Source of the DNA: Roseospirillum parvum
GTDB lineage: Bacteria; Pseudomonadota; Alphaproteobacteria; Rhodospirillales; Rhodospirillaceae
Assembly (NCBI RefSeq): GCF_900100455.1
Contig: NZ_FNCV01000002.1
Coordinates: 1 to 64,000, forward strand
DNA: 64,000 nucleotides
Reading direction: 5' to 3'
The notes below the pieces were generated by a model. The model did not search any database, was not told the DNA's origin, and saw nothing but the letters and a program-made list of their open reading frames with translations. This document shows, piece by piece, positions 1 to 64,000 of this stretch. Positions within the stretch are counted from its first letter, which is position 1, and the number at the start of each line of letters is the position of its first letter. The translations under genes were made by a program, and so were the position numbers.

Positions 1-3
1 GCT

Positions 4-12
4 GTGGATAAG
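4..12 (-). promoter_or_regulatory. Consensus DnaA box at the window edge
   Basis: The minus strand reads TTATCCACA, a perfect match to the strict 9-mer DnaA box. A weaker relative, TTAACCACA, is at 59-67 on the plus strand. GCTGTGG at 1-7 and CCACAGC at 62-68 also form an inverted pair. The site lies about 350 bp downstream of the DnaA-related gene hdaA. One strong box is not an origin, and the sequence to the left is not visible, so a local titration or regulatory role is only a possibility. Confidence 0.4.
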
Positions 13-123
13 CGGCCCGCCGCCGCCGGCTCCCTGGCGGGCGCGGCGGCGGACCCCTTAACCACAGCTCCTACACCACGCAACGGGACGTGACCCTCGG
101 ATCGCCCTCCCAATGGTTCGCTT

Positions 124-246
124 GCAGGCCGGCCTTGGCCTGCGTGCGGAAATCCGGGCTCGCTCGGCGATCAATGAATGAATGGAGGGGGTCCGGGGGA
201 CCACCTTGGTCCCCCGGTGGGGTTTCAAAGGGGCAAAGCCCCTTTC
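124..246 (-). repeat. Partial copy of the composite palindromic element (reverse unit plus part of a centre)
   Basis: This holds one reverse-oriented unit of the repeat family found at convergent gene ends elsewhere in the window. The palindrome at 193-217 (CCGGGGGACCA, loop CCT, TGGTCCCCCGG) is followed by the palindrome at 227-245 (AAAGGGGC, loop AAA, GCCCCTTT), joined by the typical GGTGGGGTTT linker. Upstream at 124-143, GCAGGCC and GGCCTGC form a stem like those in the centre of the expanded copy at 57312-57742. The left unit is not recognisable, so the copy is either broken or its arm has decayed. No gene is visible in 1-361. Confidence 0.65.
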
Positions 247-254
247 ATGCCAAC

Positions 255-363
255 CGGCGATGAGTTCCTCTCATCGCCGCTTGGTATAAATCATTGAATC
301 GAGAGCAGATTCACGCGACCAATCTGACTCGCTTGGCGATTCAGATTGGGCGCGATCTGCTCT
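255..363 (-). terminator. Two hairpins downstream of hdaA, the second overlapping its stop codon
   Basis: CGGCGATGAG (255-264) and CTCATCGCCG (270-279) form a perfect 10-bp stem with a 5-nt loop. A longer imperfect stem spans 302-363: AGAGCAGAT (302-310) pairs with ATCTGCTCT (355-363) and CCAATCTGA (319-327) pairs with TCAGATTGG (341-349). The outer arm reaches into the hdaA stop codon at 362-364. No strong T-run follows on the minus strand, so intrinsic termination is an inference and 3'-end stabilisation is an alternative. Confidence 0.5.
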
Positions 364-1036
364 AGCCCAACCCGGGCTCCAGCGCCCGGCGCAGCAGGGG
401 CAGGGTGATCGGGCGCTTTTCGGCCAGGGCCAGCCGGTCGGCCGTCTCGGCCAGCCGGCGGGCGGCGGCGAAGCTGCGCTCCATGTGGCCGACCAGATAG
501 CGGACGGCGGCCGGATCCAGGGCCAACTGGCGGTCGGCGAACAGCTTCACCAGCACGGCGGCGAAGAGGGCGTCGTCGGGCGGCTCGATGGTCGCCACCG
601 GGGCCGTGCGCAGGCGCGAATCGAGATCGCGCAGCCCCACCCCCCAGCGGGCCGGGGGCCGGCTGGCGATCAGCAGCAGGTGGCCGCCGGCCTCGCGCAG
701 AAGGTTCCACAGATGCAGCAGGGGGCGCGGCGGGTCCACCCGGTCGGCGTCGTCGAGCACCACCGCCCCGACCTCGGCCAGGGCCAGCGGATCGGCCCCG
801 GGCAGGTCCTTGGGGGCCAGCATGACGGCCCCGCTGCGGGCCGCGAAAACCGCCGCCAGATGGCTCTTGCCCGAGCCCGGCGGGCCGACCACCACCAGCG
901 CCGGCCCGGGCCAGTCGGGCCAGCGGTCGAGCCACGCCAGGGCCGCCCGGTTGGCCGGGGCGACCAGGAAATCGGCCCGATCCAGGGCCGGCCGATGGGG
1001 CAGGTCGAGCGGCAGTTGCCGTGGCGCCGGGGTCAT
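362..1036 (-). CDS. hdaA: DnaA-related regulatory inactivation protein (HdaA/Hda type)
   Basis: A 224-residue AAA+ protein homologous to the ATPase part of DnaA. The N-terminus carries a QLPLDL motif (residues 7-12), the usual beta-clamp-binding motif of Hda proteins, followed by a P-loop GPPGSGKS at 51-58 and a Walker B-like LDDADR. There is no C-terminal DnaA DNA-binding domain, which separates Hda from DnaA. Hda with the sliding clamp stimulates ATP hydrolysis on DnaA after initiation. The ATG at 1036 overlaps the upstream permease stop by 4 nt (ATGA), so the two genes are translationally coupled. A longer open frame upstream belongs to the permease region and is not part of this gene. The order permease-hdaA is common in alphaproteobacteria. 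Confidence 0.85.
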   Translation of the reverse strand: MTPAPRQLPLDLPHRPALDRADFLVAPANRAALAWLDRWPDWPGPALVVVGPPGSGKSHLAAVFAARSGAVMLAPKDLPGADPLALAEVGAVVLDDADRVDPPRPLLHLWNLLREAGGHLLLIASRPPARWGVGLRDLDSRLRTAPVATIEPPDDALFAAVLVKLFADRQLALDPAAVRYLVGHMERSFAAARRLAETADRLALAEKRPITLPLLRRALEPGLG

Positions 1037-2148
1037 GACGGGCCGGCCGAGGGGTCCGTGGGCGGGTCCGCATCGGGCTGCGGCTCGGCCCGCCGCCCGC
1101 CCAGATAGAGCGGGCTGGCCATGTACTGGTTCAGCGAAAAGCGGGCCAGCACGCCGATCACCGCCGCCACCGGCACCGCCAGCAGCACCCCGACAAAGCC
1201 GAACAGGCTGCCCCCGGCGAGCAGGGCGAACATCACCCACACCGGGTGCAGGCCGACCTTGTCGCCGACCAGCTTGGGGGTCAGGAAGTTGCCCTCGACC
1301 GCCTGCCCGGTGGCGAAAATGGCCGCCACGATGGCCACCGGCACGATCTCGCCCCACTGGGCGATGGCCAGCCCGAGGCTGACCGCGCCGCCGAGCAGAC
1401 TGCCCAGATAGGGCACGAAGCTGATCAGCCCGGCTCCCAGGCCGACCACCAGCCCCAGTTCCAGCCCGGCCAGCGACAGCCCCACGGCGTAGAACACGCC
1501 AAGCGCCAGACAGACCGTCGCCTGACCGCGCACGAAACCGGCCAGGGTGGTGTCGATGGCCCGGAACTGGGCGCGGATGGTCTCGGCGTGGGCCCGCGGC
1601 AGCCAATCGTCGATGACCGCCACCATGCGGTCCCAGTCGCGCAGCAGGTAGAAGGCCACCACCGGCGTGATGACCAGCAGCGAGACCAGATTGAGCAACG
1701 CCACGCCGCCGCTCAAAACCCGGCCCAGCACCTTGCCCAGCCAGTTCACGGCGCTGCCCAGGTGCTCGCCGGCCGACTCCTGCCAGCGCGCCACCTCGGC
1801 CGCCGGCAGACGGGCCAGAACGTCGCGGAACAGCGGCTCCAGGCGGGTCTGGAGGGCTTCCACGTAATCGGGCAGCCCCTCGACGAAGCGCACCACCTGG
1901 GCCTGGAGCACCGGGACCAGAAACACCAGCAGGACCACCAGCACGACCACGAAGCCCAGCGTGATGACCACCGTCGCGGCCAGCCGCGACAGCCGACGAC
2001 GCTCCAGCCAGTCGGCCACCGGATCGAGGAAATAGGCCACCGCCGCCCCGGCCACGAAGGGCAGCAGGACCGAACTCATGACATAGATCAGGAACAGGAA
2101 AAGCCCCGTTCCCACCAACCAGAACTGGGCCTGTCGCGCCGGGCTCAT
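1033..2148 (-). CDS. AI-2E family transporter (PerM-like membrane protein)
   Basis: A 371-residue polytopic membrane protein. Two hydrophobic helices lie near the N-terminus, followed by a long hydrophilic stretch (roughly residues 75-150) and then about five further helices. This is the layout of the PerM/TqsA AI-2E transporter family, and VVAFYLLRDWDRM around the middle is a typical family segment. Members have been linked to efflux of autoinducer-2 or other small molecules, or to Na+/H+ antiport, so the substrate cannot be assigned. It is translationally coupled to hdaA. ATG at 2148 gives the family's usual length. The C-terminal tail is polar and proline-rich. Confidence 0.85.
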   Translation of the reverse strand: MSPARQAQFWLVGTGLFLFLIYVMSSVLLPFVAGAAVAYFLDPVADWLERRRLSRLAATVVITLGFVVVLVVLLVFLVPVLQAQVVRFVEGLPDYVEALQTRLEPLFRDVLARLPAAEVARWQESAGEHLGSAVNWLGKVLGRVLSGGVALLNLVSLLVITPVVAFYLLRDWDRMVAVIDDWLPRAHAETIRAQFRAIDTTLAGFVRGQATVCLALGVFYAVGLSLAGLELGLVVGLGAGLISFVPYLGSLLGGAVSLGLAIAQWGEIVPVAIVAAIFATGQAVEGNFLTPKLVGDKVGLHPVWVMFALLAGGSLFGFVGVLLAVPVAAVIGVLARFSLNQYMASPLYLGGRRAEPQPDADPPTDPSAGPS

Positions 2149-2240
2149 GGCTCCCCACTTGCTTGGTCAAACAGCGTTGGCCGGCCCCCGGCCCTCCGCC
2201 AAGTCACCCTGGCGGACTCCCCCCCCAAGGCGGGACGGGG

Positions 2241-3458
2241 TCAGTTGGCGGCCGGCGGTGTGGCGTTCAGGGTCCGCGCCTCGGCCCGCTCGCGGGTGGC
2301 CAGGATCCAGTAGTCGCCATCCTTCATCAGGTCGAGGTCGTTCTGCCGCATGGCCTGGGTCAGGTCCATGGGCTCGCCCCGATAGTACAGGGTGAGTTGG
2401 GCCCGGTCGGGAGTCAGCGCCTGAAGCTGGACATAATCGACCCGGGCCATGGCGTCGAGCCGCTGGCGCAGGGTCAGCCATTCCTCGAAGCCGTCGACCT
2501 GGGCCAGCGCGGTCAACTGGTTGCCCTGGGCCGGATCGATCAGGTTGCGCGCCTTCCAGGCGGCGGCCAGCTGCCCGATCAGGACGCCGGCGACGTCTTC
2601 CATGGCCTGGGCGGGGTCGTCGCCGAGCGGCCGTTCGGTGCTCACCGGCCCGGCCAGGAAGCGCGGCCCCTCGGCGCGGGCGATCAGCGCCCCGCCGGCC
2701 GCCTGGGCGCGGGCGATCAGCACCTGACTGGCCTCGTAGCGTTCGGCCAGGGCGGCCAGGGCCTCGGCCTCGCCGGCCGCCGCCTGTTCGGGGCTCAGGG
2801 TGGCCAGATCGGTCAGGTCGCCGAACGGCACCACCAGGGGAATGAAGCCGCCGCGCCCGGCGCTTTGGGCCAGCCACGCCTGACGCCACGGGTTGGGGGT
2901 GGGTTCGTCCCACAGGACCCAGGCGGCATCGGGCCCCGGCTGGTACAGCGGCACCACCAGCAGCGGCGGGCTGGCCGCCTTGACGAAGGGCAACCCGGCC
3001 ATGCGCAGGCGCTGCGCGATGGCCTCGGGATCGAAGCTGACGGTCAGCTCGGCGATATAACGCACATCCGAGGTCTTCTCGTCGGCGATGGAGAAGTCGC
3101 GCACCATGTCGACCACCTCGCCGGGCTCGGGCAGCGGCAGGCGCTCATGGTCGGCCGGCCGGGTCAGGCGCGCCATCAGGACCCGGGCGGCCTCGGCCTG
3201 TCCCTCGGCGATGGCGCGCTGGCGGGCCTCGCCCACGTCATCGGCGGTGACATCGACGGTGATCCCGCCGACCGTGAACAGCTCGCCGCTGGCCCGCGCC
3301 GCGCCGGATGCCAGCAGCAGGCCAAGGACCACGGCCAGCCCCGCCAGGAGGCTCAGCGCCCGCCGGCCAACCGTTGCATTCGCCCCGGGTTGGGCTATTC
3401 TCGCCGCCGCCCGCCGGCCCACGCGCGCCGCCGGCCAAGCGGGCACTCCCGATCCCAT
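2241..3458 (-). CDS. DUF2066 domain protein with signal peptide
   Basis: About 405 residues from the ATG at 3458. A long basic N-terminal region is followed by a hydrophobic stretch ([18 protein letters not shown]) and an Ala-X-Ala-like cleavage site, so export to the periplasm is likely. The mature part begins with a segment typical of DUF2066 ([20 protein letters not shown]). The function of the family is unknown; it often sits between purM and hda/perM in alphaproteobacteria, as here. Two further upstream in-frame ATGs (3479, 3515) would overlap the divergent purM start and are less likely. The gap to purM is only about 19 bp, so at least one promoter must lie inside the other gene. Confidence 0.75.
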
Positions 3459-3477
3459 TTTGCGTGGTGAGGCCACC

Positions 3478-4587
3478 ATTTCCACCCCTGAAGACTCCGC
3501 ACGAAAGGCCACCACCGCCGCCGGTCTCGACTACCGGCAGGCGGGGGTCAACATTGACGCAGGCAACGCCCTGGTGCAAGCCATCAAGCCGCTGACCCGG
3601 GCCACCCGCCGGCCCGGCGCCGAGGCCGACCTGGGCGGCTTCGGCGGCCTGTTCGATCTGGCCGGGGCGGGCTTTTCCGACCCCATCCTGGTCGCCGCCA
3701 CCGATGGCGTGGGCACCAAGCTGAAGCTGGCCATCGCCGCCGGTCGGCATACCGGCGTGGGCATCGATCTGGTCGCCATGTGCGTCAACGATCTGGTGGT
3801 CCAGGGGGCCGAGCCGTTGTTCTTCCTCGACTACTACGCCACCTCGCGCCTCGAGGTGGAGACGGCGCGCCAGGTGGTGAGCGGCATCGCCGAGGGCTGC
3901 AAGCTGGCCGGCTGCGCCCTGATCGGCGGCGAGACGGCGGAGATGCCCGGCCTCTACGGGGCCGGCGACTACGATCTGGCCGGCTTCTCGGTCGGCGCGG
4001 CGGAGCGTGGCCGGCTGCTTGACGGCAGCACGGTCAGGGCCGGCGACGTGCTCCTTGGGCTGGCCTCGGACGGCCTCCATTCCAACGGCTTCTCGCTGGT
4101 CCGCAAGGTCATCGAGCGGGCCGGCCTGGGGCTGTCCGACCCCGCCCCCTTCGCCCCCGAAACCTCGCTCGGCGAGGCCCTGCTCACGCCGACCCGGATC
4201 TATGTCCGCTCCTGTCTGGCCGCCGTGCGGGCCGGTCAGGTGAAGGCCCTGGCCCACATCACCGGCGGCGGCTTCCCCGAGAACATCCCCCGGGTCCTGC
4301 CCGACGGCCTGGGGGTCAGCCTGGACGTCGAGTCCCTGGCCCCGCTGCCCCCGGTCTTCGCGTGGCTGAAAGAGGCCGGCGGCATCGCCCCGGCGGAGAT
4401 GGCGCGCACCTTCAACTGCGGCATCGGCATGGTCGCCGTGGTGGCGCCCGATCAGGTGGACGCCTGTCTCGCCACCCTGGCCGACCACGGCGAGGCGGCG
4501 CGCCCCATCGGCCGCGTGGTCGAGGTGGCGGGCGATGCCCCGCGGGTCGAGATGGCCGGCCTGGACGTCGCCTGGGGCATCCGCTGA
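3478..4587 (+). CDS. purM: Phosphoribosylformylglycinamidine cyclo-ligase (AIR synthetase)
   Basis: This enzyme closes FGAM to aminoimidazole ribonucleotide in de novo purine synthesis. It has the family landmarks [15 protein letters not shown] near the N-terminus, [43 protein letters not shown] and [13 protein letters not shown]. There is no in-frame ATG or GTG before the conserved N-terminus. The best start is an ATT at 3478, preceded by GGTGAGG five bases upstream, giving 369 residues beginning MSTPEDS. TTG at 3460 is the alternative. The stop overlaps the purN start by one base (TGATG). Function is certain; the start codon is inferred. Confidence 0.93.
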
Positions 4588-5249
4588 TGGCCCCCGACAC
4601 CCGCCGCCGCGTCGCCATCCTGGTTTCCGGCCGGGGCTCCAACATGGATGCCTTGCTGAAAGCCGCCGCCGACCCCGCTTTCCCGGCCCGCGTCGTGCTG
4701 GTACTGAGCAACCGCCCGAACGCCCCGGCCCTGGACAAGGCCCGCGCCGCCGGCGTGCCCACCGAGGTGCTGGACCACACCACCTTCGACAGCCGCGAGG
4801 CCTTCGATCAGGCCCTCGACGAACGCCTGCGGGCGGCCCAGGTGGAGTTGGTCTGTCTGGCCGGCTTCCTGCGTCTGCTCACCGAACGCTTCGTCGATTC
4901 CTGGGAAAACCGGCTGATCAACATCCACCCCTCGCTGTTGCCCGCCTTCAAGGGCCTGCACACCCACGAGCGGGCCCTGGAGACCGGGGTGCGGGTGCAC
5001 GGCTGCACCGTCCACTTCCTGCGCCCGGCGATGGACGAGGGCCCGATCATCGCCCAGGCCGCTGTCGCCGTGCTGCCCGACGACACCGCGGAAAGTCTGG
5101 GCGCCCGGGTGCTGGAGGCGGAGCACCAACTGTTCCCGCTGGCCTTGCGACTGGTCGCCGAGGGCCGCGCCCGGGTGCGCGGCGAACGGGTCGACCTGAC
5201 CGACACCCCGACCCGCACCGACACCTTCCTCAATCCCCCCGTGGGGTGA
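4587..5249 (+). CDS. purN: Phosphoribosylglycinamide formyltransferase (GAR transformylase)
   Basis: 220 residues. It transfers a formyl group from 10-formyl-tetrahydrofolate to GAR in purine synthesis. SGRGSN (14-19) binds the phosphate of GAR. INIHPSLLPAFKG holds catalytic Asn112 and His114, and AMDEGPII holds Asp150, so the catalytic triad is complete. The ATG shares its A with the purM stop codon. The purM-purN pair is the standard bacterial arrangement. The stop codon at 5247 marks the outer edge of the palindromic element that separates purN from yacG. Confidence 0.97.
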   Translation: MAPDTRRRVAILVSGRGSNMDALLKAAADPAFPARVVLVLSNRPNAPALDKARAAGVPTEVLDHTTFDSREAFDQALDERLRAAQVELVCLAGFLRLLTERFVDSWENRLINIHPSLLPAFKGLHTHERALETGVRVHGCTVHFLRPAMDEGPIIAQAAVAVLPDDTAESLGARVLEAEHQLFPLALRLVAEGRARVRGERVDLTDTPTRTDTFLNPPVG

Positions 5250-5466
5250 GGGACACGCCGGCAAGGCAAAGGGGCGCTGCCCCTTTGATCCCCGCTGGGG
5301 AGGCCGGGGGGCCTCCCCAGACCCCACCATGAGTCAAAACCCCACCGAGGGGGGCAAGCCCCCCTCGGTGGGGTTTTAAGTCACGGCGGGGGTCCGGGGG
5401 GGCCCCTGGTCCCCCCGGCGGGGGTCAAGGGGGCGGCGCCCCCTTGCCTTGCCGACGCGTCGCTCA
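5247..5466 (+). repeat. Composite nested palindromic element, copy between purN and yacG
   Basis: The core spans 5267-5447. In order: palindrome a (5267-5288, CAAAGGGGCGCTGCCCCTTT), palindrome b (5295-5320, CTGGGGAGGCC...GGCCTCCCCAG), a linker, a central terminator-like stem at 5336-5377 (AAAACCCCACCGAGGGGGGC, loop AA, mirror arm ending TTTT), then inverted versions of b (around 5392-5419) and a (5426-5446). The right half read backwards resembles the left half, so the whole region is one large imperfect palindrome. Symmetry extends outward: 5247-5277 matches the reverse complement of 5436-5466 at 27 of 31 positions, starting exactly at the purN and yacG stop codons. A bidirectional terminator role is inferred. 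Confidence 0.9.
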
Positions 5467-5643
5467 CTCCTCGTCGGGATCGAGGGAGTCATCGGGGATG
5501 CGGTAGGTCTCGGTCAGCCAGTGTCCGAGGTCCACCTCGGCGCAGCGTTGCGAGCAGAAGGGACGGTATCTGGGCACCACCGGCTTGCCGCACAGGGGGC
5601 ACGCCTTGGGGGCGACGCGGACCGCTTCCGGGGGCTGGCTCAT
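5464..5643 (-). CDS. yacG: DNA gyrase inhibitor YacG (zinc-binding)
   Basis: 59 residues. The CPLCGK...FCSQRC pattern (C-x2-C, C-x3-C) is the zinc site of the YacG family, followed by the conserved [13 protein letters not shown] segment and an acidic tail. In E. coli YacG binds GyrB and inhibits DNA binding by gyrase. The ATG overlaps the stop of the upstream RNase E/G-like gene (ATGA), and the order maf, rng-like, yacG is conserved in many alphaproteobacteria. Confidence 0.93.
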
Positions 5644-6662
5644 GGGGTCTCTCCCCGGGGATGGAGGGGGGGATGGCGGCGCGGCCGGGTCAGCTCGACC
5701 AGTCCGAGCCGGGTGCGGCCGGCGAGATGGGGCCGGGCCGGGTCGTCGGCAAGGCCCTTTTCCAGGGTCTTGAGGGCGCCGCCCAGGCCGCCGGCGCGCC
5801 CCTGGCCGGCCCCGATGAAGTCGATCACCACCCGCCCGGCCAGATGGCGCAGGCGCAATTGGCGGGGGATTTCCGCCGCCGCCGCCCGGTTGACCGCCGC
5901 CGGCCCCCGGGCATCGGCGGCGCTGTCCACGTCGATGGCGACCAGCGCGGCGGTCGGCTCGATGGCCAGCCGTCCGCCGCCGGGCAGGGCGACCAGGGGC
6001 GCCGCCAGCTCGGCCCACGGCTCGGCCAGACCGGCCTCGACCAGCGGATCGCCGGTCGGCAGGTGGCGCACCTCGGCGGCGGCGCCGATGGCCTCGGCCC
6101 AGGTGCGCAGACGGGTGGCCAGCGGCCCGTCATCGACCAGCACCTCAAGGGGCTCCTCGGCGTGGGCGGCGATCAGCTGCTCGGCCGGGTGGACCAGAAC
6201 CACCGGGGCGCGGCCCGGCTCGGCGGCCTGCCAGCGGCGACGCAACAGGTCGGCCTCGGCCGGCGGACCGTCCACCGTGGCGGTGCCGTCGGCGGCGATG
6301 GACAGGGTGGCGGCACGCCCCCTTATGATGATCGACCGGGCCACCCGACACTGCTTGTCGCCGTGCGCCGAGGCCCGCACCTGGACCAGCATCCGGCTGC
6401 CCTGGCTGGGCAGCGGCGGCGCCTCGGCCTCGCGTTTGAGCATCGCCTGAAGCCCGCCGGGCAGATCGAGAAAAACCCCGCCGCCCCCCGGCACGGGAGG
6501 GCCCAGGCGGGCTTCCACGATGCTGTCGACGCCGCCCAGCGCCGGGCGCCAGGGCACCGTTTCCAGCAGCCGCCCGCCGGCCGCGCCGAGGCCGATGTCG
6601 GCGCCGCCCTCTTTCCCGCCCTGGGCGACGCGCCGGCGCACCGCCAGGCTAAGGGCGGCCAT
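5640..6662 (-). CDS. Short ribonuclease E/G family protein
   Basis: 340 residues, shorter than RNase G (about 490) and much shorter than RNase E. The C-terminal half holds the family's catalytic region. [20 protein letters not shown] corresponds to the first metal-binding Asp segment, and [20 protein letters not shown] to the second, so both metal-ligand Asp positions are present. GLVELTR closes the domain. The usual Asn after the first Asp is replaced (DVD rather than DVN) and the S1 domain is hard to recognise. Activity is therefore plausible but not assured. ATG at 6662 overlaps the 3' end of maf; a GTG two codons upstream is an alternative. It is cotranscribed with maf and yacG. Confidence 0.8.
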
Positions 6663-7269
6663 CGTCACCCCGCCACAGCCGCACCCCCAGCCCGCCCAGC
6701 ATCTGGGCGGTGTCGAACAGCGACAGGCCGATGACGTTGGACGGTGAGCCCAGAACATCGGCGACCAGCGCCGCCGCGCGGCCCTGAAGGGCGTAGCCGC
6801 CGGCCTTGCCGTGCCATTCGCCCGAGGCCAGATAGCCGGCGATCTCCGCCCCGTCGAGCACCTTGAAGCGGACCACCGTCTGCACCACCCGGCCCCGGCA
6901 GGTGCCGTCCGGCGCGATCACGCAGAGGCCGCCGAAGACCCGGTGCCGGCGCCCGGAGAGCATCTCAAGACAGCGCCGGGCGGTCGCCGCGTCCTCGGCC
7001 TTGGGCAGGATGCGCCGGCCGCAGGCGACCACCGTGTCGGCGGCCAGGACCAGGGCGCCGGCGGCCTCCGGCCGGGCGGCCACGGCGCGCGCCTTGGCTT
7101 CGGCCAGACGCGCCGCGTGGGGGCGTGGCAACTCGCCGGGCAGCGGCGTCTCGTCCACATCGGCCGGGATCACGGCGTCGGGGATCAGGCCGATCTGGGC
7201 CAACAGGTCGCGCCGCCGGGGCGACGCCGAGGCCAGGATCAGGCGCGGGGTGGAGTGTGGATCGGGCAC
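6649..7269 (-). CDS. maf: Maf/YhdE-like nucleoside triphosphate pyrophosphatase
   Basis: 206 residues from a GTG at 7269. The N-terminal signature RLILASASPRR (9-19) and the catalytic ADTVV (Asp78) are intact. Family enzymes hydrolyse dTTP/UTP or modified pyrimidine triphosphates, and have been linked to septum control when overproduced. The GTG was chosen because it starts eight residues before the signature, as is normal for the family; the open frame continues upstream without a better start. It is the first gene of the maf, rng-like, yacG run. Confidence 0.93.
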   Translation of the reverse strand: MPDPHSTPRLILASASPRRRDLLAQIGLIPDAVIPADVDETPLPGELPRPHAARLAEAKARAVAARPEAAGALVLAADTVVACGRRILPKAEDAATARRCLEMLSGRRHRVFGGLCVIAPDGTCRGRVVQTVVRFKVLDGAEIAGYLASGEWHGKAGGYALQGRAAALVADVLGSPSNVIGLSLFDTAQMLGGLGVRLWRGDDGRP

Positions 7270-7386
7270 GGCAGGGGGACTCTCGTGTTGGTCATGGCCG
7301 CCACACCTACCCCGCCCCCCGGGCAAACTCAAGGTCGCCGCCGGGGCAAACCCACGCGCCCCGCCGGGGCGGGGGAGCGGCGCCGC

Positions 7387-8154
7387 TCAGAGCAGGCCCA
7401 TCTGGGCCAGCGAGCAGTGGCCGCTGCGGGCGATGATGAGGTGGTCGTGCACGGTCATGCCCAGGCCCTTGGCCACCGTCTTCACCTCGCGCGTCATGTC
7501 GACATCGGCCACCGAGGGGGTGGGGTCGCCGGAGGGGTGGTTGTGGACCAGGACCAGGGCCGAGGCGCGCAACTCCAGGGCCCGCTTGCAGACCTCGCGC
7601 GGGTACAGCGGGGTGTGGTCGATCGTGCCGCGCTGCTGCACCTCGTCGGCGATCAGGCGGTGGCGGCGGTCGAGGAAGAGGACCCGGAACTCCTCCTCGC
7701 CGCGCCGCGCCATGGCGGCGTGGCAGTAGTCGATCAGGGCCTCCCAGGAGGCGATCACCGGACGCTCGCTGATCTCGCGGCGGAGCAGGCGGCGGGCCGA
7801 TTCCTCGGCCGTCTTGAGGGCCACCACCCCGGCCTCGCCGAGGCCCTTGACGGTCATCAGGTCGGCCGGCGCGGCGGCGATCACCTCGGCGAAGCTGCCG
7901 AAGCGGGCCAACAGGTCCTTGGCCAGGGGCTTCACGTCACCGCGCGGCTGGGCCAGGAACAGCAGCAGTTCCAGCAGCTCGTAGTCGGGCAGGGCGTCGG
8001 GGCCGCCATCCAGGAAGCGTTGGCGCAGACGCTGGCGGTGGCCGGTGTAGTGCGGCCGCCCGGACCGTTCCCCGGCCGCCGGATCGGGGGCCGGCCGACC
8101 GGCGTCCCGTTCGGCCAGGCCGGGCCGGCCCGGGGTCGGGTCGTCATCGCCCAT
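7387..8154 (-). CDS. radC: RadC family JAB/MPN-domain protein
   Basis: 255 residues. The N-terminal half holds helix-hairpin-helix sequence (LLARFGSFAEVIAA, VKGLGEAGVVAL). The C-terminal JAMM metalloprotease-like motif HNHPSGDPTPSVAD (from His204 to Asp217) has all zinc ligands. The name comes from an old DNA-repair assignment that was later withdrawn; the biochemical role is unknown. It sits 14 bp downstream of map on the same strand. Confidence 0.92.
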   Translation of the reverse strand: MGDDDPTPGRPGLAERDAGRPAPDPAAGERSGRPHYTGHRQRLRQRFLDGGPDALPDYELLELLLFLAQPRGDVKPLAKDLLARFGSFAEVIAAAPADLMTVKGLGEAGVVALKTAEESARRLLRREISERPVIASWEALIDYCHAAMARRGEEEFRVLFLDRRHRLIADEVQQRGTIDHTPLYPREVCKRALELRASALVLVHNHPSGDPTPSVADVDMTREVKTVAKGLGMTVHDHLIIARSGHCSLAQMGLL

Positions 8155-8168
8155 GGTGTCCGCCCCGC

Positions 8169-8987
8169 TCAGGCGGCGGCGTCCTGGTAGGGCGGGCAGT
8201 GCCAGCCCTTGGGCGACAGGGTGAAGATCTCGACCCCGGTCTCGGTCACCCCCACGGTGTGCTCGAACTGGGCCGACAGCGAGCGGTCGCGGGTCACCGC
8301 CGTCCAGCCGTCTTCCAGGATCTTGGTTTCGGCGACGCCGGCGTTGATCATCGGCTCGACGGTGAAGATCATGCCCGGCTCAAGGACCAGCCCCTCGCCC
8401 GGGAAGCCGTAGTGCAGCACGCTGGGCGGGCAGTGGAAGACCCGCCCGACGCCGTGGCCGCAGAAGTCGCGCACCACCGAATAGCGGGCCCCCTCGGCCA
8501 GGGTCTGGATGGTGTGGCCGAGATCGCCCAGGGTGACCCCGGGGCGGATCATCTCGATGCCGGCCATCATCGCCTGGTAGGTGATCTCGACCAGCTTCTT
8601 GGCCTTCACCTTGGGCTTGCCGACATAGAACATGCGGCTGGTGTCGCCATGCCAGCCGTCAACGATGGGGGTGACGTCGACATTGATGATGTCGCCATCC
8701 TTCAGCACCTTGTCGCCCGGGATGCCGTGGCACACCACATGGTTGGCCGAGGTGCAGCAGGAGGCCGGAAAGCCCTTGTAGCCCAGGGTCGCCGCCTTGG
8801 CGCCGTGCCGCGCCATGAACTCGGCGCACAGCCGGTCGATCTCGCCGGTGGTGATGCCGGGGCGGATGGCGGGGGCGATGTAGTCCAGCGTCTCGGCGGC
8901 CAGCCGTCCGGCCCGGCGCATCGCCTCAAAGGCCGCCGCGTCGTGACGGATGACCTGGTCGGAGGGATGGGCGGTGGTGTCCTGCAC
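8169..8987 (-). CDS. map: Type I methionine aminopeptidase
   Basis: 272 residues from a GTG at 8987. It removes the N-terminal Met from nascent proteins. The metal ligands are visible in order: DVTPIVDGWHGDTSRMF (two Asp), GHGVGRVFH (His), EPMINAG (Glu) and SAQFEHTV (Glu). The GTG is preceded at some distance by AAAAAGG and gives the normal family length; the frame remains open upstream but runs into sfsA. A short C-terminal tail (WHCPPYQDAAA) is typical of the proteobacterial enzyme. Confidence 0.95.
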   Translation of the reverse strand: MQDTTAHPSDQVIRHDAAAFEAMRRAGRLAAETLDYIAPAIRPGITTGEIDRLCAEFMARHGAKAATLGYKGFPASCCTSANHVVCHGIPGDKVLKDGDIINVDVTPIVDGWHGDTSRMFYVGKPKVKAKKLVEITYQAMMAGIEMIRPGVTLGDLGHTIQTLAEGARYSVVRDFCGHGVGRVFHCPPSVLHYGFPGEGLVLEPGMIFTVEPMINAGVAETKILEDGWTAVTRDRSLSAQFEHTVGVTETGVEIFTLSPKGWHCPPYQDAAA

Positions 8988-9052
8988 GCCTTGACTGCCT
9001 TTTTCCTGAAGCGACTCGGGGAATAACTCGGGGAATACCCTGGCCCGACGGC

Positions 9053-9760
9053 TCAGCCCACGGGCAGCGGTCGGGAAAGGACGATCATATCGGGTTTGAC
9101 CGTGCATGCATAGGCGATGGCCTCGACGCCGGCCGCCCGGGCCTCGGTCAAGGCCCTCAGATAGGCCGGATCGATGTCCTCGGCAACCTGGAAGCGGTGG
9201 CAGTCGTCGCGCTGCACCAGATAGACCATCACCGCCCGCTCGCCGGCCGCCACCCGGTCGGCCAGCTCGGCCAGATGCTTGGCCCCGCGCGCCGTGACCG
9301 CGTCGGGGAACAGGGCGGCGCGCCCCTCCCCCGTGCCGCGGGCCAGGGTGACGTTCTTCACCTCCACATAGCACGGCGGCCGGCCACTCCCCGACAGCAG
9401 CACGTCGATGCGGCTGTTCTTGCCATAGCGCACCTCGCGCCGGGTTTCGGGATAGCCGGCCAACTCCGGGATGGCGCCCTCGGCGGCCGCCTCGGCGACC
9501 AGCCGGTTGGGGTGGCCGGTGTTGACCCCGACCAGGGTGCCGTCGGCCTCGACGATTTCCAGGGTGAACTTCAGCTTGCGGGTGGGGGAGTCGGCCGGGC
9601 TCAGCCAGACCCGGCTGCCCGGATCGCTGACCCCCATCATCGAGCCCGAGTTGGGGGTGTGGGCGGTCACCTCGCGGCCATCCTCCAGCACCACGTCGGC
9701 CATGAAGCGCTTGTAGCGGCGGACCAGCCGGCCGGGCAGCAGGGGGGTGTCGAAACGCAT
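9053..9760 (-). CDS. sfsA: Sugar fermentation stimulation protein homologue SfsA
   Basis: 235 residues from the ATG at 9760. It contains the family landmarks RRYKRFMADV, HTPNSGSMMG, YGKNSRIDVLL and YVEVKNVTLA. The latter carries acidic and lysine residues resembling a PD-(D/E)xK nuclease fold (RIDVLL...EVKNV). SfsA was described in E. coli as affecting maltose metabolism and binding DNA; its true role is unsettled. It overlaps nothing and starts 7 bp after the methyltransferase stop, so the two are probably cotranscribed. Confidence 0.92.
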   Translation of the reverse strand: MRFDTPLLPGRLVRRYKRFMADVVLEDGREVTAHTPNSGSMMGVSDPGSRVWLSPADSPTRKLKFTLEIVEADGTLVGVNTGHPNRLVAEAAAEGAIPELAGYPETRREVRYGKNSRIDVLLSGSGRPPCYVEVKNVTLARGTGEGRAALFPDAVTARGAKHLAELADRVAAGERAVMVYLVQRDDCHRFQVAEDIDPAYLRALTEARAAGVEAIAYACTVKPDMIVLSRPLPVG

Positions 9761-9767
9761 GGGCAAC

Positions 9768-10679
9768 CTACTCCGGCGGGGTGGTGGGACAGACGGCGCC
9801 CTCCAGCGCCTCGGCCAGCGGCATCTGGCCGCTGCCCCGGGGCGCCGGGCGCGGCTGGTCGGGGTGGGGGGCCCAGGCGGTCAGGGTCAACCATTCGACG
9901 GTCGCCGTGACCCGGCCGGTGTCGTCTTCATGCGCCGCCTGATAGGCGGCGAGTGCCGCCCCCAGGGTGCCCCGCCGGAGCGGCCTGCGGCGGCGCTCAT
10001 GCATAAGGTTGCTCTGGCCCAGGGCGCGCGCCTCGGCCATCAGGGCGAGCGGCGAGGAATAGCTGAGGGTGACCGGTTCGCGGTCGGCCACCGGCAGGGC
10101 AAGCCCGGCCCGGGCCAGCAGATCGCCGGCGTCGCGCACGTCCAGCATCGGGTGGACGCGCGGGCTCAAGCCCCCCTCCTCGGCGATTTCCGCTTCGCCC
10201 AGGGCGGCCCGCAACTCGCCCAGGGTGGCCCCGCCCAGCACCCCGGCCAGGAACAACCCGTCCGGAGCCAGCAGGCGGCGCACCTGGGCCAGGGTGCCGG
10301 GCAGATCGTTGACCAGCCCCAGCGACAGGCTGGAGATGACCAGATCGAAGCTTTCCGGGGCGAAGGGCAGGGCTTCCTCGTCGGCGATGACGGTCAGCGC
10401 CCCCGGCACGGCGGCCGCCGCCCGCGCCGCCATGGCGGCCGAGAGGTCACACTGGACCAGCCGCTCGACCCCGGGGCGGCCGATCAGCCGGCGCCCCAGG
10501 CGGCCATCATGGCAGCCCAGGTCAAGCACCCGGGGAAAGCGCCGGGTGGTGTCGTCCAGGCGGTCGATCAGCCGCTCGGCGGCGGCTTCCAGCAGATCGC
10601 CGGCGATCTCCAGGCGCGGCGCGGCGCGGTCGCGGCGGTGGCGCAGCAGGGCGCGGTCGAACAGGCGGGGCGGGCTCAT
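9768..10679 (-). CDS. SAM-dependent methyltransferase, BioC/NDUFAF5-like
   Basis: 303 residues with a Rossmann methyltransferase fold. Motif I is RVLDLGCHDGRLGRRL (around residues 49-64), the acidic post-I segment is VQCDLS, and motif IV-like SFDLVISSLSLGLVNDLP follows. The start MSPPRLFDRALLRHRRDRAA resembles the alphaproteobacterial family often annotated BioC-like or NDUFAF5-like. No biotin genes are nearby, so malonyl-ACP methylation is not supported; respiratory complex assembly is an alternative seen in eukaryotic relatives. It is divergent from comF, with about 85 bp between. Confidence 0.75.
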   Translation of the reverse strand: MSPPRLFDRALLRHRRDRAAPRLEIAGDLLEAAAERLIDRLDDTTRRFPRVLDLGCHDGRLGRRLIGRPGVERLVQCDLSAAMAARAAAAVPGALTVIADEEALPFAPESFDLVISSLSLGLVNDLPGTLAQVRRLLAPDGLFLAGVLGGATLGELRAALGEAEIAEEGGLSPRVHPMLDVRDAGDLLARAGLALPVADREPVTLSYSSPLALMAEARALGQSNLMHERRRRPLRRGTLGAALAAYQAAHEDDTGRVTATVEWLTLTAWAPHPDQPRPAPRGSGQMPLAEALEGAVCPTTPPE

Positions 10680-10764
10680 GGCGGCCTATATGGCATCCCC
10701 GGACGGCGGGGGGAAGAGAGCCGCCTTGACAGACCCCCGCCGCCCGGCGCCCCATGATCCCACC

Positions 10765-11595
10765 ATGCCCGCCCCGCCCCTGCCCGACTCCCCGGCCCGC
10801 CGCCTGGGCCGACAGATCACCGGCCGCCTGCTCGACCTGCTGTGGCCGCCGCGCTGTCTGGCCTGCCGGGCCCCGGTGGCCAGCCCGCACACCCTGTGCG
10901 CCGCCTGCTTCGCCGAGCTGACCCTGATCGCCCCGCCGCTGTGCGCCGCCTGCGGCCTGCCCTTCGCCAGCCCCGCCGAGGCCTGGCCTCCAGTTGTCAG
11001 CGGCGAGGCCCTGTGCGAGGATTGCCGACTCCACCGCCCGCCCTGGGGCCGGGCCCGCGCCGCCCTGCTCTACGACACCGCCAGCCGGGGCCTGGTGCTG
11101 GCCCTGAAGCACGCCGACCGCACCGAGCTGGCCGCCGGCCTGGCCGCCTGGATGGCCCGCGCCGGGGCCGAACCATTGGCCGAGGCCGAGCTGATCGTCC
11201 CCGTGCCGCTGCATCGCGGCCGACTGTTCCGGCGCGGCTACAACCAGGCCGCCCTGCTCGCCGCCCATCTCGCCCGGCGCGGCGGCCTGCCCTGGCGCGA
11301 CGCCCTGATCCGCACCCGCCCCACCCCGACCCAGCGCGGCGCCGACCGCCGCCAGCGCCGCCGGAACGTGGCCGACGCCTTCGCCGTGCGCCGGCCGGAA
11401 CTGGTCGCCGGCCGCCGCCTGCTGCTGGTCGACGACGTGATGACCAGCGGCGCCACCGCCGAGGCCGCCACCCGCGCCCTGCTGCGCGCCGGGGCGGCCT
11501 CGGTCGACGTGCTGACCCTGGCCCGCGTGCCGCCGCCCGGACATGGCAAGACCGACGACACCTTCGATCCCGATGCCCCGTGGATCGACCCATGA
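10765..11595 (+). CDS. comF: ComF family protein (phosphoribosyltransferase-like)
   Basis: 276 residues. An N-terminal zinc-finger region has Cys pairs (LWPPRCLACRAPV, LCAACFAEL, PLCAACGLPF, CEDCRLHRPPWGR). The PRPP-binding motif LLVDDVMTSGATAEAATRAL is near the C-terminus. The conserved VPVPLHRGRLFRRGYNQA and RTRPTPTQRG segments are also present. ComF helps DNA uptake in naturally competent bacteria, but the family is universal and may have another primary role. The ATG at 10765 follows CCCACC without a strong SD. Confidence 0.93.
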   Translation: MPAPPLPDSPARRLGRQITGRLLDLLWPPRCLACRAPVASPHTLCAACFAELTLIAPPLCAACGLPFASPAEAWPPVVSGEALCEDCRLHRPPWGRARAALLYDTASRGLVLALKHADRTELAAGLAAWMARAGAEPLAEAELIVPVPLHRGRLFRRGYNQAALLAAHLARRGGLPWRDALIRTRPTPTQRGADRRQRRRNVADAFAVRRPELVAGRRLLLVDDVMTSGATAEAATRALLRAGAASVDVLTLARVPPPGHGKTDDTFDPDAPWIDP

Positions 11596-11607
11596 TAGAC
11601 TGAGGAC

Positions 11608-13722
11608 ATGACTCTGGTTTTCGACGCCGCGCCGGGAGTCGAGATCACCCTCGCCCTGCCGCTGGGCGGCTGGGGGCTGGGTCTGCTCGCCCTGGCCTCG
11701 GCCGGGCTGCTCGGACTGGGCCTGTGGCGACGGGCCCGGGGCAGTGGATGGCGGGCCGTCGCCGCCGGGGTCCTGCTGCTCGCCCTGGCCGAGCCGCGCC
11801 TGCTGGTCGAGCAACGCCAGCCGCTGCCCGACATCGCCCTGCTGCTGGTCGACGCCAGCCCAAGCCAGCAGGTGGCCAACCGGCCCGAAGTCACCGCCGC
11901 CGCCCGCGCCGCCCTGCTTGAGCGGCTGGCCGCCCTGCCCGACCTGGAAACCCGCCTCGTGACCTTTGGCGAGGCGGGCGACGGAACCAACCTCGGCCCG
12001 GCCCTGGAGGGCGCCCTGGACGACATCCCGGCCGACCGCCTGTCGGCCGTGCTGGTGCTTTCCGACGGCCGGCTGCACGACCTGGACGACCCCGCCACCG
12101 GCCCGGCCCTGACCGATCGCCTCGCCGACCGCCTGGGCGAGGCGCCCCTGCACCTGCTGCTGAGCGGCCGCCCCGACGAGCGCGACCGCCGGCTGACCCT
12201 GACCGACGTCCCGGCCTACGGACTGGTCGGCGAGACGGTCAGCCTGTCCCTGGGACTGGCGGTGGACGGCCCGGACGCCCCCACCCAGCCGGTGGCGGTG
12301 ACCGTCGAGGTGCCCGGCCAGCCGCCGCGCCAACTGGACCTCGTCCCCGGCCAGCCCCGCCCGGTCCGCCTCGCCCTCGACCACCCCGGCCCGACCGTGC
12401 TCGCCGCCCGCCTGCCCGCCGCCGAGGGCGAGCTGTCGGCCCTCAACAACCGCGTCGCCGCCACCGTCGAGGCGGTGCGGCCGCGCCTGCGGGTGCTGCT
12501 GGTCTCCGGCCAGCCGCACCCCGGCACCCGCATCTGGCGCACCCTGCTGAAGGCCGACCCGGCGGTCGATCTGGTCCACTTCACCATCCTGCGGCCGCTC
12601 GACAAGGACGATGCCACGCCGCTCGACGAACTGGCCCTGATCGCCTTCCCGGTGCGCGAGCTGTTCGAGGCCCGGCTGGCCGATTTCGATCTGGTCATCC
12701 TCGACCGCACCGGGGTGGGCAGCCGGGTGCCCGACCGCTACCTGGGCAATCTGGCCGACCACGTGCGCCAGGGCGGCGGCCTGCTGGTGGTCGCCGGGCC
12801 CGGACTGGCCCGCCTGCCGGCCCTGCCCCTGCAACCGATCCTGCCGGTAGAACTGTCCGGCGAGGTGGCCGAGGCCCCCTTCCGTCCGGCCCTGACCGGG
12901 ACCGGCCGCCGCCACCCGGTGACCGCCGCCCTGGCCGCCGAGGCCACCACCGGCGCCCCCAATTGGGGCCAGTGGGTGCGCCACCTGCCCGGCCGGCCGC
13001 GCGCCGGCGTCACCCTGATGCACGGCCCCGCCGACACCCCGTTGCTGCAACTGGCCCATGTGGAAAAGGGTCGGGTCGCCATGCTGCTGTCGGACAGCGG
13101 CTGGCTGTGGGCCAAGGGCATCGACGGCGGCGGCCCCCACCAGCCGCTGGTGCGCCGACTCGCCCACTGGCTGATGGGCGAACCCGCCCTGGCCGAGAAC
13201 GCCCTCTCGGCCGAGATCGCCGGCGGCCGACTGACCGTCACCCGGCGCGCCCTGAGCGATCCCACCGCCCGGCCGCTGACCGTCATCGCCCCGGACGGCC
13301 GCGAAAGCCACCTCGCCCTGACCGACCAGGGCGACGGCCGGGCGACCGCCAGCCAACCCGCCGAGGCCCCGGGCCTGTACACCGTGCGCGATCCCGCCGG
13401 ACCGCCGGAAGCCCGCCTCGCCTTCGCCGCCCCACCCCCGGAGGCGCTGAAGGAAACCGCTCAACTGACCGCCACCGCCCAGGCCGCCGCCCCGCTGGTC
13501 GAGGCGACCCGGGGCACCACCGTCTGGCTGGGCGACGACGCGGCCAACCCCACCCTGCCCACGCCGCGACGCACCACCGCCAACCCCGACACCCTGGCCC
13601 TGCCCCGCCGCGACGCCCACCAGACCACCGGCCTGACCCACCAAGCCCTGATGCCCGCCCCCCTGGCCCTGACCCTGATCACCCTCGCCCTGCTCACGGC
13701 CTGGCTGCGTGAACGCGCCTGA
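11608..13722 (+). CDS. Large membrane protein with vWA-like and glutamine amidotransferase-like domains
   Basis: 704 residues, starting 12 bp after comF. Two N-terminal membrane helices (about 18-40 and 48-60) are followed by a vWA-like segment (PDIALLLVDASPSQQ, then SAVLVLSDGRLHD). Next come a beta-rich region and a class I amidotransferase-like fold (around 290-500: RLRVLLVSGQPHPGTRIW, DLVILDRTGVG, GGGLLVVAGPG). The chain ends with a single helix (PLALTLITLALLTAWL) and RERA. No amidotransferase Cys-His-Glu triad is apparent, so that domain is probably non-catalytic. Similar proteins usually sit with MoxR and DUF58 genes, which are absent here. The function is unknown. The coding sequence is extremely GC-rich, and the stop codon starts the palindromic element. 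Confidence 0.75.
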   Translation: MTLVFDAAPGVEITLALPLGGWGLGLLALASAGLLGLGLWRRARGSGWRAVAAGVLLLALAEPRLLVEQRQPLPDIALLLVDASPSQQVANRPEVTAAARAALLERLAALPDLETRLVTFGEAGDGTNLGPALEGALDDIPADRLSAVLVLSDGRLHDLDDPATGPALTDRLADRLGEAPLHLLLSGRPDERDRRLTLTDVPAYGLVGETVSLSLGLAVDGPDAPTQPVAVTVEVPGQPPRQLDLVPGQPRPVRLALDHPGPTVLAARLPAAEGELSALNNRVAATVEAVRPRLRVLLVSGQPHPGTRIWRTLLKADPAVDLVHFTILRPLDKDDATPLDELALIAFPVRELFEARLADFDLVILDRTGVGSRVPDRYLGNLADHVRQGGGLLVVAGPGLARLPALPLQPILPVELSGEVAEAPFRPALTGTGRRHPVTAALAAEATTGAPNWGQWVRHLPGRPRAGVTLMHGPADTPLLQLAHVEKGRVAMLLSDSGWLWAKGIDGGGPHQPLVRRLAHWLMGEPALAENALSAEIAGGRLTVTRRALSDPTARPLTVIAPDGRESHLALTDQGDGRATASQPAEAPGLYTVRDPAGPPEARLAFAAPPPEALKETAQLTATAQAAAPLVEATRGTTVWLGDDAANPTLPTPRRTTANPDTLALPRRDAHQTTGLTHQALMPAPLALTLITLALLTAWLRERA

Positions 13723-13963
13723 GCCAGAGCGCGCAAGGTCAAAGGGGCGCCGCCCCTTTGAAATCCCCGCTGGGGAGGCCGGAAGGCCTCCCCAGACCCC
13801 ACCATGAGTCAAAGCCGTGAAGAGGGGGGTATCCGAGCGCGCGCGCTCGGATACCCCCCTCTTCACGGCTTTAAGTCGCGGCGGGGGTCCGGGGGGACCC
13901 CCGGTCCCCCCGGCGGGGGTTCCAAGGGGGCAGCGCCCCCTTGGCGTTGCCCGCCCCGGCTCA
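13720..13963 (+). repeat. Composite nested palindromic element with a 62-bp perfect central palindrome
   Basis: Same architecture as the copy at 5247-5466: palindrome a (13739-13761), palindrome b (13770-13795), centre, inverted b (around 13888-13916), inverted a (13922-13944). The centre at 13811-13872 differs from all other copies. It is a perfect palindrome of two 31-bp arms with no loop, beginning AAAGCCGTGAAGAGGGGGG and ending with its mirror ACGGCTTT. The outer flanks mirror each other at 25 of 31 positions from the stop codon at 13720 and from the convergent stop at 13963. It is flanked by convergent genes, so a bidirectional terminator role is likely. Confidence 0.9.
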
Positions 13964-15199
13964 GTCGAGGTTCATGCAGTTGGCGTAGAAGGTGGTGGTG
14001 GCCGGCCAGTCGGAGAACACGCCGACCACGCCGATGTCCTGGGCCAGGACGTTCAGCAGGTCGAGGGTGTCGCTGTCGCGGTCGGTGACCTTCTCGATCG
14101 ACTGGAAGTACCAGCCGCCACCGCTGGCCAGCGGGCCGGAGCGTTCCAGGGTCCAGGTGATCAGCTTCAGGCCGGCCTTCTTGGCCGCCTTGGCGTAGGG
14201 CGAGGGGACGATCTTGCCGTCCTTCTCGGTGACCAGGAAGTACAGCGGCGGGGCGAGATAGTTGACGCCCTTGTCGGCCAGTTCCTGCATCGAGGGCTGC
14301 CAGGTCTTTTCGTCCATCGGATCGAAGCCTTCGATGTCGTAGCGGCCATCCAGGTAGACCGCCTGTTTGCCGAACTCGGGGTAGGTCTCGATCCAGTAGA
14401 GCACGTCATCCAGGTTGAAGGACTGGGCGAAGACCCGCTTGGGGTCGATGCCGGCGGCCTTGTACTCCTCGATCATCTGGGCCGCGTAGTCGTGCTGGCT
14501 GTAGCCGCCGTCGAACGGCATGTCGACGCTGGGGCCCTTCAGCTCGGGGGTGAACTTGCGGCCCATGCCGTCGATCAGGGCGATGCTCTGGGCGTGGGTC
14601 ACCACCGTGCCCGGGCTGTAGAGGTCGGTGCGCCAGCCGGCGGTGGCATCCATGTAGGCCTCGGCCGTGGTGGCGTCGGGGTTGGCGGCGTCCATCTTGC
14701 CGTTCAGGCTCATGAACTCGTCCAGGGTCAGGTCGCTGGTGCAGCAGGTGGCCGAGGCCTTGGTGCCCTTGGCCGGGTCGGCCGGGGTGAACGGCTGCGA
14801 GCATTTGGCGGCCAGCTCGGGGCGGGCCAGGATGTCGGTGGTGGTCGCCAGATCGCATTGCGAGTGGCGGCAGACCAGCTGCTTGTCCTTGGTGAAGGTG
14901 ACGTCGCACTCGATGATGCCGGCGCCCTGGCGGCCCGCCGCCAGGTAGCTCTCGCGGGTGTGCTCGGGGAACTGCATGGCCGCGCCACGGTGGCCGATGG
15001 AGAAGTCACGCGCCGTGAAGGGACCGGTGCAGGCGGCCAGCTTGTCCTTCAGCTTGCCGGCCGGCAGGTCGTCGACCAGGAACATCGGGCGCGGACCGAT
15101 CTGGGCGTCATCGGCGGCCAGGGCGGGGGAAAGCGGGGTGGCCAGGGCCAGCACGGCGAGGCCGACGCCGGCGGTCAGGCAGCGGGTGATGGGGCGCAT
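13961..15199 (-). CDS. Secreted glycerophosphodiester phosphodiesterase (GlpQ-like)
   Basis: 412 residues with a clear Sec signal peptide ([20 protein letters not shown]..., cleavage near ALAADD). The GDPD catalytic entry motif [14 protein letters not shown] supplies the first His and Arg. [20 protein letters not shown] carries the Glu-x-Asp metal ligands and the second His. PELKGPS supplies a further acidic residue. The protein probably releases glycerol-3-phosphate from glycerophosphodiesters in the periplasm. Several extra Cys residues (CTGPF, CSQPF, TCCTSD) suggest disulfides, as in larger members of the family. Start at the ATG at 15199. It is convergent with the vWA protein across the palindromic element. 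Confidence 0.85.
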
Positions 15200-15333
15200 C
15201 TTCACGGAACTCCTTGTCGGTGGAACGCCAACGGACGAGGTGGGACAGAACCGCCAGTTTGCCGACGCGACGTTCCAGAAGGATGACCGATACGCGAAAT
15301 GTGGATGACAGGTGCGGGCGGGCGGCCATGGCC

Positions 15334-16014
15334 TCAGGGGTCGAGGGTCAGGATCTCGCCACCCGGCGGCTGGGTATAGGTCGCCCCGACCAGCCGCGCC
15401 CCCTCGGCGTGCGAGGCCCGCTCGGCCGGCCAGCACCATACGGCGCCGGTGCGCTCGCAGACGATTCGGCGCACCGCCTGGTGCGGCGAATTACGGATCA
15501 TCGCCACCAGTTCGGCCGGCGACGGATCACGCACGGCGCCGATGCGGGCCGCGCCAGCCTCGGGCGTGGCGTCGCCGGGCGGCCCGATCATGGCCAGGGT
15601 GCGGGCGTCGCGCTGGCCGTCGCACAGCCCCTCCAGCGCCGCCGCGAAGCGGGCCCTGTCCTGGTCGCTGTCGGCGGCGGCCTCGAACAGGGTCAGGCAG
15701 GAGGCCAGCTTGAGATGATCGGGAAAGCCGAAGATGTGGGCCGCCGGACGGCCGTGGTGGGGCGCCAGCGCCGCCACGCACTGGCGCAGGCGCTGGCCAA
15801 GCAGCGGATGGGCCAGATAGGCCCGCGCCTCGTCAAGCCCGCGCAGGCCGAAGTGATACGAGGTGGCGCTGCGCCCCAGCCCGGCCAGTTGGGGAAAGAC
15901 GAACCACATCCAGTGGCTTTGCTTGCGCCCGGCCTTCAGCTCGGCCAAGGCGTTCTGGAAAACGCCGTCCTGGGCGGCGACAAAGCGGGCCAGCGGGTCG
16001 TCGGGAGGGGGCAT
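15334..16014 (-). CDS. DUF1810 protein with an extra C-terminal domain
   Basis: 226 residues. Residues 1 to about 145 match the DUF1810 family ([57 protein letters not shown]). The family is normally about 140-150 residues and its function is unknown. Here a tail of about 80 residues follows, with Cys and Trp residues ([18 protein letters not shown]) that I do not recognise. A good ribosome site (CAGGAG) precedes the ATG at 16014. It lies upstream of the GDPD gene on the same strand, with 134 bp between, and is divergent from the DUF262 gene. Confidence 0.75.
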
Positions 16015-16155
16015 GGCGCACTCCTGGGGAAAGAACCCCGAAGCAAGGAATTTGACCTGGAAGCTGGCTCTCTTCCCATATCCGGCGCCCAGGAGGGCGG
16101 GCAATTCCGGCTGCCGCCCAATTCCGTTCAGCCATTCCTGAGAAAAATCCGAAGA

Positions 16156-16170
16156 GCAACATATAGTTGC
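16156..16170 (+). promoter_or_regulatory. Dyad overlapping a -10-like sequence upstream of the DUF262 gene
   Basis: GCAAC-ATATA-GTTGC is a perfect 5-bp dyad, and its centre holds TATAGT, a fair -10 match. No good -35 box is seen at 17 bp. It lies 84 bp before the proposed DUF262 start in a locally AT-richer stretch, so a repressor-controlled promoter is possible but unproven. Confidence 0.3.
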
Positions 16171-16254
16171 CACACCCCGGAGCGCCACCGTACCCTCATT
16201 CCTGAATCGCCCAACCCAGACAATTTTCACATGGATTCGCAGGAGAAATGGGGG

Positions 16255-18057
16255 ATGAGCACGTTCGACAGTACCAAGAAACCCTTACCGGAGGTCGTCC
16301 GCGAGATAACGGAAGGTAACCTGCAACTCCCCGATTTCCAAAGGGGCTGGGTATGGGACGATCACCACGTTCGGTCACTCCTAGTCAGCGTCGCGCGCTC
16401 CTTCCCCGTTGGTGCGGTGATGCTCCTGGAAACCGGTGGCGACGTTCGGTTTCAGGTACGCCCCATTGAAAACGTGACATTTGCGAACGGCACCCCGGAC
16501 CCCGAACGGCTGATCCTCGATGGTCAGCAACGCCTCACCTCTCTGACCCAAGTCTTGGCTCTGGAAAGCCCCGTCAAGACTTTTGATGAGAAAGGAAATC
16601 CGATTGAGCGCCACTACTATATCGACATCGAATCGGCGCTTGACGATGAAAGACTGGAAAATGCGTTCGTCTCCGTAGAGCCTGATAGAAAAATTAAATC
16701 AAACTTCGGAAGAAAAATTGACCTGGACTTGTCAGACAGGCAAAAAGAGTGCGAAGAATTTCACTTCCCATGCAACCAGATACTAAATTCAGACTCCTGG
16801 GAGGAAAGCCTTCAGGAGTACGCACCAGAAAAGTTCCCAAGATACATGGAGTTCCGCCGGAAAGTGCTAAACGCCTTCCGCAGCTATCAACTCCCGATCA
16901 TCGCCCTTGGAAAGACGACAAGCAAGGAAGCCGTCTGCCTGGTTTTCGAGAAGGTGAATACGGGCGGCGTTTCATTGTCGGTGTTTGAACTGGTCACCGC
17001 CAGCTTCGCCGCTGAGAACTTCAATCTACGTGACGACTGGTTCGGCAGCAATCTGCGGGATGTCGAAGGCCGACAGCAGCGCCTCAAGGCTGAGCCAGTA
17101 CTCCAAACCATTGAGCCAGCCGATTTCCTTCAAGCCATCAGCCTTCTTCGGACCCACGAGAAGCGGCAACAAGACATCGCCGCCGGCAAAACCGGCAAAG
17201 CGGTTTCCCCGGTCAGCGCCAAGCGGTCTGCCCTGCTTTCCCTCACCTTGGCCGATTACAAAAGATGGGCGGATGATGTCGAAAAGGGCTTCGGGCTTGC
17301 CGCCAAGTTCCTCAGAAAAGAGTGCATTTTCAAATCTCGCGACCTGCCCTATCGAACCCAGGTGGTGCCCCTGGCCGCCGCCCTGACGCACTTGAAGGAG
17401 CGTTGGCTGGAGCCAAGGATCCATGACAAGCTCTGCCAATGGTACTGGTGTGGCATCCTTGGTGAGCTCTATGGCGGCGCCGTGGAGACACGGATTGCCA
17501 ACGATCTTGATGAACTTCTGGCTTGGATCGACAGCTCGGGTGAACCGCCACGAACGATCAGCGACGCCGCGTTCCAACCCGACCGCTTGACCACATTGCG
17601 AATGCGCGTCAGCGCAGCCTACAAAGGCCTGCATGTCCTTCTCATGCGGGAAGGGGCCAAGGATTTCTTCTGGAAATCAACCATACAGGACCTGGATCAG
17701 GAAGAAATAAACCTGGACATACACCACATATTTCCAATCAAATGGTGCAATGAGCATTCTAAAGAACCGTCTTTATACAACTCAATAATAAACAAGACAC
17801 CCATATCCTACAAGGCGAACAGGATGATAGGCGGCAAATCTCCATCTTCATACCTGAACGCCATACAAAAACACAAAAACGTATCACTATCAGACGAAGA
17901 AATGAATGATATATTGCGGTCTCATCACATACAACCGGACACCTTGAGAGCCGATGACTTTGATTCTTTCTACAGCGCTCGAAAAGAAGAACTCCTAAAA
18001 ATTATAGAATCTGCAATGGGAAAGAAGCCTGAGGGCACGACACACGACCAGCCCTGA
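16255..18057 (+). CDS. DUF262 / HNH-type nuclease protein, putative anti-phage effector
   Basis: 600 residues from the ATG at 16255, chosen for the AGGAG about 9 bases upstream; ATG 16231 is the alternative. The N-terminal DUF262 domain has LPDFQRGWVW (25-34) and the hallmark DGQQRLTSL (from Asp89), as in the nucleotide-binding half of GmrS-type type IV restriction enzymes. The C-terminal region has INLDIHHIFP with His490-His491, then NSIINKTPIS and IGGKSPSSYL. This matches the DUF1524/HNH nuclease pattern. The single chain therefore resembles GmrSD-like fusions that attack modified phage DNA. Its base composition is visibly AT-richer than every neighbour (for example 16620-16800 and 17690-18050), and it adjoins the 3' end of tRNA-Pro. 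Both suggest transfer. The target is unknown. Confidence 0.85.
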   Translation: MSTFDSTKKPLPEVVREITEGNLQLPDFQRGWVWDDHHVRSLLVSVARSFPVGAVMLLETGGDVRFQVRPIENVTFANGTPDPERLILDGQQRLTSLTQVLALESPVKTFDEKGNPIERHYYIDIESALDDERLENAFVSVEPDRKIKSNFGRKIDLDLSDRQKECEEFHFPCNQILNSDSWEESLQEYAPEKFPRYMEFRRKVLNAFRSYQLPIIALGKTTSKEAVCLVFEKVNTGGVSLSVFELVTASFAAENFNLRDDWFGSNLRDVEGRQQRLKAEPVLQTIEPADFLQAISLLRTHEKRQQDIAAGKTGKAVSPVSAKRSALLSLTLADYKRWADDVEKGFGLAAKFLRKECIFKSRDLPYRTQVVPLAAALTHLKERWLEPRIHDKLCQWYWCGILGELYGGAVETRIANDLDELLAWIDSSGEPPRTISDAAFQPDRLTTLRMRVSAAYKGLHVLLMREGAKDFFWKSTIQDLDQEEINLDIHHIFPIKWCNEHSKEPSLYNSIINKTPISYKANRMIGGKSPSSYLNAIQKHKNVSLSDEEMNDILRSHHIQPDTLRADDFDSFYSARKEELLKIIESAMGKKPEGTTHDQP

Positions 18058-18080
18058 GATTTCTCGCCCCCCAGCCACAA

Positions 18081-18108
18081 AAAAAGCCGCGGTTGCCCGC
18101 GGCTTTTT
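18081..18108. terminator. Bidirectional intrinsic terminator between the DUF262 gene and tRNA-Pro
   Basis: AAAAAGCCGCGG, loop TTGC, CCGCGGCTTTTT: a perfect 12-bp stem with A and T tracts on both sides, so it can end transcription from both directions. It replaces the composite palindromic element found at the other convergent junctions in this window. Confidence 0.85.
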
Positions 18109-18115
18109 CAAGGGT

Positions 18116-18192
18116 TGGTCGGAGTGAGAGGATTCGAACCTCCGGCCCCTGCCTCCCGAAGACAGTGCTCTACCAGGCTGAGCTACACTCCG
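18116..18192 (-). tRNA. tRNA-Pro (anticodon CGG)
   Basis: The minus strand folds into a full cloverleaf: acceptor CGGAGTG/CACTCCG, D arm GCTC...GAGC, anticodon arm CTGTC-TTCGGGA-GGCAG with anticodon CGG, TpsiC arm GGAGG-TTCGAAT-CCTCT and an encoded CCA end. It resembles bacterial tRNA-Pro. Its 3' end faces the foreign-looking DUF262 gene, but I see no direct repeat of the tRNA 3' end on the far side of that gene. Confidence 0.95.
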
Positions 18193-18315
18193 CCAAGGGC
18201 TTGCCATGGCCAAGCCATGGTCCGGCGGGTTTCGGGACCCCGTCCGGGAGGCCGCTTATAGCGCCTAAGATCGGCCGACGCAAGGGCACCTGAAAGGGCT
18301 TTTTCGCGTGCCCCC

Positions 18316-19749
18316 TCAGCCCTTTTTGCCGCCCCGGCGCTCGGCGGCCCGGCTTTCCGCAAGGCCCGAGTCGGCGGCGTGGATGGGGTCCTCCTTGCCG
18401 GTCACCGCGTGGCGCAGGCGGCGCACCCCGACAAAGACCAGCCCGGCCACCACGGGCAGCCCGACAAACACCCCGATCTCGGCCTTGAAGGGCAGCAGCC
18501 CGGCCGCCTCGGCGCCCTTCAGGGCGTAGGCGACAAGGCCCATCAGGTAGTAGCTGATGGCGACCACCGACAATCCCTCGACCGTCTGCTGCAGGCGGAT
18601 CTGCACGGCGACCCGGCGGCTCATGGTTTCCAGCAGGTCGCGGTTGCCTTCCTCCAGGGCGATGTCGACCCGGGTGCGCAGCATGGCGCCGGCCCGGGTC
18701 AGACGCTCCGACAGCGCCTCCATGCGCTGGGCGGTGCTCTGGCAGGTGTGCATGGCCGGGGCGAAGCGGCGGTTCATGAACTCGGCCACCGTCTGCAGGC
18801 CGGGGATGCGGGTTTCGCGAAGGTCCTCGATGCGCCGGGTGACGATGCGGTGATAGGCCTCCGAGGCGGCGAAGCGGAAGCCCACCTGCGAGGCCATTTC
18901 CTCGGCCTCGGCGGCGAGCCCGGTGAGGCGGGCGAGCAGAGCGCGGTCGGCCTCGGTGTCGCGGCTGCCCCGGCGGTCGCTGTCGGCGAGGCGGGTGATG
19001 ACCTCGGCCACCCCGGCCTCCAGGCAGGCGATGCGCGGCAACAGGTCCTTGGCCAGGGGCAGGGCGATCAGCGACAGCATGCGATAGGTCTCGATCTCCA
19101 TCATGCGCTGCATCAGGCGCCCGGCCTGACCCGGGGTCATGGTTTTCGAGCTCATCAGGATGCGGGTGAAGCCGTCCGGGCCGAGTTGGAAATCGGTCCA
19201 CACCGAGCCGCCCCCGCCGCCGACCAGGCTGCCGGCGGCGCGCCCGCCGGGAAACACCCGAAGGGCGCTTTGGTTGGTCCGCCCCGGGCCTTCCAGCACC
19301 AGATGCACGGCCGAGATCATCTCGCCGGGCAGGCCGGCCAGCCAGCCGGGCGGCACCAGATCGAGCGCCGTCTCGGCGAACGGCGCGCGCTCGCCGTTAT
19401 CGGGCAGCGGATCGAAGCGGTAGAAGGTGTAGGTGGAGAACTCGGTGTGGCGCTCCCAGCGCAGCCGGAAGCCGCCGCTTTCGGTGGCGAAATCGTCGAC
19501 GAAGAACAGGGCGTCCGGTTCCGGCGGCTCGACCGCGCACAGCCGGCACAGATCGGCCAGCCGGGCGCGGTCCTCGGCGGCCGGGCGCTCGCCACTGATC
19601 AGCGCCAGATGCGAGGCGCGCACCGGCGCCGCCAACTGCTGGAAGGGGCGGGCGTGCACCTCGCCGGCCAGGAGGTGGCGCAGGGGATAGTCCTCGGGCA
19701 GCGGGCGCGCCGGGGTCGGCGCCGGGGTCGGCGACGGAGCGTCGGTCAT
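18316..19749 (-). CDS. DUF3422 family membrane-anchored protein
   Basis: 477 residues from the ATG at 19749. The N-terminal part has LPEDYPLRHLLAGEVHARPF and FVDDFATESGGFRLRWERHTEFSTY, which I recognise as DUF3422. A long helical middle (about 230-410) is followed by two C-terminal transmembrane helices (SVVAISYYLMGLVAYAL and VFVGLPVVAGLVFVGV) and a basic tail. The layout resembles bacterial proteins with a soluble N-terminal domain anchored by a hairpin. Function is unknown. The proline-rich residues 5-16 are low complexity. Confidence 0.8.
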   Translation of the reverse strand: MTDAPSPTPAPTPARPLPEDYPLRHLLAGEVHARPFQQLAAPVRASHLALISGERPAAEDRARLADLCRLCAVEPPEPDALFFVDDFATESGGFRLRWERHTEFSTYTFYRFDPLPDNGERAPFAETALDLVPPGWLAGLPGEMISAVHLVLEGPGRTNQSALRVFPGGRAAGSLVGGGGGSVWTDFQLGPDGFTRILMSSKTMTPGQAGRLMQRMMEIETYRMLSLIALPLAKDLLPRIACLEAGVAEVITRLADSDRRGSRDTEADRALLARLTGLAAEAEEMASQVGFRFAASEAYHRIVTRRIEDLRETRIPGLQTVAEFMNRRFAPAMHTCQSTAQRMEALSERLTRAGAMLRTRVDIALEEGNRDLLETMSRRVAVQIRLQQTVEGLSVVAISYYLMGLVAYALKGAEAAGLLPFKAEIGVFVGLPVVAGLVFVGVRRLRHAVTGKEDPIHAADSGLAESRAAERRGGKKG

Positions 19750-19870
19750 CAACAGGGTCCTGATGGTGGGATGGGACGGGAGGCGGCCGGGGTGGCCGGC
19801 GGGCATGGATCGGCGTTGGCGGGCCAGCCTGGCGAAAGAGCTTTGATGAATCGGTTCTGGCGGGCCGGCC

Positions 19871-21214
19871 TTACAGGTCCTTGGTCGGCGAGAAGAACAC
19901 CACCTGCCCCCGGCCCTGCCGCTTGCCTCGATACATGGCAGCATCGGCCAGCCGCAGCAAGGCCTTGCCGTCCGGCGCGTGGATCGGGAAGCAGGCCACG
20001 CCGACGGTGGCCCCCAGGTGGATCGCCTGTCCGCCCAGGCTGAACGGGGCCTGGATCGCCTCGATGATCTTATCGCCGACCCGCTGGACGGCGGCCCGTT
20101 CGGCCACCCCCTCGACCACCACCACGAACTCGTCGCCGCCGATGCGGGCCAAGTGGTCGCTTTCGCGCACCGCCCGGCTCAGGCGCTGGGCGACCTCGCG
20201 CAGCAGGTGGTCGCCCTCGGCGTGGCCGTGCTGGTCGTTGATCTGCTTGAAGCCGTCCAGATCGATGAACAGCACCGCCAGTTGGCTGTCGATGCGCCGG
20301 GCCCGCGAGATGGCGGCGCCCAGCGAATCGGCCAGATGGGCCCGGTTGGCCAGCCCGGTCAGCGGATCGCGCACGGCCAGGCGGCGCAACTCATCCTCCA
20401 GGGTCTTGCGCGCCGTCATGTCGCGGGCGATGCCCTCGATGCCGATCACCTCGCCGTGCAGGGCGCGCCGGAAAAAGGCGTTGGTGGACAGCCACAGGGT
20501 GCGCCCGGAGCGATGGCGCATGGCGGTTTCCAGGTTGCTCACCTTGCCGCCCTGGGCCTTCACGGTGCGCATCACCCGGTCGCGGTCGCTCTGGTCCAGG
20601 TAGAAATCGGCCAGGGGCCGGCCGAGCACCGCCGCCGGCGGATAGCCGAGAATGGCCTCGACCGAGGGCGAAACGCGGGTGACCACGCCGTTGACGTCGG
20701 TGCGAAAGAAGATGTCGGGGATGGAATCGATGATGTTCTGCAGGTCGCGCTCGCGCTCGGCCACCTCGTCCAGGGCCCGCTGCAGCACGCTCATGTCCTT
20801 GATGGTGCCGAACACCCGGGTCTCGCCGTCGGTCTGGATGGGGGTGCCGATGCTCAGTATCACCGAAATCCGGTCGCGGCCGTTGGCGTGGACCAGCTCG
20901 AAGGGATAGCGGTCGGGCACCTCCTCGCCGGCCAGCCGGCGGCGGTGGCGGTCGCGGACCAGTTGCCGCCACTCCGGAGCGATCATGGCGTCCATGGCCA
21001 TGCCGATCATGTCCTCCGGGGTCAGGCCGACCATCGCCGCCATGGTCGGATTGACGTAGACGATGCGCTGGTTGGACAGCACCACCACGCCGTCCTGGAT
21101 GTTGGCCAGAACGGCCTCTGCATCGGCCAGTGGCAGGGGCGGATGGGACACGGAGGCGGACCTGGCGGGGGGGAGCGGGGCGGGGGCGGAGCGGCCTGGG
21201 GAGTATCGCACCAT
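19871..21214 (-). CDS. PAS-PAS-GGDEF diguanylate cyclase
   Basis: About 447 residues. Two PAS domains (roughly 25-145 and 155-275) are followed by a GGDEF domain with an intact active site IGGDEF and the usual DPLTGLANR entry. No EAL domain and no membrane segments are present, so this is a cytosolic c-di-GMP synthase controlled by signals at the PAS domains. There is no RxxD inhibitory site directly before GGDEF (HLARIGGDEF has ARIGG), so product inhibition may be weak. The start is uncertain: ATG at 21214, or GTG at 21226 or 21151. Confidence 0.88.
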   Translation of the reverse strand: MVRYSPGRSAPAPLPPARSASVSHPPLPLADAEAVLANIQDGVVVLSNQRIVYVNPTMAAMVGLTPEDMIGMAMDAMIAPEWRQLVRDRHRRRLAGEEVPDRYPFELVHANGRDRISVILSIGTPIQTDGETRVFGTIKDMSVLQRALDEVAERERDLQNIIDSIPDIFFRTDVNGVVTRVSPSVEAILGYPPAAVLGRPLADFYLDQSDRDRVMRTVKAQGGKVSNLETAMRHRSGRTLWLSTNAFFRRALHGEVIGIEGIARDMTARKTLEDELRRLAVRDPLTGLANRAHLADSLGAAISRARRIDSQLAVLFIDLDGFKQINDQHGHAEGDHLLREVAQRLSRAVRESDHLARIGGDEFVVVVEGVAERAAVQRVGDKIIEAIQAPFSLGGQAIHLGATVGVACFPIHAPDGKALLRLADAAMYRGKRQGRGQVVFFSPTKDL

Positions 21215-21260
21215 CCCCGGGGCCACTCAACCGCAACGATCCCTGAGGCCCGGCGCCAGT

Positions 21261-22145
21261 CTACCAGCGGAAGGCGGGGATGGCGGCCAGCGGCCACAGG
21301 TCGAAGCGCTCGGCCAGGGCGAGGGCCTTGGCGGGATCGGGCGACGTGCCGTGACTGATGCCCAACTCGGCGGCGTGGATGCCGCCGGTGCACCAGATGG
21401 CGGCCAGCCCGGCCGCCTGGGCGCCCTTGACGTCGGTCTCGAAGGCGTCGCCGACCACCGCCACCCGCTCGGCCGGCAGCCCCAAAAGGTCCAGACACTG
21501 GGCGTAGATGGCCGGGTCGGGCTTGCCGCGATAGATCACCTGGCCGTCCAACTCCTGATAGCGGCGGGCCAGGGCGCCGGCACAGACCACCGGCCGCCCG
21601 GCGCGGATCACCACCTGATCCGGGTTGGCGCAGACCATGGGCAGACGGCGCGCCGCGCCGGCCTGCAACCGCTCCTCGTAGTCGGCCACCGTCTCGTCGA
21701 ACGACCACGGCCCGGTGTTGAGGATGAAATCGGCCGTTTCCAGCGGCGCTTCCTGGTAGCCCTCGAGGTCCTCGAACAGGTTGCGGTCGCGGGGCGGGCC
21801 CAGGTGGTAAAGCCGGCGACCCAGGGCCTTGAAGGCCGCATCGGTGGGCGCCGACAGCTCGCGATACACCGCCTCGCCGGACGACAGCACGGCGTGATAG
21901 AGGTCTTCGGGAATGCCGAAGTCGGCCAACTGGCGGACCAGTTCGCCGGCCCGGCGCGGCGCGTTGGACAGCATCACCGCCCGCCGGCCGGACCGCTGCA
22001 CCGCCTTCAGGGTGGCGGCGGCGTCCGGATAAGCGTTGTGGCCGTCGTGGATGACCCCCCACAGGTCGAGGATGAGGCCGTCGAAACCGTCAAGCAGGCC
22101 CCCGATGCCAGGGCACACGGGAAGGGTGGCTGAACCGCGGGACAT
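21261..22145 (-). CDS. HAD-superfamily IIA hydrolase (TIGR01459-type)
   Basis: 294 residues. The nucleophile motif is LILDLWGVIHDG (DLWGV replacing the more usual DxDGV; the first Asp is present and the second position is Trp). Motif II is VMLSNAPRR, and the C-terminal VVGDAFETDVKGAQAAG supplies the metal-binding Asp residues. This pattern fits the alphaproteobacterial TIGR01459 subfamily, whose substrate is unknown. It lies downstream of grxC and prx on the same strand. Confidence 0.85.
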   Translation of the reverse strand: MSRGSATLPVCPGIGGLLDGFDGLILDLWGVIHDGHNAYPDAAATLKAVQRSGRRAVMLSNAPRRAGELVRQLADFGIPEDLYHAVLSSGEAVYRELSAPTDAAFKALGRRLYHLGPPRDRNLFEDLEGYQEAPLETADFILNTGPWSFDETVADYEERLQAGAARRLPMVCANPDQVVIRAGRPVVCAGALARRYQELDGQVIYRGKPDPAIYAQCLDLLGLPAERVAVVGDAFETDVKGAQAAGLAAIWCTGGIHAAELGISHGTSPDPAKALALAERFDLWPLAAIPAFRW

Positions 22146-22195
22146 GGGGGCTCCGTCTGTGAGGCCGGCCGGAGGGGGCCGATGGGGGACCGGGA

Positions 22196-22465
22196 TCAGG
22201 CCGCCGAATGCACGATGGCGTCCAGCTCGCCGGCCGCCTCCAGGGCCATCAGTTCGTCGCAGCCGCCCAGGTGGCGGTCGCCGGCGAAGATCTGCGGCAC
22301 GGTGCGCCCGCCCTTGGCCCGCTCGACCATCTCGGCGAACAGCGCGTCGTCGCCGGTCACGTCGAGGACGCGGTACTGGAGCCCCTTCTTCTTCAGCAGC
22401 TTCTCCGCCCGATAGCAGAACGGGCAGGTGGGGCGCAGGTAGATGTCGATGGGGGTGTGGCTCAT
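22196..22465 (-). CDS. grxC: Glutaredoxin 3
   Basis: 89 residues. The redox motif CPFC (TCPFCYRAEKLL, Cys residues at about 14 and 17) and the GSH-binding TVPQIF and GGCDEL segments are all present. It is a dithiol glutaredoxin that reduces disulfides with glutathione. It lies downstream of a Prx5-type peroxiredoxin on the same strand (about 157 bp), which suggests it recycles that enzyme. The start at ATG 22465 gives the usual length. Confidence 0.93.
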   Translation of the reverse strand: MSHTPIDIYLRPTCPFCYRAEKLLKKKGLQYRVLDVTGDDALFAEMVERAKGGRTVPQIFAGDRHLGGCDELMALEAAGELDAIVHSAA

Positions 22466-22622
22466 GGCAGGGGGCCCAGTGGAAGTTTGGGATGGAGGAT
22501 AAGGTGGAAACGCAACGCGGCCGGGCCCCATCATCAAGGACCCGGCCGGCGCGCACTATGGACCGAGGTCGGCCGGCGGATCAAGCCGCCGCATGGAAGC
22601 CGACCCGCCCGGTCCGTTCGGT

Positions 22623-23126
22623 TCAGGCGGCCTGATTGAGGTTGGCCAGCATGGTGTCGGCGTCGCTGACCTTGAACGGGTCGCCGGGGGCGTTCATGTC
22701 CTCGACGAACATGCGCTCGATGACGCCGTCCTTGACCAGCATGGAATAGCGCCAGGAGCGCTTGCCGAAGCCCAGCTGCGCCTTGTCGACCAGCAGGCCC
22801 ATGCCGTCGCTGAACTCGCCGTTGCCGTCGGGGATCATCTTCACCTCGTCGTCCACGCCCTGGTCCTTGGCCCAGGCGTTCATGACGAAGCTGTCGTTGA
22901 CCGACAGGCAGTAGATGTCGTCCACGCCGGCCGCCTTCAGGGCCTCGCTGCGGGCCATGTAGCCCGGCAGATGGGTCGACGAGCAGGTCGGGGTGAAGGC
23001 CCCGGGCAGGGCGAAGACAACCACCGTCTTGCCCTTGAAGATCTCGTCGGTGGTCAGATCGACCCACTCGCCGTCCTTGCGGACGCGAAAGGTACAGCTG
23101 GGCACGTTGTCACCGGGCTTTTTCAT
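22623..23126 (-). CDS. Peroxiredoxin, Prx5 family
   Basis: 167 residues. The active-site segment [16 protein letters not shown] carries the peroxidatic Cys of Prx5/hyperoxidoreductin-type enzymes. [13 protein letters not shown] and [12 protein letters not shown]-like segments (here [12 protein letters not shown]) are also typical. It reduces hydrogen peroxide and alkyl hydroperoxides, in many bacteria with glutaredoxin as donor. A strong ribosome site (AGGAGGGA) precedes the ATG at 23126. The 259 bp upstream hold no gene; I see no clear OxyR site there. Confidence 0.92.
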
Positions 23127-23385
23127 GAAACTCCCTCCTGAAATCCTGGGTGAATAGAAGGTTTGGCGAACCTGTCGGCAAACCGGAAGTCAAACCTGTC
23201 GGCGCCTGTTCAGCCCCGCCTTGATCCGTCGGGCAACGCCCAAGGTCATGCTGCGGTGCGTCATCGCGCCTGCAAGAGACAACCTAGTGAGCATCTTGGA
23301 AAGGTTCTAACTGAAAATTCCACTCAGGAAAATCGGAAATACCGATCCGAGCCCGCCATCACGGACACCAACACGCCGGCGGAGG

Positions 23386-24252
23386 TCAACCGGCGGCCTT
23401 CTGGTCCCGCCCCGGCCACCGCTTGCGGATCGAGCGTTTCAGGCGTTCCCAGCGGCGGTTCCTGCGCCAGCGCAGGCCCGCTTCCACGGCGGCGCGCGCC
23501 CCCTCCGACAGGCTGTAGGCGTCGAGCACCGCCTCGGCCTCGGGCGGCAGGTCGTGGGCCAGGATGGCCATGCCCGAGGCGGTGGCCTCAAGCAGGCGCG
23601 GCATCTGCCCGGCCGCCGCGCCGACGGCCGCCATCCCGGGTTCCAGGCCGCAATTCCTGACATCGTGGAACAGCACCGCCCCGGGGCGGGCCAGGAAGGG
23701 CGCCACCGCCCGCCAGTCCTTTTCCACCTGCTCGACGGTATGCAGGCCATCGACGAACACGAGGTCGAGGCCATCGGGAAAGTGCTCGGCCATCAGCGCC
23801 GGCACCGCCTGGGGCGAAAAGCCCTTCACGGCGCGCACGTGCAGCCCCAGTTCGTGGGCCATGTCCTCGGTCAGCGAGAGGCCTTCCTCGGAAAACGGAT
23901 CGAGCCCGGCGTCCAGGGCGACCAGACGCGCCCCGTGCGGCGCCGCCAGCCCCAGGGCCAGGGCGCTCCAGCCGAACGAATTGCCGATGACCAGGATGCG
24001 CCGGGCCGGCCAGGCGGCCAAAAGATGCTCAAGGAAGATCACCTCGCCCAGGGCGATGCCCAGACCGTTGGTGACGCTTTGGCCGTCCTTGACCAGCCAG
24101 GTGAAGGGGGCCAGATCGAAGCCGTCCCAGTGCGCCGGATTGAGGCCGCTGGCGATCTCGTAGCCGCGCGCCCGATAGGCCGCCAACAATCTCGGAAGCA
24201 ACGTCACCCAACCCTCCCCAACCTGGAACCGTCTCTGGATGGTCCCCATCAT
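23386..24252 (-). CDS. Class I SAM-dependent methyltransferase (Methyltransf_24-like)
   Basis: 288 residues. ARRILVIGNSFGWSALALGLAAP is the glycine-rich SAM loop, ARLVALDAGLDP the acidic ribose-binding strand, and LDLVFVDGLHTVEQVEKDW a catalytic-region motif often seen in O-methyltransferases acting on small molecules or glycans. FLARPGAVLFHDV follows. The C-terminus is basic (RWRRNRRWERLKRSIRKRWPGR), possibly for membrane or nucleic acid contact. ATG-ATG at 24252/24249 are the start candidates. The substrate is unknown. Upstream lie the tandem repeats at 24272-24413. Confidence 0.75.
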   Translation of the reverse strand: MMGTIQRRFQVGEGWVTLLPRLLAAYRARGYEIASGLNPAHWDGFDLAPFTWLVKDGQSVTNGLGIALGEVIFLEHLLAAWPARRILVIGNSFGWSALALGLAAPHGARLVALDAGLDPFSEEGLSLTEDMAHELGLHVRAVKGFSPQAVPALMAEHFPDGLDLVFVDGLHTVEQVEKDWRAVAPFLARPGAVLFHDVRNCGLEPGMAAVGAAAGQMPRLLEATASGMAILAHDLPPEAEAVLDAYSLSEGARAAVEAGLRWRRNRRWERLKRSIRKRWPGRDQKAAG

Positions 24253-24271
24253 GCGCCGACGCCGCGCCCCT

Positions 24272-24413
24272 CTCAAGGGGCGCGGTTACAGAAGGCGGCC
24301 ACTGGGGAGGCCTCCGGCCTCCCCAGACTCAAAAGGGGCGGTTGCCGAAGGCGACCGCTGGGGAGGCCTCCGGCCTCCCCAGACTCAAAAGGGTCGGTTG
24401 CCGAAGGCGACCG
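24272..24413 (+). repeat. Tandem 56-bp repeats built on palindrome b of the composite element
   Basis: Two direct copies (24302-24357 and 24358-24413) differ at one base. A degenerate partial copy precedes them from 24272. Each unit holds the palindrome CTGGGGAGGCCTCCGG-CCTCCCCAG and then a weaker stem, CGGTTGCC-GAA-GGCGACCG. Palindrome b is the same as in the compact elements at 5247-5466 and elsewhere, but here it is tandem rather than inverted. It lies in the presumed 5' leader of the methyltransferase gene. Confidence 0.85.
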
Positions 24414-24481
24414 GGGCAGCCCGGAAACGGGCCGCGACAGGGGACGGTGACGGGATGGGGCGGGGGCGCGCCCGGCCGGCC

Positions 24482-24697
24482 TCAGGCCGAGGCGGCCAGA
24501 CGGCGGCGGGCCTCGCGGATGACCGCTTCCACGCTGACCACGGCAACGCCATCGCTGGCCATGCGGCGCCGCACGATGGGGTCGTTCAGCACCTCGTTCA
24601 GGGTGGGTTCGTGATTGCCGGCATAGAGATCGGCATCCGGGCGATCAGCGGCGGGCCGGGCGTCCGGGACCGTGGCGGCATTGGCGGCGGATGTCAT
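24482..24697 (-). CDS. Small conserved-looking protein, 71 residues
   Basis: A start with a good ribosome site (GGAGGGG, spacing about 6) and a compact sequence: a disordered N-terminus, then PTLNEVLNDPIVRRRMASDG and a helix ending VIREARRRLAAS. I have the impression of a small family in related alphaproteobacteria but cannot name it. An AT-rich stretch upstream (TAATAATTAT around 24717-24727) could supply the promoter. Confidence 0.6.
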   Translation of the reverse strand: MTSAANAATVPDARPAADRPDADLYAGNHEPTLNEVLNDPIVRRRMASDGVAVVSVEAVIREARRRLAASA

Positions 24698-24755
24698 GTC
24701 AGCCCCTCCTCGACCAAATAATTATTAGGAAACCATAATGTTGCGGCGCATCCAC

Positions 24756-24785
24756 CGTGGGTTGGGCAAGAAGCACCAACCCACG
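24756..24785. promoter_or_regulatory. 10-bp inverted repeat in a divergent intergenic region
   Basis: CGTGGGTTGG and CCAACCCACG with a 10-nt spacer, perfectly matched. It lies between the divergent 71-aa gene and the HAD nucleotidase. It could be an operator or an mRNA hairpin; nothing else identifies it. Confidence 0.4.
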
Positions 24786-24945
24786 CCTTACGATATAGGA
24801 CGGATTTGGTCCGTTGCCAACCCCCAAACCGACGTCGCATGACATTTCACCCGATCCGGGTAGGGTTTTCCGTAGCCGCCATCACCAATCCATCATCTGT
24901 CACGGGCTTGTCTCCACCGCCCAGGAAGGCGATATAGGGCGGGTC

Positions 24946-25710
24946 ATGCCCGCGCCAAGCCCCACTGCCCCACCCCTGCCCGCTTTCACCTGCCAGGCCC
25001 CGAGCCTGGCCGGCCTGGACCACGTGACGGTGTGGATCTTCGATCTGGACAACACGCTGTACCCGGCCACCTCCAGCCTGTTCCCGCAGATCGACCGGCG
25101 CATGAAGGGGTTCATCTCCGAGCGCCTGAAGCTGTCCGAGGCCGAGGCCTTCGCCTTGCAGAAGGACTACTTCCGCCGCTTCGGCACCACCCTGCGCGGC
25201 CTGATGCTGAACCACGACGTGGCGCCGGCCGAGTTCCTGGACTACGTGCACGACGTCGACCACACCTGCCTGATCGCCGATCCGCGCCTCGACGCGGCGC
25301 TGGGGCGCCTGGAGGGGCGCAAGCTGGTGTTCACCAACGGCAGCCAGAGCCACGCCGAGGCGGTGTTGCTGAAGCTGGGCCTGGAGCGCCATTTCGAGGC
25401 CATCTTCGACATCATCGCCGCCGACTATGTGCCCAAGCCAGTCCCCGAGACCTACCTGAAGATGACCCGGCGCCACGGCATCGACCCCCGGGAGGCGCTG
25501 TTCGCCGAGGATTCCCACCTCAACCTGAAGCCGGCCCACGAGATGGGCATGGCCACCGCCTGGGTGCGCAGCGGCGCCCCCGATCCTTTCGGCCCGCCGC
25601 CGGAGGGCGACCTGTCCCACTGTCAGCATGTGGTGCGGGACTTGGCGCCGTGGCTGGCCCGGGTGGTTGACGAGGTCCAGGCGGCTGGCAAAGGGGCGCC
25701 GCCCCTTTGA
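24946..25710 (+). CDS. HAD hydrolase, pyrimidine 5'-nucleotidase type (TIGR01993-like)
   Basis: 254 residues. WIFDLDNTLYPATSSLFPQID is the nucleophile motif (Asp-x-Asp) with the family's NTLYP signature. LVFTNGSQSHAEAVL is motif II, and AEDSHLNLKPAHEMGM supplies the terminal acidic residues. It probably dephosphorylates pyrimidine nucleotides or a related phosphate. The last residues (GKGAPPL) and the stop codon are encoded inside palindrome a of the repeat element, and the preceding codons (25668-25699) mirror the 3' end of the convergent GDH gene. The natural C-terminus may have been extended by the element. The ATG at 24946 was chosen to give the family's usual N-terminus. Confidence 0.87.
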   Translation: MPAPSPTAPPLPAFTCQAPSLAGLDHVTVWIFDLDNTLYPATSSLFPQIDRRMKGFISERLKLSEAEAFALQKDYFRRFGTTLRGLMLNHDVAPAEFLDYVHDVDHTCLIADPRLDAALGRLEGRKLVFTNGSQSHAEAVLLKLGLERHFEAIFDIIAADYVPKPVPETYLKMTRRHGIDPREALFAEDSHLNLKPAHEMGMATAWVRSGAPDPFGPPPEGDLSHCQHVVRDLAPWLARVVDEVQAAGKGAPPL

Positions 25711-25884
25711 ACCCCGCTGGGGAGGCCGGAGGCCTCCCCAGACCCCACCATGAGTCAAAAACCCACCAGGGGGCTTGCCCCCTGGTGGGTTTTTAAGTCA
25801 CGGCGGGGGTCCGGGGGGACCCCTGGTCCCCCCGGCGGGGGTCAAGGGGGCAGCGCCCCCTTGCCAGCCGCCGGAACCGCGTCA
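25668..25884 (+). repeat. Composite nested palindromic element between the HAD and GDH genes
   Basis: The core is 25689-25863: palindrome a (25689-25710), b (25717-25741), centre 25757-25794 (AAAAACCCACCAGGGGGC, loop TT, mirror arm), inverted b and inverted a (25843-25863). The left flank from 25668 mirrors the right flank ending at the GDH stop (25884) at 28 of 32 positions. On the left this mirrored sequence is coding, in the HAD gene. The centre sequence is unique to this copy. Confidence 0.9.
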
Positions 25885-28800
25885 CCCACCGCGCAGCGCC
25901 CCGAACTGCCGGCTGGCCACGGTAAGCATGGCCAGATCGACGTTGCCGGCCGCCTTCAGCTCGGCGATCAGTTGGTCGGCCCGCTCGACGCCGGCCTGAT
26001 TGTCGGCCGTCCAGGCATTGATCGCCTTGGCGGGATCGCGCGGCGCGCGGCGGCGGCCCAGGGTGGCCAGCACGCGGTCGGAAAGATCGCGCTGGTGGAC
26101 GTAGAGTTCGTCGATCAGCGCCCCCATGGCCAGCTTCTGCCAGTGGGTGCCGTGGGCCAGATCCTCGGCCCGGGCGCGCAGCCAGCCCAGATGGAAGCGG
26201 TTGCCGAGCGCGAAGTAGAGGCGGGCCACCTCGGGCACCGGGCGGCCGTGGCCGGCGGCCAGGCCCATGATGTCGGTGGCGCTGGCCTGGACGATCAGGG
26301 TGGCGACCCGGCGGGCCAACGCCTCCGGGGCGCCGCGCTGGCCCAGCTCGTCGGCCCGGGCGGTCAGCAGATCGGCCACCTCGGGCCCGCAGACGTCCTT
26401 CAGGCAGCCGACGATCTCGCCCACCGCGCGGCCCAGGTCGTCGACCAGGGCGCCGGTCAGCGGGCGCGGCCCGTTGCGCAGGATCCACACGGTGACCCGC
26501 TCCAGGACCCGGTTGATCTCGAGCAGCATGTCGCTTTGCAGGTCGGCGCCGACCTTGGCGTCGAGGGCCTCGATGTCGCTCCACAGGGTGCGCACCGAAA
26601 GCGCCTCGCGGCTGGTGATGTAGGCCCGGGCGATGTCGGCCGGGGTGGCCCCGGTCTTTTCCATGACCTGGGTGACGAAGGTGCCGCCGACCCGGTTGAT
26701 CAGCGAGTTGGCCACATGGGTGGCGATGATCTCGCGCCGCAGGCGGTGCTTCAGGATGGCCTCGCGCCAGGACTGGCGCAGGTCGCTGGGGAAGTAGCGC
26801 ACCAGATCCTCGGCCACCATGGCGTCGTCGGGCAGGTCGCTGTCGAGGATCTCGTCGAACAGCCACAGCTTGGAATAGGGCATCAGCACGGCGGTTTCCG
26901 GCCGCACCAGACCCTGGCGGGCGGTCATCCGCTCGCCCACCGTCTCGTCGTCGGGCAACCCTTCCAGGGCGCGGTCCAGCCGCCCCGCCCGTTCCAGCAT
27001 GCGCATCAGGCGGTGCTGGTGGTCGAGGGCCTCCACCCCGCGCGCCTCGACCAGCGAGATGGCCTGGGTCTGCAGGTAGTTGTCGCGCAGGACCAGACGC
27101 GCCACCTCGTCGGTCATGCGGACCAGCAGGGCGTCGCGCTGTTTCAGGGTCAACTCGCCGGCGCCGACCAGCCCGTCGAGCAGGATCTTGATGTTCACCT
27201 CGTGGTCGGAGCAGTCGACCCCGGCCGAGTTGTCGATGGCATCGGTGTTCAGGCGCACCCCGGCCCGGGCCAACTCGATGCGCCCGGGCTGGGTGATGCC
27301 CAGGTTGGCCCCCTCGCCGATGACCCGGGCCCGCACCTGATGGGCGTCCAGGCGCACCGCGTCGTTGGCCCGGTCGCCGGCCGCCGGGTGGCCCTCGTGG
27401 CCGGCCTTGATGTAGGTGCCGATGCCGCCGAACCACAAAAGATCGACCGGGGCGGCGAGGATGGCCCGGATCAGCGCCGCCGGGGTCAGCCGCTCCACGT
27501 CATCGGGCAGGCCGAGGGCATGGCGCGCCTCAGGGCTGAGCGGGATGTGCTTGGCCGAACGCTCGAAGACCCCGCCGCCCGCACTGATCCGCGCCGGGTC
27601 GTAGTCGCTCCACGCCGAGCGCGGACGCTCGAACAGGCGGCGCCGCTCGGCGAAGCTGGCCTCGGCGTCGGGATTGGGGTCGAGGAAGATGTGCTGATGG
27701 TTGAAGGCGGCGATGAGCCGGATGTGCGGCGACAGCAGCATGCCGTTGCCGAACACGTCGCCGGCCATGTCGCCCACCCCGGCCACCGTGAAGTCTTCCG
27801 ACTGACAGTCGTGGCCCAGCTCGCGGAAATGGCGCTTGACCGATTCCCAGGCGCCGCGCGCGGTGATCCCCATGGCCTTGTGGTCGTAGCCCTTGGAGCC
27901 ACCCGAGGCAAAGGCGTCGCCCAGCCAGAAGCCATAGGACAGGCTGATCTCGTTGGCGATGTCGCTGAAGGTGGCGGTGCCCTTGTCGGCGGCGACCACC
28001 AGATAGGGATCGTCGCCGTCGTGGCGCACGACGCGCGGCGGCGGCACCACGGTGTCGCCGGACAGGTTGTCGGTGACGTCGAGCAGACCCTGGATGAGCA
28101 GCCGGTAGCAGGCCACCCCCTCGGCCATCTGGGCCTCGCGGGTCGGCTCGGCGGGCGGCCGCTTGACCACGAAGCCGCCCTTGCTGCCGACCGGCACGAT
28201 GACCGCGTTCTTGACCATCTGGGCCTTCATCAGGCCGAGGATCTCGGTGCGGAAGTCCTCGCGCCGGTCGGACCAGCGGATGCCGCCCCGGGCCACCTTG
28301 CCGCCGCGCAGATGGATGCCCTCGGTGCGCGGGCTGTAGACGAACACCTCGACCCACGGGCGCGGCCGGGGCAAATCGTCGATCGCCCGGCTGTCCAGCT
28401 TCAGCGACAGGTAGGGCTTGGCCGCCCCGTCGGCCCCGAACTGGTAGTAGTTGGTGCGCAGGGTGGCGCCGATCAGGTTGAGCAGACCGCGCAGGATGCG
28501 GTCGTCGTCGGCGTTGGCCACCTGATCGAGGCCGCTTTCGATCAGGCCGCGCAGCTCCCCGGCCCGCCGCTCGGCGTGATCGCGGGCTTGCGGATCGTGG
28601 CGGGCGTGGAACAGCCAGACCAGCTTGCGGGCGATGGCCGGGTGGGCGCCCAGGGTGTGGGCGATGGTTTCCTGGCTGAACGGAAAGGCGGTCTGGCGCA
28701 GGTAGCGGGCCCCGGCGCGCAGGATGACCACCTCGCGCCAGGTCAGCCCGGCGCCGACGACCAGCCGGTTGAAGGGATCGTCCTCCACCTCGCCGCGCCA

Positions 28801-30747
28801 CACCTGATCGAGGCAGGCCATGAAGTCGTCGCGCACGGCGGCCAGATCGATCTCGCCGGGCTGGTCCAGGGCGAGGTCGAAATCGTGCAGCCAGACCGCC
28901 GCGTCGTTGTCCTGGGGCGCATCGGGGTCGGGGCGCGGGCGGACCTCGCAGGGCACCTCGCCGATGACCCGAAAGCCCATGTTCTCGAGCACCGGCAGGA
29001 TGTCCGACAGCGGCACCGCGCGGCGGGCATGGTAGATCTTCAGGCGCGCCTCGCCGGGCCCGGCCTCGACCGGGCGGTAGAGGTTCATGCCCAGGCTGTC
29101 GTCGGCCAGCACCTGCTCGATGCGCTCGATGTCGCGCACCGCCAGTTGCGGCGGCGTGCGCTCGCGGTAATAGCCGGGGAAGGCCTCGCCATAGCGGCGT
29201 AGCAGGCGCACCCCCTTTTCCTCGCCCTTGGCGGCGAGCAGGGCATCGTGCAGGTGGTCGGCCCAGGTGCGGGTGGCGTTGGCGATGCGCCGCTGCACCT
29301 CCTCGCCGTCGGCCGGCGGCAGGTGGCCGGGGCGGGTCTTGATGAGGAAGTGCAGGCGGGCCAGCGGGCTGTCGGCGACCTGGGTGTAATAGGCCTGGGT
29401 GTGGCCGGCGTAGGCGTCCTCGAGAATCCCTTGCAGGCTGCGCCTAAGCGCCGTGTCGAAGCGGTCGCGCGGGATGTAGACCAGACAGGAGACGAAGCGC
29501 TCGAACGCATCGCGGCGCACGAACAGGGCGGTGCGGGCGCGCTCCTGAAGGTGCAGGACACCCAGCGCCGTGTTCAGCAAGTGCTCGGTGTCGCTCTGGA
29601 ACAGCTCGTCGCGCGGCAGGTTCTCGAGGATGGCCAGCAGGGCCTTGCCGTCGTGGCCGCGCGGGGCGAAGTCGGTGCGCGCCATCAACTGGGCGATGCG
29701 CCGGGCCAGGGCCGGCACCCGGCGGGCGCTGTTGATGTAGGCCTCGGCGGTGAACAGGCCGAGGAACAGGTCGAGGCCGACCAGCCGCCCGGCCGGATCG
29801 AACCGCTTCACCCCGATGGCGTCCATCAGCACCCCGCGATGGACCACCGAGCGGCGGTCGGTCTTGGTCACCAGCAGCGGCGCCGGGCTGGCCAGGAAGG
29901 CCCGCGCCCCGGGGGTCAGGTCGCCCAGGCGGGCCGGCTGATCGAACAGCGGCAGGGCATCGGCCGGCGCCTCGGCACGCAGGATGCCGAGACCCCGCAC
30001 CAGGGCATTGGCGCCCTGGGGGGTGAAGTCCAGCCGGCGGTGGCCGAGCAGGGTGAAGTGGTTGTCGCCCAGCCAGCTCAGGAACTCGCGGCCCGCCGCC
30101 ACCTCCTCCTCGGCGGCGTCGGGGGCGCAGAGCTCGGCGGCGACGCTGGCCAGCCGTTCCTGCATGGGGCGCCAGTCCTCGACCGCGGCGCGCACCGCGT
30201 CGAGCACCTCTTCCAGGGCCTCGGCCAGGGCTTTCAGGGTGGCGTCGCCGGGCTGGGCGGTGACCAGCACCTGCATCACCGATTCGGCGGCGCCCTGACC
30301 CTCGGCGGTGGGCGGGCCGAGGTCGGTCAGTTGGCCGCGCCGGTCGCGCTCGACCCGGAACACCGGATGGATCAGCCGGTGCACGGTGAGGTCGTGCTCG
30401 AGCAGGCAGGTGGTCACCGAATCGACCAGGAACGGCATGTCGTCGTTGATGATCTCAACGACGGTGTGCTCGCTCTGCCAGCCGTCGGCCTCCAGGCCCG
30501 GGTTGAACACCCGGACCAGCGGCCGGCCCGGACGGCGCGGCTCGGCGAGGCGCCCCTTGAGGCCGATCAGGGCGGCGAAGAGGTCTTCCGGGTCGTCGGC
30601 CAGCAGATCGTCGGGCGGGGCATGGGCCAGGGCATGGCGCACGAAGGCGGCGGCCGGGCCGGCCCGCTCGGGGTCGAGGCGTCGGGTGGCCAGGGCGGCC
30701 ACGCTGTCGATCAGGTCGGCCTTGTCGGCCGGGCCGTGGGGGCTCAT
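25882..30747 (-). CDS. gdhZ: NAD-dependent glutamate dehydrogenase, large (GDH180-like) type
   Basis: 1621 residues, the normal size of the giant bacterial NAD-GDH. It converts glutamate to 2-oxoglutarate and ammonia in the catabolic direction. Long N-terminal ACT-like regulatory sections (for example FLVDSVTTCLLEHDLTVHRL) precede the catalytic part. The latter has GGKVARGGIRWSDRREDFRTE, the conserved KNAVIVPVGSKGGFV lysine region and the nucleotide-binding GVGDMAGDVFGNGM. A C-terminal helical domain follows. ATG at 30747 is preceded by a weak site; an upstream TTG-type extension is less likely. It faces the HAD gene across the repeat. With glnK-amtB it shapes nitrogen balance. Confidence 0.95.
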   Translation of the reverse strand: MSPHGPADKADLIDSVAALATRRLDPERAGPAAAFVRHALAHAPPDDLLADDPEDLFAALIGLKGRLAEPRRPGRPLVRVFNPGLEADGWQSEHTVVEIINDDMPFLVDSVTTCLLEHDLTVHRLIHPVFRVERDRRGQLTDLGPPTAEGQGAAESVMQVLVTAQPGDATLKALAEALEEVLDAVRAAVEDWRPMQERLASVAAELCAPDAAEEEVAAGREFLSWLGDNHFTLLGHRRLDFTPQGANALVRGLGILRAEAPADALPLFDQPARLGDLTPGARAFLASPAPLLVTKTDRRSVVHRGVLMDAIGVKRFDPAGRLVGLDLFLGLFTAEAYINSARRVPALARRIAQLMARTDFAPRGHDGKALLAILENLPRDELFQSDTEHLLNTALGVLHLQERARTALFVRRDAFERFVSCLVYIPRDRFDTALRRSLQGILEDAYAGHTQAYYTQVADSPLARLHFLIKTRPGHLPPADGEEVQRRIANATRTWADHLHDALLAAKGEEKGVRLLRRYGEAFPGYYRERTPPQLAVRDIERIEQVLADDSLGMNLYRPVEAGPGEARLKIYHARRAVPLSDILPVLENMGFRVIGEVPCEVRPRPDPDAPQDNDAAVWLHDFDLALDQPGEIDLAAVRDDFMACLDQVWRGEVEDDPFNRLVVGAGLTWREVVILRAGARYLRQTAFPFSQETIAHTLGAHPAIARKLVWLFHARHDPQARDHAERRAGELRGLIESGLDQVANADDDRILRGLLNLIGATLRTNYYQFGADGAAKPYLSLKLDSRAIDDLPRPRPWVEVFVYSPRTEGIHLRGGKVARGGIRWSDRREDFRTEILGLMKAQMVKNAVIVPVGSKGGFVVKRPPAEPTREAQMAEGVACYRLLIQGLLDVTDNLSGDTVVPPPRVVRHDGDDPYLVVAADKGTATFSDIANEISLSYGFWLGDAFASGGSKGYDHKAMGITARGAWESVKRHFRELGHDCQSEDFTVAGVGDMAGDVFGNGMLLSPHIRLIAAFNHQHIFLDPNPDAEASFAERRRLFERPRSAWSDYDPARISAGGGVFERSAKHIPLSPEARHALGLPDDVERLTPAALIRAILAAPVDLLWFGGIGTYIKAGHEGHPAAGDRANDAVRLDAHQVRARVIGEGANLGITQPGRIELARAGVRLNTDAIDNSAGVDCSDHEVNIKILLDGLVGAGELTLKQRDALLVRMTDEVARLVLRDNYLQTQAISLVEARGVEALDHQHRLMRMLERAGRLDRALEGLPDDETVGERMTARQGLVRPETAVLMPYSKLWLFDEILDSDLPDDAMVAEDLVRYFPSDLRQSWREAILKHRLRREIIATHVANSLINRVGGTFVTQVMEKTGATPADIARAYITSREALSVRTLWSDIEALDAKVGADLQSDMLLEINRVLERVTVWILRNGPRPLTGALVDDLGRAVGEIVGCLKDVCGPEVADLLTARADELGQRGAPEALARRVATLIVQASATDIMGLAAGHGRPVPEVARLYFALGNRFHLGWLRARAEDLAHGTHWQKLAMGALIDELYVHQRDLSDRVLATLGRRRAPRDPAKAINAWTADNQAGVERADQLIAELKAAGNVDLAMLTVASRQFGALRGG

Positions 30748-30817
30748 TATTCTCCACCGATCGGCGAAACGGCCCCTCCCATGGGCCACCGGTAGAGTTC
30801 ACTTGGGGCCGCCCGCC

Positions 30818-31537
<720 letters not shown>

Positions 31538-31603
31538 CCGGGCGGCCGGGCGGCGCTGTCATGGACCGGTGAGGTGTTGCCCATCGCCCCGGGAGGACCC
31601 GCC

Positions 31604-32002
31604 ATGAGCGCCCACACCGCCACCGCCGACACGCCGCTCGGCGACGCCCACCCGTCCGAGATGGCCGGTCCGCCGCCGGACAGCCTGCTCGCCCAGTTGC
31701 CGGGCGAGGTCCTGGACATCCTGACCGGCGAGCAGAAAGCCCGCCTGACGCGCATCCGAATCGACGGCGGCTGGCGCCGCCACCCGGTCGACCTGCGGCT
31801 GTCGCTGCCACTGCCCGGCCGGCGTTTCTACCTGACCGTCATCGCCGGCGAGGAAAAGCGCGACGCCCACCGCCGTCAGGCCGAGCGCCACCGCTACCCG
31901 CTGCCGACGGTCGGCAACCTGTTCTTCCTGCTCGGTCTGGCCGGGCTGTTCTACGCCACCGCCATGGTCGGCATGTTGTTCTATTCCGGGGTTCTCGACT
32001 GA
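31604..32002 (+). CDS. Small protein with one C-terminal membrane helix
   Basis: 132 residues, with a strong ribosome site (GGGAGGA) before the ATG at 31604. A hydrophilic section contains IDGGWRRHPVDLRLSLPLPG and RFYLTVIAGEEKR, then a basic RRQAERHRYPLP and one helix (about 104-128). I do not recognise the family. It lies between livF and asnB and may be cotranscribed with them. Confidence 0.65.
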   Translation: MSAHTATADTPLGDAHPSEMAGPPPDSLLAQLPGEVLDILTGEQKARLTRIRIDGGWRRHPVDLRLSLPLPGRRFYLTVIAGEEKRDAHRRQAERHRYPLPTVGNLFFLLGLAGLFYATAMVGMLFYSGVLD

Positions 32003-32059
32003 TCCGGGGTTGCCGACCGACCCACCCACCGCCTTCCTGACCGGAGCCTTGCCCTTTCC

Positions 32060-33898
32060 ATGTGTGGCCTTGCCGCCGTCTTCCAGCCCGACCGCCCCTT
32101 CACCGACGACGATCTCGCCCCCCTGGCCGCCGACCTGGTCCACCGCGGACCGGACGGCACCGGCTTGGCCTCGGGCCGCGGCTACGGCCTGGCCCACACC
32201 CGGCTGGCCATCCTCGACCCCGGGCACCGGTCCGACCAGCCGATGAGCGACCCGGCCGGCGTCGCCACCCTGGTCTTCAATGGCGAGATCTACAACTTCA
32301 AGGCCCTGCGCGCCGAACTGGAGGCGGCCGGCCACAGCTTCCGCACCAACGGCGACACCGAGGTGCTGCTGATGGGCTACCTCAACTGGGGCGACGCGGT
32401 GCTGGAGCGTCTGGAAGGCATGTTCGCCTTCGTGCTGATCGACCACCGGCTGCGCCGCGCCCTGGTCGCCCGCGACGGCCTGGGCATCAAGCCGCTCTAC
32501 GTGCGCCCGCTCAAGGACGGGCTGGCGGTGGCCAGCGAGATGCGCCCGCTGCTGCGCTTCGGCCCGGCCGAGCCCGACCCGGCGGCGCTGGCCGAGCTGC
32601 TGGTCTTCGGCTTCGCGGCGGGCAGCCTGTCGAACCTTCAGGGCATCGAGCGGCTGCCCCCGGGCACGGCGCTCAGCATCGACCTCGATCTGGGCACGGT
32701 CACCCGGCGCCGCTGGTTCGACCTGCTCGACACCCTGGCCGCCCAGCCAGCGGCCCACCCCGAGCGCACCGAGGCCGAGGTGGCCGAGGCCCTGGAAGCC
32801 AGCCTGACCGACCACCTGCAAAGCGACGTCGGCTATGCCCTGCAACTGTCCGGCGGGGTCGATTCCAGCCTCATCGCGGCGCTCGCCCGACGCCACGACA
32901 AGGGCGGCCTGCACGCCTACGCCATCGACCTCGGCGAGTTGCCGCAGAACGAACGCCCGTGGCGCGATCAGGTGGCCGGGCGGCTGGCCCTGGAACGCCA
33001 CGAGATCGCCTTCGACGGGGTCGCCTTCGCCGACGCCCTGCCCCGCGCCGTGCGCCACATGGAGGGCCCGGTGCCGCACGGCGGCTGCGTGCTGCTGATG
33101 AAGCTGTGCGACCACATCGCCCGGCGCACCAAGGTGGTGCTGACCGGCGAGGGGGCCGACGAGTTCTTCGGCGGCTATGCGCGCTATGGCGACTGGCACA
33201 AGCTGGCCCGCCAGGAGGCCCTGGGCCAGCGCCTGCCGGCGGGGCTGCTGCCCGACCGCTGGCCCTTCAAGGGAATGCGCCGGCTGGCCGGGCGGGATGG
33301 GGCCGCCTGGGCCTCGGTCTATGCCGATCCGGCGCCGCTGCTCAAGGCTTTCCCCGATCTGGTCCCGGTCCCCGGCGCCCGCGAGGCGGCCAGCGCCCGC
33401 TTCGCCGACTTCCGCGACCGCCTGCTGGCGGTCGACCAGACCTGCTATCTGGAAAGCCTTTTGGTGCGCCAGGACAAGATGTCGATGGCCGCCTCGGTCG
33501 AGGCCCGGGTGCCCTTCGTCCACCTGCCGCTGGCCAAGCGCCTGAACCGCCTGCCGCACAGCCTGCGCGTGCCCGGCGGCGAGACCAAGCCGCTGCTCAA
33601 GCGCATCGCCGGCCCGCTCTTGCCCCACGAGTTGCTGCACCGGCGCAAGGTTGGCCTGACCCTGCCCTATGGCGACTGGTGCGCCGATCCCAAGGCGCTG
33701 GGCCGCTACCTGGACGATCTGCCGAGCGGCCCATTGGCCGCCTACGCCGCCCCGGGTGCCCTCGGCCGCTGGGTCGAGCGCTTCCGGGACGGCGATCCCC
33801 TGGTCCGCCGCCAGAGCTTCCGCCTGATCAACCTGGACCAGTGGCTGCGCACCCTGGGGGGTGCGCAAAGCCCCGAACCCAACCGGATTAACCCTTAA
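32060..33898 (+). CDS. asnB: Asparagine synthase (glutamine-hydrolysing)
   Basis: 612 residues. Residues 1 to about 200 are a class II glutaminase with catalytic Cys2 (MCGLAAVF), HRGPDG and FNGEIYN. The synthetase part has the ATP-pyrophosphatase loop SGGVDS (264-269), LTGEGADEFFGGYARY and the YLESLLVRQDKMSMAASVEARVPF region. The size fits the AsnB of exopolysaccharide and housekeeping types; no polysaccharide genes are adjacent. The ATG at 32060 must be the start because the Cys is N-terminal after Met removal. Confidence 0.95.
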   Translation: MCGLAAVFQPDRPFTDDDLAPLAADLVHRGPDGTGLASGRGYGLAHTRLAILDPGHRSDQPMSDPAGVATLVFNGEIYNFKALRAELEAAGHSFRTNGDTEVLLMGYLNWGDAVLERLEGMFAFVLIDHRLRRALVARDGLGIKPLYVRPLKDGLAVASEMRPLLRFGPAEPDPAALAELLVFGFAAGSLSNLQGIERLPPGTALSIDLDLGTVTRRRWFDLLDTLAAQPAAHPERTEAEVAEALEASLTDHLQSDVGYALQLSGGVDSSLIAALARRHDKGGLHAYAIDLGELPQNERPWRDQVAGRLALERHEIAFDGVAFADALPRAVRHMEGPVPHGGCVLLMKLCDHIARRTKVVLTGEGADEFFGGYARYGDWHKLARQEALGQRLPAGLLPDRWPFKGMRRLAGRDGAAWASVYADPAPLLKAFPDLVPVPGAREAASARFADFRDRLLAVDQTCYLESLLVRQDKMSMAASVEARVPFVHLPLAKRLNRLPHSLRVPGGETKPLLKRIAGPLLPHELLHRRKVGLTLPYGDWCADPKALGRYLDDLPSGPLAAYAAPGALGRWVERFRDGDPLVRRQSFRLINLDQWLRTLGGAQSPEPNRINP

Positions 33899-34209
33899 GA
33901 ACTGCGGGGTTGTACGCCTCTCGGTGGCCCGGCAGGGTGCTTTCCTGTTGCCCCTTCATGACAGCCGGGCCACCATACCGGCACGGGAAGCCTGACCGCC
34001 ATACCCGCCCTTGCCGAGCCCGGCCGCGCCTCGGCACCCGGCTCTTGAGCGCGCGCCCCTGGATCGGGGGCACCGTCAAGACCCACCCGCCAGCGCGCCC
34101 TTGAAGGGGGAACCTTCTGCCTGCGTCCCCCACCACGCTCCCGCGGCGGGCGGCGCCCGCTTCCCCGGTCCCTTGCCGGACCTTCGTCCACCAACCGTAG
34201 AGGTCTCAC
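33899..34209. other. Intergenic region before dppA with an 11-bp inverted repeat
   Basis: GGTGGCCCGGC (33923-33933) and GCCGGGCCACC (33964-33974) are a perfect 11-bp pair around a 30-nt loop that itself contains CAGGGTGC and TTGCCCC. It lies just after asnB, so it may act in asnB 3'-end formation or as part of the dpp leader. No coding sequence is evident. AGAGG before the dppA ATG is the ribosome site. Confidence 0.4.
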
Positions 34210-35826
34210 ATGAAGACATCCCGACGTGCCCTTTCGGCGGGCCTGGCGTTTTCGCTGGCCGTGGTCGCCGGCGGCGCCGCCCTGGCCCCGGCGTCCGCCG
34301 AGGCCAAGACCCTGGTCTTCTGCTCGGAAGGCAGCCCGGAAGGCTTCCAGCCCTCGCTGTTCACCTCCGGCACCACCTTCGACGCCTCGGCCCGCAACGT
34401 CATGGACGGGCTGGTCAACTTCAAGCGCGGCAGCACCGAGGTGGTGCCCGGTCTGGCCGAGTCCTGGGAGGTCTCGGACGACGGCCTGGAATACACCTTC
34501 CATCTGCGTGACGGCGTGAAGTTCCATTCCACCGGCTTCTTCACGCCGAGCCGCGACTTCAACGCCGACGACGTGCTCTTCACCTTCAATCGCCAGTGGA
34601 AGGAAGACCACCCCTACTACAACGTCTCGGGCGGCTCGTACGAGTACTTCAACGCCATGAGCATGACCGACCTTCTGAAGGACATCGTGAAGGTCGACGA
34701 CCATACCGTGAAGTTCGTGCTCAACCGGCCGGAGGCGCCGTTCATCGCCAACATGGCGATGCCCTTCGCCTCCATCCTGTCGGCCGAGTACGCCCAGGCG
34801 ATGCTCGATGCCGGCACCCCGGAGATGTTCGACCAGCAGCCCATCGGCACCGGGCCGTTCCAGTTCGTGGCCTATCAGAAGGACGCCGTGATCCGCTTCC
34901 GGGCCCACCCCGACTACTGGGCCGGCGAGGCGCCGATCGACAACCTGGTGTTCGCCATCACGCCCGACGCCTCGGTGCGCTACCAGAAGCTGAAGGCTGG
35001 CGAATGCCACGTCATGCCCTATCCCAACCCGGCCGACCTTGAATCGATGGACGCCGACCCGGCCATCAACCTGATGAGCCAGGAAGGCCTGAACGTGGGC
35101 TATCTGGCCTACAACACCGAAAAGCCGCCGTTCGATCAGGCCAAGGTCCGCAAGGCCCTGAACATGGCGATCAACAAGGACGCCATCATCGAGGCGGTGT
35201 TCCAGGGCGCCGGCAAGGTGGCCAAGAACCCCATCCCGCCGACCATCTGGTCGTACAACAACGACATCAAGGACGACCCCTACGATCCCGAGGCGGCCAA
35301 GGCGATGCTGGCCGAGGCTGGGGTGAGCGGCCTTGAAACCAACATCTGGGCGATGCCCGTGCAGCGCCCCTACAACCCCAACGCCCGGCGCATGGCCGAG
35401 CTGATCCAGGCCGACTGGAAGGCGGTCGGCGTCGATGCCGAGATCGTCTCCTTCGAATGGGGCGAGTACCTCAAGCGCTCGAAGGACGGCGAGCACGACA
35501 CCGTGCTGCTGGGCTGGACCGGCGACAACGGCGACCCCGACAACTTCCTGGCCGTGCTGCTGGGCTGCGACGCGGTCGGCGGCTCGAACCGCGCCCGCTT
35601 CTGCCACAAGCCCTTCGAGGAGGTCATCCAGAAGGCCAAGGTGGTCTCCGACAAGGCCGAGCGCACCAAGCTCTACGAAGAGGCCCAGGTGATCTTCAAG
35701 GAGCAGGCGCCGTGGGCCACCATCGCCCACTCGGTGGTTTTCCAGCCGGTGCGCGCCGAGGTCGAGGACTTCCGCATCGATCCGTTCGGCGGGCATGTTT
35801 TCTACGGGGTCGATCTTAAGGATTGA
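34210..35826 (+). CDS. dppA: Dipeptide/oligopeptide ABC transporter substrate-binding protein
   Basis: 538 residues with a Sec signal peptide (MKTSRRALSAGLAFSLAVVA..., cleavage near ASAEA). The rest is a family 5 solute-binding protein: TLVFCSEGSPEGFQPSLF, ESWEVSDDGLEYTFHLRDGV and GTGPFQFVAYQKDAVIRF. The LLGWTGDNGDPDNF region is highly typical of DppA. It sits first in the dppABCDF operon and would capture peptides in the periplasm. Specificity for dipeptides over heme or other peptides cannot be read from the sequence. Confidence 0.93.
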   Translation: MKTSRRALSAGLAFSLAVVAGGAALAPASAEAKTLVFCSEGSPEGFQPSLFTSGTTFDASARNVMDGLVNFKRGSTEVVPGLAESWEVSDDGLEYTFHLRDGVKFHSTGFFTPSRDFNADDVLFTFNRQWKEDHPYYNVSGGSYEYFNAMSMTDLLKDIVKVDDHTVKFVLNRPEAPFIANMAMPFASILSAEYAQAMLDAGTPEMFDQQPIGTGPFQFVAYQKDAVIRFRAHPDYWAGEAPIDNLVFAITPDASVRYQKLKAGECHVMPYPNPADLESMDADPAINLMSQEGLNVGYLAYNTEKPPFDQAKVRKALNMAINKDAIIEAVFQGAGKVAKNPIPPTIWSYNNDIKDDPYDPEAAKAMLAEAGVSGLETNIWAMPVQRPYNPNARRMAELIQADWKAVGVDAEIVSFEWGEYLKRSKDGEHDTVLLGWTGDNGDPDNFLAVLLGCDAVGGSNRARFCHKPFEEVIQKAKVVSDKAERTKLYEEAQVIFKEQAPWATIAHSVVFQPVRAEVEDFRIDPFGGHVFYGVDLKD

Positions 35827-35937
35827 CCCGACCTGTCATCCAGGTATCACATCGGTTCAGGGGGGAGGGCACGGCCGTGCCCTCCCTTCGGTGTTTGATC
35901 CTTCGCCTCTACTTCGCCTCCAGAGCGGCCTGTGCCC

Positions 35938-36945
35938 ATGCTGAGCTTCCTGTTGCGCCGCGTGCTGCTGCTGATCCCCACCTTCCTCGGGGTCAGCGTG
36001 GTGGCCTTCGGCTTCATCCGGGTGTTGCCCGGCGACCCCATCGAGCTTCTGGCCGGCGAGCGCAGCATCTCGCCCGAGCGCCACGCCGAGCTGATGGCCC
36101 GCTACGGCTTCGATCTGCCGCTGTGGGACCAGTACCTGAAGTTCCTGACCAATCTGGCCTCGGGCGACCTGGGGACCTCGTTCGTCACCCGCCGGCCGGT
36201 GCTCGATGAGTTCCTGACCCTGTTCCCGGCCACCCTGGAACTGGGCCTGTGCGCCATCGTCTTTGCCGTCGCCGTGGGCCTGCCGGCCGGGGTGCTGGCC
36301 GGGGTGAAGCGGCGCTCGTGGTTCGACCAGACGCTGATGACGGTGTCGCTGACCGGCTATTCCATGCCCATCTTCTGGCTCGGCCTGCTGGCCATCATGG
36401 TGTTCTCCGGCTGGCTCGGGCTGACCCCGGTCTCGGGGCGCATCTCGGTGATGTACTACTTCGACAACGTCACCGGTTTCATGCTGATCGACAGCCTGCT
36501 GTCGGGCCAGGAGGGCGCCTTCCGCTCGGCCGCCGCGCACCTGATCCTGCCCACGGTGGTGCTGGGCACCATCCCCATGGCGGTGATCGCAAGGCAGACC
36601 CGCTCGGCCATGCTCGAGGTGCTGGGCGAGGACTACGTGCGCACCGCCCGCGCCAAGGGCCTGCCGCCGGCCCGGGTGATCGGCCTGCACGCCCTGCGCA
36701 ACGCGCTGATCCCGGTGGTCACCACCATCGGCCTTCAGGTCGGCGTGCTGCTCGCCGGGGCGATCCTCACCGAGACCATTTTCTCCTGGCCCGGCATCGG
36801 CAAGTGGATGGTCGATTCCATCTCGCGCCGCGACTACTCGGTGGTCCAGGGTGGCCTTCTGCTGATCGCGGCCATCGTCATGCTGGTCAACCTGACCGTC
36901 GATCTGCTCTACGGCCTGATCAACCCGCGTGTCCGGCGCCGTTAG
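35938..36945 (+). CDS. dppB: Peptide ABC transporter permease
   Basis: 335 residues. Membrane permease with the typical start MLSFLLRRVLLLIPTFLGVS, a GDLGTSFVTRRPV segment and the EAA-like loop LGEDYVRTARAKGLPPARVI which contacts the ATPases. About six helices. The ATG at 35938 is preferred over the GTG six bases upstream. It lies 111 bp after dppA, an interval that holds a short AT-poor stem but nothing else clear. Confidence 0.95.
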   Translation: MLSFLLRRVLLLIPTFLGVSVVAFGFIRVLPGDPIELLAGERSISPERHAELMARYGFDLPLWDQYLKFLTNLASGDLGTSFVTRRPVLDEFLTLFPATLELGLCAIVFAVAVGLPAGVLAGVKRRSWFDQTLMTVSLTGYSMPIFWLGLLAIMVFSGWLGLTPVSGRISVMYYFDNVTGFMLIDSLLSGQEGAFRSAAAHLILPTVVLGTIPMAVIARQTRSAMLEVLGEDYVRTARAKGLPPARVIGLHALRNALIPVVTTIGLQVGVLLAGAILTETIFSWPGIGKWMVDSISRRDYSVVQGGLLLIAAIVMLVNLTVDLLYGLINPRVRRR

Positions 36946-36959
36946 GATACCTGCCGATC

Positions 36960-37877
36960 ATGAGTGCTTCCGCCGAAACCACCGCCACCGCCGAAACCGA
37001 AGGCGCCCCGCCGCGCCGCCAGGCGCTGGCCGACTTCTGGTTCTATTTCAGCGAGAACCGGGGCGCCGTCGGCGGTCTGGTGCTGGTCGTGCTGCTGATC
37101 CTGATGGCCATCGGGGCCGACCTGATCGCCCCGCACGACCCGACCCAACAGTTCCGCGACCACCTTCTGATCCCGCCGGCCTGGCAGGAGGGCGGCACCT
37201 GGGCCTTCCCCCTGGGCACCGACGCGGTGGGGCGCGACCTGATGTCGCGGCTCATCCACGGGGCCCGCTTCTCGCTGTTCGTCGGCCTCATCGTGGTTTC
37301 CATCTCGCTGACCGTGGGCATCTCGCTGGGCCTGATGGCGGGCTATTTCCGGGGCTGGGTGGAAGCCGCCATCATGCGCGTGATGGACGTCATCCTGGCC
37401 TTCCCCAGCCTGCTGCTGGCCCTGGTCCTGGTCGCCATCCTGGGCCCCGGGCTGGTCAACGCGATGATCGCCATCGCGGTGGTGTTGCAGCCCCATTTCG
37501 TGCGCCTGACCCGGGCCCAGGTGCTGTCGGTGGCGGCCCAGGACTACGTCACCGCCAGCCGCACCGTGGGCGCCGGACCGTTGCGCCTGATGGTCATCAC
37601 CATCCTGCCCAACTGCATGCCGCCCTTGATCGTCCAGGCCACCTTGAGCTTCTCGACCGCCATCCTGGATGCCGCGGCGCTGGGCTTCCTGGGCCTGGGC
37701 GCCCAGCCCCCGACCCCGGAATGGGGCACCATGCTGGCCGAGGCGCGCGAGTTCATCACCCGCGCCTGGTGGGTGGTGACCTTCCCGGGGCTGGCCATCC
37801 TGGTCACCGTGCTGGCCTTCAACCTGATGGGCGACGGCCTGCGCGACGCCCTTGACCCCAAACTCAAGCGCACCTGA
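36960..37877 (+). CDS. dppC: Peptide ABC transporter permease
   Basis: 305 residues. An N-terminal cytosolic stretch is followed by about six helices. [20 protein letters not shown] is the usual DppC signature and [20 protein letters not shown] is the EAA loop. [23 protein letters not shown] near the C-terminus is highly conserved in the family. It follows dppB by 14 bp. Confidence 0.95.
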
Positions 37878-37894
37878 AGGAGCCCGCCTGCCCC

Positions 37895-38901
37895 ATGGCC
37901 CTGCTTGAGATCAACAACCTGTCGGTCGAGTTCAAGACGGCCCATGGCGCCTTCCGCGCCGTGGACGGCATCGATCTGGCCGTTGAAGCCGGCCAGGTGA
38001 TGGCCGTGGTCGGCGAGTCGGGCTCCGGCAAGTCGGTCGCCATGCTGGCCCTGATGGGCCTCCTGCCGTGGACCGCCACGGTCAGCGCCGACAGCCTGAC
38101 CTTCGACGGCTGGGACATGCTGGCCCTGTCGCCGAGGGCCCGACGGCGGATCATCGGCAAGGATCTGGCGATGATCTTCCAGGAGCCGATGACCAGCCTC
38201 AACCCCTGCTTCACGGTCGGCTTCCAGATCACCGAGAGCCTCAAGACCCACCTGGGCGGCACCGCCAGCGAGCGCCGCGCCCGGGCCGTCGAGCTGCTCG
38301 GGCTGGTTGGCATCCCGGCCCCGGAAAAGCGTCTGTCGGCCTTTCCGCACCAGCTTTCCGGGGGCATGAACCAGCGGGTGATGATCGCCATGGCGATCGC
38401 CTGCAACCCGCGCCTTCTGATCGCCGACGAGCCGACCACGGCGCTCGACGTCACCATCCAGGCGCAGATTCTCGATCTGTTGCTCGACCTGCAGAAAAAG
38501 ACCGGGATGGCCCTGGTGCTGATCACCCACGACATGGCGGTGGTCGCCGAAACCGCCGACGCGGTCAGCGTCCAGTACGCCGGCCAGGTGGTCGAGCGCG
38601 ACCGGGTGGACAGCCTGTTCGCCGCCCCCCGCCACCCCTACACCCACGCCCTTTTGAAGGCCCTGCCCGAGCGGGCCACCGAGCGCCACCTGCCGACCAT
38701 CCCCGGCGTCGTGCCCGGCCAGTTCGACCGCCCCAAGGGCTGCCTGTTCCACCCCCGCTGCGCCTTCGCCGGCGACCTCTGCCGGGCCGAGCCGCCGCGC
38801 CTGCTGGCCGACGCCCAGGGCCGGGCGGCGCGCTGCCACGGCCCGCTGGACGCCGCCGGCCAGCCGACCGCCAGCCGCGATCTTGCCGAGAGGGCCGCCT
38901 C

Positions 38902-38905
<4 letters not shown>
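37895..38905 (+). CDS. dppD: Peptide ABC transporter ATPase
   Basis: 336 residues. Walker A GESGSGKS, signature [15 protein letters not shown], Walker [14 protein letters not shown]. The C-terminal oligopeptide extension with a Cys cluster ([15 protein letters not shown]) is typical of DppD/OppD. It overlaps the dppF start by 4 nt. Confidence 0.95.
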
Positions 38906-39912
<1,007 letters not shown>

Positions 39913-39915
<3 letters not shown>

Positions 39916-40133
39916 GCCTGGGGCGCCAGGCCAAGGGGGCGCTGCCCCTTGGAACCCCCGCTGGGGAGGCCGGGGGCCTCCCCAGACCCCACCCTTGAGT
40001 CAAAACCCCACCCAGGGGGGCAAGCCCCCCTGGGTGGGGTTTTAAGTCACGGCGGGGGTCCGGGGGGGTCCCTGGTCCCCCCGGCGGGGGTTCCAAGGGG
40101 GCAGCGCCCCCTTGGCTGGGCGCCCCAGGCTCA
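39913..40133 (+). repeat. Composite nested palindromic element downstream of dppF
   Basis: The core is 39931-40115: palindrome a (39931-39952), b (39961-39984), centre 40002-40043 (AAAACCCCACCCAGGGGGGC, loop AA, mirror arm), inverted b and inverted a (40093-40115). The left flank starting at the dppF stop TGA (39913) mirrors the right flank ending at 40133 at 28 of 30 positions, including a TGA on the minus strand. Unlike the other compact copies no convergent gene is evident on the right. Transcription of dpp should end here before dsr. Confidence 0.9.
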
Positions 40134-40728
40134 GTCGGCAGGCTGCCGAGTCGGGGCGGCTTGAAATGCATCTAAGTATTACTCCCAATCCCGCGTGCGC
40201 CTGCACACTATCGTGCGGCGCAGCAATTCGGGCGAAATCAACGGCCTTGCCCTGACAAGCCACTGCGAACACCTCGCAACATCTGAATGTTGCCGGCTTC
40301 CGGGGGCGCCGGAAAATTTATTTGGTTTTAAGCCAACGCTTATATTATGGTATTGTCATAAACAAACGCGGCCCACCGACGAAGGCCGCGCCCAAGACCA
40401 CAACGACCAGACGACCCGCCAAAGGGTCGCGGCATCGATCAGCGCCCCCGGGCGCCAGGGAGCCCCCGGACGCCACCGCGCCGGGGACGGGGAAGACCCC
40501 AGGGACCGGATTCGTCCGGACGAGACCGCCGGCTTCGGCCGGCGCCAAAGGCCCTCGCCGAAGGCCCGGACTCCGCCTGTGGCGGCGTGCGCGCCGGCAT
40601 CGGGCCAAGGCTCGTCCCTTGTGCTTCTCACCGTCAGGCTTGCTGGTGCCTTGAGGCCGGCGCTTCAAGACAGGCGCGCCCGGGCTGTCCGGGTCCGACA
40701 ACGCTCTGGTGGTGAGAAGGAGGCCCCG
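40134..40728 (+). promoter_or_regulatory. Promoter and long leader region of the dsr operon
   Basis: No gene of its own. A perfect dyad GCAACAT-N4-ATGTTGC lies at 40276-40293, a shape typical of helix-turn-helix repressor operators. It is followed by the only AT-rich stretch near dsr (40312-40370). This contains TATATT at 40341 as a -10 candidate, though the -35 is poor. From there to the dsrA ATG is about 370 nt of GC-rich leader with several possible stems, one being GCCGGC-TTCG-GCCGGC near 40530-40545. A sulfur-responsive repressor would be expected to act here, but its identity is not visible. AGGAGG precedes dsrA. Confidence 0.5.
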
Positions 40729-42027
40729 ATGGCCCAGGACCCGAAAGCCCAAGCCCCGAAGACCCAGAACAAGCCGCGCAAGGAGATGCCCAGCACGCCG
40801 CTGCTCGACCAGCTCGAGGACGGCCCCTGGCCCAGCTTCGTGACCGGGCTGAAGCGCCTCGCCACCAGCGAGGACAAGCCCTACGCCGACATGATGAAGT
40901 CGCTGCTGGGCCAGCTCGAGCACAGCTACCAGACCCGCACCGGCTACTGGAAGGGGGGCACGGTGGGGGTCTTCGGCTACGGCGCCGGGGTCATCCCGCG
41001 GTTTTCCGAGGTCGCCGACAAGTACCCGGAATCCAAGGAATTCCACACCCTGCGCATCCAGCCCCCGGCGGGCATGCACTACCGCACCGAGACCCTGCGC
41101 AAGCTGTGCGACGTGTGGGAGGAACACGGCTCGGGCCTGATCGCCTTCCACGGCCAGTCGGGCGACATCATGTTTCAGGGCACCAGCACCGAGCAGGTGC
41201 AGCCGGCCTTCGACGCCTTCAACGAGATGGGCTTCGACCTGGGCGGCGCCGGGGCCGGCATCCGCACCTCGATGAGCTGCGTCGGCTCGGCGCGCTGCGA
41301 GCAGAGCTGCTACGACGAGCAGCGCGCCCTGCGCACCATCATCAACGGCACGCTGGACGACATGCACCGGCCCAGCCTGCCCTACAAGTTCAAGTTCAAG
41401 TTTTCCGGCTGCGCCAACGACTGTGTGAACGCCATCCACCGCTCGGACATGGCGATCATCGGCACCTGGCGCGACGACATCAAGATCGACCAGGAGGGCA
41501 TCAAGGCCTACCTCGCCCAGCACGGCCGCCAGTGGATGATCGATCAGGTGGTCACCCTGTGCCCGACCAACGCGGTGTCGCTGAAGGACGACGACACCCT
41601 GACCGTGGACAACCACAGCTGCGTGCGCTGCATGCACTGCATCAACGTGCTGACCAAGGCCCTGTCGCCGGGCGACGAGCGGGGTGCCAGCATCCTGGTC
41701 GGCGGCAAGCGCACGCTCAAGATCGGCGACCTGATGGGCATCATGGTGGTGCCCTTCATGAGGCTCGAGAGCGACGAGGACTTCGCCGCCCTGCTCGATC
41801 TGGCCACCCGCATGGTCGACTTCTTCGCCGAGAACGCGCTCGACCACGAGCGCATCGGCGAGATGATCGAGCGCATCGGGCTGGTCAACTTCCTGGAGGG
41901 GCTCGGCCTTGAGATCGACCCCAACATGATCGCCCACCCGCGCACCAACTCCTACGTGCGCACCGACGGCTGGGAGGCCGAGGCCGAGAAGTGGACCCAG
42001 CGCAAGGGGCCCCAGGCGGCGGAATAG
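40729..42027 (+). CDS. dsrA: Reverse dissimilatory sulfite reductase, alpha subunit
   Basis: 432 residues. With DsrB it forms the siroheme enzyme that oxidises DsrC-bound sulfur to sulfite. Siroheme/[4Fe-4S] Cys motifs are present in SMSCVGSARCEQSCYDE and KFKFSGCANDCVNAI. A ferredoxin insert follows (TLCPTNAV, then CVRCMHCINVL). The N-terminus is a Lys/Gln/Pro-rich extension. The adjacent dsrEFH and dsrL indicate that the enzyme works oxidatively. The ATG at 40729 is preceded by AGGAGG. Confidence 0.97.
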   Translation: MAQDPKAQAPKTQNKPRKEMPSTPLLDQLEDGPWPSFVTGLKRLATSEDKPYADMMKSLLGQLEHSYQTRTGYWKGGTVGVFGYGAGVIPRFSEVADKYPESKEFHTLRIQPPAGMHYRTETLRKLCDVWEEHGSGLIAFHGQSGDIMFQGTSTEQVQPAFDAFNEMGFDLGGAGAGIRTSMSCVGSARCEQSCYDEQRALRTIINGTLDDMHRPSLPYKFKFKFSGCANDCVNAIHRSDMAIIGTWRDDIKIDQEGIKAYLAQHGRQWMIDQVVTLCPTNAVSLKDDDTLTVDNHSCVRCMHCINVLTKALSPGDERGASILVGGKRTLKIGDLMGIMVVPFMRLESDEDFAALLDLATRMVDFFAENALDHERIGEMIERIGLVNFLEGLGLEIDPNMIAHPRTNSYVRTDGWEAEAEKWTQRKGPQAAE

Positions 42028-42100
42028 CAGGCCGCCCAAAACAGGCCGCCAAGCCGCCACCCGCCCCGCCATCCCCCGCCGACCGCCGAGGAAGAGAGAC

Positions 42101-43171
42101 ATGTCCCAGCCCCGCCAGCCGATCGAAAGCGGCGTTCCCGACCCCTTCCCGGAAATGCATCCGGTGATGGTCAAGAACTACGGCCAGTGGGCCTGGCACG
42201 ACCGGCCGCGCCCGGGCGTGCTGCGCCATGTCGCCAAAAGCGGCGACACCATCCACACCGTCAAGGCCGGCACCCAGCGCCAGATGGACGTCTACACGGT
42301 GCGCACCCTGTGCGACATCGCCGACACCTATGCCGACGGCCATGTGCGCTTCACGGCGCGCTCCAACATCGAGTTCATGGTCGCCGACCCGGCCAAGGTG
42401 GACCCGCTGATCGGCGCCCTCGCCGAGGCCGGCTTCCCGGTCGGCGGGACCGGCAACTCGGTGTCGATGATCAGCCACACCCAGGGCTGGCTGCACTGCG
42501 ACATCCCGGGCACCGATGCCTCGGGCGTGGTCAAGGCGCTGATGGACGAGCTGCACCAGGAGTTCCTGCACGAGCGCATGCCCAACAAGGTGAAGATCAC
42601 CACCTCGTGCTGCCAGATCAACTGCGGCGGCCAGGGCGACATCGCCATCAACGTGCAGCACACCAAGCCGCCGCGCATCAACCACGAGCTGGTCTCCAAC
42701 ATGTGCGAGCGCCCGGCGGTGGTCGCCCGCTGCCCGGTCGCCGCCATCCGCCCGGCCCTGGTCAACGGCAAGCCGACCCTGGAGGTGGACGAGAAGAAGT
42801 GCGTCTGCTGCGGGGCCTGCTATCCGCCCTGCCCGCCCATGCAGATCAACGACCCGGTGCACACCAAGCTGGCCATCTGGGTGGGCGGCAAGCATTCCTC
42901 GACCCGCTCGCGGCCGATGTTCCACAAGCTGGTCGCCGCCGGGCTGCCCAACAACCCGCCGCGCTGGCCCGAGGCGGCCGAGGTGGTGAAGACCATCCTG
43001 TACGCCTATCAGGCCGACGCCCGTCCCTGGGAACGCATGGGCGAGTGGGTCGAGCGCATCGGCTGGCCGCGCTTCTTCGAGAAGACCGGCCTGCCCTTCA
43101 CCAAGTACCACATCGATACTTGGCGCGGCGCCCGGGCCAGCCTGAACACCTCGGCGCAGGTGCGCTTTTAA
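42101..43171 (+). CDS. dsrB: Reverse dissimilatory sulfite reductase, beta subunit
   Basis: 356 residues. It partners DsrA in the alpha2beta2 enzyme. The siroheme-region Cys residues lie in ITTSCCQINCGGQGDIA, and a ferredoxin domain in KCVCCGACYPPCPPMQIN. The start MSQPRQPIESGVPDP and FTARSNIEFMVADP fit DsrB. It starts 73 bp after dsrA with a purine-rich ribosome site (GAGGAAGAGAG). Confidence 0.97.
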   Translation: MSQPRQPIESGVPDPFPEMHPVMVKNYGQWAWHDRPRPGVLRHVAKSGDTIHTVKAGTQRQMDVYTVRTLCDIADTYADGHVRFTARSNIEFMVADPAKVDPLIGALAEAGFPVGGTGNSVSMISHTQGWLHCDIPGTDASGVVKALMDELHQEFLHERMPNKVKITTSCCQINCGGQGDIAINVQHTKPPRINHELVSNMCERPAVVARCPVAAIRPALVNGKPTLEVDEKKCVCCGACYPPCPPMQINDPVHTKLAIWVGGKHSSTRSRPMFHKLVAAGLPNNPPRWPEAAEVVKTILYAYQADARPWERMGEWVERIGWPRFFEKTGLPFTKYHIDTWRGARASLNTSAQVRF

Positions 43172-43242
43172 GGGGATAATTGCGCCCGACCGGCCAGCAA
43201 GAGCCGGCGGGCCGATGGCACGCGAGAGAGGGAGGCAAGGCC

Positions 43243-43602
43243 GTGCAATTCGGCATTCTGGTCAACGAGGGGCCGTTCAACCATCAGGCCGCCGACAGCG
43301 CCTATCAGTTCTGCAAGGCGGCCATCGGCAAGGGCCACACGGTGGCCCGGGTGTTCTTCTATTACGACGGCGTGCACAACGCCAACCGGCTGTCCGAGCC
43401 GCAGGCCGACGACCGCAACGTGGTCCGCCGCTGGTCGGAGCTGGCCCGGGATCACGGGGTCGATCTGGTGGTCTGCGTCGCCGCCGGGCTGCGCCGGGGC
43501 ATCAAGGACGAGCTGCTGGCCGAGGGCTTTCGCATCTCCGGCCTCGGGCAGCTCATCGAGGTGGGCATCCAGGCCGACCGCACCCTGACCTTCGGCGACT
43601 AG
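43243..43602 (+). CDS. dsrE: Sulfurtransferase subunit DsrE
   Basis: 119 residues from a GTG at 43243 with GAGGGAGG upstream. The sulfur-binding Cys78 is present (DLVVCVAAGLRRG), at the same position as the active Cys of the well-studied Allochromatium protein. DsrE, F and H form a hexamer that passes persulfide sulfur to DsrC. The TusD homologue of tRNA thiolation is the related family, but the operon settles the assignment. Confidence 0.96.
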   Translation: MQFGILVNEGPFNHQAADSAYQFCKAAIGKGHTVARVFFYYDGVHNANRLSEPQADDRNVVRRWSELARDHGVDLVVCVAAGLRRGIKDELLAEGFRISGLGQLIEVGIQADRTLTFGD

Positions 43603-43613
43603 GAGGCCCCCCG

Positions 43614-44003
43614 ATGAACGACGAGACCGAATTCGAAAGCGGCGTCGTCAAGCGGCTGATGTTCGTCAACCGCAAGGCGCCGCACGGCACCATCTATGCC
43701 CTGGAAGTGCTGGAGATGATCCTCATCTCGGCCGCCTTCGATCAGGACGTGCACCTGGCCTTCCTCGATGACGGGGTCTTCCAGATCGTCAAGGGGCAGG
43801 ACCCCTCGGCGCTGGAGATCAAGAACTTCGCCAAGACCTATCGGGCCCTGGAAGGCTACGACATCGAGAAGCTGTACGTCGATCAGGAGTCGCTGGAGGA
43901 ACGCGGCCTGAGCGCCGACGACCTGCTGGTCGACGTGGAGGTGATCGGCCGCGACGCCATGACCGAGCTGATCGACACCATGGACGTGGTGTTCAGCGCC
44001 TGA
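43614..44003 (+). CDS. dsrF: Sulfurtransferase complex subunit DsrF
   Basis: 129 residues. DsrF/TusC family: RLMFVNRKAPHGTIYALEVLEM, AFLDDGVFQIVKGQD, and a C-terminal half rich in acidic residues. It lacks the active-site Cys of DsrE and is structural in the DsrEFH hexamer. It starts 11 bp after dsrE with AGGAGG. Confidence 0.95.
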   Translation: MNDETEFESGVVKRLMFVNRKAPHGTIYALEVLEMILISAAFDQDVHLAFLDDGVFQIVKGQDPSALEIKNFAKTYRALEGYDIEKLYVDQESLEERGLSADDLLVDVEVIGRDAMTELIDTMDVVFSA

Positions 44004-44035
44004 TCCGCCCCGCCTGACTTTAGGGAACCCGCCCC

Positions 44036-44344
44036 ATGCCCGCCCTTCACACCGTCAACAAGTCGCCCTTCGAGCGCGACGCGCTCACCGCCTGTCTGGC
44101 CCGCGCCGCCGAGGGCAGCACCATCCTTCTGATTGAGGACGGGGTCACCGCCGCCCTGGCCGGGACCCGCCACGCCCCCACCCTGACTGCCGCCGCCGGG
44201 CGCTTCTCGCTGGCCGTGCTGGGGCCCGATCTGGCGGCCCGCGGGCTGGCCGGGCGGCCCCTGGTGCCCGGCGTCAAGGTGGTCGACTATGATGGCTTCG
44301 TCGATCTGGCGGCCGACAGTTCCACCGTTGTCAGCTGGCTCTGA
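44036..44344 (+). CDS. dsrH: Sulfurtransferase complex subunit DsrH
   Basis: 102 residues. DsrH/TusB family: [18 protein letters not shown] with Cys20, [15 protein letters not shown], and a C-terminal [11 protein letters not shown]. It completes DsrEFH. It is 32 bp after dsrF. Confidence 0.94.
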
Positions 44345-44384
44345 ACACCCAGAGCCCTTTCCGAGAGAGAAAAGGAGAACCCCC

Positions 44385-44717
44385 ATGGCCTATCAGGTGA
44401 ACGGCAGCGAAATCGAGCACGACGAGGAAGGCTACCTGACCGACCTCAGCCAGTGGAACGAGGAACTGGCCGAGATGATCGCCAAGACCGAGGACATCGA
44501 GATGTCCGAGGAGCACTGGGAGGTGGTCAACTTCCTGCGCGAGTACTACGACGAATACCAGATCGCCCCGGCCGTGCGCGTGCTGACCAAGGCGGTGGGC
44601 AAGAAGCTCGGCCCCGAGAAGGGCAACAACAAGTACCTCTACGAGCTGTTCCCCTACGGCCCGGCCAAGCAGGCCTGCAAGATCGCCGGCCTGCCCAAGC
44701 CGACCGGCTGCGTCTGA
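44385..44717 (+). CDS. dsrC: Sulfur carrier protein DsrC
   Basis: 110 residues. The two C-terminal redox Cys residues of true DsrC are both present: Cys98 in [10 protein letters not shown] and Cys109, the penultimate residue, in PTGCV. The rest ([31 protein letters not shown]) is highly conserved. DsrC receives sulfur from DsrEFH, presents it as a trisulfide to DsrAB and is recycled by DsrMKJOP. AAAGGAG precedes the ATG. Confidence 0.98.
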
Positions 44718-44744
44718 GCGGCCGCGATCAGGGAACCGTTCGCC

Positions 44745-45470
44745 ATGTTCGCCCCCGGCCCCGTCTTCGCCGTGCTCTATTACGCCACCGCCCTGATCCT
44801 GGTCGGTGGGCTGGGGGCGCGGCTGCTCGGCTGGGGGCGCACCCCGGTGCCGCTGCCCATCCCCACCACCCCGGCGCCGATGACGCGCGGCGGGGTGGTG
44901 CTGCGCATGGCCCGCGAGGTGACCCTGTTCGAAAGCCTGTGGCGCTCGCAGAAGGCGTTGTGGCTGTTCGCCATGCTGTTCCATGTCGGGCTGCTGCTGG
45001 TCAGCCTGCGCCACCTGCGCTACCTGCTGCCGGAAGGGACCCTGGGGCCGCTGTGGGAGCTGGTGGTGTTGGTGCAGCCGTTCGGCATCTACGGCGGCAT
45101 GGCCATGGCGGTGGGGCTGCTCGGCCTGCTCGGGCGGCGGCTGATGCTGCCCCGGGTGAAGGCGATCAGCCGCGGCTCGGACTTTCTGATGCTGGGGCTT
45201 CTGATCGCCATCGGGGCCAGCGGGCTGGCCATGAAGTTCGCCGTGCATACCGACATCGTGGCGGTGAAGGCCTTCTTCCTTGGCCTTGTCACCTTCGACT
45301 GGCAGCCTCTGCCGGCTGATCCGCTGCTGCTTGGCCACCTGCTGCTGGTCGCCCTTCTGATGGCGGTGTTCCCGTTCAGCAAGCTGCTGCATGCGCCGGG
45401 GGTGTTCTTCAGCCCGGGCCGCAACCAGGTCGACCGACGCGCCTTCCCGGCGGCCCAGGGGAGAGGCTGA
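44745..45470 (+). CDS. dsrM: DsrM, membrane cytochrome b subunit of DsrMKJOP
   Basis: 241 residues with about five membrane helices, NarI-like. Candidate heme His residues are in MLFHVGLLLVSLRHLR and LLLGHLLLVALLM. It should carry electrons between the quinone pool and DsrK. It is 27 bp after dsrC and only 4 bp before dsrK. Confidence 0.93.
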   Translation: MFAPGPVFAVLYYATALILVGGLGARLLGWGRTPVPLPIPTTPAPMTRGGVVLRMAREVTLFESLWRSQKALWLFAMLFHVGLLLVSLRHLRYLLPEGTLGPLWELVVLVQPFGIYGGMAMAVGLLGLLGRRLMLPRVKAISRGSDFLMLGLLIAIGASGLAMKFAVHTDIVAVKAFFLGLVTFDWQPLPADPLLLGHLLLVALLMAVFPFSKLLHAPGVFFSPGRNQVDRRAFPAAQGRG

Positions 45471-45474
45471 GCCG

Positions 45475-46983
45475 ATGGCCCGTGGTCCCGCCCTCACCCC
45501 GCCGCCGCTGTCCGACCGCCCGGAGATCGAGCCGCCGCCGCTGGCCCCCGGGGCCATGGCGCACAGCAAGCCCTACGTCGCCCAGCCGGCCCACAACGAG
45601 GCCCTGGGCTACCCCGGCGAGCGGGTGGACGACTGGCAGGCCAAGGCCATCCAGGCCCTGGGCGAGCTGGTCGACTCCTCGCGGGCCCTCAAGGTCTATC
45701 TCGATTCCTGCGTCAAGTGCGGGTCGTGCGCCGACAAGTGCCACTACTTCCTGGGCACCGGCGATCCCAACAACATGCCGGTGGCCCGCCAGGACCTGGT
45801 GCGTCGGGTCTACCGCCGTCACTTCACCCCGGCCGGCAAGCTGGCCCCCGGGCTGGTCGGCGCCGCCGACCTCACCGAAGGGCTGCTGGAGGAGTGGTAC
45901 AGCTACTTCCACCAGTGCAGCCAGTGCCGGCGCTGTTCGGTGTTCTGCCCCTACGGCATCGACACCGCCGAGATTTCCATGGCGGCGCGCGAGGTGATGG
46001 ACCGCATCGGCCTGGGCCAGAAGTACTGCAACGAGATCCTCGGCAAGGTCCACAAGGTGGGCAACAACCTGGGCCTGCCCGAGCCGGCCCTGGCCGACAC
46101 CCTGGAGGGCCTGGAAGAGGACATCGAGGAGGAGACCGGGCAGGCGGTCAAGCTGCCCTTGGACGTGGCCGGGGCCGACGTGCTGCTGATCACCCCCTCG
46201 GCCGATTTCTTCGCCGAGCCGCATGTCGACGGGCTGATCGGCTACGCCAAGGTGTTCCACCAGTTGGGGCTGTCCTGGACGCTGTCCAGCCACGCCTCGG
46301 AAGCCGCCAACTTCGCCATGTTCATCGGCAGCCGCGATCAGATGGCCAAGGTGGCCCAGCGCATCCATCAGGCGGCGCGCGACCTGGGGGTGAAACGCCT
46401 CGTCTTCGGCGAGTGCGGCCATGCCTGGCGGGTCGCCTACAGTTTTCTCACCAAACTGGCCGGGCCGTGGGATTTCCTCGATCCGCGCTGGCCGGTGCCG
46501 CAGCACATCCTGGAAGTGACCAACGCCGCCATCGAGACGGGCGGCATCCGGCTCGACCCCGAGGGCAACGCCGGCAAGGTGGTCACCTTCCACGATTCCT
46601 GCAACGTGGCCCGGGCCTCGCGCATGGGCGAGGGACCGGGCGGCCAGTTCACCCTGCCCCGGGCGGTCATCCAGGCCAGCGTGCCGCGCTTCGTCGACAT
46701 GGCCGACGGCACCATCCACGACAGGACCTTCTGTTGCGGCGGCGGCGGCGGCCTTTTGACCGACGATCTGATGGAGCTGCGGATGAAGGGCGCCCTGCCC
46801 CGGGTCAACGCGCTGAACCATGTGGTCGAGACCCAGGGGGTCACCCACATGGCCGCCATCTGCGCCATCTGCAAGACCCAGTTCGCCAAGGTCCTGCCGC
46901 TGTACGGGCTGGACATGGAGATGGTCCAGTCGGTGCACGGGCTGGTCAGCCAGGCCATCCGGCTCGGCGCGGCCCCCGACTGA
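45475..46983 (+). CDS. dsrK: DsrK, catalytic iron-sulfur subunit of DsrMKJOP
   Basis: 502 residues. Two [4Fe-4S] motifs lie in the N-terminal half: CVKCGSCADKC and CSQCRRCSVFCPYG. The C-terminal half has heterodisulfide reductase (HdrD)-like CCG signatures, FHDSCNVAR and FCCGGGGGL, thought to hold a special cluster acting on the DsrC trisulfide. A further CAICKTQF is near the end. It is cytoplasmic, anchored by DsrM. Confidence 0.96.
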   Translation: MARGPALTPPPLSDRPEIEPPPLAPGAMAHSKPYVAQPAHNEALGYPGERVDDWQAKAIQALGELVDSSRALKVYLDSCVKCGSCADKCHYFLGTGDPNNMPVARQDLVRRVYRRHFTPAGKLAPGLVGAADLTEGLLEEWYSYFHQCSQCRRCSVFCPYGIDTAEISMAAREVMDRIGLGQKYCNEILGKVHKVGNNLGLPEPALADTLEGLEEDIEEETGQAVKLPLDVAGADVLLITPSADFFAEPHVDGLIGYAKVFHQLGLSWTLSSHASEAANFAMFIGSRDQMAKVAQRIHQAARDLGVKRLVFGECGHAWRVAYSFLTKLAGPWDFLDPRWPVPQHILEVTNAAIETGGIRLDPEGNAGKVVTFHDSCNVARASRMGEGPGGQFTLPRAVIQASVPRFVDMADGTIHDRTFCCGGGGGLLTDDLMELRMKGALPRVNALNHVVETQGVTHMAAICAICKTQFAKVLPLYGLDMEMVQSVHGLVSQAIRLGAAPD

Positions 46984-47006
46984 AACCCAGGGAGAGACGT
47001 CTCACC

Positions 47007-48983
47007 ATGAGCAGCCAGACCCTCGCCGACACGCCACCCCAGGGCCGCAGCTGGCGCCGCTTCAAGGAGGGCGAGACCGCCTTCAAGCGCTGGACCGAGC
47101 AGATCTTCGTCGGCGACAGCTCCCACAAGTGCCCGACCTATGTCCACCGCACCCCGCCGTGCCAGGCCGGCTGCCCCTCGGGGCACGACATCCGGGGCTG
47201 GCTCCAGGTGGTGCGCGGCCTGGAGAAGCCGCCGGCCAGGGCCGACGGCAGCCCCATGCCGTGGCAGGAATACGCCTTCCTCAAGATGGTCGCCGCCAAC
47301 CCCTTCCCGGCGATCATGGGCCGGGTCTGCCCGGCGCCCTGCGAGGACGGCTGCAACCGCAACCAGGTGGACGACTTCGTCGGCATCAACGCGGTCGAGC
47401 ACATGGTCGGCGACTGGGCCATCGCGCACGGCCTGAAGCTGCCCGAGCCGCCGCCCCTGTCGGGGAAGAAGGTGGCGGTGGTGGGCGGTGGCCCGGCCGG
47501 TCTGGCGGCGGCCTACCATCTGCGCCAAAAGGGCCACGCGGCGACCATCTTCGAGGCCGAGGAAACCCTGGGCGGCTGGATGCGCCACGGCATTCCCGGC
47601 TACCGCACGCCGCGCCAGGTGCTCGATGCCGAGATCGGGCGCATCCTGGCGCTGGATGGCATCGAGGCCAAGACCGGGGTGCGGATCGGCCGCGACATCC
47701 CGCTCGCCACCCTGGAGGCCGAGTACGACGCCGTCTTCTGGGGCATCGGCACCCAGCGCGGCCGGGGGCTGCCCATCGAGGGCTGGGCCAACACCCCCAA
47801 CTGCATCAGCGGGGTGGATTTCCTGCGCGCCTTCAACCAAGGCCGCCTGAAGCATGTCAGCCGGCGCATCATCGTGGTCGGCGGCGGCGACACCTCGATC
47901 GACGTCGCCTCGGTGGCCCGCCGCCTGGGCCACATCACCGAGGTCCACGAGAAGGACCGTCCGGAGAACGTGATCCTCGGCCAGACCGCCCATGATGTGG
48001 CCACCTCGGCGCGCCGCCAGGGGGCCGAGGTGGTGCTCACCTCGCTGTTCCCGGTCGAGCAGATGACCGCCGCCGAGCGCGAGGTGCGCGACGCCACCCA
48101 CGAAGGGGTCAGCATCCGCGGCGGCATCATGCCGCTGGCGGTGCTGCACGATGGGAACGGCCGGGCCCGGGCCTTGAGGCTGTGCGAATGCACCATGGAC
48201 GGCACGCGCCCGGTGCCGGTGGCGGGCACCGAGTTCGAGTTGGAGGCCGACCTGATCGTCTCGGCCATCGGCCAGGGCGGCGACATGGAGGGCCTGGAAG
48301 AGCTGGACAACGGCAAGGGCTTCATCGACGCCGACCGCACCTATCGGGTGAAGGGGCGCGACAGGCACTTCGTCGGCGGCGACGTGGTCCGCCCGCACCT
48401 GCTGACCACCGCCGTCGGGCATGGCCGGGTCGCCGCCCAGTCCATCGACGGGATGCTGGCGGGCACCCCGGCCGGCCGCCGGCCCAAGGTGGACGTGCAC
48501 CATTTCAACCTGCTGGCGCTGCTGCGCGCCCAGGGCCGGGCCCCCGAGCCGGCGCCGGCCGAGGCGGTGCGCGGCACCAACGAGGCGACCTTCGCGGTGC
48601 ACAACTTCGAGGACCGGGCAGCCAAGGAGATCATCACCCACGAGGGGCTGTTCCTGGGCCATTTCCCGGACGTCGAGCGCCACCGCCGCGACGAGATGCA
48701 GGTCGACGAGGCCGCCGTGATCGGCCACTTCGACGAACGCCTGAAGGCGCTGGGCGACGACGCGGCGATCGCCGAGGCCAAGCGCTGCATGAGCTGCGGC
48801 CTGTGCTTCGAGTGCGACAACTGCGTGATCTTCTGCCCCCAGGACGCGGTGCACCGGGTACGCAAGGCCGAGCGCGCGGTGGGCCGCTATGTGGAGACCG
48901 ACTACAACCGCTGCGTCGGCTGCCACATCTGCCACGACGTGTGCCCGACGGGCTACATCCAGATGGGGCTGGGCGAGGAATGA
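47007..48983 (+). CDS. dsrL: DsrL, NAD(P)H:acceptor oxidoreductase of the Dsr pathway
   Basis: 658 residues. A GltD-like iron-sulfur flavoprotein: N-terminal Cys motifs (TPPCQAGCPSGHDIRGW, CPAPCEDGCNRN), the FAD-binding KVAVVGGGPAGLAAAYHL, NAD-binding RIIVVGGGDTSIDVASVARR and a C-terminal linker and ferredoxin domain (CMSCGLCFECDNCVIFCP and CVGCHICHDVCP). The C-terminal ferredoxin is found in DsrL of sulfur oxidisers and allows electron exchange with DsrAB. It is 23 bp after dsrK; after it comes a 179-bp gap with a long inverted repeat. Confidence 0.96.
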   Translation: MSSQTLADTPPQGRSWRRFKEGETAFKRWTEQIFVGDSSHKCPTYVHRTPPCQAGCPSGHDIRGWLQVVRGLEKPPARADGSPMPWQEYAFLKMVAANPFPAIMGRVCPAPCEDGCNRNQVDDFVGINAVEHMVGDWAIAHGLKLPEPPPLSGKKVAVVGGGPAGLAAAYHLRQKGHAATIFEAEETLGGWMRHGIPGYRTPRQVLDAEIGRILALDGIEAKTGVRIGRDIPLATLEAEYDAVFWGIGTQRGRGLPIEGWANTPNCISGVDFLRAFNQGRLKHVSRRIIVVGGGDTSIDVASVARRLGHITEVHEKDRPENVILGQTAHDVATSARRQGAEVVLTSLFPVEQMTAAEREVRDATHEGVSIRGGIMPLAVLHDGNGRARALRLCECTMDGTRPVPVAGTEFELEADLIVSAIGQGGDMEGLEELDNGKGFIDADRTYRVKGRDRHFVGGDVVRPHLLTTAVGHGRVAAQSIDGMLAGTPAGRRPKVDVHHFNLLALLRAQGRAPEPAPAEAVRGTNEATFAVHNFEDRAAKEIITHEGLFLGHFPDVERHRRDEMQVDEAAVIGHFDERLKALGDDAAIAEAKRCMSCGLCFECDNCVIFCPQDAVHRVRKAERAVGRYVETDYNRCVGCHICHDVCPTGYIQMGLGEE

Positions 48984-49016
48984 GGGGGCGCGGGCGCACG
49001 GACCGGGGACGATGGC

Positions 49017-49153
49017 CCGCCCTTGATCCGATTGTCGACCCTGGTTCCGCTCCCCGGACCCCCGTCAAGGGGTTCACCCGGCGGAGCCGGCGCTTCGCGC
49101 CCTTGACGGGGGTCCGGGGAGCGGAAGGCTGCCGACCATCGGATCAAGGGCGG
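49017..49153 (+). repeat. Long inverted repeat between dsrL and dsrJ
   Basis: Arms at 49017-49071 and 49100-49153 pair over most of their length. The inner 24 bp (CCGCTCCCCGGACCCCCGTC plus AAGG and its mirror) are a perfect match, and the outer CCGCCCTTGATCCG is also perfect. The 28-nt loop contains a further small stem (GGCGGAGCCGGC). The motif TCCCCGGACCCCCG recalls the linker of the composite palindromic family but the rest differs. Its position inside the dsr operon suggests attenuation or processing. Confidence 0.8.
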
Positions 49154-49162
49154 ACACCGGCT

Positions 49163-49573
49163 TTGTCGGCCTGGCCCCAAAGGCGGCGACCGGCCCTGGC
49201 GCTGGCCGCCCTGTTGCTCGCGCTCGCGCTGGCCCTTCCGGTGCTGGCCACCCCGGCCGCCGCCGCCGAGCTGTTCCCCCAGGTGCCGGCCGCCGCCCCG
49301 GGCACCGAGTGCCTCGCCCCGCCCGGGGAGATGCGCCGCACCCACATGGACCGGCTCACCCACCGGCGCACCGAGGCGGTCCGCGCCGGCATCCGCCAGC
49401 CGGCCGAAAGCCTGACCCGCTGCCTGTCCTGCCACGCCGTCACCGACACCCACGGGCAGGTGGTCACGGCCGAGGACCCGCGCCACTTCTGCCGCGAATG
49501 CCACGACTTCGCCGCCGTCACCGTGGACTGCTTCTCGTGCCACGCCAGCCGCCCGGAGGACGCCCCGCGATGA
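49163..49573 (+). CDS. dsrJ: DsrJ, periplasmic triheme cytochrome c of DsrMKJOP
   Basis: 136 residues from TTG at 49163, the only reasonable start before the signal peptide (RRRPALALAALLLALALALP, cleaved near AAAAE). Three heme-binding motifs, CLSCH, CRECH and CFSCH, match DsrJ. Upstream of them TECLAPPGEMRRTHMD contains the Cys (residue 50) reported as an unusual heme ligand in this family, with conserved His and Met. The stop overlaps the dsrO start by 4 nt. Confidence 0.92.
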   Translation: MSAWPQRRRPALALAALLLALALALPVLATPAAAAELFPQVPAAAPGTECLAPPGEMRRTHMDRLTHRRTEAVRAGIRQPAESLTRCLSCHAVTDTHGQVVTAEDPRHFCRECHDFAAVTVDCFSCHASRPEDAPR

Positions 49574-50307
49574 GCCAGCCCGCGCGCCGCGACGTTCTGA
49601 AAAGCCTCGCCCTGGGCGGCGGCCTGACCCTGATCGTCGGTCCTGTCGCGCACGCCCTCGCCCCCCGCCCGCCCGGCCAGCCGGCCGACCCGGCGACCCG
49701 CTGGGCCCTGCTCGTCGACACCCGGGCCTGCAAGGTCGACTGTGCCGCCTGCGTCGATGCCTGCAACCGGGAAATGGGCCTGAAACAGCCCACCGACCCC
49801 GACTTCGACCCGGCCCACGACGCCCAGTACATCCGCAAGGTCACCCTGCGCGACCCCGACACCGGCCACACCACCGCCCCGCCCGTGATGTGCCAGCACT
49901 GCGCCAAGCCGCCGTGCGTCGATGTCTGCCCGACCGGCGCCTCGATGCAGCGGGCCGACCACATCGTGCAGGTCGACAAGCACCTGTGCATCGGCTGCCG
50001 CTACTGCATGATGGCCTGCCCCTACAAGGCGCGATCCTTCGTCCACCAGGATCTGACCGACCAGAAGCCGCACAACCCGCGCGGCAAGGGCTGCGTGGAA
50101 AGCTGCAATCTGTGCGTCCACCGGATCGACCGGGGGGAGCCGCCGGCCTGCGTCGCCGCCTGCCAGAGGGACGGCGGCGGGGCCATGGTCTTCGGCGATC
50201 TGGCCGACCCCAACAGCGACCTCAACCGCCGCCTCGCCGAGGCCGGCGGCCACCGCATCCGGGCCGACCTGGGCCTCGATACCGGCGTCTACTACCAGGG
50301 GCTTTGA
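49570..50307 (+). CDS. dsrO: DsrO, periplasmic iron-sulfur subunit of DsrMKJOP
   Basis: 245 residues. A Tat signal (ARRDVLKSLALGGG with a twin Arg) exports the folded protein. Ferredoxin Cys motifs follow in order: CKVDCAACVDAC, CQHCAKPPCVDVCP, CIGCRYCMMACPYKA and a partial CVESCNLC with CVAAC. This fits a multi-cluster NrfC/HybA-like protein that passes electrons between DsrJ and DsrP. Confidence 0.94.
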   Translation: MSQPARRDVLKSLALGGGLTLIVGPVAHALAPRPPGQPADPATRWALLVDTRACKVDCAACVDACNREMGLKQPTDPDFDPAHDAQYIRKVTLRDPDTGHTTAPPVMCQHCAKPPCVDVCPTGASMQRADHIVQVDKHLCIGCRYCMMACPYKARSFVHQDLTDQKPHNPRGKGCVESCNLCVHRIDRGEPPACVAACQRDGGGAMVFGDLADPNSDLNRRLAEAGGHRIRADLGLDTGVYYQGL

Positions 50308-50313
50308 GCCGAC

Positions 50314-51567
50314 ATGCCGCACGCTGTTCCCTACCGTCCGCTGAACGGCCACGCCCGGGGCTTCTGGCTGGTGCTCGGCCTGCTCGGGCTGGCCATCGCC
50401 GGCGGCCTGGGCGCCGCCCACCTGATGCATCACGAGGGGCACATCATCACCGGCATGACCAACCAAGTGGTCTGGGGCCTGCCGCATGTCTTCGCGGTGT
50501 TCCTCATCGTCGCCGCCTCCGGGGCGCTCAACGTGGCCTCCATCGGCGCCGTCTTCGAGCGCCCGCTGTACAAACCCCTGGCCCGGCTGTCCGCCCTGCT
50601 GGCCATGGCCCTGTTGATCGGCGGCCTGTCGGTGCTGGTGCTCGACCTGGGCCGGCCCGACCGGCTGACCGTGGCCATGACCCACTACAACTTCAAAAGC
50701 ATCTTCGCCTGGAACATCTTCCTCTACACCGGCTTCCTGGTCCTGGTCGGGGCCTACCTGTGGGCCATGATCGACCGCGCCGGAGCCCGGGTCTACAAGC
50801 CGGCGGCCTACGGGGCCTTTGTCTGGCGGCTGGTGCTGACCACCGGGACCGGCGCCATCTTCGGCTTCCTGGTCGCCCGGCAGGCCTACGACGCGGCCAT
50901 CCTGGCGCCGCTGTTCATCGCCATGTCGCTGGTCTACGGCAAGGCCATCTTCGTGCTCTTCCTGATGGCCGTCTGCCGGGCCAGCGGGCGGCCCCTGGGC
51001 GGGGTGGTGCTGCGCCGCCTGCAACGGCTGATGGGCATCGTGCTCGGCGCCATGCTGTACTTCGTCGCCGTCCATCACCTGACCAACCTCTATGCCAGCG
51101 AACACCACGGCATCGAAGCCTTCCTGCTGCGCGACGGCGGCCCCCTGACCACCCTGTTCTGGGGCGGCCATGTGCTGCTCGGCGGGCTGGTGCCGCTCTA
51201 TCTGCTGCTCGCCCCCCGCCTCGGCGGCAACCGCCGCGCCCTGAGTGCCGCCGCCGTCCTGCTCATCCTCGGCGGGCTGACCCAGGTTTATGGGTTGATC
51301 ATCGGCGGGCAGAGCGCCCCCCTGGTCCTCTTCCCCGGCTTCGAGGTATCCTCGGCCTTCGCCGATGGCGTAGTGGCCAGCTATGTGCCCAGCCCGTGGG
51401 AGGTTCTGCTCGGCCTCGCCGGGGTGGCCATCGGGCTTGTGGTCGCCGTGGTCGGCTGCGCCGCCCTGCCCATCCTGCCGGCCGACCTGTCCGACGCCGC
51501 CATCGATCCCGACCATGTGGCCGACACCCTGGATGAGCAGGACGGGGCCCTGGCCGGCACCACCTGA
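50314..51567 (+). CDS. dsrP: DsrP, NrfD-like membrane subunit of DsrMKJOP
   Basis: 417 residues with about ten membrane helices, NrfD/PsrC family. LGRPDRLTVAMTHYNFKSIF and FSKLLHAP-like loops (here MTHYNFKSIFAWNIFLY) are typical of DsrP. It exchanges electrons with quinone. It follows dsrO by 6 bp. The C-terminus is an acidic cytoplasmic tail. Confidence 0.95.
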   Translation: MPHAVPYRPLNGHARGFWLVLGLLGLAIAGGLGAAHLMHHEGHIITGMTNQVVWGLPHVFAVFLIVAASGALNVASIGAVFERPLYKPLARLSALLAMALLIGGLSVLVLDLGRPDRLTVAMTHYNFKSIFAWNIFLYTGFLVLVGAYLWAMIDRAGARVYKPAAYGAFVWRLVLTTGTGAIFGFLVARQAYDAAILAPLFIAMSLVYGKAIFVLFLMAVCRASGRPLGGVVLRRLQRLMGIVLGAMLYFVAVHHLTNLYASEHHGIEAFLLRDGGPLTTLFWGGHVLLGGLVPLYLLLAPRLGGNRRALSAAAVLLILGGLTQVYGLIIGGQSAPLVLFPGFEVSSAFADGVVASYVPSPWEVLLGLAGVAIGLVVAVVGCAALPILPADLSDAAIDPDHVADTLDEQDGALAGTT

Positions 51568-51588
51568 CCTCCCGCCAGCCAAGGCCCA

Positions 51589-52593
51589 ATGATGGACGAG
51601 CATCCCTTTGCCCCCTTCGTGCGCGCCCTCGGCAAGGGGCCGCACCTGTCGCGCCCCCTGAGCCAGGCGGAAACCGCCCAGGCGGCGGGCATGGTCATGC
51701 GCGGCGAGGTGGAGCCGGTGCAGCTCGGCGCCTTCCTGTGCCTGCTTCGGGTCAAGACCGAAACCCCGGAGGAGGTGGCCGGCTTCGTCGAAGGCATCCG
51801 CCCCACCCTGGCCCGCCCCCTGGCCGCGGTGCGGGTCGATCTCGACTGGCCCACCTACGCCGGCAAGGGGCGCCAGTTGCCGTGGTTCCTGCTCGCCGCC
51901 CTGCTGCTGGCCAGCCACGGGGTGAAGGTGCTGATGCACGGCGCGGCCGGCCATACCGCCGGCCGCCTCTACGTGGCCGACGCCCTGCCCGCCCTCGGCC
52001 TCGCCCCGGCCGCCTCGCTGGACGCCGCCGCCGCCCAGGTGGCGGCCCACAACTTCGCCTACCTGCCGCTGCCCGCCCTGAGCCCCCGGCTCGACGAGAT
52101 CATGGCCCTGAAGCCGCTGCTCGGCCTGCGCTCGCCGCTGCACACGGTGGCCCGCAAGCTCAACCCGCTGGGCGCCCGGGCGCAGATGCTCTCGGTCTCC
52201 CACCCGCCCTACATCGCCGTCCACATGAAGGCGGCGGCGCTGCTCGGCCAGCCCCGGATGGCCATCTTCAAGGGCGAGGGCGGCGAGGCCGAACGGCGCC
52301 CCCACAAGACCCAGACCGTGCACCGCCTGAGCGACGGCGCCACCTTCGAGACCGACTGGCCGCCCCTGCTCGACGGCCCCCCGCCGGGCCCCGAGGCGGA
52401 CATGGACCCGGCCCGCCTGGCCGCCCTGTGGCGCGGCCAGGAGTCCAACCCGCTGGGCGAGGCCGCCGTCATCGGCAGCGCCGCCATCGCCCTGGAACTG
52501 CTGGGCCGCGCCGACTCGCCGGCCGAGGCCGACGCCCTGGCCCGCACCCTGTGGGCCGAGCGGCCCCCCGCCCTGCCCGGCCAGACCACCTGA
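51589..52593 (+). CDS. TrpD2/YbiB-like glycosyltransferase-fold protein inside the dsr operon
   Basis: 334 residues. The fold is that of anthranilate phosphoribosyltransferase: PLSQAETAQAAGMVMRGEVEPVQLGAFLCLLRVKTET is the N-terminal helical part, and SHGVKVLMHGAAGHTAGRLY replaces the TrpD phosphoribosyl loop. The catalytic TrpD motif KHGNR is not preserved. YbiB, its closest known relative, binds nucleic acids and is not a tryptophan enzyme. No trp genes are near. Its position between dsrP and dsrN, 8 bp from dsrN, suggests a Dsr-linked role, perhaps in cofactor handling, but that is inference. Confidence 0.8.
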   Translation: MMDEHPFAPFVRALGKGPHLSRPLSQAETAQAAGMVMRGEVEPVQLGAFLCLLRVKTETPEEVAGFVEGIRPTLARPLAAVRVDLDWPTYAGKGRQLPWFLLAALLLASHGVKVLMHGAAGHTAGRLYVADALPALGLAPAASLDAAAAQVAAHNFAYLPLPALSPRLDEIMALKPLLGLRSPLHTVARKLNPLGARAQMLSVSHPPYIAVHMKAAALLGQPRMAIFKGEGGEAERRPHKTQTVHRLSDGATFETDWPPLLDGPPPGPEADMDPARLAALWRGQESNPLGEAAVIGSAAIALELLGRADSPAEADALARTLWAERPPALPGQTT

Positions 52594-52601
52594 GCGCCGC
52601 C

Positions 52602-53978
52602 ATGGCCCGCCTGTTCCTGTCGGCCGCCCACAAGAGCTCGGGCAAGACCACCATCAGCCTGGGGCTGGCCGCCGCCCTGACGGCGCGCGGGCTGGTCGTG
52701 CAGACCTTCAAGAAGGGGCCGGACTACATCGACCCCCTGTGGCTCGCCCGGGCCAGCGGCCGGCCCTGCTTCAACCTCGACTTCAACACCCAGAGCCGGG
52801 GTGAGATCGGCGCCCTGTGCGCCACCCACGCCGCCGAGGCCCAGGTATCCCTGATCGAGGGCAACAAGGGTCTGTTCGACGGCATGGCCCTGGACGGCAG
52901 CGACAGCAACGCCGCGCTGGCCCGCGCCGTGGCCGCCCCGGTGGTGCTCATCGTCGACTGCCGGGGCATGACCCGGGGCATCGCCCCGCTGCTGATGGGT
53001 TACCGCGCCTTCGAGCCCGACCTGCCCATCGCCGGGGTGATCCTCAACCGCACCGGCGGGGCACGCCACGAAGGCAAGCTGATCGCCGCCATCGAGCACT
53101 TCACCGACCTCAAGGTGCTGGGCGCGGTGCGCGAGGCCCCCGAGCTGGCCATGCAGGAACGCCACCTGGGCCTGATCCCGGCCAGCGAGGCGCCCGAGGC
53201 CGCCGCCACCGTCGCGCGCATCGGGCGGGTGGTCGGCGACGGCGTCGACCTGGACGCCCTGCTCGCGCGGCCCGCGCCGCCGCTGCCGGCGCCACCACCG
53301 GCGACGCCCCGCCCGGCGCCCGACCTCAGGATCGCCATCGCCCGCGATGCCGCCTTCGCCTTCACCTACCCCGACGACGCGGCCGCCTTCGCCGCCGCCG
53401 GGGCCGAGTTGGTGCCCGTCGACACCCTGAGCGACCCCGCCCTACCGCCGGACATCGACGCCCTGGTGCTGCCCGGCGGTTTCCCCGAGACCCAGGCCGC
53501 CCATCTCGCCGCCAACGCCCCCCTGCGCCAGGAGATCGCGCGGGCCATCGCCGCCGGCCTGCCCACCCATGCCGAATGCGGCGGCCTGATGCTGCTGTGC
53601 CGCGACATCGTCTGGCAGGGCGAACGCTTCCCCATGGCCGGCGTCATCCCGGCCAGCGCGGTGATGCACCCCAGGCCCCAGGGGCACGGTCTGGCCCGCC
53701 TGCGCCCCACCGCCCAGGCCCTGTGGAGCCCGCTGGCCCCCGACGCCGAGCCGGACAGCCTCCCGGCTCACGAGTTCCACCACTCAAGCCTGCGCGAGAT
53801 CGACCCCACCTTCACCCCCCGCTTCGCCTTCGAGGTGGCGCGCGGGACCGGCATCGACGGCGCCCACGATGGCCTGGTGGTCCACAACACCACCGCCACC
53901 TACTGCCACCTGCGCCAGGCCGGCCCGGTGCGCTGGGTCGACGCCTTCGTGGCCTTCGCCCGCAGCCGGCGGGGATAG
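52602..53978 (+). CDS. dsrN: DsrN, CobB/CbiA-like siroheme amidase
   Basis: 458 residues. The N-terminal P-loop is SAAHKSSGKTTISLGLAAAL. ALVLPGGFPETQ and LPTHAECGGLMLL, with the catalytic Cys, form the C-terminal class I glutaminase domain. By sequence it is a cobyrinic acid a,c-diamide synthase, and DsrN in sulfur oxidisers is proposed to amidate siroheme for DsrAB. No cobalamin genes are near, so the siroheme role is favoured here. Confidence 0.88.
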   Translation: MARLFLSAAHKSSGKTTISLGLAAALTARGLVVQTFKKGPDYIDPLWLARASGRPCFNLDFNTQSRGEIGALCATHAAEAQVSLIEGNKGLFDGMALDGSDSNAALARAVAAPVVLIVDCRGMTRGIAPLLMGYRAFEPDLPIAGVILNRTGGARHEGKLIAAIEHFTDLKVLGAVREAPELAMQERHLGLIPASEAPEAAATVARIGRVVGDGVDLDALLARPAPPLPAPPPATPRPAPDLRIAIARDAAFAFTYPDDAAAFAAAGAELVPVDTLSDPALPPDIDALVLPGGFPETQAAHLAANAPLRQEIARAIAAGLPTHAECGGLMLLCRDIVWQGERFPMAGVIPASAVMHPRPQGHGLARLRPTAQALWSPLAPDAEPDSLPAHEFHHSSLREIDPTFTPRFAFEVARGTGIDGAHDGLVVHNTTATYCHLRQAGPVRWVDAFVAFARSRRG

Positions 53979-54057
53979 GCGCTCCCGCCCCCTCCCTTGT
54001 GGCCGTCCGCGAAGCGTGGCATGGATGGGGCCCATTCCAATCTGCGTCGGTCGCCTC

Positions 54058-55065
54058 ATGATCCGTATCGAGGATATCTCCCACCGTTACACCGGGCGCC
54101 GGGGTCAGCCCGGGCGGCTGGCCCTGGACGCGCTGTCGATGGAGGTGCCGGCCGGGGCGTTCTGCGTCCTCTCCGGGCCCAACGGCAGCGGCAAGTCGAC
54201 CCTGTTCCGCCTGCTCTGCGGGCTGGCCCGGCCAAGCGCCGGCAAGCTGTGGCTGACCCTGCCCGAGGGCCAGCCCATCGACATCGCGGCCGACCCGGCG
54301 GCGGCGCGGGCCCACCTCGGCGTGGTCTTCCAGAGCCCGGCCGTGGACCGCCAGTTGAGCGTCGCCGAGAACCTGGCCATCCACGCCGACCTCTATGGCC
54401 TGAAGGGCGCCGAGCGGCAGGCCCGCCGCGACGAGGCGCTGGCCTGGACCGACCTCGCAAACCGCCTGAACGAGCGCGTCGAAACCCTTTCCGGCGGGCT
54501 GATGCGGCAGGTCGAGCTGGCCAAGGTGCTGATGACCCGGCCCTCCGTGCTGCTGCTCGACGAGCCGACCAGCGGCCTCGACCCGGCCAGCCGGCGCGCC
54601 TTCATCAAGGCCCTGACCACGCTGAAGGAAGAGCGCGGCCTGACCGTGCTGATGACCAGCCACGTCTTTTCCGAGGCCGGCGAGGCCGACAGCGTGGCCA
54701 TCCTGTGCGATGGCCGCCTGCTCGCCCACGACACCCCGCGCAACCTGAAAAGCCGGGTGGGGCGCGAAATGGTCGTCGTCGAGCCGGCCGAGGGCTGCGA
54801 CCTTCAGGCCCTGGCCGGCGATCTGGCGGCCTCGGCGCCCGACATCCCGCCGCGCGTCTACGGCGAGGAAATCCGCCTGGAAGACCTGCCCCCCGGGCGC
54901 TCGGTGGCCCTCATCAAGACCATCCTGGAAAACCACCGCCATTGCATCGCCGGGGTGGCGGTGCGCGAGCCGAGCCTCGAGGACGTCTTCGTCCACGTCA
55001 CCGGCAAGGGCCTGCCCGACGCTCCGGACAGCCCCCCGACCAGTCAAGACGAGCGCGCCGCATGA
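54058..55065 (+). CDS. ABC-2 type transporter ATPase
   Basis: 335 residues. Walker A GPNGSGKSTL, signature TLSGGLMRQVELAKVL and Walker B LLLLDEPTSGLDPAS, then a C-terminal extension typical of DrrA/CcmA-like exporters (SLEDVFVHVTG). It overlaps the permease start by 4 nt (ATGA). The gene begins 79 bp after dsrN; there is no evidence tying it to the Dsr pathway. Confidence 0.9.
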   Translation: MIRIEDISHRYTGRRGQPGRLALDALSMEVPAGAFCVLSGPNGSGKSTLFRLLCGLARPSAGKLWLTLPEGQPIDIAADPAAARAHLGVVFQSPAVDRQLSVAENLAIHADLYGLKGAERQARRDEALAWTDLANRLNERVETLSGGLMRQVELAKVLMTRPSVLLLDEPTSGLDPASRRAFIKALTTLKEERGLTVLMTSHVFSEAGEADSVAILCDGRLLAHDTPRNLKSRVGREMVVVEPAEGCDLQALAGDLAASAPDIPPRVYGEEIRLEDLPPGRSVALIKTILENHRHCIAGVAVREPSLEDVFVHVTGKGLPDAPDSPPTSQDERAA

Positions 55066-55847
55066 TGACCTCGACCATCCTCACCCTGGCCCGGCGCGAG
55101 TTCATCCGCTTCGTGCGCCAGCCGCACCGGGTCGCCGGCAGCCTGGGCCAGCCGGTGCTGTTCTGGCTGTTCCTGGGCTCGGGCTTCACCCCCAGCTTCC
55201 AGGGGCCGGGGCTGTCGGAGATGACCTACCTCGAGTACTTCTACCCCGGCGTTTTGATGATGATGATGCTGTTCACCTCGGTGTTCTCGGTCATCACCGT
55301 CATCGAGGACCGCGACCAGGGCTTTTTGCAGGGCGTGGTGGTGGCCCCGGTGCCGCGCCTGGCCATCGTGCTGGGCAAGGTGCTGGGCAGCGCCGGCATC
55401 GCCCTGTTCCAAAGTTTCCTGCTGCTGCTCGCCGCCCCCTTCCTGGGCCTGCCGCTGACCGTCTCGGGCAGCGCCCTGGTCATCGGCTCGATGATCCTGT
55501 GCAGCCTGGGCTTCACCACCCTGGGCTTTGCCTTCGGCTGGGGGATGCGCTCGACCTCGGGCTTTCACGCCTTCATGATGATCTTCCTGATGCCGTTGTG
55601 GATCCTCTCCGGGGCCATGTTCCCGCTCAGCAACCTGCCCGGCTGGCTGGATGTCATCACCACCCTGAACCCGGTCACCCACGCCATGACCCTGCTGCGC
55701 GCCGGCTTCTATGCCCCCGCCGCCGAGGCCCTGGCCCAGCCCGGGGTGCTCTCCGCCCTGGGCATCACCGCCGCCTGGGTGATCGCCGGCATGATCGCCT
55801 CGGCGCAGCGGGTCGGGGTGCGCGAGGAGGGCGCCCCCCTTGGCTGA
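55062..55847 (+). CDS. ABC-2 type transporter permease
   Basis: 261 residues with about six helices. The start MMTSTILTLARREFIRFVRQ and FVPSG-like loops, here IEDRDQGFLQGVVVAPVPRL, are typical of ABC-2 permeases (DrrB/NodJ). It forms an exporter with the preceding ATPase; substrate unknown. Its last codons overlap the hldE start. Confidence 0.9.
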   Translation: MMTSTILTLARREFIRFVRQPHRVAGSLGQPVLFWLFLGSGFTPSFQGPGLSEMTYLEYFYPGVLMMMMLFTSVFSVITVIEDRDQGFLQGVVVAPVPRLAIVLGKVLGSAGIALFQSFLLLLAAPFLGLPLTVSGSALVIGSMILCSLGFTTLGFAFGWGMRSTSGFHAFMMIFLMPLWILSGAMFPLSNLPGWLDVITTLNPVTHAMTLLRAGFYAPAAEALAQPGVLSALGITAAWVIAGMIASAQRVGVREEGAPLG

Positions 55848-57303
55848 CACCCCCGCCGCCGATCTGGGTGAGCTGCTCGGCCGCCTCGCCGGGGCGCCGG
55901 TGGTCTGCGTCGGCGACCTCATGCTGGACCGCTTCGTCTACGGCTCGGTCGGGCGAATCAGCCCGGAAGCGCCCATCCCCGTGCTGGCCATCGAGCGGCG
56001 CACCTCCATGCTGGGCGGAGCCGGCAACGTGGCCCGCAATCTGGCCGCCCTGGGTGCCGTGCCCCACTTCCTGGCCGCCGTCGGCGACGACACGGCGGGC
56101 GACGAGGTGGCCCGCCTGCTCGCCGAGTTGGGGGCGAGCGTCCATCTGGCCCGCCAGCCGGGCCGGCCGACCACCATCAAAACCCGCTATTTCGCCGCCA
56201 ACCAGCAACTTTTGCGGGCCGACGAGGAAACCGCCGAGCCGCTGGCCCAACCGGTTCTGGACCAGATCGCCGAGCACGCCGAGGCCGCCCTGCAAGGGGC
56301 CGGCGCCCTGGTCCTCTCCGACTACGGCAAGGGCCTGCTCACCGCCGACCTCACCGGCCGCCTGATCGACGCCGCGCGCGCCCTCGGCGTGCCGGTGGTG
56401 GTCGACCCCAAGGGGCGCGACTTCAGCCGCTATCGCGGCGCCCGGGTGATCACCCCCAACCGCGCCGAAGCCGCCCTGGCCAGCGACCTGCCCACCGAGA
56501 CCGACGCCCAGGTGGCCGCCGCCGGCCAGGCCCTGTGCGCGGCCAGCGGCGCCGAAGCCATCCTGATCACCCGCAGCCAGCACGGCATGAGCCTGATCGA
56601 GGGCGCGGGCACCCTCCACCTGCCGGCCCGGGCGCGCGAGGTGTTCGACGTCTCCGGCGCCGGCGATACCGTGGTCGCCGCCCTGGCCGCCGCCCTGGCC
56701 GGCGGCCTCGCCCTGCCCGAGGCGGCGCGGCTGGCCAACGTCGCCGCCGGCATCGTGGTCGGCAAGGTGGGCACCGCCACCGCCAGCGCCGACGAGGTGC
56801 TGGCCGCCCTCCACCACCAGGACCTGTGGCGGGCCGAGCACAAGCTGCTCTCGCTCGACGCGGCACAGAGCCGGCTCGCCGACTGGCGGGCCCGCGGCCA
56901 GCGCATCGGCTTCACCAACGGCTGCTTCGACCTGCTCCACCCGGGCCACCTGTCGCTGCTCGCCGAGGCCCGGGGCCAGTGCGACCGGCTGGTCGTCGGC
57001 CTCAACTCCGACGCCTCGGTAAAACGCCTGAAAGGCCCCGAACGGCCGATCCAGAACGAAGCCGCCCGGGCCACCGTGCTGGCCGGGCTGGCCGCCGTCG
57101 ATGCCGTGGTCATCTTCGCCGAGGATACCCCGCTCTCCCTCATCAAGGCCCTGGCCCCCGACGTGCTGGTCAAAGGCGCCGACTATACCGAGGACCAAGT
57201 GGTCGGCGCCGCCGAGGTGAAAGCCCGGGGCGGCCGCGTCCACCTGGCCCGGCTGAAGGAAGGCCACTCGACCACCAGCACCGTGCAACGGCTGAAAGGC
57301 TGA
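55840..57303 (+). CDS. hldE: Bifunctional heptose-7-phosphate kinase / heptose-1-phosphate adenylyltransferase
   Basis: 487 residues from a TTG at 55840, with a GGAGG about 10 bases upstream, overlapping the permease end. The N-terminal ribokinase-type domain has VGDLMLDRFVYG, LGGAGNVARNLAALG and the catalytic SGAGDTVV (Asp276). The C-terminal cytidylyltransferase-like domain has FTNGCFDLLHPGHLSLL (from 358) and GADYTEDQVVGA. It makes ADP-glycero-manno-heptose precursors for LPS core. The linked ABC exporter might act in envelope biogenesis, but this is only proximity. Confidence 0.97.
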   Translation: MADTPAADLGELLGRLAGAPVVCVGDLMLDRFVYGSVGRISPEAPIPVLAIERRTSMLGGAGNVARNLAALGAVPHFLAAVGDDTAGDEVARLLAELGASVHLARQPGRPTTIKTRYFAANQQLLRADEETAEPLAQPVLDQIAEHAEAALQGAGALVLSDYGKGLLTADLTGRLIDAARALGVPVVVDPKGRDFSRYRGARVITPNRAEAALASDLPTETDAQVAAAGQALCAASGAEAILITRSQHGMSLIEGAGTLHLPARAREVFDVSGAGDTVVAALAAALAGGLALPEAARLANVAAGIVVGKVGTATASADEVLAALHHQDLWRAEHKLLSLDAAQSRLADWRARGQRIGFTNGCFDLLHPGHLSLLAEARGQCDRLVVGLNSDASVKRLKGPERPIQNEAARATVLAGLAAVDAVVIFAEDTPLSLIKALAPDVLVKGADYTEDQVVGAAEVKARGGRVHLARLKEGHSTTSTVQRLKG

Positions 57304-57311
57304 AGAAGGCA

Positions 57312-57742
57312 CAAAAGGGGCTCCGCCCCTGACCCCGCCGGGGGACCGAAGGCGGTCCCCCGGACCCCCGCCATTTCGTTGGTGCGAAACGCTCGGGATG
57401 AGCAGGGTGCTCCGGTTTTTTGGTTGCAGGCCAGCTTTGCTGGCCTGCTGAAACACCCCCCAGAGAAACACGCCTCCGATAGCCGAAGGCACTCTGAAGC
57501 GCGTTTCGGGGTGTTTAAGCAGGCCGGCTTGGCCGGCCTGCTTAAACAACCATGGGCCCAAGGCTCTGTGGTCGGTCGGCGTGTCGACGCGGTCGGTAGG
57601 TTTTTGGTTGCGGGCCAGCAAAGCTGGCCCGCGTAATTAACCCCTAGCGGGCAAGCCGTTCACCGGCGCGGTTTGGCACCAACGAATTGGCGGGGTCCGG
57701 GGGGACCCTGTCCCCCCGGCGGGGTGCGGGGCGGAGCCCCGC
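57312..57742 (+). repeat. Expanded composite palindromic element after hldE
   Basis: A forward unit (palindromes 57316-57330 and 57338-57363) and an inverted unit (57697-57719 and 57726-57742) flank a 300-bp centre. The centre itself has terminal inverted repeats: 57368-57390 matches the reverse complement of 57671-57693 at about 21 of 23 positions around TTCGTTGGTGC. Inside lie four stems: 57426-57448 (GCAGGCCAGC, loop TTT), an outer AAACACCCC/GGGGTGTTT pair (57451-57459, 57508-57516), 57513-57547 (16-bp arms around TTG) and 57610-57632 (GCGGGCCAGC, loop AAA). The first and last share a TTTTTGGTTGC lead-in. No ORF or RNA gene is recognised in 57304-57839. Confidence 0.85.
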
Positions 57743-57839
57743 GCGCGGAGCCCAAGCTTCCCCCCCTTTGACCGGACGCAAGGCGTCGTTCAGGCTTGGT
57801 GGTTAGGGTCTGCTGTCCATTCGCAACGGAGGGTGTTCG

Positions 57840-58463
57840 ATGTCCCTGCCTTTTGATCCCCTGGCCCATGCCTTGTATGGCCTGGGCTGGCTCAGTTTCG
57901 GGCTTAGCCATTCGTGGCTGGCCGGGCCGGCGGCGGAGCGGCGTTTCAAGCCTCTGTTCGGGGCCTGGTGGCGGATTGTCTACAATGTCATCTCGACCTT
58001 GCACATCCTGCTGGTGATGGCGCTGGGTGGCTGGCTGCTGCCGGCTGGCCAGCCGCTGCCGCTGCCTGACTGGGCGCCGTGGGCGATGGGCGCGGTGGGG
58101 GTGCTGGGGGTTGGGCTGATGGTGTGGTTCGCCGGCTACTATGACGGCATGCGCCTGCTGGGGGTGACCCAGCTCAAGGGTGCTCACGAGGGCCACGCCG
58201 AGTCCGACGAGGAGCCATTGCACCGGGTCGGCCCGCACCGCTACGTCCGTCACCCGCTGTACAGCGCCGGCATCCTGATCTTCTGGGGCCTGGCCTTCAC
58301 CGAGGCCGGGCTGGCCACCGCCATCTGGGCGACCCTGTATTTCTGGCTGGGCAGCCGGCACGAGGAAAGGAAACTCACCCGCCTGTTCGGCGAGGACTAC
58401 ACCCGCTACCGCAACACCGTGCCCGCCCTGATCCCCTGGAAAGGCCGCGCTTGGGTCGAGTGA
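57840..58463 (+). CDS. NnrU / isoprenylcysteine methyltransferase-like membrane protein
   Basis: 207 residues with about five helices. The C-terminal region HRVGPHRYVRHPLYSAGILI and ERKLTRLFGEDYTRYRN resembles the ICMT/PEMT SAM-binding segment of membrane methyltransferases; NnrU-annotated proteins share it. The substrate is unknown. GGAGGG precedes the ATG at 57840. The stop codon marks the left edge of the palindromic element. Confidence 0.8.
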   Translation: MSLPFDPLAHALYGLGWLSFGLSHSWLAGPAAERRFKPLFGAWWRIVYNVISTLHILLVMALGGWLLPAGQPLPLPDWAPWAMGAVGVLGVGLMVWFAGYYDGMRLLGVTQLKGAHEGHAESDEEPLHRVGPHRYVRHPLYSAGILIFWGLAFTEAGLATAIWATLYFWLGSRHEERKLTRLFGEDYTRYRNTVPALIPWKGRAWVE

Positions 58464-58703
58464 CCCCCAGGCGTGGGACGTGGAGCCATGCAAAGGGGCG
58501 CTGCCCCTTTGAACCCCGCTGGGGAGGCCGGGGGCCTCCCCAGACCCCACCATGAATCAAAACCCCACCCAGGGGGGCTTGCCCCCCTGGGTGGGGTTTT
58601 AAGTCACGGCGGGGGTCCGGGGGGGCCCCTGGTCCCCCCGGCGGGGGTTCCAAGGGGGCAGCGCCCCCTTGGCAGGGCCCCACACTCCACGCCTGGGGGG
58701 TCC
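58461..58703 (+). repeat. Composite nested palindromic element between the NnrU-like gene and amtB
   Basis: The core is 58491-58672: palindrome a (58491-58512), b (58519-58543), centre 58559-58600 (AAAACCCCACCCAGGGGGGC, loop TT, mirror arm), inverted b and inverted a (58650-58672). The flanks mirror each other over about 35 bp with small gaps: GACCCCCAGGCGTGG on the left pairs with a near-identical sequence on the right (ending about 58702). The centre's flanking AATCAAAA/TTTTAAGT is in the orientation opposite to the copy at 62119-62330. Confidence 0.9.
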
Positions 58704-58712
58704 TCGAAGCGG

Positions 58713-58742
58713 CGACGGCCCGCCGTGGGGGGCGGGCCGTCG
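58713..58742 (-). terminator. Hairpin downstream of amtB
   Basis: CGACGGCCCGCC and GGCGGGCCGTCG form a perfect 12-bp stem with a 6-nt loop, about 28 bp after the amtB stop. The strand exiting from amtB has no T-run after the stem, so termination may depend on the next palindromic element or the hairpin may protect the 3' end. Confidence 0.55.
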
Positions 58743-58770
58743 GTAGTGTTTTCTGATCGGAGGGTTTGTC

Positions 58771-60120
<1,350 letters not shown>

Positions 60121-60184
60121 TGGTCTTTCCTTCTCGTCGGAACGTCTTTTCGAGTGTGTTCGGGAAGGGTTTCGGGTTCGGGCC

Positions 60185-60870
<686 letters not shown>

Positions 60871-62121
60871 ATGCCCCAGACCCACCCCGCCCCGCCGCTT
60901 GACGTGGATGTGCTGATCGTCGGCGGCGGGCTGGTCGGTGGCACCCTGGCCGCCGCCCTGGCCCAGGACGGCGTGTCCACCGCCCTGATCGACACCGAGG
61001 ACCCGGCCACCCTGACCGCCCCGGCGCACGATGGCCGGGCCTCGGCCATCGCCCTGGCCGGACAGAAGGTGTTCGCCGGCACCGGCATCTGGCCGCACAT
61101 GGCGGGCCACACCCAGCCGATCGAGGACATCCGCGTTTCCGATGGCCCCTCGCTGCTCTTCCTGCACTACGACCACCGGCAGATCGGCACCGAGCCACTG
61201 GGCCACATGGCCGAGAACCGCATCATCCGCGAGGCCATCCACGCCCGCCTGAAAGAGCTGGAAGCGGCCGGCAAGCCCCTCGCCTGGCTGGCCCCGGCCC
61301 GGGTCGCCGAGATCAGGCGCGAGGCCGGCGGCGCCCGGGCCCGGCTGGATGATGGCCGCACCCTCACCGCCCGTTTGGTGGTCGCCGCCGATGGCCGCGG
61401 CTCGCCGACCCGCACCGCCGCCGGCATCGGGGTGCGCAAGTACGACTACCACCAGACCGGCATCGTGCTGACCATCGGCCATGAAAAGCCGCACCAGGGC
61501 TGCGCCTTCGAACATTTCCTGCCGGCCGGGCCGTTCGCCGTGCTGCCGCTGCCCGACGATCCCACCGAGGGCCACCGCAGCTCGCTGGTGTGGACCGAGA
61601 GAAGCCGCCTCGCCCCGGCCATCCTGAAACTGCCCGACGACGCCTTCCAGGCCGAGCTGGAAAGCCGCATCGGCGACTTCCTGGGCGCCGTGCGCCCGCT
61701 GGGGCCGCGCTTCGGCTACCCCTTGAGCCTGCAACACGCCGCCGCCTATCACGCCCGCCGGTTGGTGCTGGTCGGCGATGCCGCCCACGGCATGCACCCG
61801 ATCGCTGGCCAGGGCATGAACATGGGCCTGCGCGACATCGCCGCCCTGGCCCAGGTGGTGGTCGATTCCCACCGCCTCGGCCTGGACGTCGGCGGGGCCC
61901 AGGTGATCACCGACTACGTGCGCTGGCGACGCTTCGACAACATGCTGATGCTGGCCGTCACCGATGGCCTCAACCGCCTGTTCTCCAACGACATGGCCCT
62001 GCTCAGAACCGCCCGCGACCTGGGCATGGCAGCGGTCGACAAATGGCCCGACCTGAAACGCCTGTTCATGCGACACGCCATGGGCCAAACCGGCACCCTG
62101 CCCCGCCTGATGCGCGGCTGA
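60871..62121 (+). CDS. UbiH/UbiF-family FAD-dependent monooxygenase
   Basis: 416 residues. The FAD-binding GGGLVGGTLAAALAQDG at the N-terminus, the inner motif LVVAADGRGSPTR (DG motif) and the C-terminal VLVGDAAHGMHPIAGQGMNMG (GD motif) are intact. The overall length and RRFDNMLMLAVTDGLNRLF tail fit ubiquinone ring hydroxylases (UbiH/F/I/L/M). Which ring position it acts on cannot be told. ATG at 60871 is preferred; upstream in-frame starts add only low-complexity sequence. Confidence 0.88.
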   Translation: MPQTHPAPPLDVDVLIVGGGLVGGTLAAALAQDGVSTALIDTEDPATLTAPAHDGRASAIALAGQKVFAGTGIWPHMAGHTQPIEDIRVSDGPSLLFLHYDHRQIGTEPLGHMAENRIIREAIHARLKELEAAGKPLAWLAPARVAEIRREAGGARARLDDGRTLTARLVVAADGRGSPTRTAAGIGVRKYDYHQTGIVLTIGHEKPHQGCAFEHFLPAGPFAVLPLPDDPTEGHRSSLVWTERSRLAPAILKLPDDAFQAELESRIGDFLGAVRPLGPRFGYPLSLQHAAAYHARRLVLVGDAAHGMHPIAGQGMNMGLRDIAALAQVVVDSHRLGLDVGGAQVITDYVRWRRFDNMLMLAVTDGLNRLFSNDMALLRTARDLGMAAVDKWPDLKRLFMRHAMGQTGTLPRLMRG

Positions 62122-62330
62122 CGCGGGCCGGCAAAGGGGCGCTGCCCCTTTGATCCCCGCTGGGGAGGCCGGGAGGCCTCCCCAGACCCCACCATGACTT
62201 AAAACCCCACAAGGGGGGCTTGCCCCCCCTTGTGGGGTTTTGATTCACGGCGGGGGTCCGGGGGGGCCCCTGGTCCCCCCGGCGGGGGTCAAGGGGGCGG
62301 CGCCCCCTTGGCGACACGCGCCAGTCTTCA
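62119..62330 (+). repeat. Composite nested palindromic element between the hydroxylase and cysNC
   Basis: The core is 62132-62311: palindrome a (62132-62153), b (62159-62184), centre 62201-62241 (AAAACCCCACAAGGGGGG, then a mirror arm with one extra C), inverted b and inverted a (62290-62311). Flanks match at about 20 of 25 positions. Here the centre's outer bases read ACTTAAAA on the left and TTTTGATT on the right, the inverted form of the copy at 58461-58703, so the centre has been flipped in one of them. Confidence 0.9.
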
Positions 62331-64000
62331 GATGAAGCCGCGGGTGGTGAGGAGGGTGAGGACCTGTTCGGCCAGCGCTTCCGGGTTGTGCTGGTCGGCG
62401 GCCAGGGTCAGTTCCGGGTTCTCGGGTGGCTCGTAGGCGCTGCCGATGCCGGTGAAGTTGGGGATCTGGCCGGCCCGGGCTTTCTTGTACAGGCCCTTGG
62501 GGTCGCGCTGTTCGCAGACTTCCAGCGGCGCGTCGACGAACACTTCCAGGAACTCGCCGTCGGGCATCAGCTCGCGGGCCAGCCGGCGTTCGGAGCGGAA
62601 CGGCGAGATGAAGCTGACCAGCACGATCAGCCCGGCGTCGGCCATCAGGCGGGCCACCTCGCCGACCCGGCGGATGTTTTCCACCCGGTCCTCGTCGGTG
62701 AAGCCGAGGTCGCGATTGAGGCCGTGGCGCACGTTGTCGCCGTCCAGGGTCATGGTGTGGCGGCCGCGCGCCGCCAGCATCTGCTCGACCCGGTCGGCGA
62801 CGGTCGACTTGCCGGCCCCGGACAGCCCGGTGAACCACAGCACGCAGGGCCGCTGGCCCTTGGCGCTGGCGCGGGCGGCGCGGTCCACCTTCATGGTGTG
62901 CCAGTGGATGTTGCCGGCCCGGCGCAGGGCGAAGTCGATCATGCCGCAGCCGACGGTGGCGTTGGTCAGCCGGTCGATCAGGATGAAGGCGCCGCCCTCG
63001 CGGTTGTCCCTGTAGGGATCGAAGGGCAGCGGCCGGTCGAGGGCCAGGTTGCACAGGGCGACGTCGTTCAGCTCCAGGTGCTTGGCGGCCAGATGATCCA
63101 GGGTGTTGACGTTCAGGGCGTGCTTGATCTCGGTCACCTGGGCCCCGACCTGGGCCGGGCCGAGGCGCATCAGGTAGCCGCGCCCGGGCAGCAGCGGGGT
63201 GTCGGACAGCCAGACCACGTGGGCCGCCAGCTGGTCGGCGATCTCGGGGCGGGCCTCGACGGGGGCGATGACATCGCCGCGCGAGACGTCCACCTCGCTG
63301 TCCAGGGTCAGGGTGACGGCCTGCCCGGGCAGGGCCACCTGAAGGTCGCCATCGTGGGTGACGATGCGCGAAACGCGCGCCGTCTGGCCGCCCGGCAGCA
63401 CCGCCACCTCGGCCCCGGCGGCCAGCGGTCCGCCGGTGACGGTGCCGGTGAAGCCCCGAAAGTCGAGGTGCGGCCGGTTGACCCACTGCACCGGCAGGCG
63501 GAAAGGACCGGTGCTTTCCTGCTCGGCGACGGGCAGGGTTTCCAGGTGTTCGAGCAGGCACGGGCCGTGGTGCCAGGGGGCGACTTCGCCGGCCGGGGTG
63601 GAGACGTTGGCCCCGGTCAGGGCGCTCAGGGGCAGGCAGGTCACCTCGGGCAGGCTGATCTTGCCGGCGAAGGTGCGCACGTCGGCGGCGATGCGCTCGA
63701 AGGTGCCCTGGTCCCAGTCGACCAGATCCATCTTGTTGACCGCCACCACCACGTGGCGCAGGCCGAGCAGCCCGGCGATGGTCAGGTGGCGCCGGGTCTG
63801 GGTGACCATGCCCTTGCGGGCGTCGATCAACAGCAGGGCGACATCGGCGGTCGAGGCGCCGGTGACCATGTTGCGGGTGTACTGTTCGTGGCCCGGGGCG
63901 TCGGCGACGATGAACTTGCGCTTCTCGGTGGCGAAGAAGCGGTAGGCGACATCGATGGTGATGCCCTGTTCGCGCTCGGCGGCCAGCCCGTCGACCAGCA
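62328..64000 (-). CDS. cysNC: Bifunctional sulfate adenylyltransferase subunit 1 / APS kinase (5' end outside window)
   Basis: Partial: the start lies beyond 64000. The visible N-terminal part is an EF-Tu-like GTPase ([27 protein letters not shown]) of CysN. The C-terminal part is an APS kinase with the P-loop [14 protein letters not shown] and [20 protein letters not shown]. With CysD it makes APS and then PAPS. The fusion of CysN and CysC is known in alphaproteobacteria. It may serve sulfate assimilation; its proximity to dsr (about 8 kb) is not proof of a role in sulfite oxidation. Confidence 0.95.

What the first reader, a model, noticed from the sequence alone, without database searches (positions are those of the whole stretch)
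13811..13872. 62-bp perfect palindrome replaces the usual centre in one copy
At 13811-13872 the centre is a perfect palindrome of two 31-bp arms with no loop, and its sequence (AAAGCCGTGAAGAGGGGGG...) is unrelated to the other five centres apart from the outer AAA/TTT. The flanking a, b and linker sequences are the standard ones. A conserved frame with a variable, always palindromic centre implies the centre is maintained for symmetry and not for sequence, or is exchanged as a cassette.
Basis: seen in the sequence. Interest (0 to 1): 0.8.

Follow-up and report, generated by a model that had tools for sequence, protein, structure and literature searches.

The report
Swappable terminator-like palindrome between convergent genes
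A perfect 62-letter DNA mirror sequence turns out to be one of two interchangeable cores of a repeated hairpin element that sits 77 times in this bacterium's genome, mostly where two genes run head-on into each other, and it most likely acts as a two-way stop sign for transcription.

Summary
The 62-bp perfect palindrome at 13811-13872 is real. It is not unique. It is the centre of one of 77 copies of a ~205-bp, five-hairpin element in this genome. 29 copies carry this long centre and 48 a short one. The two centres share more than AAA/TTT: AAA.CC......AGGGGGG lies in the same register.

Pairing is kept and sequence is free. Arms differ by 0.2-1.1% within a copy but 14% between copies, and 12 of 30 pairs show double changes. 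Centre type is almost unlinked to the rest of the element, so it behaves as a cassette. The near-invariant A3-5/T3-5 ends (76/77), symmetry, and 54 of 74 copies between convergent genes fit a bidirectional intrinsic terminator. Termination itself is untested. A second genus carries the same layout, 9 of 9 copies convergent.

New here: most copies are flanked by locus-specific inverted repeats that element-free convergent pairs generally lack. At cobJ/cobK the repeat is absent in three relatives and the cobK tail carries an inverted copy of conserved cobJ sequence.

The parts
11608..13722 (+). Upstream gene (704 aa by the caller; only a sub-threshold DUF7408 match), ends at TGA 13720-13722
   Evidence: codon-model gene caller; Pfam
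13705..13736 (+). Left locus-specific inverted-repeat arm, overlapping the stop codon
   Evidence: 26 of 33 columns identical to the right arm
13740..13760 (+). Hairpin 1 CAAAGGGGCGCCGCCCCTTTG
   Evidence: sequence; conserved in copies
13770..13795 (+). Hairpin 2 CTGGGGAGGCC-GGAA-GGCCTCCCCAG
13796..13810 (+). Linker ACCCCACCATGAGTC
   Evidence: 77 genome copies within 3 mismatches, pattern reversed finds 0
13811..13872 (.). Long-class centre: perfect 62-bp palindrome with outer AAA/TTT, the terminator-like cassette
13873..13888 (+). Linker AAGTCGCGGCGGGGGT; its A/G site 6 nt from the centre is linked to centre type
13889..13913 (+). Hairpin 3 CCGGGGGGACC-CCC-GGTCCCCCCGG
   Evidence: missing in copies L137 and L167
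13922..13944 (+). Hairpin 4 CCAAGGGGGCAGCGCCCCCTTGG
13947..13979 (+). Right locus-specific inverted-repeat arm, overlapping the stop codon of the opposite gene
13961..15205 (-). Convergent gene: glycerophosphodiester phosphodiesterase family
   Evidence: Pfam PF03009
5268..5446 (.). Second copy of the element, short centre 5336-5377, between purN-like and yacG-like genes (convergent)
25690..25863 (.). Third copy, short centre 25757-25794, convergent pair
39932..40114 (.). Fourth copy, short centre 40002-40043, tandem genes
58492..58671 (.). Fifth copy, short centre 58559-58600, convergent pair
62133..62310 (.). Sixth copy, short centre 62201-62241 with flipped linkers (GACTT/GATTC), convergent pair

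Best explanation
The palindrome is the central hairpin of a dispersed, modular, intergenic palindromic element that works as a bidirectional intrinsic transcription terminator between convergent genes. SHOWN: 77 copies; two interchangeable centre types; strict covariation of the arms; near-invariant outer A3-5/T3-5; strong bias to convergent gene pairs; very strong RNA fold; the same layout with a different sequence in another genus. INFERRED: RNA polymerase arriving from either side meets the GC-rich hairpin followed by a short U tract and stops, so pairing and the A/T ends are selected while stem sequence is free. The side hairpins, and often the locus-specific flank repeat, can extend this into one large branched foldback that may protect both mRNA 3' ends. 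Centres move between copies by short-tract recombination or gene conversion. The flank repeats arose by inverted duplication of neighbouring DNA (template switching on the foldback), shown to be lineage-specific at cobJ/cobK only.
For: 77 copies, reversed pattern 0. Covariation: within-copy arm difference 10/892 and 2/909 versus 14.4-14.6% between copies; 12/30 pairs with double changes, 0/500 shuffles, slid controls 37-56% paired. Mispairs are not mainly wobble pairs: 6 of 14 are G.T or A.C, as expected if both strands must work. AAA...TTT in 76/77. 54 of 74 copies between convergent genes and 1 between divergent ones, against 46 and 50 of 388 neighbour pairs in a 464-kb sample (Fisher p 8e-28 and 1e-3). 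Fold -233 kcal/mol, z -16.7. Genus g13 genome G027: 9 copies with the frame, all convergent, centre of type AAAAGGGCCTCC..GGAGGCCCTTTT with covarying stems. Cassette: linkage collapses within ~10 nt. Stem-loops with 4A/4T borders between convergent genes were proposed as bidirectional terminators (PMC1590033).
Against: No RNA data. The U tract is short (3-5) and the simple terminator scan finds nothing at 13500-14200. Most convergent pairs in the sample (40 of 46) have no such element, so it is not essential. Convergent location could equally reflect tolerance of insertions. The flank repeats play no obvious part in simple termination. The mechanism of spread is unknown: no Y1 transposase and no target-site duplication beyond chance. 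Outer halves of the element keep a fixed left/right difference, so large-scale arm homogenisation is not happening.
Confidence: 0.6

Rival explanations
1. The symmetry is a by-product of DNA-level copying: replication template switching repeatedly rewrites one hairpin arm from the other and sometimes extends the palindrome into the flanks. No function of the hairpin is needed.
For: Almost no half-changed states and no wobble bias; symmetric multi-base and length changes in both arms; inverted copy of cobJ sequence at the cobK end absent in relatives; flank repeats go with the element. Template switching is known to create and repair perfect stems (PMC8794818).
Against: Near-invariant AAA/TTT ends and the convergent bias are not predicted. 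Left and right outer halves stay different in nearly all copies. Flank repeats show no patches of perfect match, so they are not being re-copied. L130 and L154 show that half-changed arms can persist.
Confidence: 0.3
2. A selfish, non-autonomous mobile element (REP/MITE-like) that merely survives between convergent genes, where insertion is harmless.
For: Dispersed copies 90-99% alike for much of the long class; mosaic modules; restricted to one genus in its full form.
Against: No Y1/RAYT transposase in the genome; no target-site duplication; terminator-like ends conserved while the stem varies; same layout kept between convergent genes in a second genus with a different stem sequence.
Confidence: 0.3
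3. The flank inverted repeats are older, locus-specific terminator hairpins and the element inserted into their loops.
For: Flank arms (about 75-90% alike) are more diverged than the element bodies at different loci, so the flank repeat looks older than the present element sequence.
Against: Element-free convergent pairs mostly have inverted repeats scoring 6-12.5 against a median of 18 for flanks alone; 3' ends of RNase D and RlmJ orthologues in 13 relatives each reach at most 14; at cobJ/cobK three relatives have none.
Confidence: 0.3
4. A DNA cruciform site for a structural or nucleoid protein, placed in supercoiled DNA between convergent genes.
For: Perfect symmetry, no wobble bias, convergent setting.
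Against: The A/T ends point to termination, and much of the stem is free to vary. Protein binding is not testable here.
Confidence: 0.08

Closest known systems
REP / BIME (bacterial interspersed mosaic elements) and REP-associated Y1 transposases (PMC2817692, PMC1525189)
   Same: Dispersed intergenic palindromes, mosaic modules, complementary changes in arms, frequent location between convergent genes
   Different: One ~205-bp five-hairpin unit and not arrays of 21-65-nt units; no Y1_Tnp gene in the genome; two centre cassettes; locus-specific flank repeats
Bidirectional intrinsic terminators with 4A/4T borders (Petrillo et al. 2006, PMC1590033)
   Same: GC-rich stem bordered by A tract and T tract, close to stop codons of convergent genes
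   Different: Here the terminator-like hairpin is the core of a dispersed repeat with four further hairpins in a high-GC genome
MITEs (PMC10969869)
   Same: Short, dispersed, terminal sequences roughly inverted
   Different: No target-site duplication beyond chance, no parent transposase identified
Template-switch hairpins (Monttinen and Loytynoja 2022, PMC8794818)
   Same: Perfect stems with joint multi-base changes; inverted copies of neighbouring sequence
   Different: Described for RNA genes; here a repeat family plus inverted copies at gene ends

Membership tests
Bidirectional intrinsic terminator | GC-rich hairpin bordered by A tract 5' and T tract 3' on both strands | tested here: met
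   AAA...TTT in 76/77 copies, A4/T4 in most short centres; tract is short and the generic scan did not call it
Bidirectional intrinsic terminator | Located at 3' ends of convergent genes | tested here: met
   54 of 74, p 8e-28
Bidirectional intrinsic terminator | Stops transcription | not testable with these tools
   no RNA data
REP/BIME | Dispersed intergenic imperfect palindromes with mosaic structure | tested here: met
REP/BIME | Cognate Y1 (RAYT/TnpA-REP) transposase in the genome | tested here: not met
   PF01797 no match in own genome, positive in 5 of 14 controls
REP/BIME | Conserved GTAG/TGTAG-type head next to a 21-65-nt palindrome | tested here: not met
   by eye, no shared head of this kind in the copies printed
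MITE | Target-site duplication | tested here: not met
   own counts not above the cross-locus range for k 4-9
Known Rfam RNA family | Match above gathering score | tested here: not met
   only the tRNA in the window; weak sub-threshold hairpin matches only
Rhizobial RIME / ABC intergenic mosaic elements | Sequence similarity to those elements | not tested
   recalled from general knowledge only

The most novel reading that the evidence does not exclude
The element is self-symmetrising: replication template switching at the foldback both rewrites the hairpin arms and copies neighbouring DNA in inverted orientation, so that intergenic regions of convergent genes become giant mirror images, occasionally overwriting a gene's end, as at cobK.
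Probability: 0.3. Interest if true: 0.75.

Novelty: new variant of a known kind. Interest (0 to 1): 0.55.

Why it matters
It gives a natural set of 77 copies in which stem sequence, pairing, A/T tracts and cassette exchange vary separately, so selection for pairing can be told from copying-driven symmetry. It also suggests a route by which terminators spread as repeats between convergent genes and by which inverted duplications reshape protein C-termini.

Tried and rejected
Plasmid collection: no match. Exact frame in 257 Gb of genome contigs: 18 single hits in unrelated organisms, taken as chance; the window's own genome may be left out there. Two apparent intrusions of the flank repeat into coding sequence were rejected after comparison with orthologues: PurN/YacG (purN tail ...LNP is ancestral) and the MoeA end of L016; coding tails as a set show only a small excess (8.6 versus 7.3, 3 of 49 above the 99th percentile). 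Patchiness of flank repeats, expected under repeated re-copying, was not found. Target-site duplications not found. RNase D and RlmJ neighbourhoods are not conserved, so they serve only as 3'-end controls, not as empty sites. Assembly artefact rejected (copies on many contigs, different flanks).

Full report
OBSERVATION. Window 13811-13872 is exactly its own reverse complement, two 31-nt arms without loop; the next longest perfect palindrome in the window is 24 bp. It sits in a ~205-bp unit: hairpin 1 (13740-13760), hairpin 2 (13770-13795), linker, centre, linker, hairpin 3 (13889-13913), hairpin 4 (13922-13944). Six copies lie in the window; the other five have a shorter centre.

GENOME-WIDE. 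A search of the window's own genome (3.5 Mb, 37 contigs) with the frame CCTCCCCAGACCCCACCATGANTCAAA (up to 3 mismatches) finds 77 copies, and 0 for the reversed pattern. I extracted all 77. 29 have the long centre type of the finding and 48 the short type. So this is a common centre, not one odd copy. Aligned from the AAA, both types share AAA.CC......AGGGGGG; the long type adds a stem tip. A scan of 257 Gb of genome contigs gave only 18 scattered single hits to an exact 17-base part of the frame, and 73 genomes of the same family share only single hairpin modules by BLAST; the full element as sequence is thus limited to this genus as far as held data show (one species).

PAIRING, NOT SEQUENCE. 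Arms of the same copy differ at 10 of 892 (long) and 2 of 909 (short) positions; left arms of different copies differ by 14.4% and 14.6%. 69 of 77 copies are perfect. For 13 distinct 62-nt centres, 98.5% of cells pair, 12 of 30 pairs have a change on both sides and none of 500 shuffles reaches this; sliding the partners by 1-3 columns drops pairing to 37-56%. The three outer A-T pairs never vary in that set; 76 of 77 copies begin AAA and end TTT. The 14 mispairs are not dominated by wobble pairs.

CASSETTE. Centre type is linked to one site 6 nt to the right (r2 0.78) and hardly to anything else (<=0.19). Median r2 between all sites is 0.01-0.03 beyond 3 nt, with some subfamily linkage. Both centre types occur with both left and both right haplotypes. 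In L156, L158, L160, L164 and L169 the linkers next to the centre are exchanged as if the centre had been inverted. L137 and L167 lack hairpin 3. The element is a mosaic whose parts exchange.

SETTING. With a codon-model gene caller (89% coding in the window), 54 of 74 copies with both neighbours called lie between convergent genes, 1 between divergent genes. In 464 kb of the genome 46 of 388 neighbour pairs are convergent. Fisher p is 8e-28 for the convergent excess. At the focal copy the genes are 11608-13722 (+) and 13961-15205 (-, GDPD family).

LOCUS-SPECIFIC FLANK REPEATS. Outside the element, left and right flanks are inverted repeats of each other at the same locus but not across loci: local score 18.5 versus 7.3 +- 1.6, 43 of 60 copies above the cross-locus 99th percentile. 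Identity stays above background to about 60 nt around long-type and 35-40 nt around short-type copies. Stop codons of the two genes tend to lie at mirror positions (25 of 54 within 3 nt, permutation mean 6.3, maximum 15). Convergent pairs without the element mostly lack such repeats (scores 6-12.5; the exceptions include other palindrome families and one local hairpin).

ORIGIN OF A FLANK REPEAT. At L086 the element separates cobJ and cobK. In relatives G013, G038 and G023 the two genes overlap by 31 bp, lie 9 bp apart, or overlap by 40 bp, with no element and no inverted repeat (best 8.5, 7.0, 8.0). cobJ keeps the family's conserved ...YTPRWYP end, encoded by CGCTGGTATCCCGGGGACTGA. The cobK end now carries GGCTGGTATCCCGGGGGCTGTGA, nearly the same DNA in another frame, giving WLVSRGL. 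The cobJ side is therefore the likely source and the cobK side the inverted copy. This fits a foldback template switch. It does not show whether the copy was made with, before or after insertion of the element. At two other loci apparent coding overlap proved ancestral, and coding tails overall show only a small excess, so overwriting of genes is rare.

A SECOND GENUS. In G027 (genus g13) nine copies of an element with the same order of parts (hairpin, hairpin, linker, centre, hairpin, hairpin), but largely different sequence, lie between convergent genes in 9 of 9 cases, close against the stop codons. Their centres are AAAGGAAAAGGGCCTCC-loop-GGAGGCCCTTTTCCTTT and covarying variants, which look like two-way terminators. 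The part that BLAST recognises is hairpin 3 with its surroundings, so common descent is likely but not proven. A copy in a related genome has another centre (L062), so centre exchange may be old.

MECHANISM. Most likely the centre is a bidirectional intrinsic terminator: GC-rich stem, A/T tracts at its feet, convergent genes, selection for pairing but not for sequence. 4A/4T stem-loops between convergent genes have been proposed as bidirectional terminators (PMC1590033). The RNA of the region folds at -233 kcal/mol, z -16.7, as a long basal stem made of flank repeat plus hairpins 1 and 4, with hairpin 2, the centre and hairpin 3 as arms. Against it stand the short T tract, no call by a simple scan and the lack of RNA data. 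Template switching, known to make and repair perfect stems (PMC8794818), is the best candidate for how the symmetry is kept with so few half-way states; selection and copying are not mutually exclusive.

OPEN POINTS. How the element spreads: no Y1 transposase, no target-site duplication. Flank repeats are more diverged than the element bodies, so the bodies may have been homogenised between loci or the flank repeats may be older. No strain comparison was possible.

VERDICT. A real, well-supported repeat family; new variant of known kinds (mosaic intergenic palindromes carrying a probable bidirectional terminator). Interest 0.55, mainly for the cassette exchange, the parallel in another genus and the inverted copies at gene ends.

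Noticed in passing
window 300-372; L179 11669-11758; L186 8771-9444: A second palindrome family (GAGCAGATT...CAATCTGA..TCAGATTGGG..GATCTGCTC), also with a conserved frame and variable palindromic interior, near convergent gene ends.
   Followed up: no
window 57317-57740; L178 10559-10941; L193 12970-13647: Longer composites that use the same outer hairpin logic (GGGGC../CCGGGGGA..) around a ~200-350-bp centre with GCAGGCCAGC..GCTGGCCTGC units: perhaps a third kind of centre.
   Followed up: partly
window 49045-49126: Perfect 27-bp inverted repeat with 28-nt spacer and further matching flanks between tandem genes, no other copy seen in the window.
   Followed up: no
window 24302-24382: Two direct copies, 56 nt apart, of CTGGGGAGGCCTCCGGCCTCCCCAG, a hairpin-2-like unit.
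   Followed up: no
L097 and L172 (end of contig C14); L153 (end of contig C27): Two copies are cut right after TTT by foreign sequence starting AGAGC; in L097 it encodes MGRSYSVDLRERI..., resembling the start of IS630-type transposases (by recall), so the elements may be insertion targets; both contigs end there.
   Followed up: partly
window 1-68: Inverted repeat with DnaA-box-like TGTGGATAA and TTAACCACA, near an Hda-like gene at 362-1036 (-).
   Followed up: no
L130 and L154: Two long-type copies with the same half-changed pair (left TATCC, right GGCTA), which look like intermediates towards the fully changed TAGCC/GGCTA of L006 and L011.
   Followed up: partly
G030 and G029 (genus g14), e.g. 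L055, L060, L064, L074: Genomes of another genus carry a CTGGGGAGGCC..GGCCTCCCCAG hairpin module on its own (620 first-look candidates in G030).
   Followed up: no

Follow-up and report, generated by a model that had tools for sequence, protein, structure and literature searches.

According to PMC3733652, REP/BIME sequences are multi-copy intergenic palindromes, often arranged as oppositely oriented pairs and located mostly between convergent or unidirectional genes. Triplex motifs (TM_ECO, PIT and BoxC) are described in PMC4666352 as G/C-rich intergenic hairpins that sometimes form inverted pairs. The same text names Rhodospirillum photometricum DSM 122 as abundant in such motifs, almost all of them G/C, so that their sheer number in a related lineage is already on record, and it reports that TM_ECO is found more frequently upstream of ORFs and that no terminator activity was seen for it. 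Stem-loops are also enriched at 3' ends, most strongly in convergent gaps, the usual terminator stem being of 6-8 bp (PMC1590033).

We analysed a window of 64,000 nt from Roseospirillum parvum (contig NZ_FNCV01000002.1, positions 1 to 64,000), in which a large palindromic element lies at 57317-57740. The elements of its family resemble REPs and BIMEs in their high copy number and in forming intergenic palindromes that stand as inverted pairs at the 3' ends of genes, but they are far larger (about 235-700 bp when tandem arrays are counted), nested and bounded by double-hairpin arms, and they have neither a GTAG/CGTC tag nor a Y1 transposase domain in their own genome. They are also similar to G/C triplex motif pairs, and the published TM_ECO consensus pattern had no exact match in the window. 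As with bidirectional terminators they concentrate at 3' ends, and over the family T is enriched outside the element ends, although in this genome a repeated element of 180-700 bp forms the end structure. Finally, they are short, multi-copy and non-coding with long terminal inverted repeats, like MITEs, but lack target duplications, the transposase search having been made for Y1_Tnp. Judged by titles and abstract openings, none of the papers listed in our searches describes these elements. We read the feature, with a probability of roughly 60%, as a three-hairpin member of a multi-copy, modular, BIME-like palindromic family that acts as a bidirectional transcript-end unit. The family is multi-copy and modular, is confined to gene 3' ends in our sample, keeps its design across genera and varies at orthologous gene ends.

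The element is a 424-bp, non-coding, intergenic nested inverted repeat, with hairpins within hairpins (Table 1). Its outermost inverted units (57317-57344 and 57713-57740, 28 nt) are 93% complementary, the second units (57354-57390 and 57671-57707, 37 nt) are 86% complementary, and a structured centre of 318 bp lies inside, in agreement with an earlier reading made from the letters alone (the sequence-only reading), which had reported two inverted units and a centre of about 300 bp. From the outside inwards, each arm consists of H1 (GGGGC-3 nt-GCCCC), H2 (a CCGGGGG...CCCCCGG hairpin), GACCCC and a short inner repeat, TTCGTTGGTGC, whose sole two perfect matches within the window are at 57375-57385 (+) and 57676-57686 (-). 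The sequence-only reading had assigned this repeat to the centre as terminal inverted repeats of its own; the repeat is present, but because it directly continues the arms it is the inner end of a single long terminal inverted repeat, one unit of about 70 nt per side, and not a separate repeat. The centre contains three near-perfect 23-nt core hairpins (B1-B3), spaced by about 92 nt, plus a weaker stem, and the first and third core hairpins have in common the lead-in TTTTTGGTTGC (direct-repeat family D1); both the four further stems and the lead-in shared by two of them had been correctly recognised before.

Table 1. Coordinates of the element, its parts and its neighbours in the window.
Feature	Position	Strand	Remark
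Upstream gene, HldE-type bifunctional (PfkB + cytidylyltransferase)	55840..57303	+	
Left outer arm: H1 57317-57329 + H2 ~57338-57363	57317..57372	+	
Left terminal inverted repeat, inner end, ATTTCGTTGGTGC	57373..57385	+	
Lead-in TTTTTGGTTGC of B1	57417..57427	+	family D1
Core hairpin B1, GCAGGCCAGCTTTGCTGGCCTGC	57426..57448	+	at least 107 genome places
Weaker stem, between B1 and B2	57470..57492	-	
Core hairpin B2, GCAGGCCGGCTTGGCCGGCCTGC	57519..57541	+	
Lead-in TTTTTGGTTGC of B3	57601..57611	+	family D1
Core hairpin B3, GCGGGCCAGCAAAGCTGGCCCGC	57610..57632	+	in extra third module; among four aligned copies, otherwise only L158
Right terminal inverted repeat, inner end, GCACCAACGAAT as + strand	57676..57687	-	
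Right outer arm: H2' ~57697-57719 + H1' 57728-57740	57688..57740	-	
Downstream gene, PEMT-type methyltransferase family	57840..58463	+	Pfam PEMT, 32 bits, cut-off 25
Compact element closest to 57317-57740, between convergent genes	58491..58671	+	181 bp

Folding of both strands, which had been proposed as a check, showed the element and its centre to be far more stable than shuffled sequences: the whole element reached z = -11.25 (+) and -13.77 (-), with 0 of 100 shuffles equally stable on either strand, and the centre by itself z = -8.33 (+) and -10.64 (-). RNAalifold covariation among the own-genome copies was slight (-0.78 of -185 kcal/mol). A coding gene in the centre was rejected: the sole ORF across it (85 aa, 57379-57636) had no Pfam match, and indels between paralogues are not always multiples of three.

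The element starts 13 nt past the hldE stop, its end is separated by 99 nt from the next start codon, and it takes up 424 of the 536 nt of this gap. The sequence-only reading, which placed it between co-directional hldE and NnrU-like genes, was right about the HldE-type gene and the shared + strand; the NnrU-like assignment was not confirmed, the Pfam match being to PEMT. Among the hldE loci of relatives, the downstream homologue begins no more than 21 nt from the end of hldE, or overlaps with it, in 7 of 80 (L054, L068, L073 from Rhodospira trueperi, L091, L100, L109 and L123), and a further gene or gap follows hldE before the homologue in L051, L065, L127, L132 and L130. The simplest reading would be an insertion between two formerly adjacent genes. 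In the last of these loci, which belongs to another genus (genome G003), an arm-centre-arm inverted repeat stands right behind hldE (arms 674-720 and 809-855, 72% complementary), so this gene end may have served as a site repeatedly, or in the distant past.

The element belongs to a large repeat family. Its centre had 75 matches in the 3.5-Mb genome of the strain, the core hairpin pattern occurs in at least 107 places and the H1-H2 arm pattern has 114 + 113 occurrences, with none for the control of either pattern (for the core hairpin, the reversed pattern). We fetched 46 own-genome loci (L138-L183), holding 75 of the at least 107 core hairpins. The long elements in these loci consist of an arm, then one, two or three core hairpins, then an arm; the first core hairpin mostly begins about 108 nt from the arm edge, some elements form tandem arrays, and both arms were recognised by pattern in 39 of the 46. 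The variable pairs were complementary in all 75 core hairpins, in three pair combinations found 51, 16 and 8 times. Among the 40 of 105 candidates that were scored in the search with the centre, there was one full-length relative of 57317-57740 (C14:316559-316871, L158; 76%), and half-centre matches were obtained at C26:265286 (90%) and C26:454147 (82%). Other long-centred copies, which the sequence-only reading had proposed to look for, therefore exist, and the centre is multi-copy and non-coding, not the unique sequence or unrecognised gene that would have spoken against that reading. The three-hairpin form is rare, the window copy and L158 being its clear cases among the 46 loci. These two share a third-hairpin module of about 90 nt that is missing from L176 and L178; since L176, 90% identical to the window copy across the first half of the centre, lacks that module, size in the long family varies by whole modules.

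Several long copies have an additional repeat hairpin, TACCAACCGGCGATGAG...CTCATCGCC, beyond one arm or beyond each of the two; it was seen in the flanks of L149, L150, L151, L152, L162, L165, L166, L170, L177 and L179, and also at about 245-290 of the window.

A second, compact family occurs in the same genome. The compact element from 58491 was found in 40 places at 92-100% identity among the matches listed for the own genome, and we fetched 30 of the 40 places listed on the better strand. Since compact and long elements have similar outer arms but unrelated central hairpins, the compact copies are, as judged from their sequences, a sister family and not simple deletion derivatives of the long form. 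Blast similarity between the two is essentially limited to the outer 60-70 nt, bar matches deep in the largest elements, which we interpret as the inner arms of tandem arrays, and in a comparison confined to arms recognised by pattern 145 of 154 nearest neighbours were of the same class. In compact copies, the sequences that flank the shared part on either side are complementary to one another site by site (mean 19.0 versus 8.2 for mismatched sites; 0 of 10,000 permutations), above the 99th percentile at 23 of 30 sites, and this complementarity fades over 30-40 nt. For long copies it was not clear (7.6 versus 7.2, with 2041 of 10,000 permutations as high); with 14 nt skipped, the values were 9.3 versus 7.4 (16 of 10,000), a signal that we attribute, partly at least, to another outer repeat present throughout the family. 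The effect was weaker in relative G027 (eight compact loci and one long), with 1 of 20,000 permutations, and 21 of 20,000 after 8 nt were dropped.

The private inverted repeats of the compact copies (30-40 nt; L184-L213) sometimes take in both stop codons. All five well-supported convergent pairs in the window hold a compact element (5267-5446, 13740-13943, 25689-25863, 58491-58671 and 62132-62310), several of them with the stop codons some 20 nt away, and an additional compact copy (39932-40114) lies behind a gene in tandem.

The position of the elements relative to genes was assessed with a gene finder of our own, based on codon usage and trained with 28 ORFs of the window, not with annotation. 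Fifty of 77 long and compact sites were convergent, 27 tandem and none divergent, the long sites being divided into 26 convergent and 21 tandem (n = 47) and the compact sites into 24 and 6 (n = 30), again with no divergent gap in either class. Element-free gaps of at least 100 nt in the DNA examined (n = 43) comprised 22 tandem, 20 divergent and 1 convergent (Fisher p 3e-11), a comparison in which the convergent share is biased low because most of the gaps were taken from loci selected for carrying an element. Long elements lie at a median of 43 nt from gene 3' ends (n = 61) and 153 nt from 5' starts (n = 17), and 16 of 17 tandem copies are closer to the 3' end of the upstream gene. Away from the anchor sites, an arm was found in 4 of 8 convergent pairs, a very small sample. 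The absence from divergent gaps could also reflect mere selection against promoter damage.

T residues are enriched immediately outside both element ends, making up 214 of 468 at positions 1-6 as compared with a background of about 20%, and just 31 of 78 ends have four or more T in six. In the window copy the T-tract is on the left, minus-strand side only (TTTTGTGC), and the right side reads GCGCGCGG; as the latter has no T-tract, a canonical intrinsic terminator for hldE is unsupported at the exit of the element. Internal terminator-like sites on the + strand are weak, and the region has four on both strands versus 1.4 expected. When G-T and A-C mismatches were compared in looser hairpin matches, neither strand was clearly indicated.

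The arm pattern was found in 10 of 73 genomes of the family, the own genome included, with at most 12 occurrences in any other, and class-wide in 2 of 385 genomes, again including the own. The centre had no match among 72 same-family relatives, and the exact core-hairpin pattern had none in a wider genome contig collection from which the own genome was perhaps excluded; a phage search also gave no match. We fetched 20 loci from relatives. The layout is the same in the loci of G021, G027 and G028, most of which lie between convergent genes; G029 and G039, with one locus each, showed one arm only, and G027 contains both forms (eight compact, two long-type). A long-type consensus of 10 sequences contains two-sided changes at 14 of 40 pairs.

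Occupancy differed between species of a single genus at orthologous gene ends, where the element classes were assigned by reading of the sequence. At the first end, at which the downstream gene is not identical in all genomes, the element is compact in G027, long in G021 and partly armed in G025, and plain hairpins stand in G028 and G026. At the second, G027 is again compact, G022 and G024 are long, G028 has an H1-like hairpin only and G026 a plain hairpin. Thus, the occupancy of gene ends changes over time. On plasmids we obtained matches to the right arm only, in three Pseudoroseomonas records: L236, L237 and L238, from Pseudoroseomonas cervicalis plasmids, contain a solitary H2-H1 arm near position 1500, 92-100% identical over 35-53 nt, directly behind genes and in one case between convergent genes. 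The arm alone on these plasmids indicates that arm and centre are separable. This accords with part of the earlier suggestion of a mobile cassette in the centre, namely a unit that can occur by itself, but the signs of transposition looked for were absent: no Y1_Tnp (PF01797) was matched in the own genome by a search whose control was positive in 5 of 14 cases, including E. coli, and neither 39 long nor 30 compact copies showed an excess of target-site duplications over permuted flanks. Two loci share 581 bp of downstream flank at 91% identity (L141:1771-2350 and L171:1829-2396), starting from the element edge, and their left flanks gave no match, which suggests possible recombination between arms. 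L181 has an opposite-orientation copy of about 490 bp of this shared region.

Two double-hairpin arms (H1-H2) face each other around one to three core hairpins, and in the mechanism that we propose RNA polymerase leaving a gene would generate a long branched 3' hairpin. Termination would follow after the far H1 in copies with an outward T-tract, and the structure might block read-through or antisense transcription and shield the mRNA end. Copies could arise or be swapped by homologous recombination among the many arms, or by insertion through a putative mobiliser. At hldE, the element stands between two genes whose counterparts almost touch in several relatives. For the elements in general we infer termination, protection of mRNA ends and mobility. 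If this reading is right, the gene-end signals of a whole bacterial lineage have become a repeat family whose members are acquired, lost and exchanged among species, providing a natural experiment on terminator evolution and spread and accounting for the abundance of G/C hairpins across the genomes of one lineage.

A tentative extension, which we consider possible but rather unlikely, is that the elements are exchangeable end-of-gene cassettes that replace ordinary terminators and grow by palindrome nesting. Compact copies are centred in site-private inverted repeats of 30-40 nt, which in such a scheme would result from entry into the loops of terminator hairpins or from fold-back DNA synthesis copying a flank outward, without a known transposase; the private flanking palindromes lead to a specific prediction on palindrome growth or hairpin targeting. 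It is also conceivable, and similarly doubtful, that we are dealing with a selfish miniature element, MITE- or REPIN-like and functionless, that survives where promoters are unharmed, its 3'-end placement being a by-product. The long terminal inverted repeats, the high copy number, gain and loss at orthologous sites and the 581-bp flank (91%) running from the element edge in L141 and L171, with unmatched left flanks, would all suit such an element, whereas the missing target-site duplications (39 long and 30 compact copies), the genome without a Y1 transposase domain, the T-tracts enriched outside the ends and the ordinary hairpins at orthologous element-free ends argue against it. Mobilisation of a classical REP/BIME by a REP-associated tyrosine transposase is disfavoured and very improbable: the core hairpins do form spaced, BIME-like inverted pairs, and the location between convergent or unidirectional genes is that given for REPs in PMC3733652, but none of the 150 stem ends of 75 core hairpins has a GTAG or CGTC tag within 8 nt, and Y1_Tnp was unmatched in the own genome by a search that was positive in E. 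coli and four others.

The sequence-only reading had raised two further explanations as possibilities. A stand-alone small structured RNA in the centre, either an sRNA or a cis-regulator of the downstream gene, would agree with the very stable folds on both strands, yet the entire window contained nothing at the Rfam gathering threshold but a tRNA (18119-18192), a permissive search of 57250-57800 gave sub-threshold matches only, no sigma-70-like promoter was found near the element, the dispersed copies adjoin many different genes and the palindromes are near-symmetric, so that no strand is preferred; we regard this as very unlikely. Least probable, and also disfavoured, is a parental role of the long form, from which the compact copies would have come by internal deletion. 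Arms of the same kind occur in both, but the blast similarity in the outer 60-70 nt (with the exception noted above), the different centre, nearest arms within their own class and clear copy-specific complementary flanks in compact copies only all speak against descent by deletion, as does the presence of both forms in another genus (G027).

Elsewhere in the window, at 49045-49126 and 24302-24382, tandem gaps contain G/C-flavoured inverted repeats with perfect arms of 27 nt and a repeated CTGGGGAGGCC... sequence.
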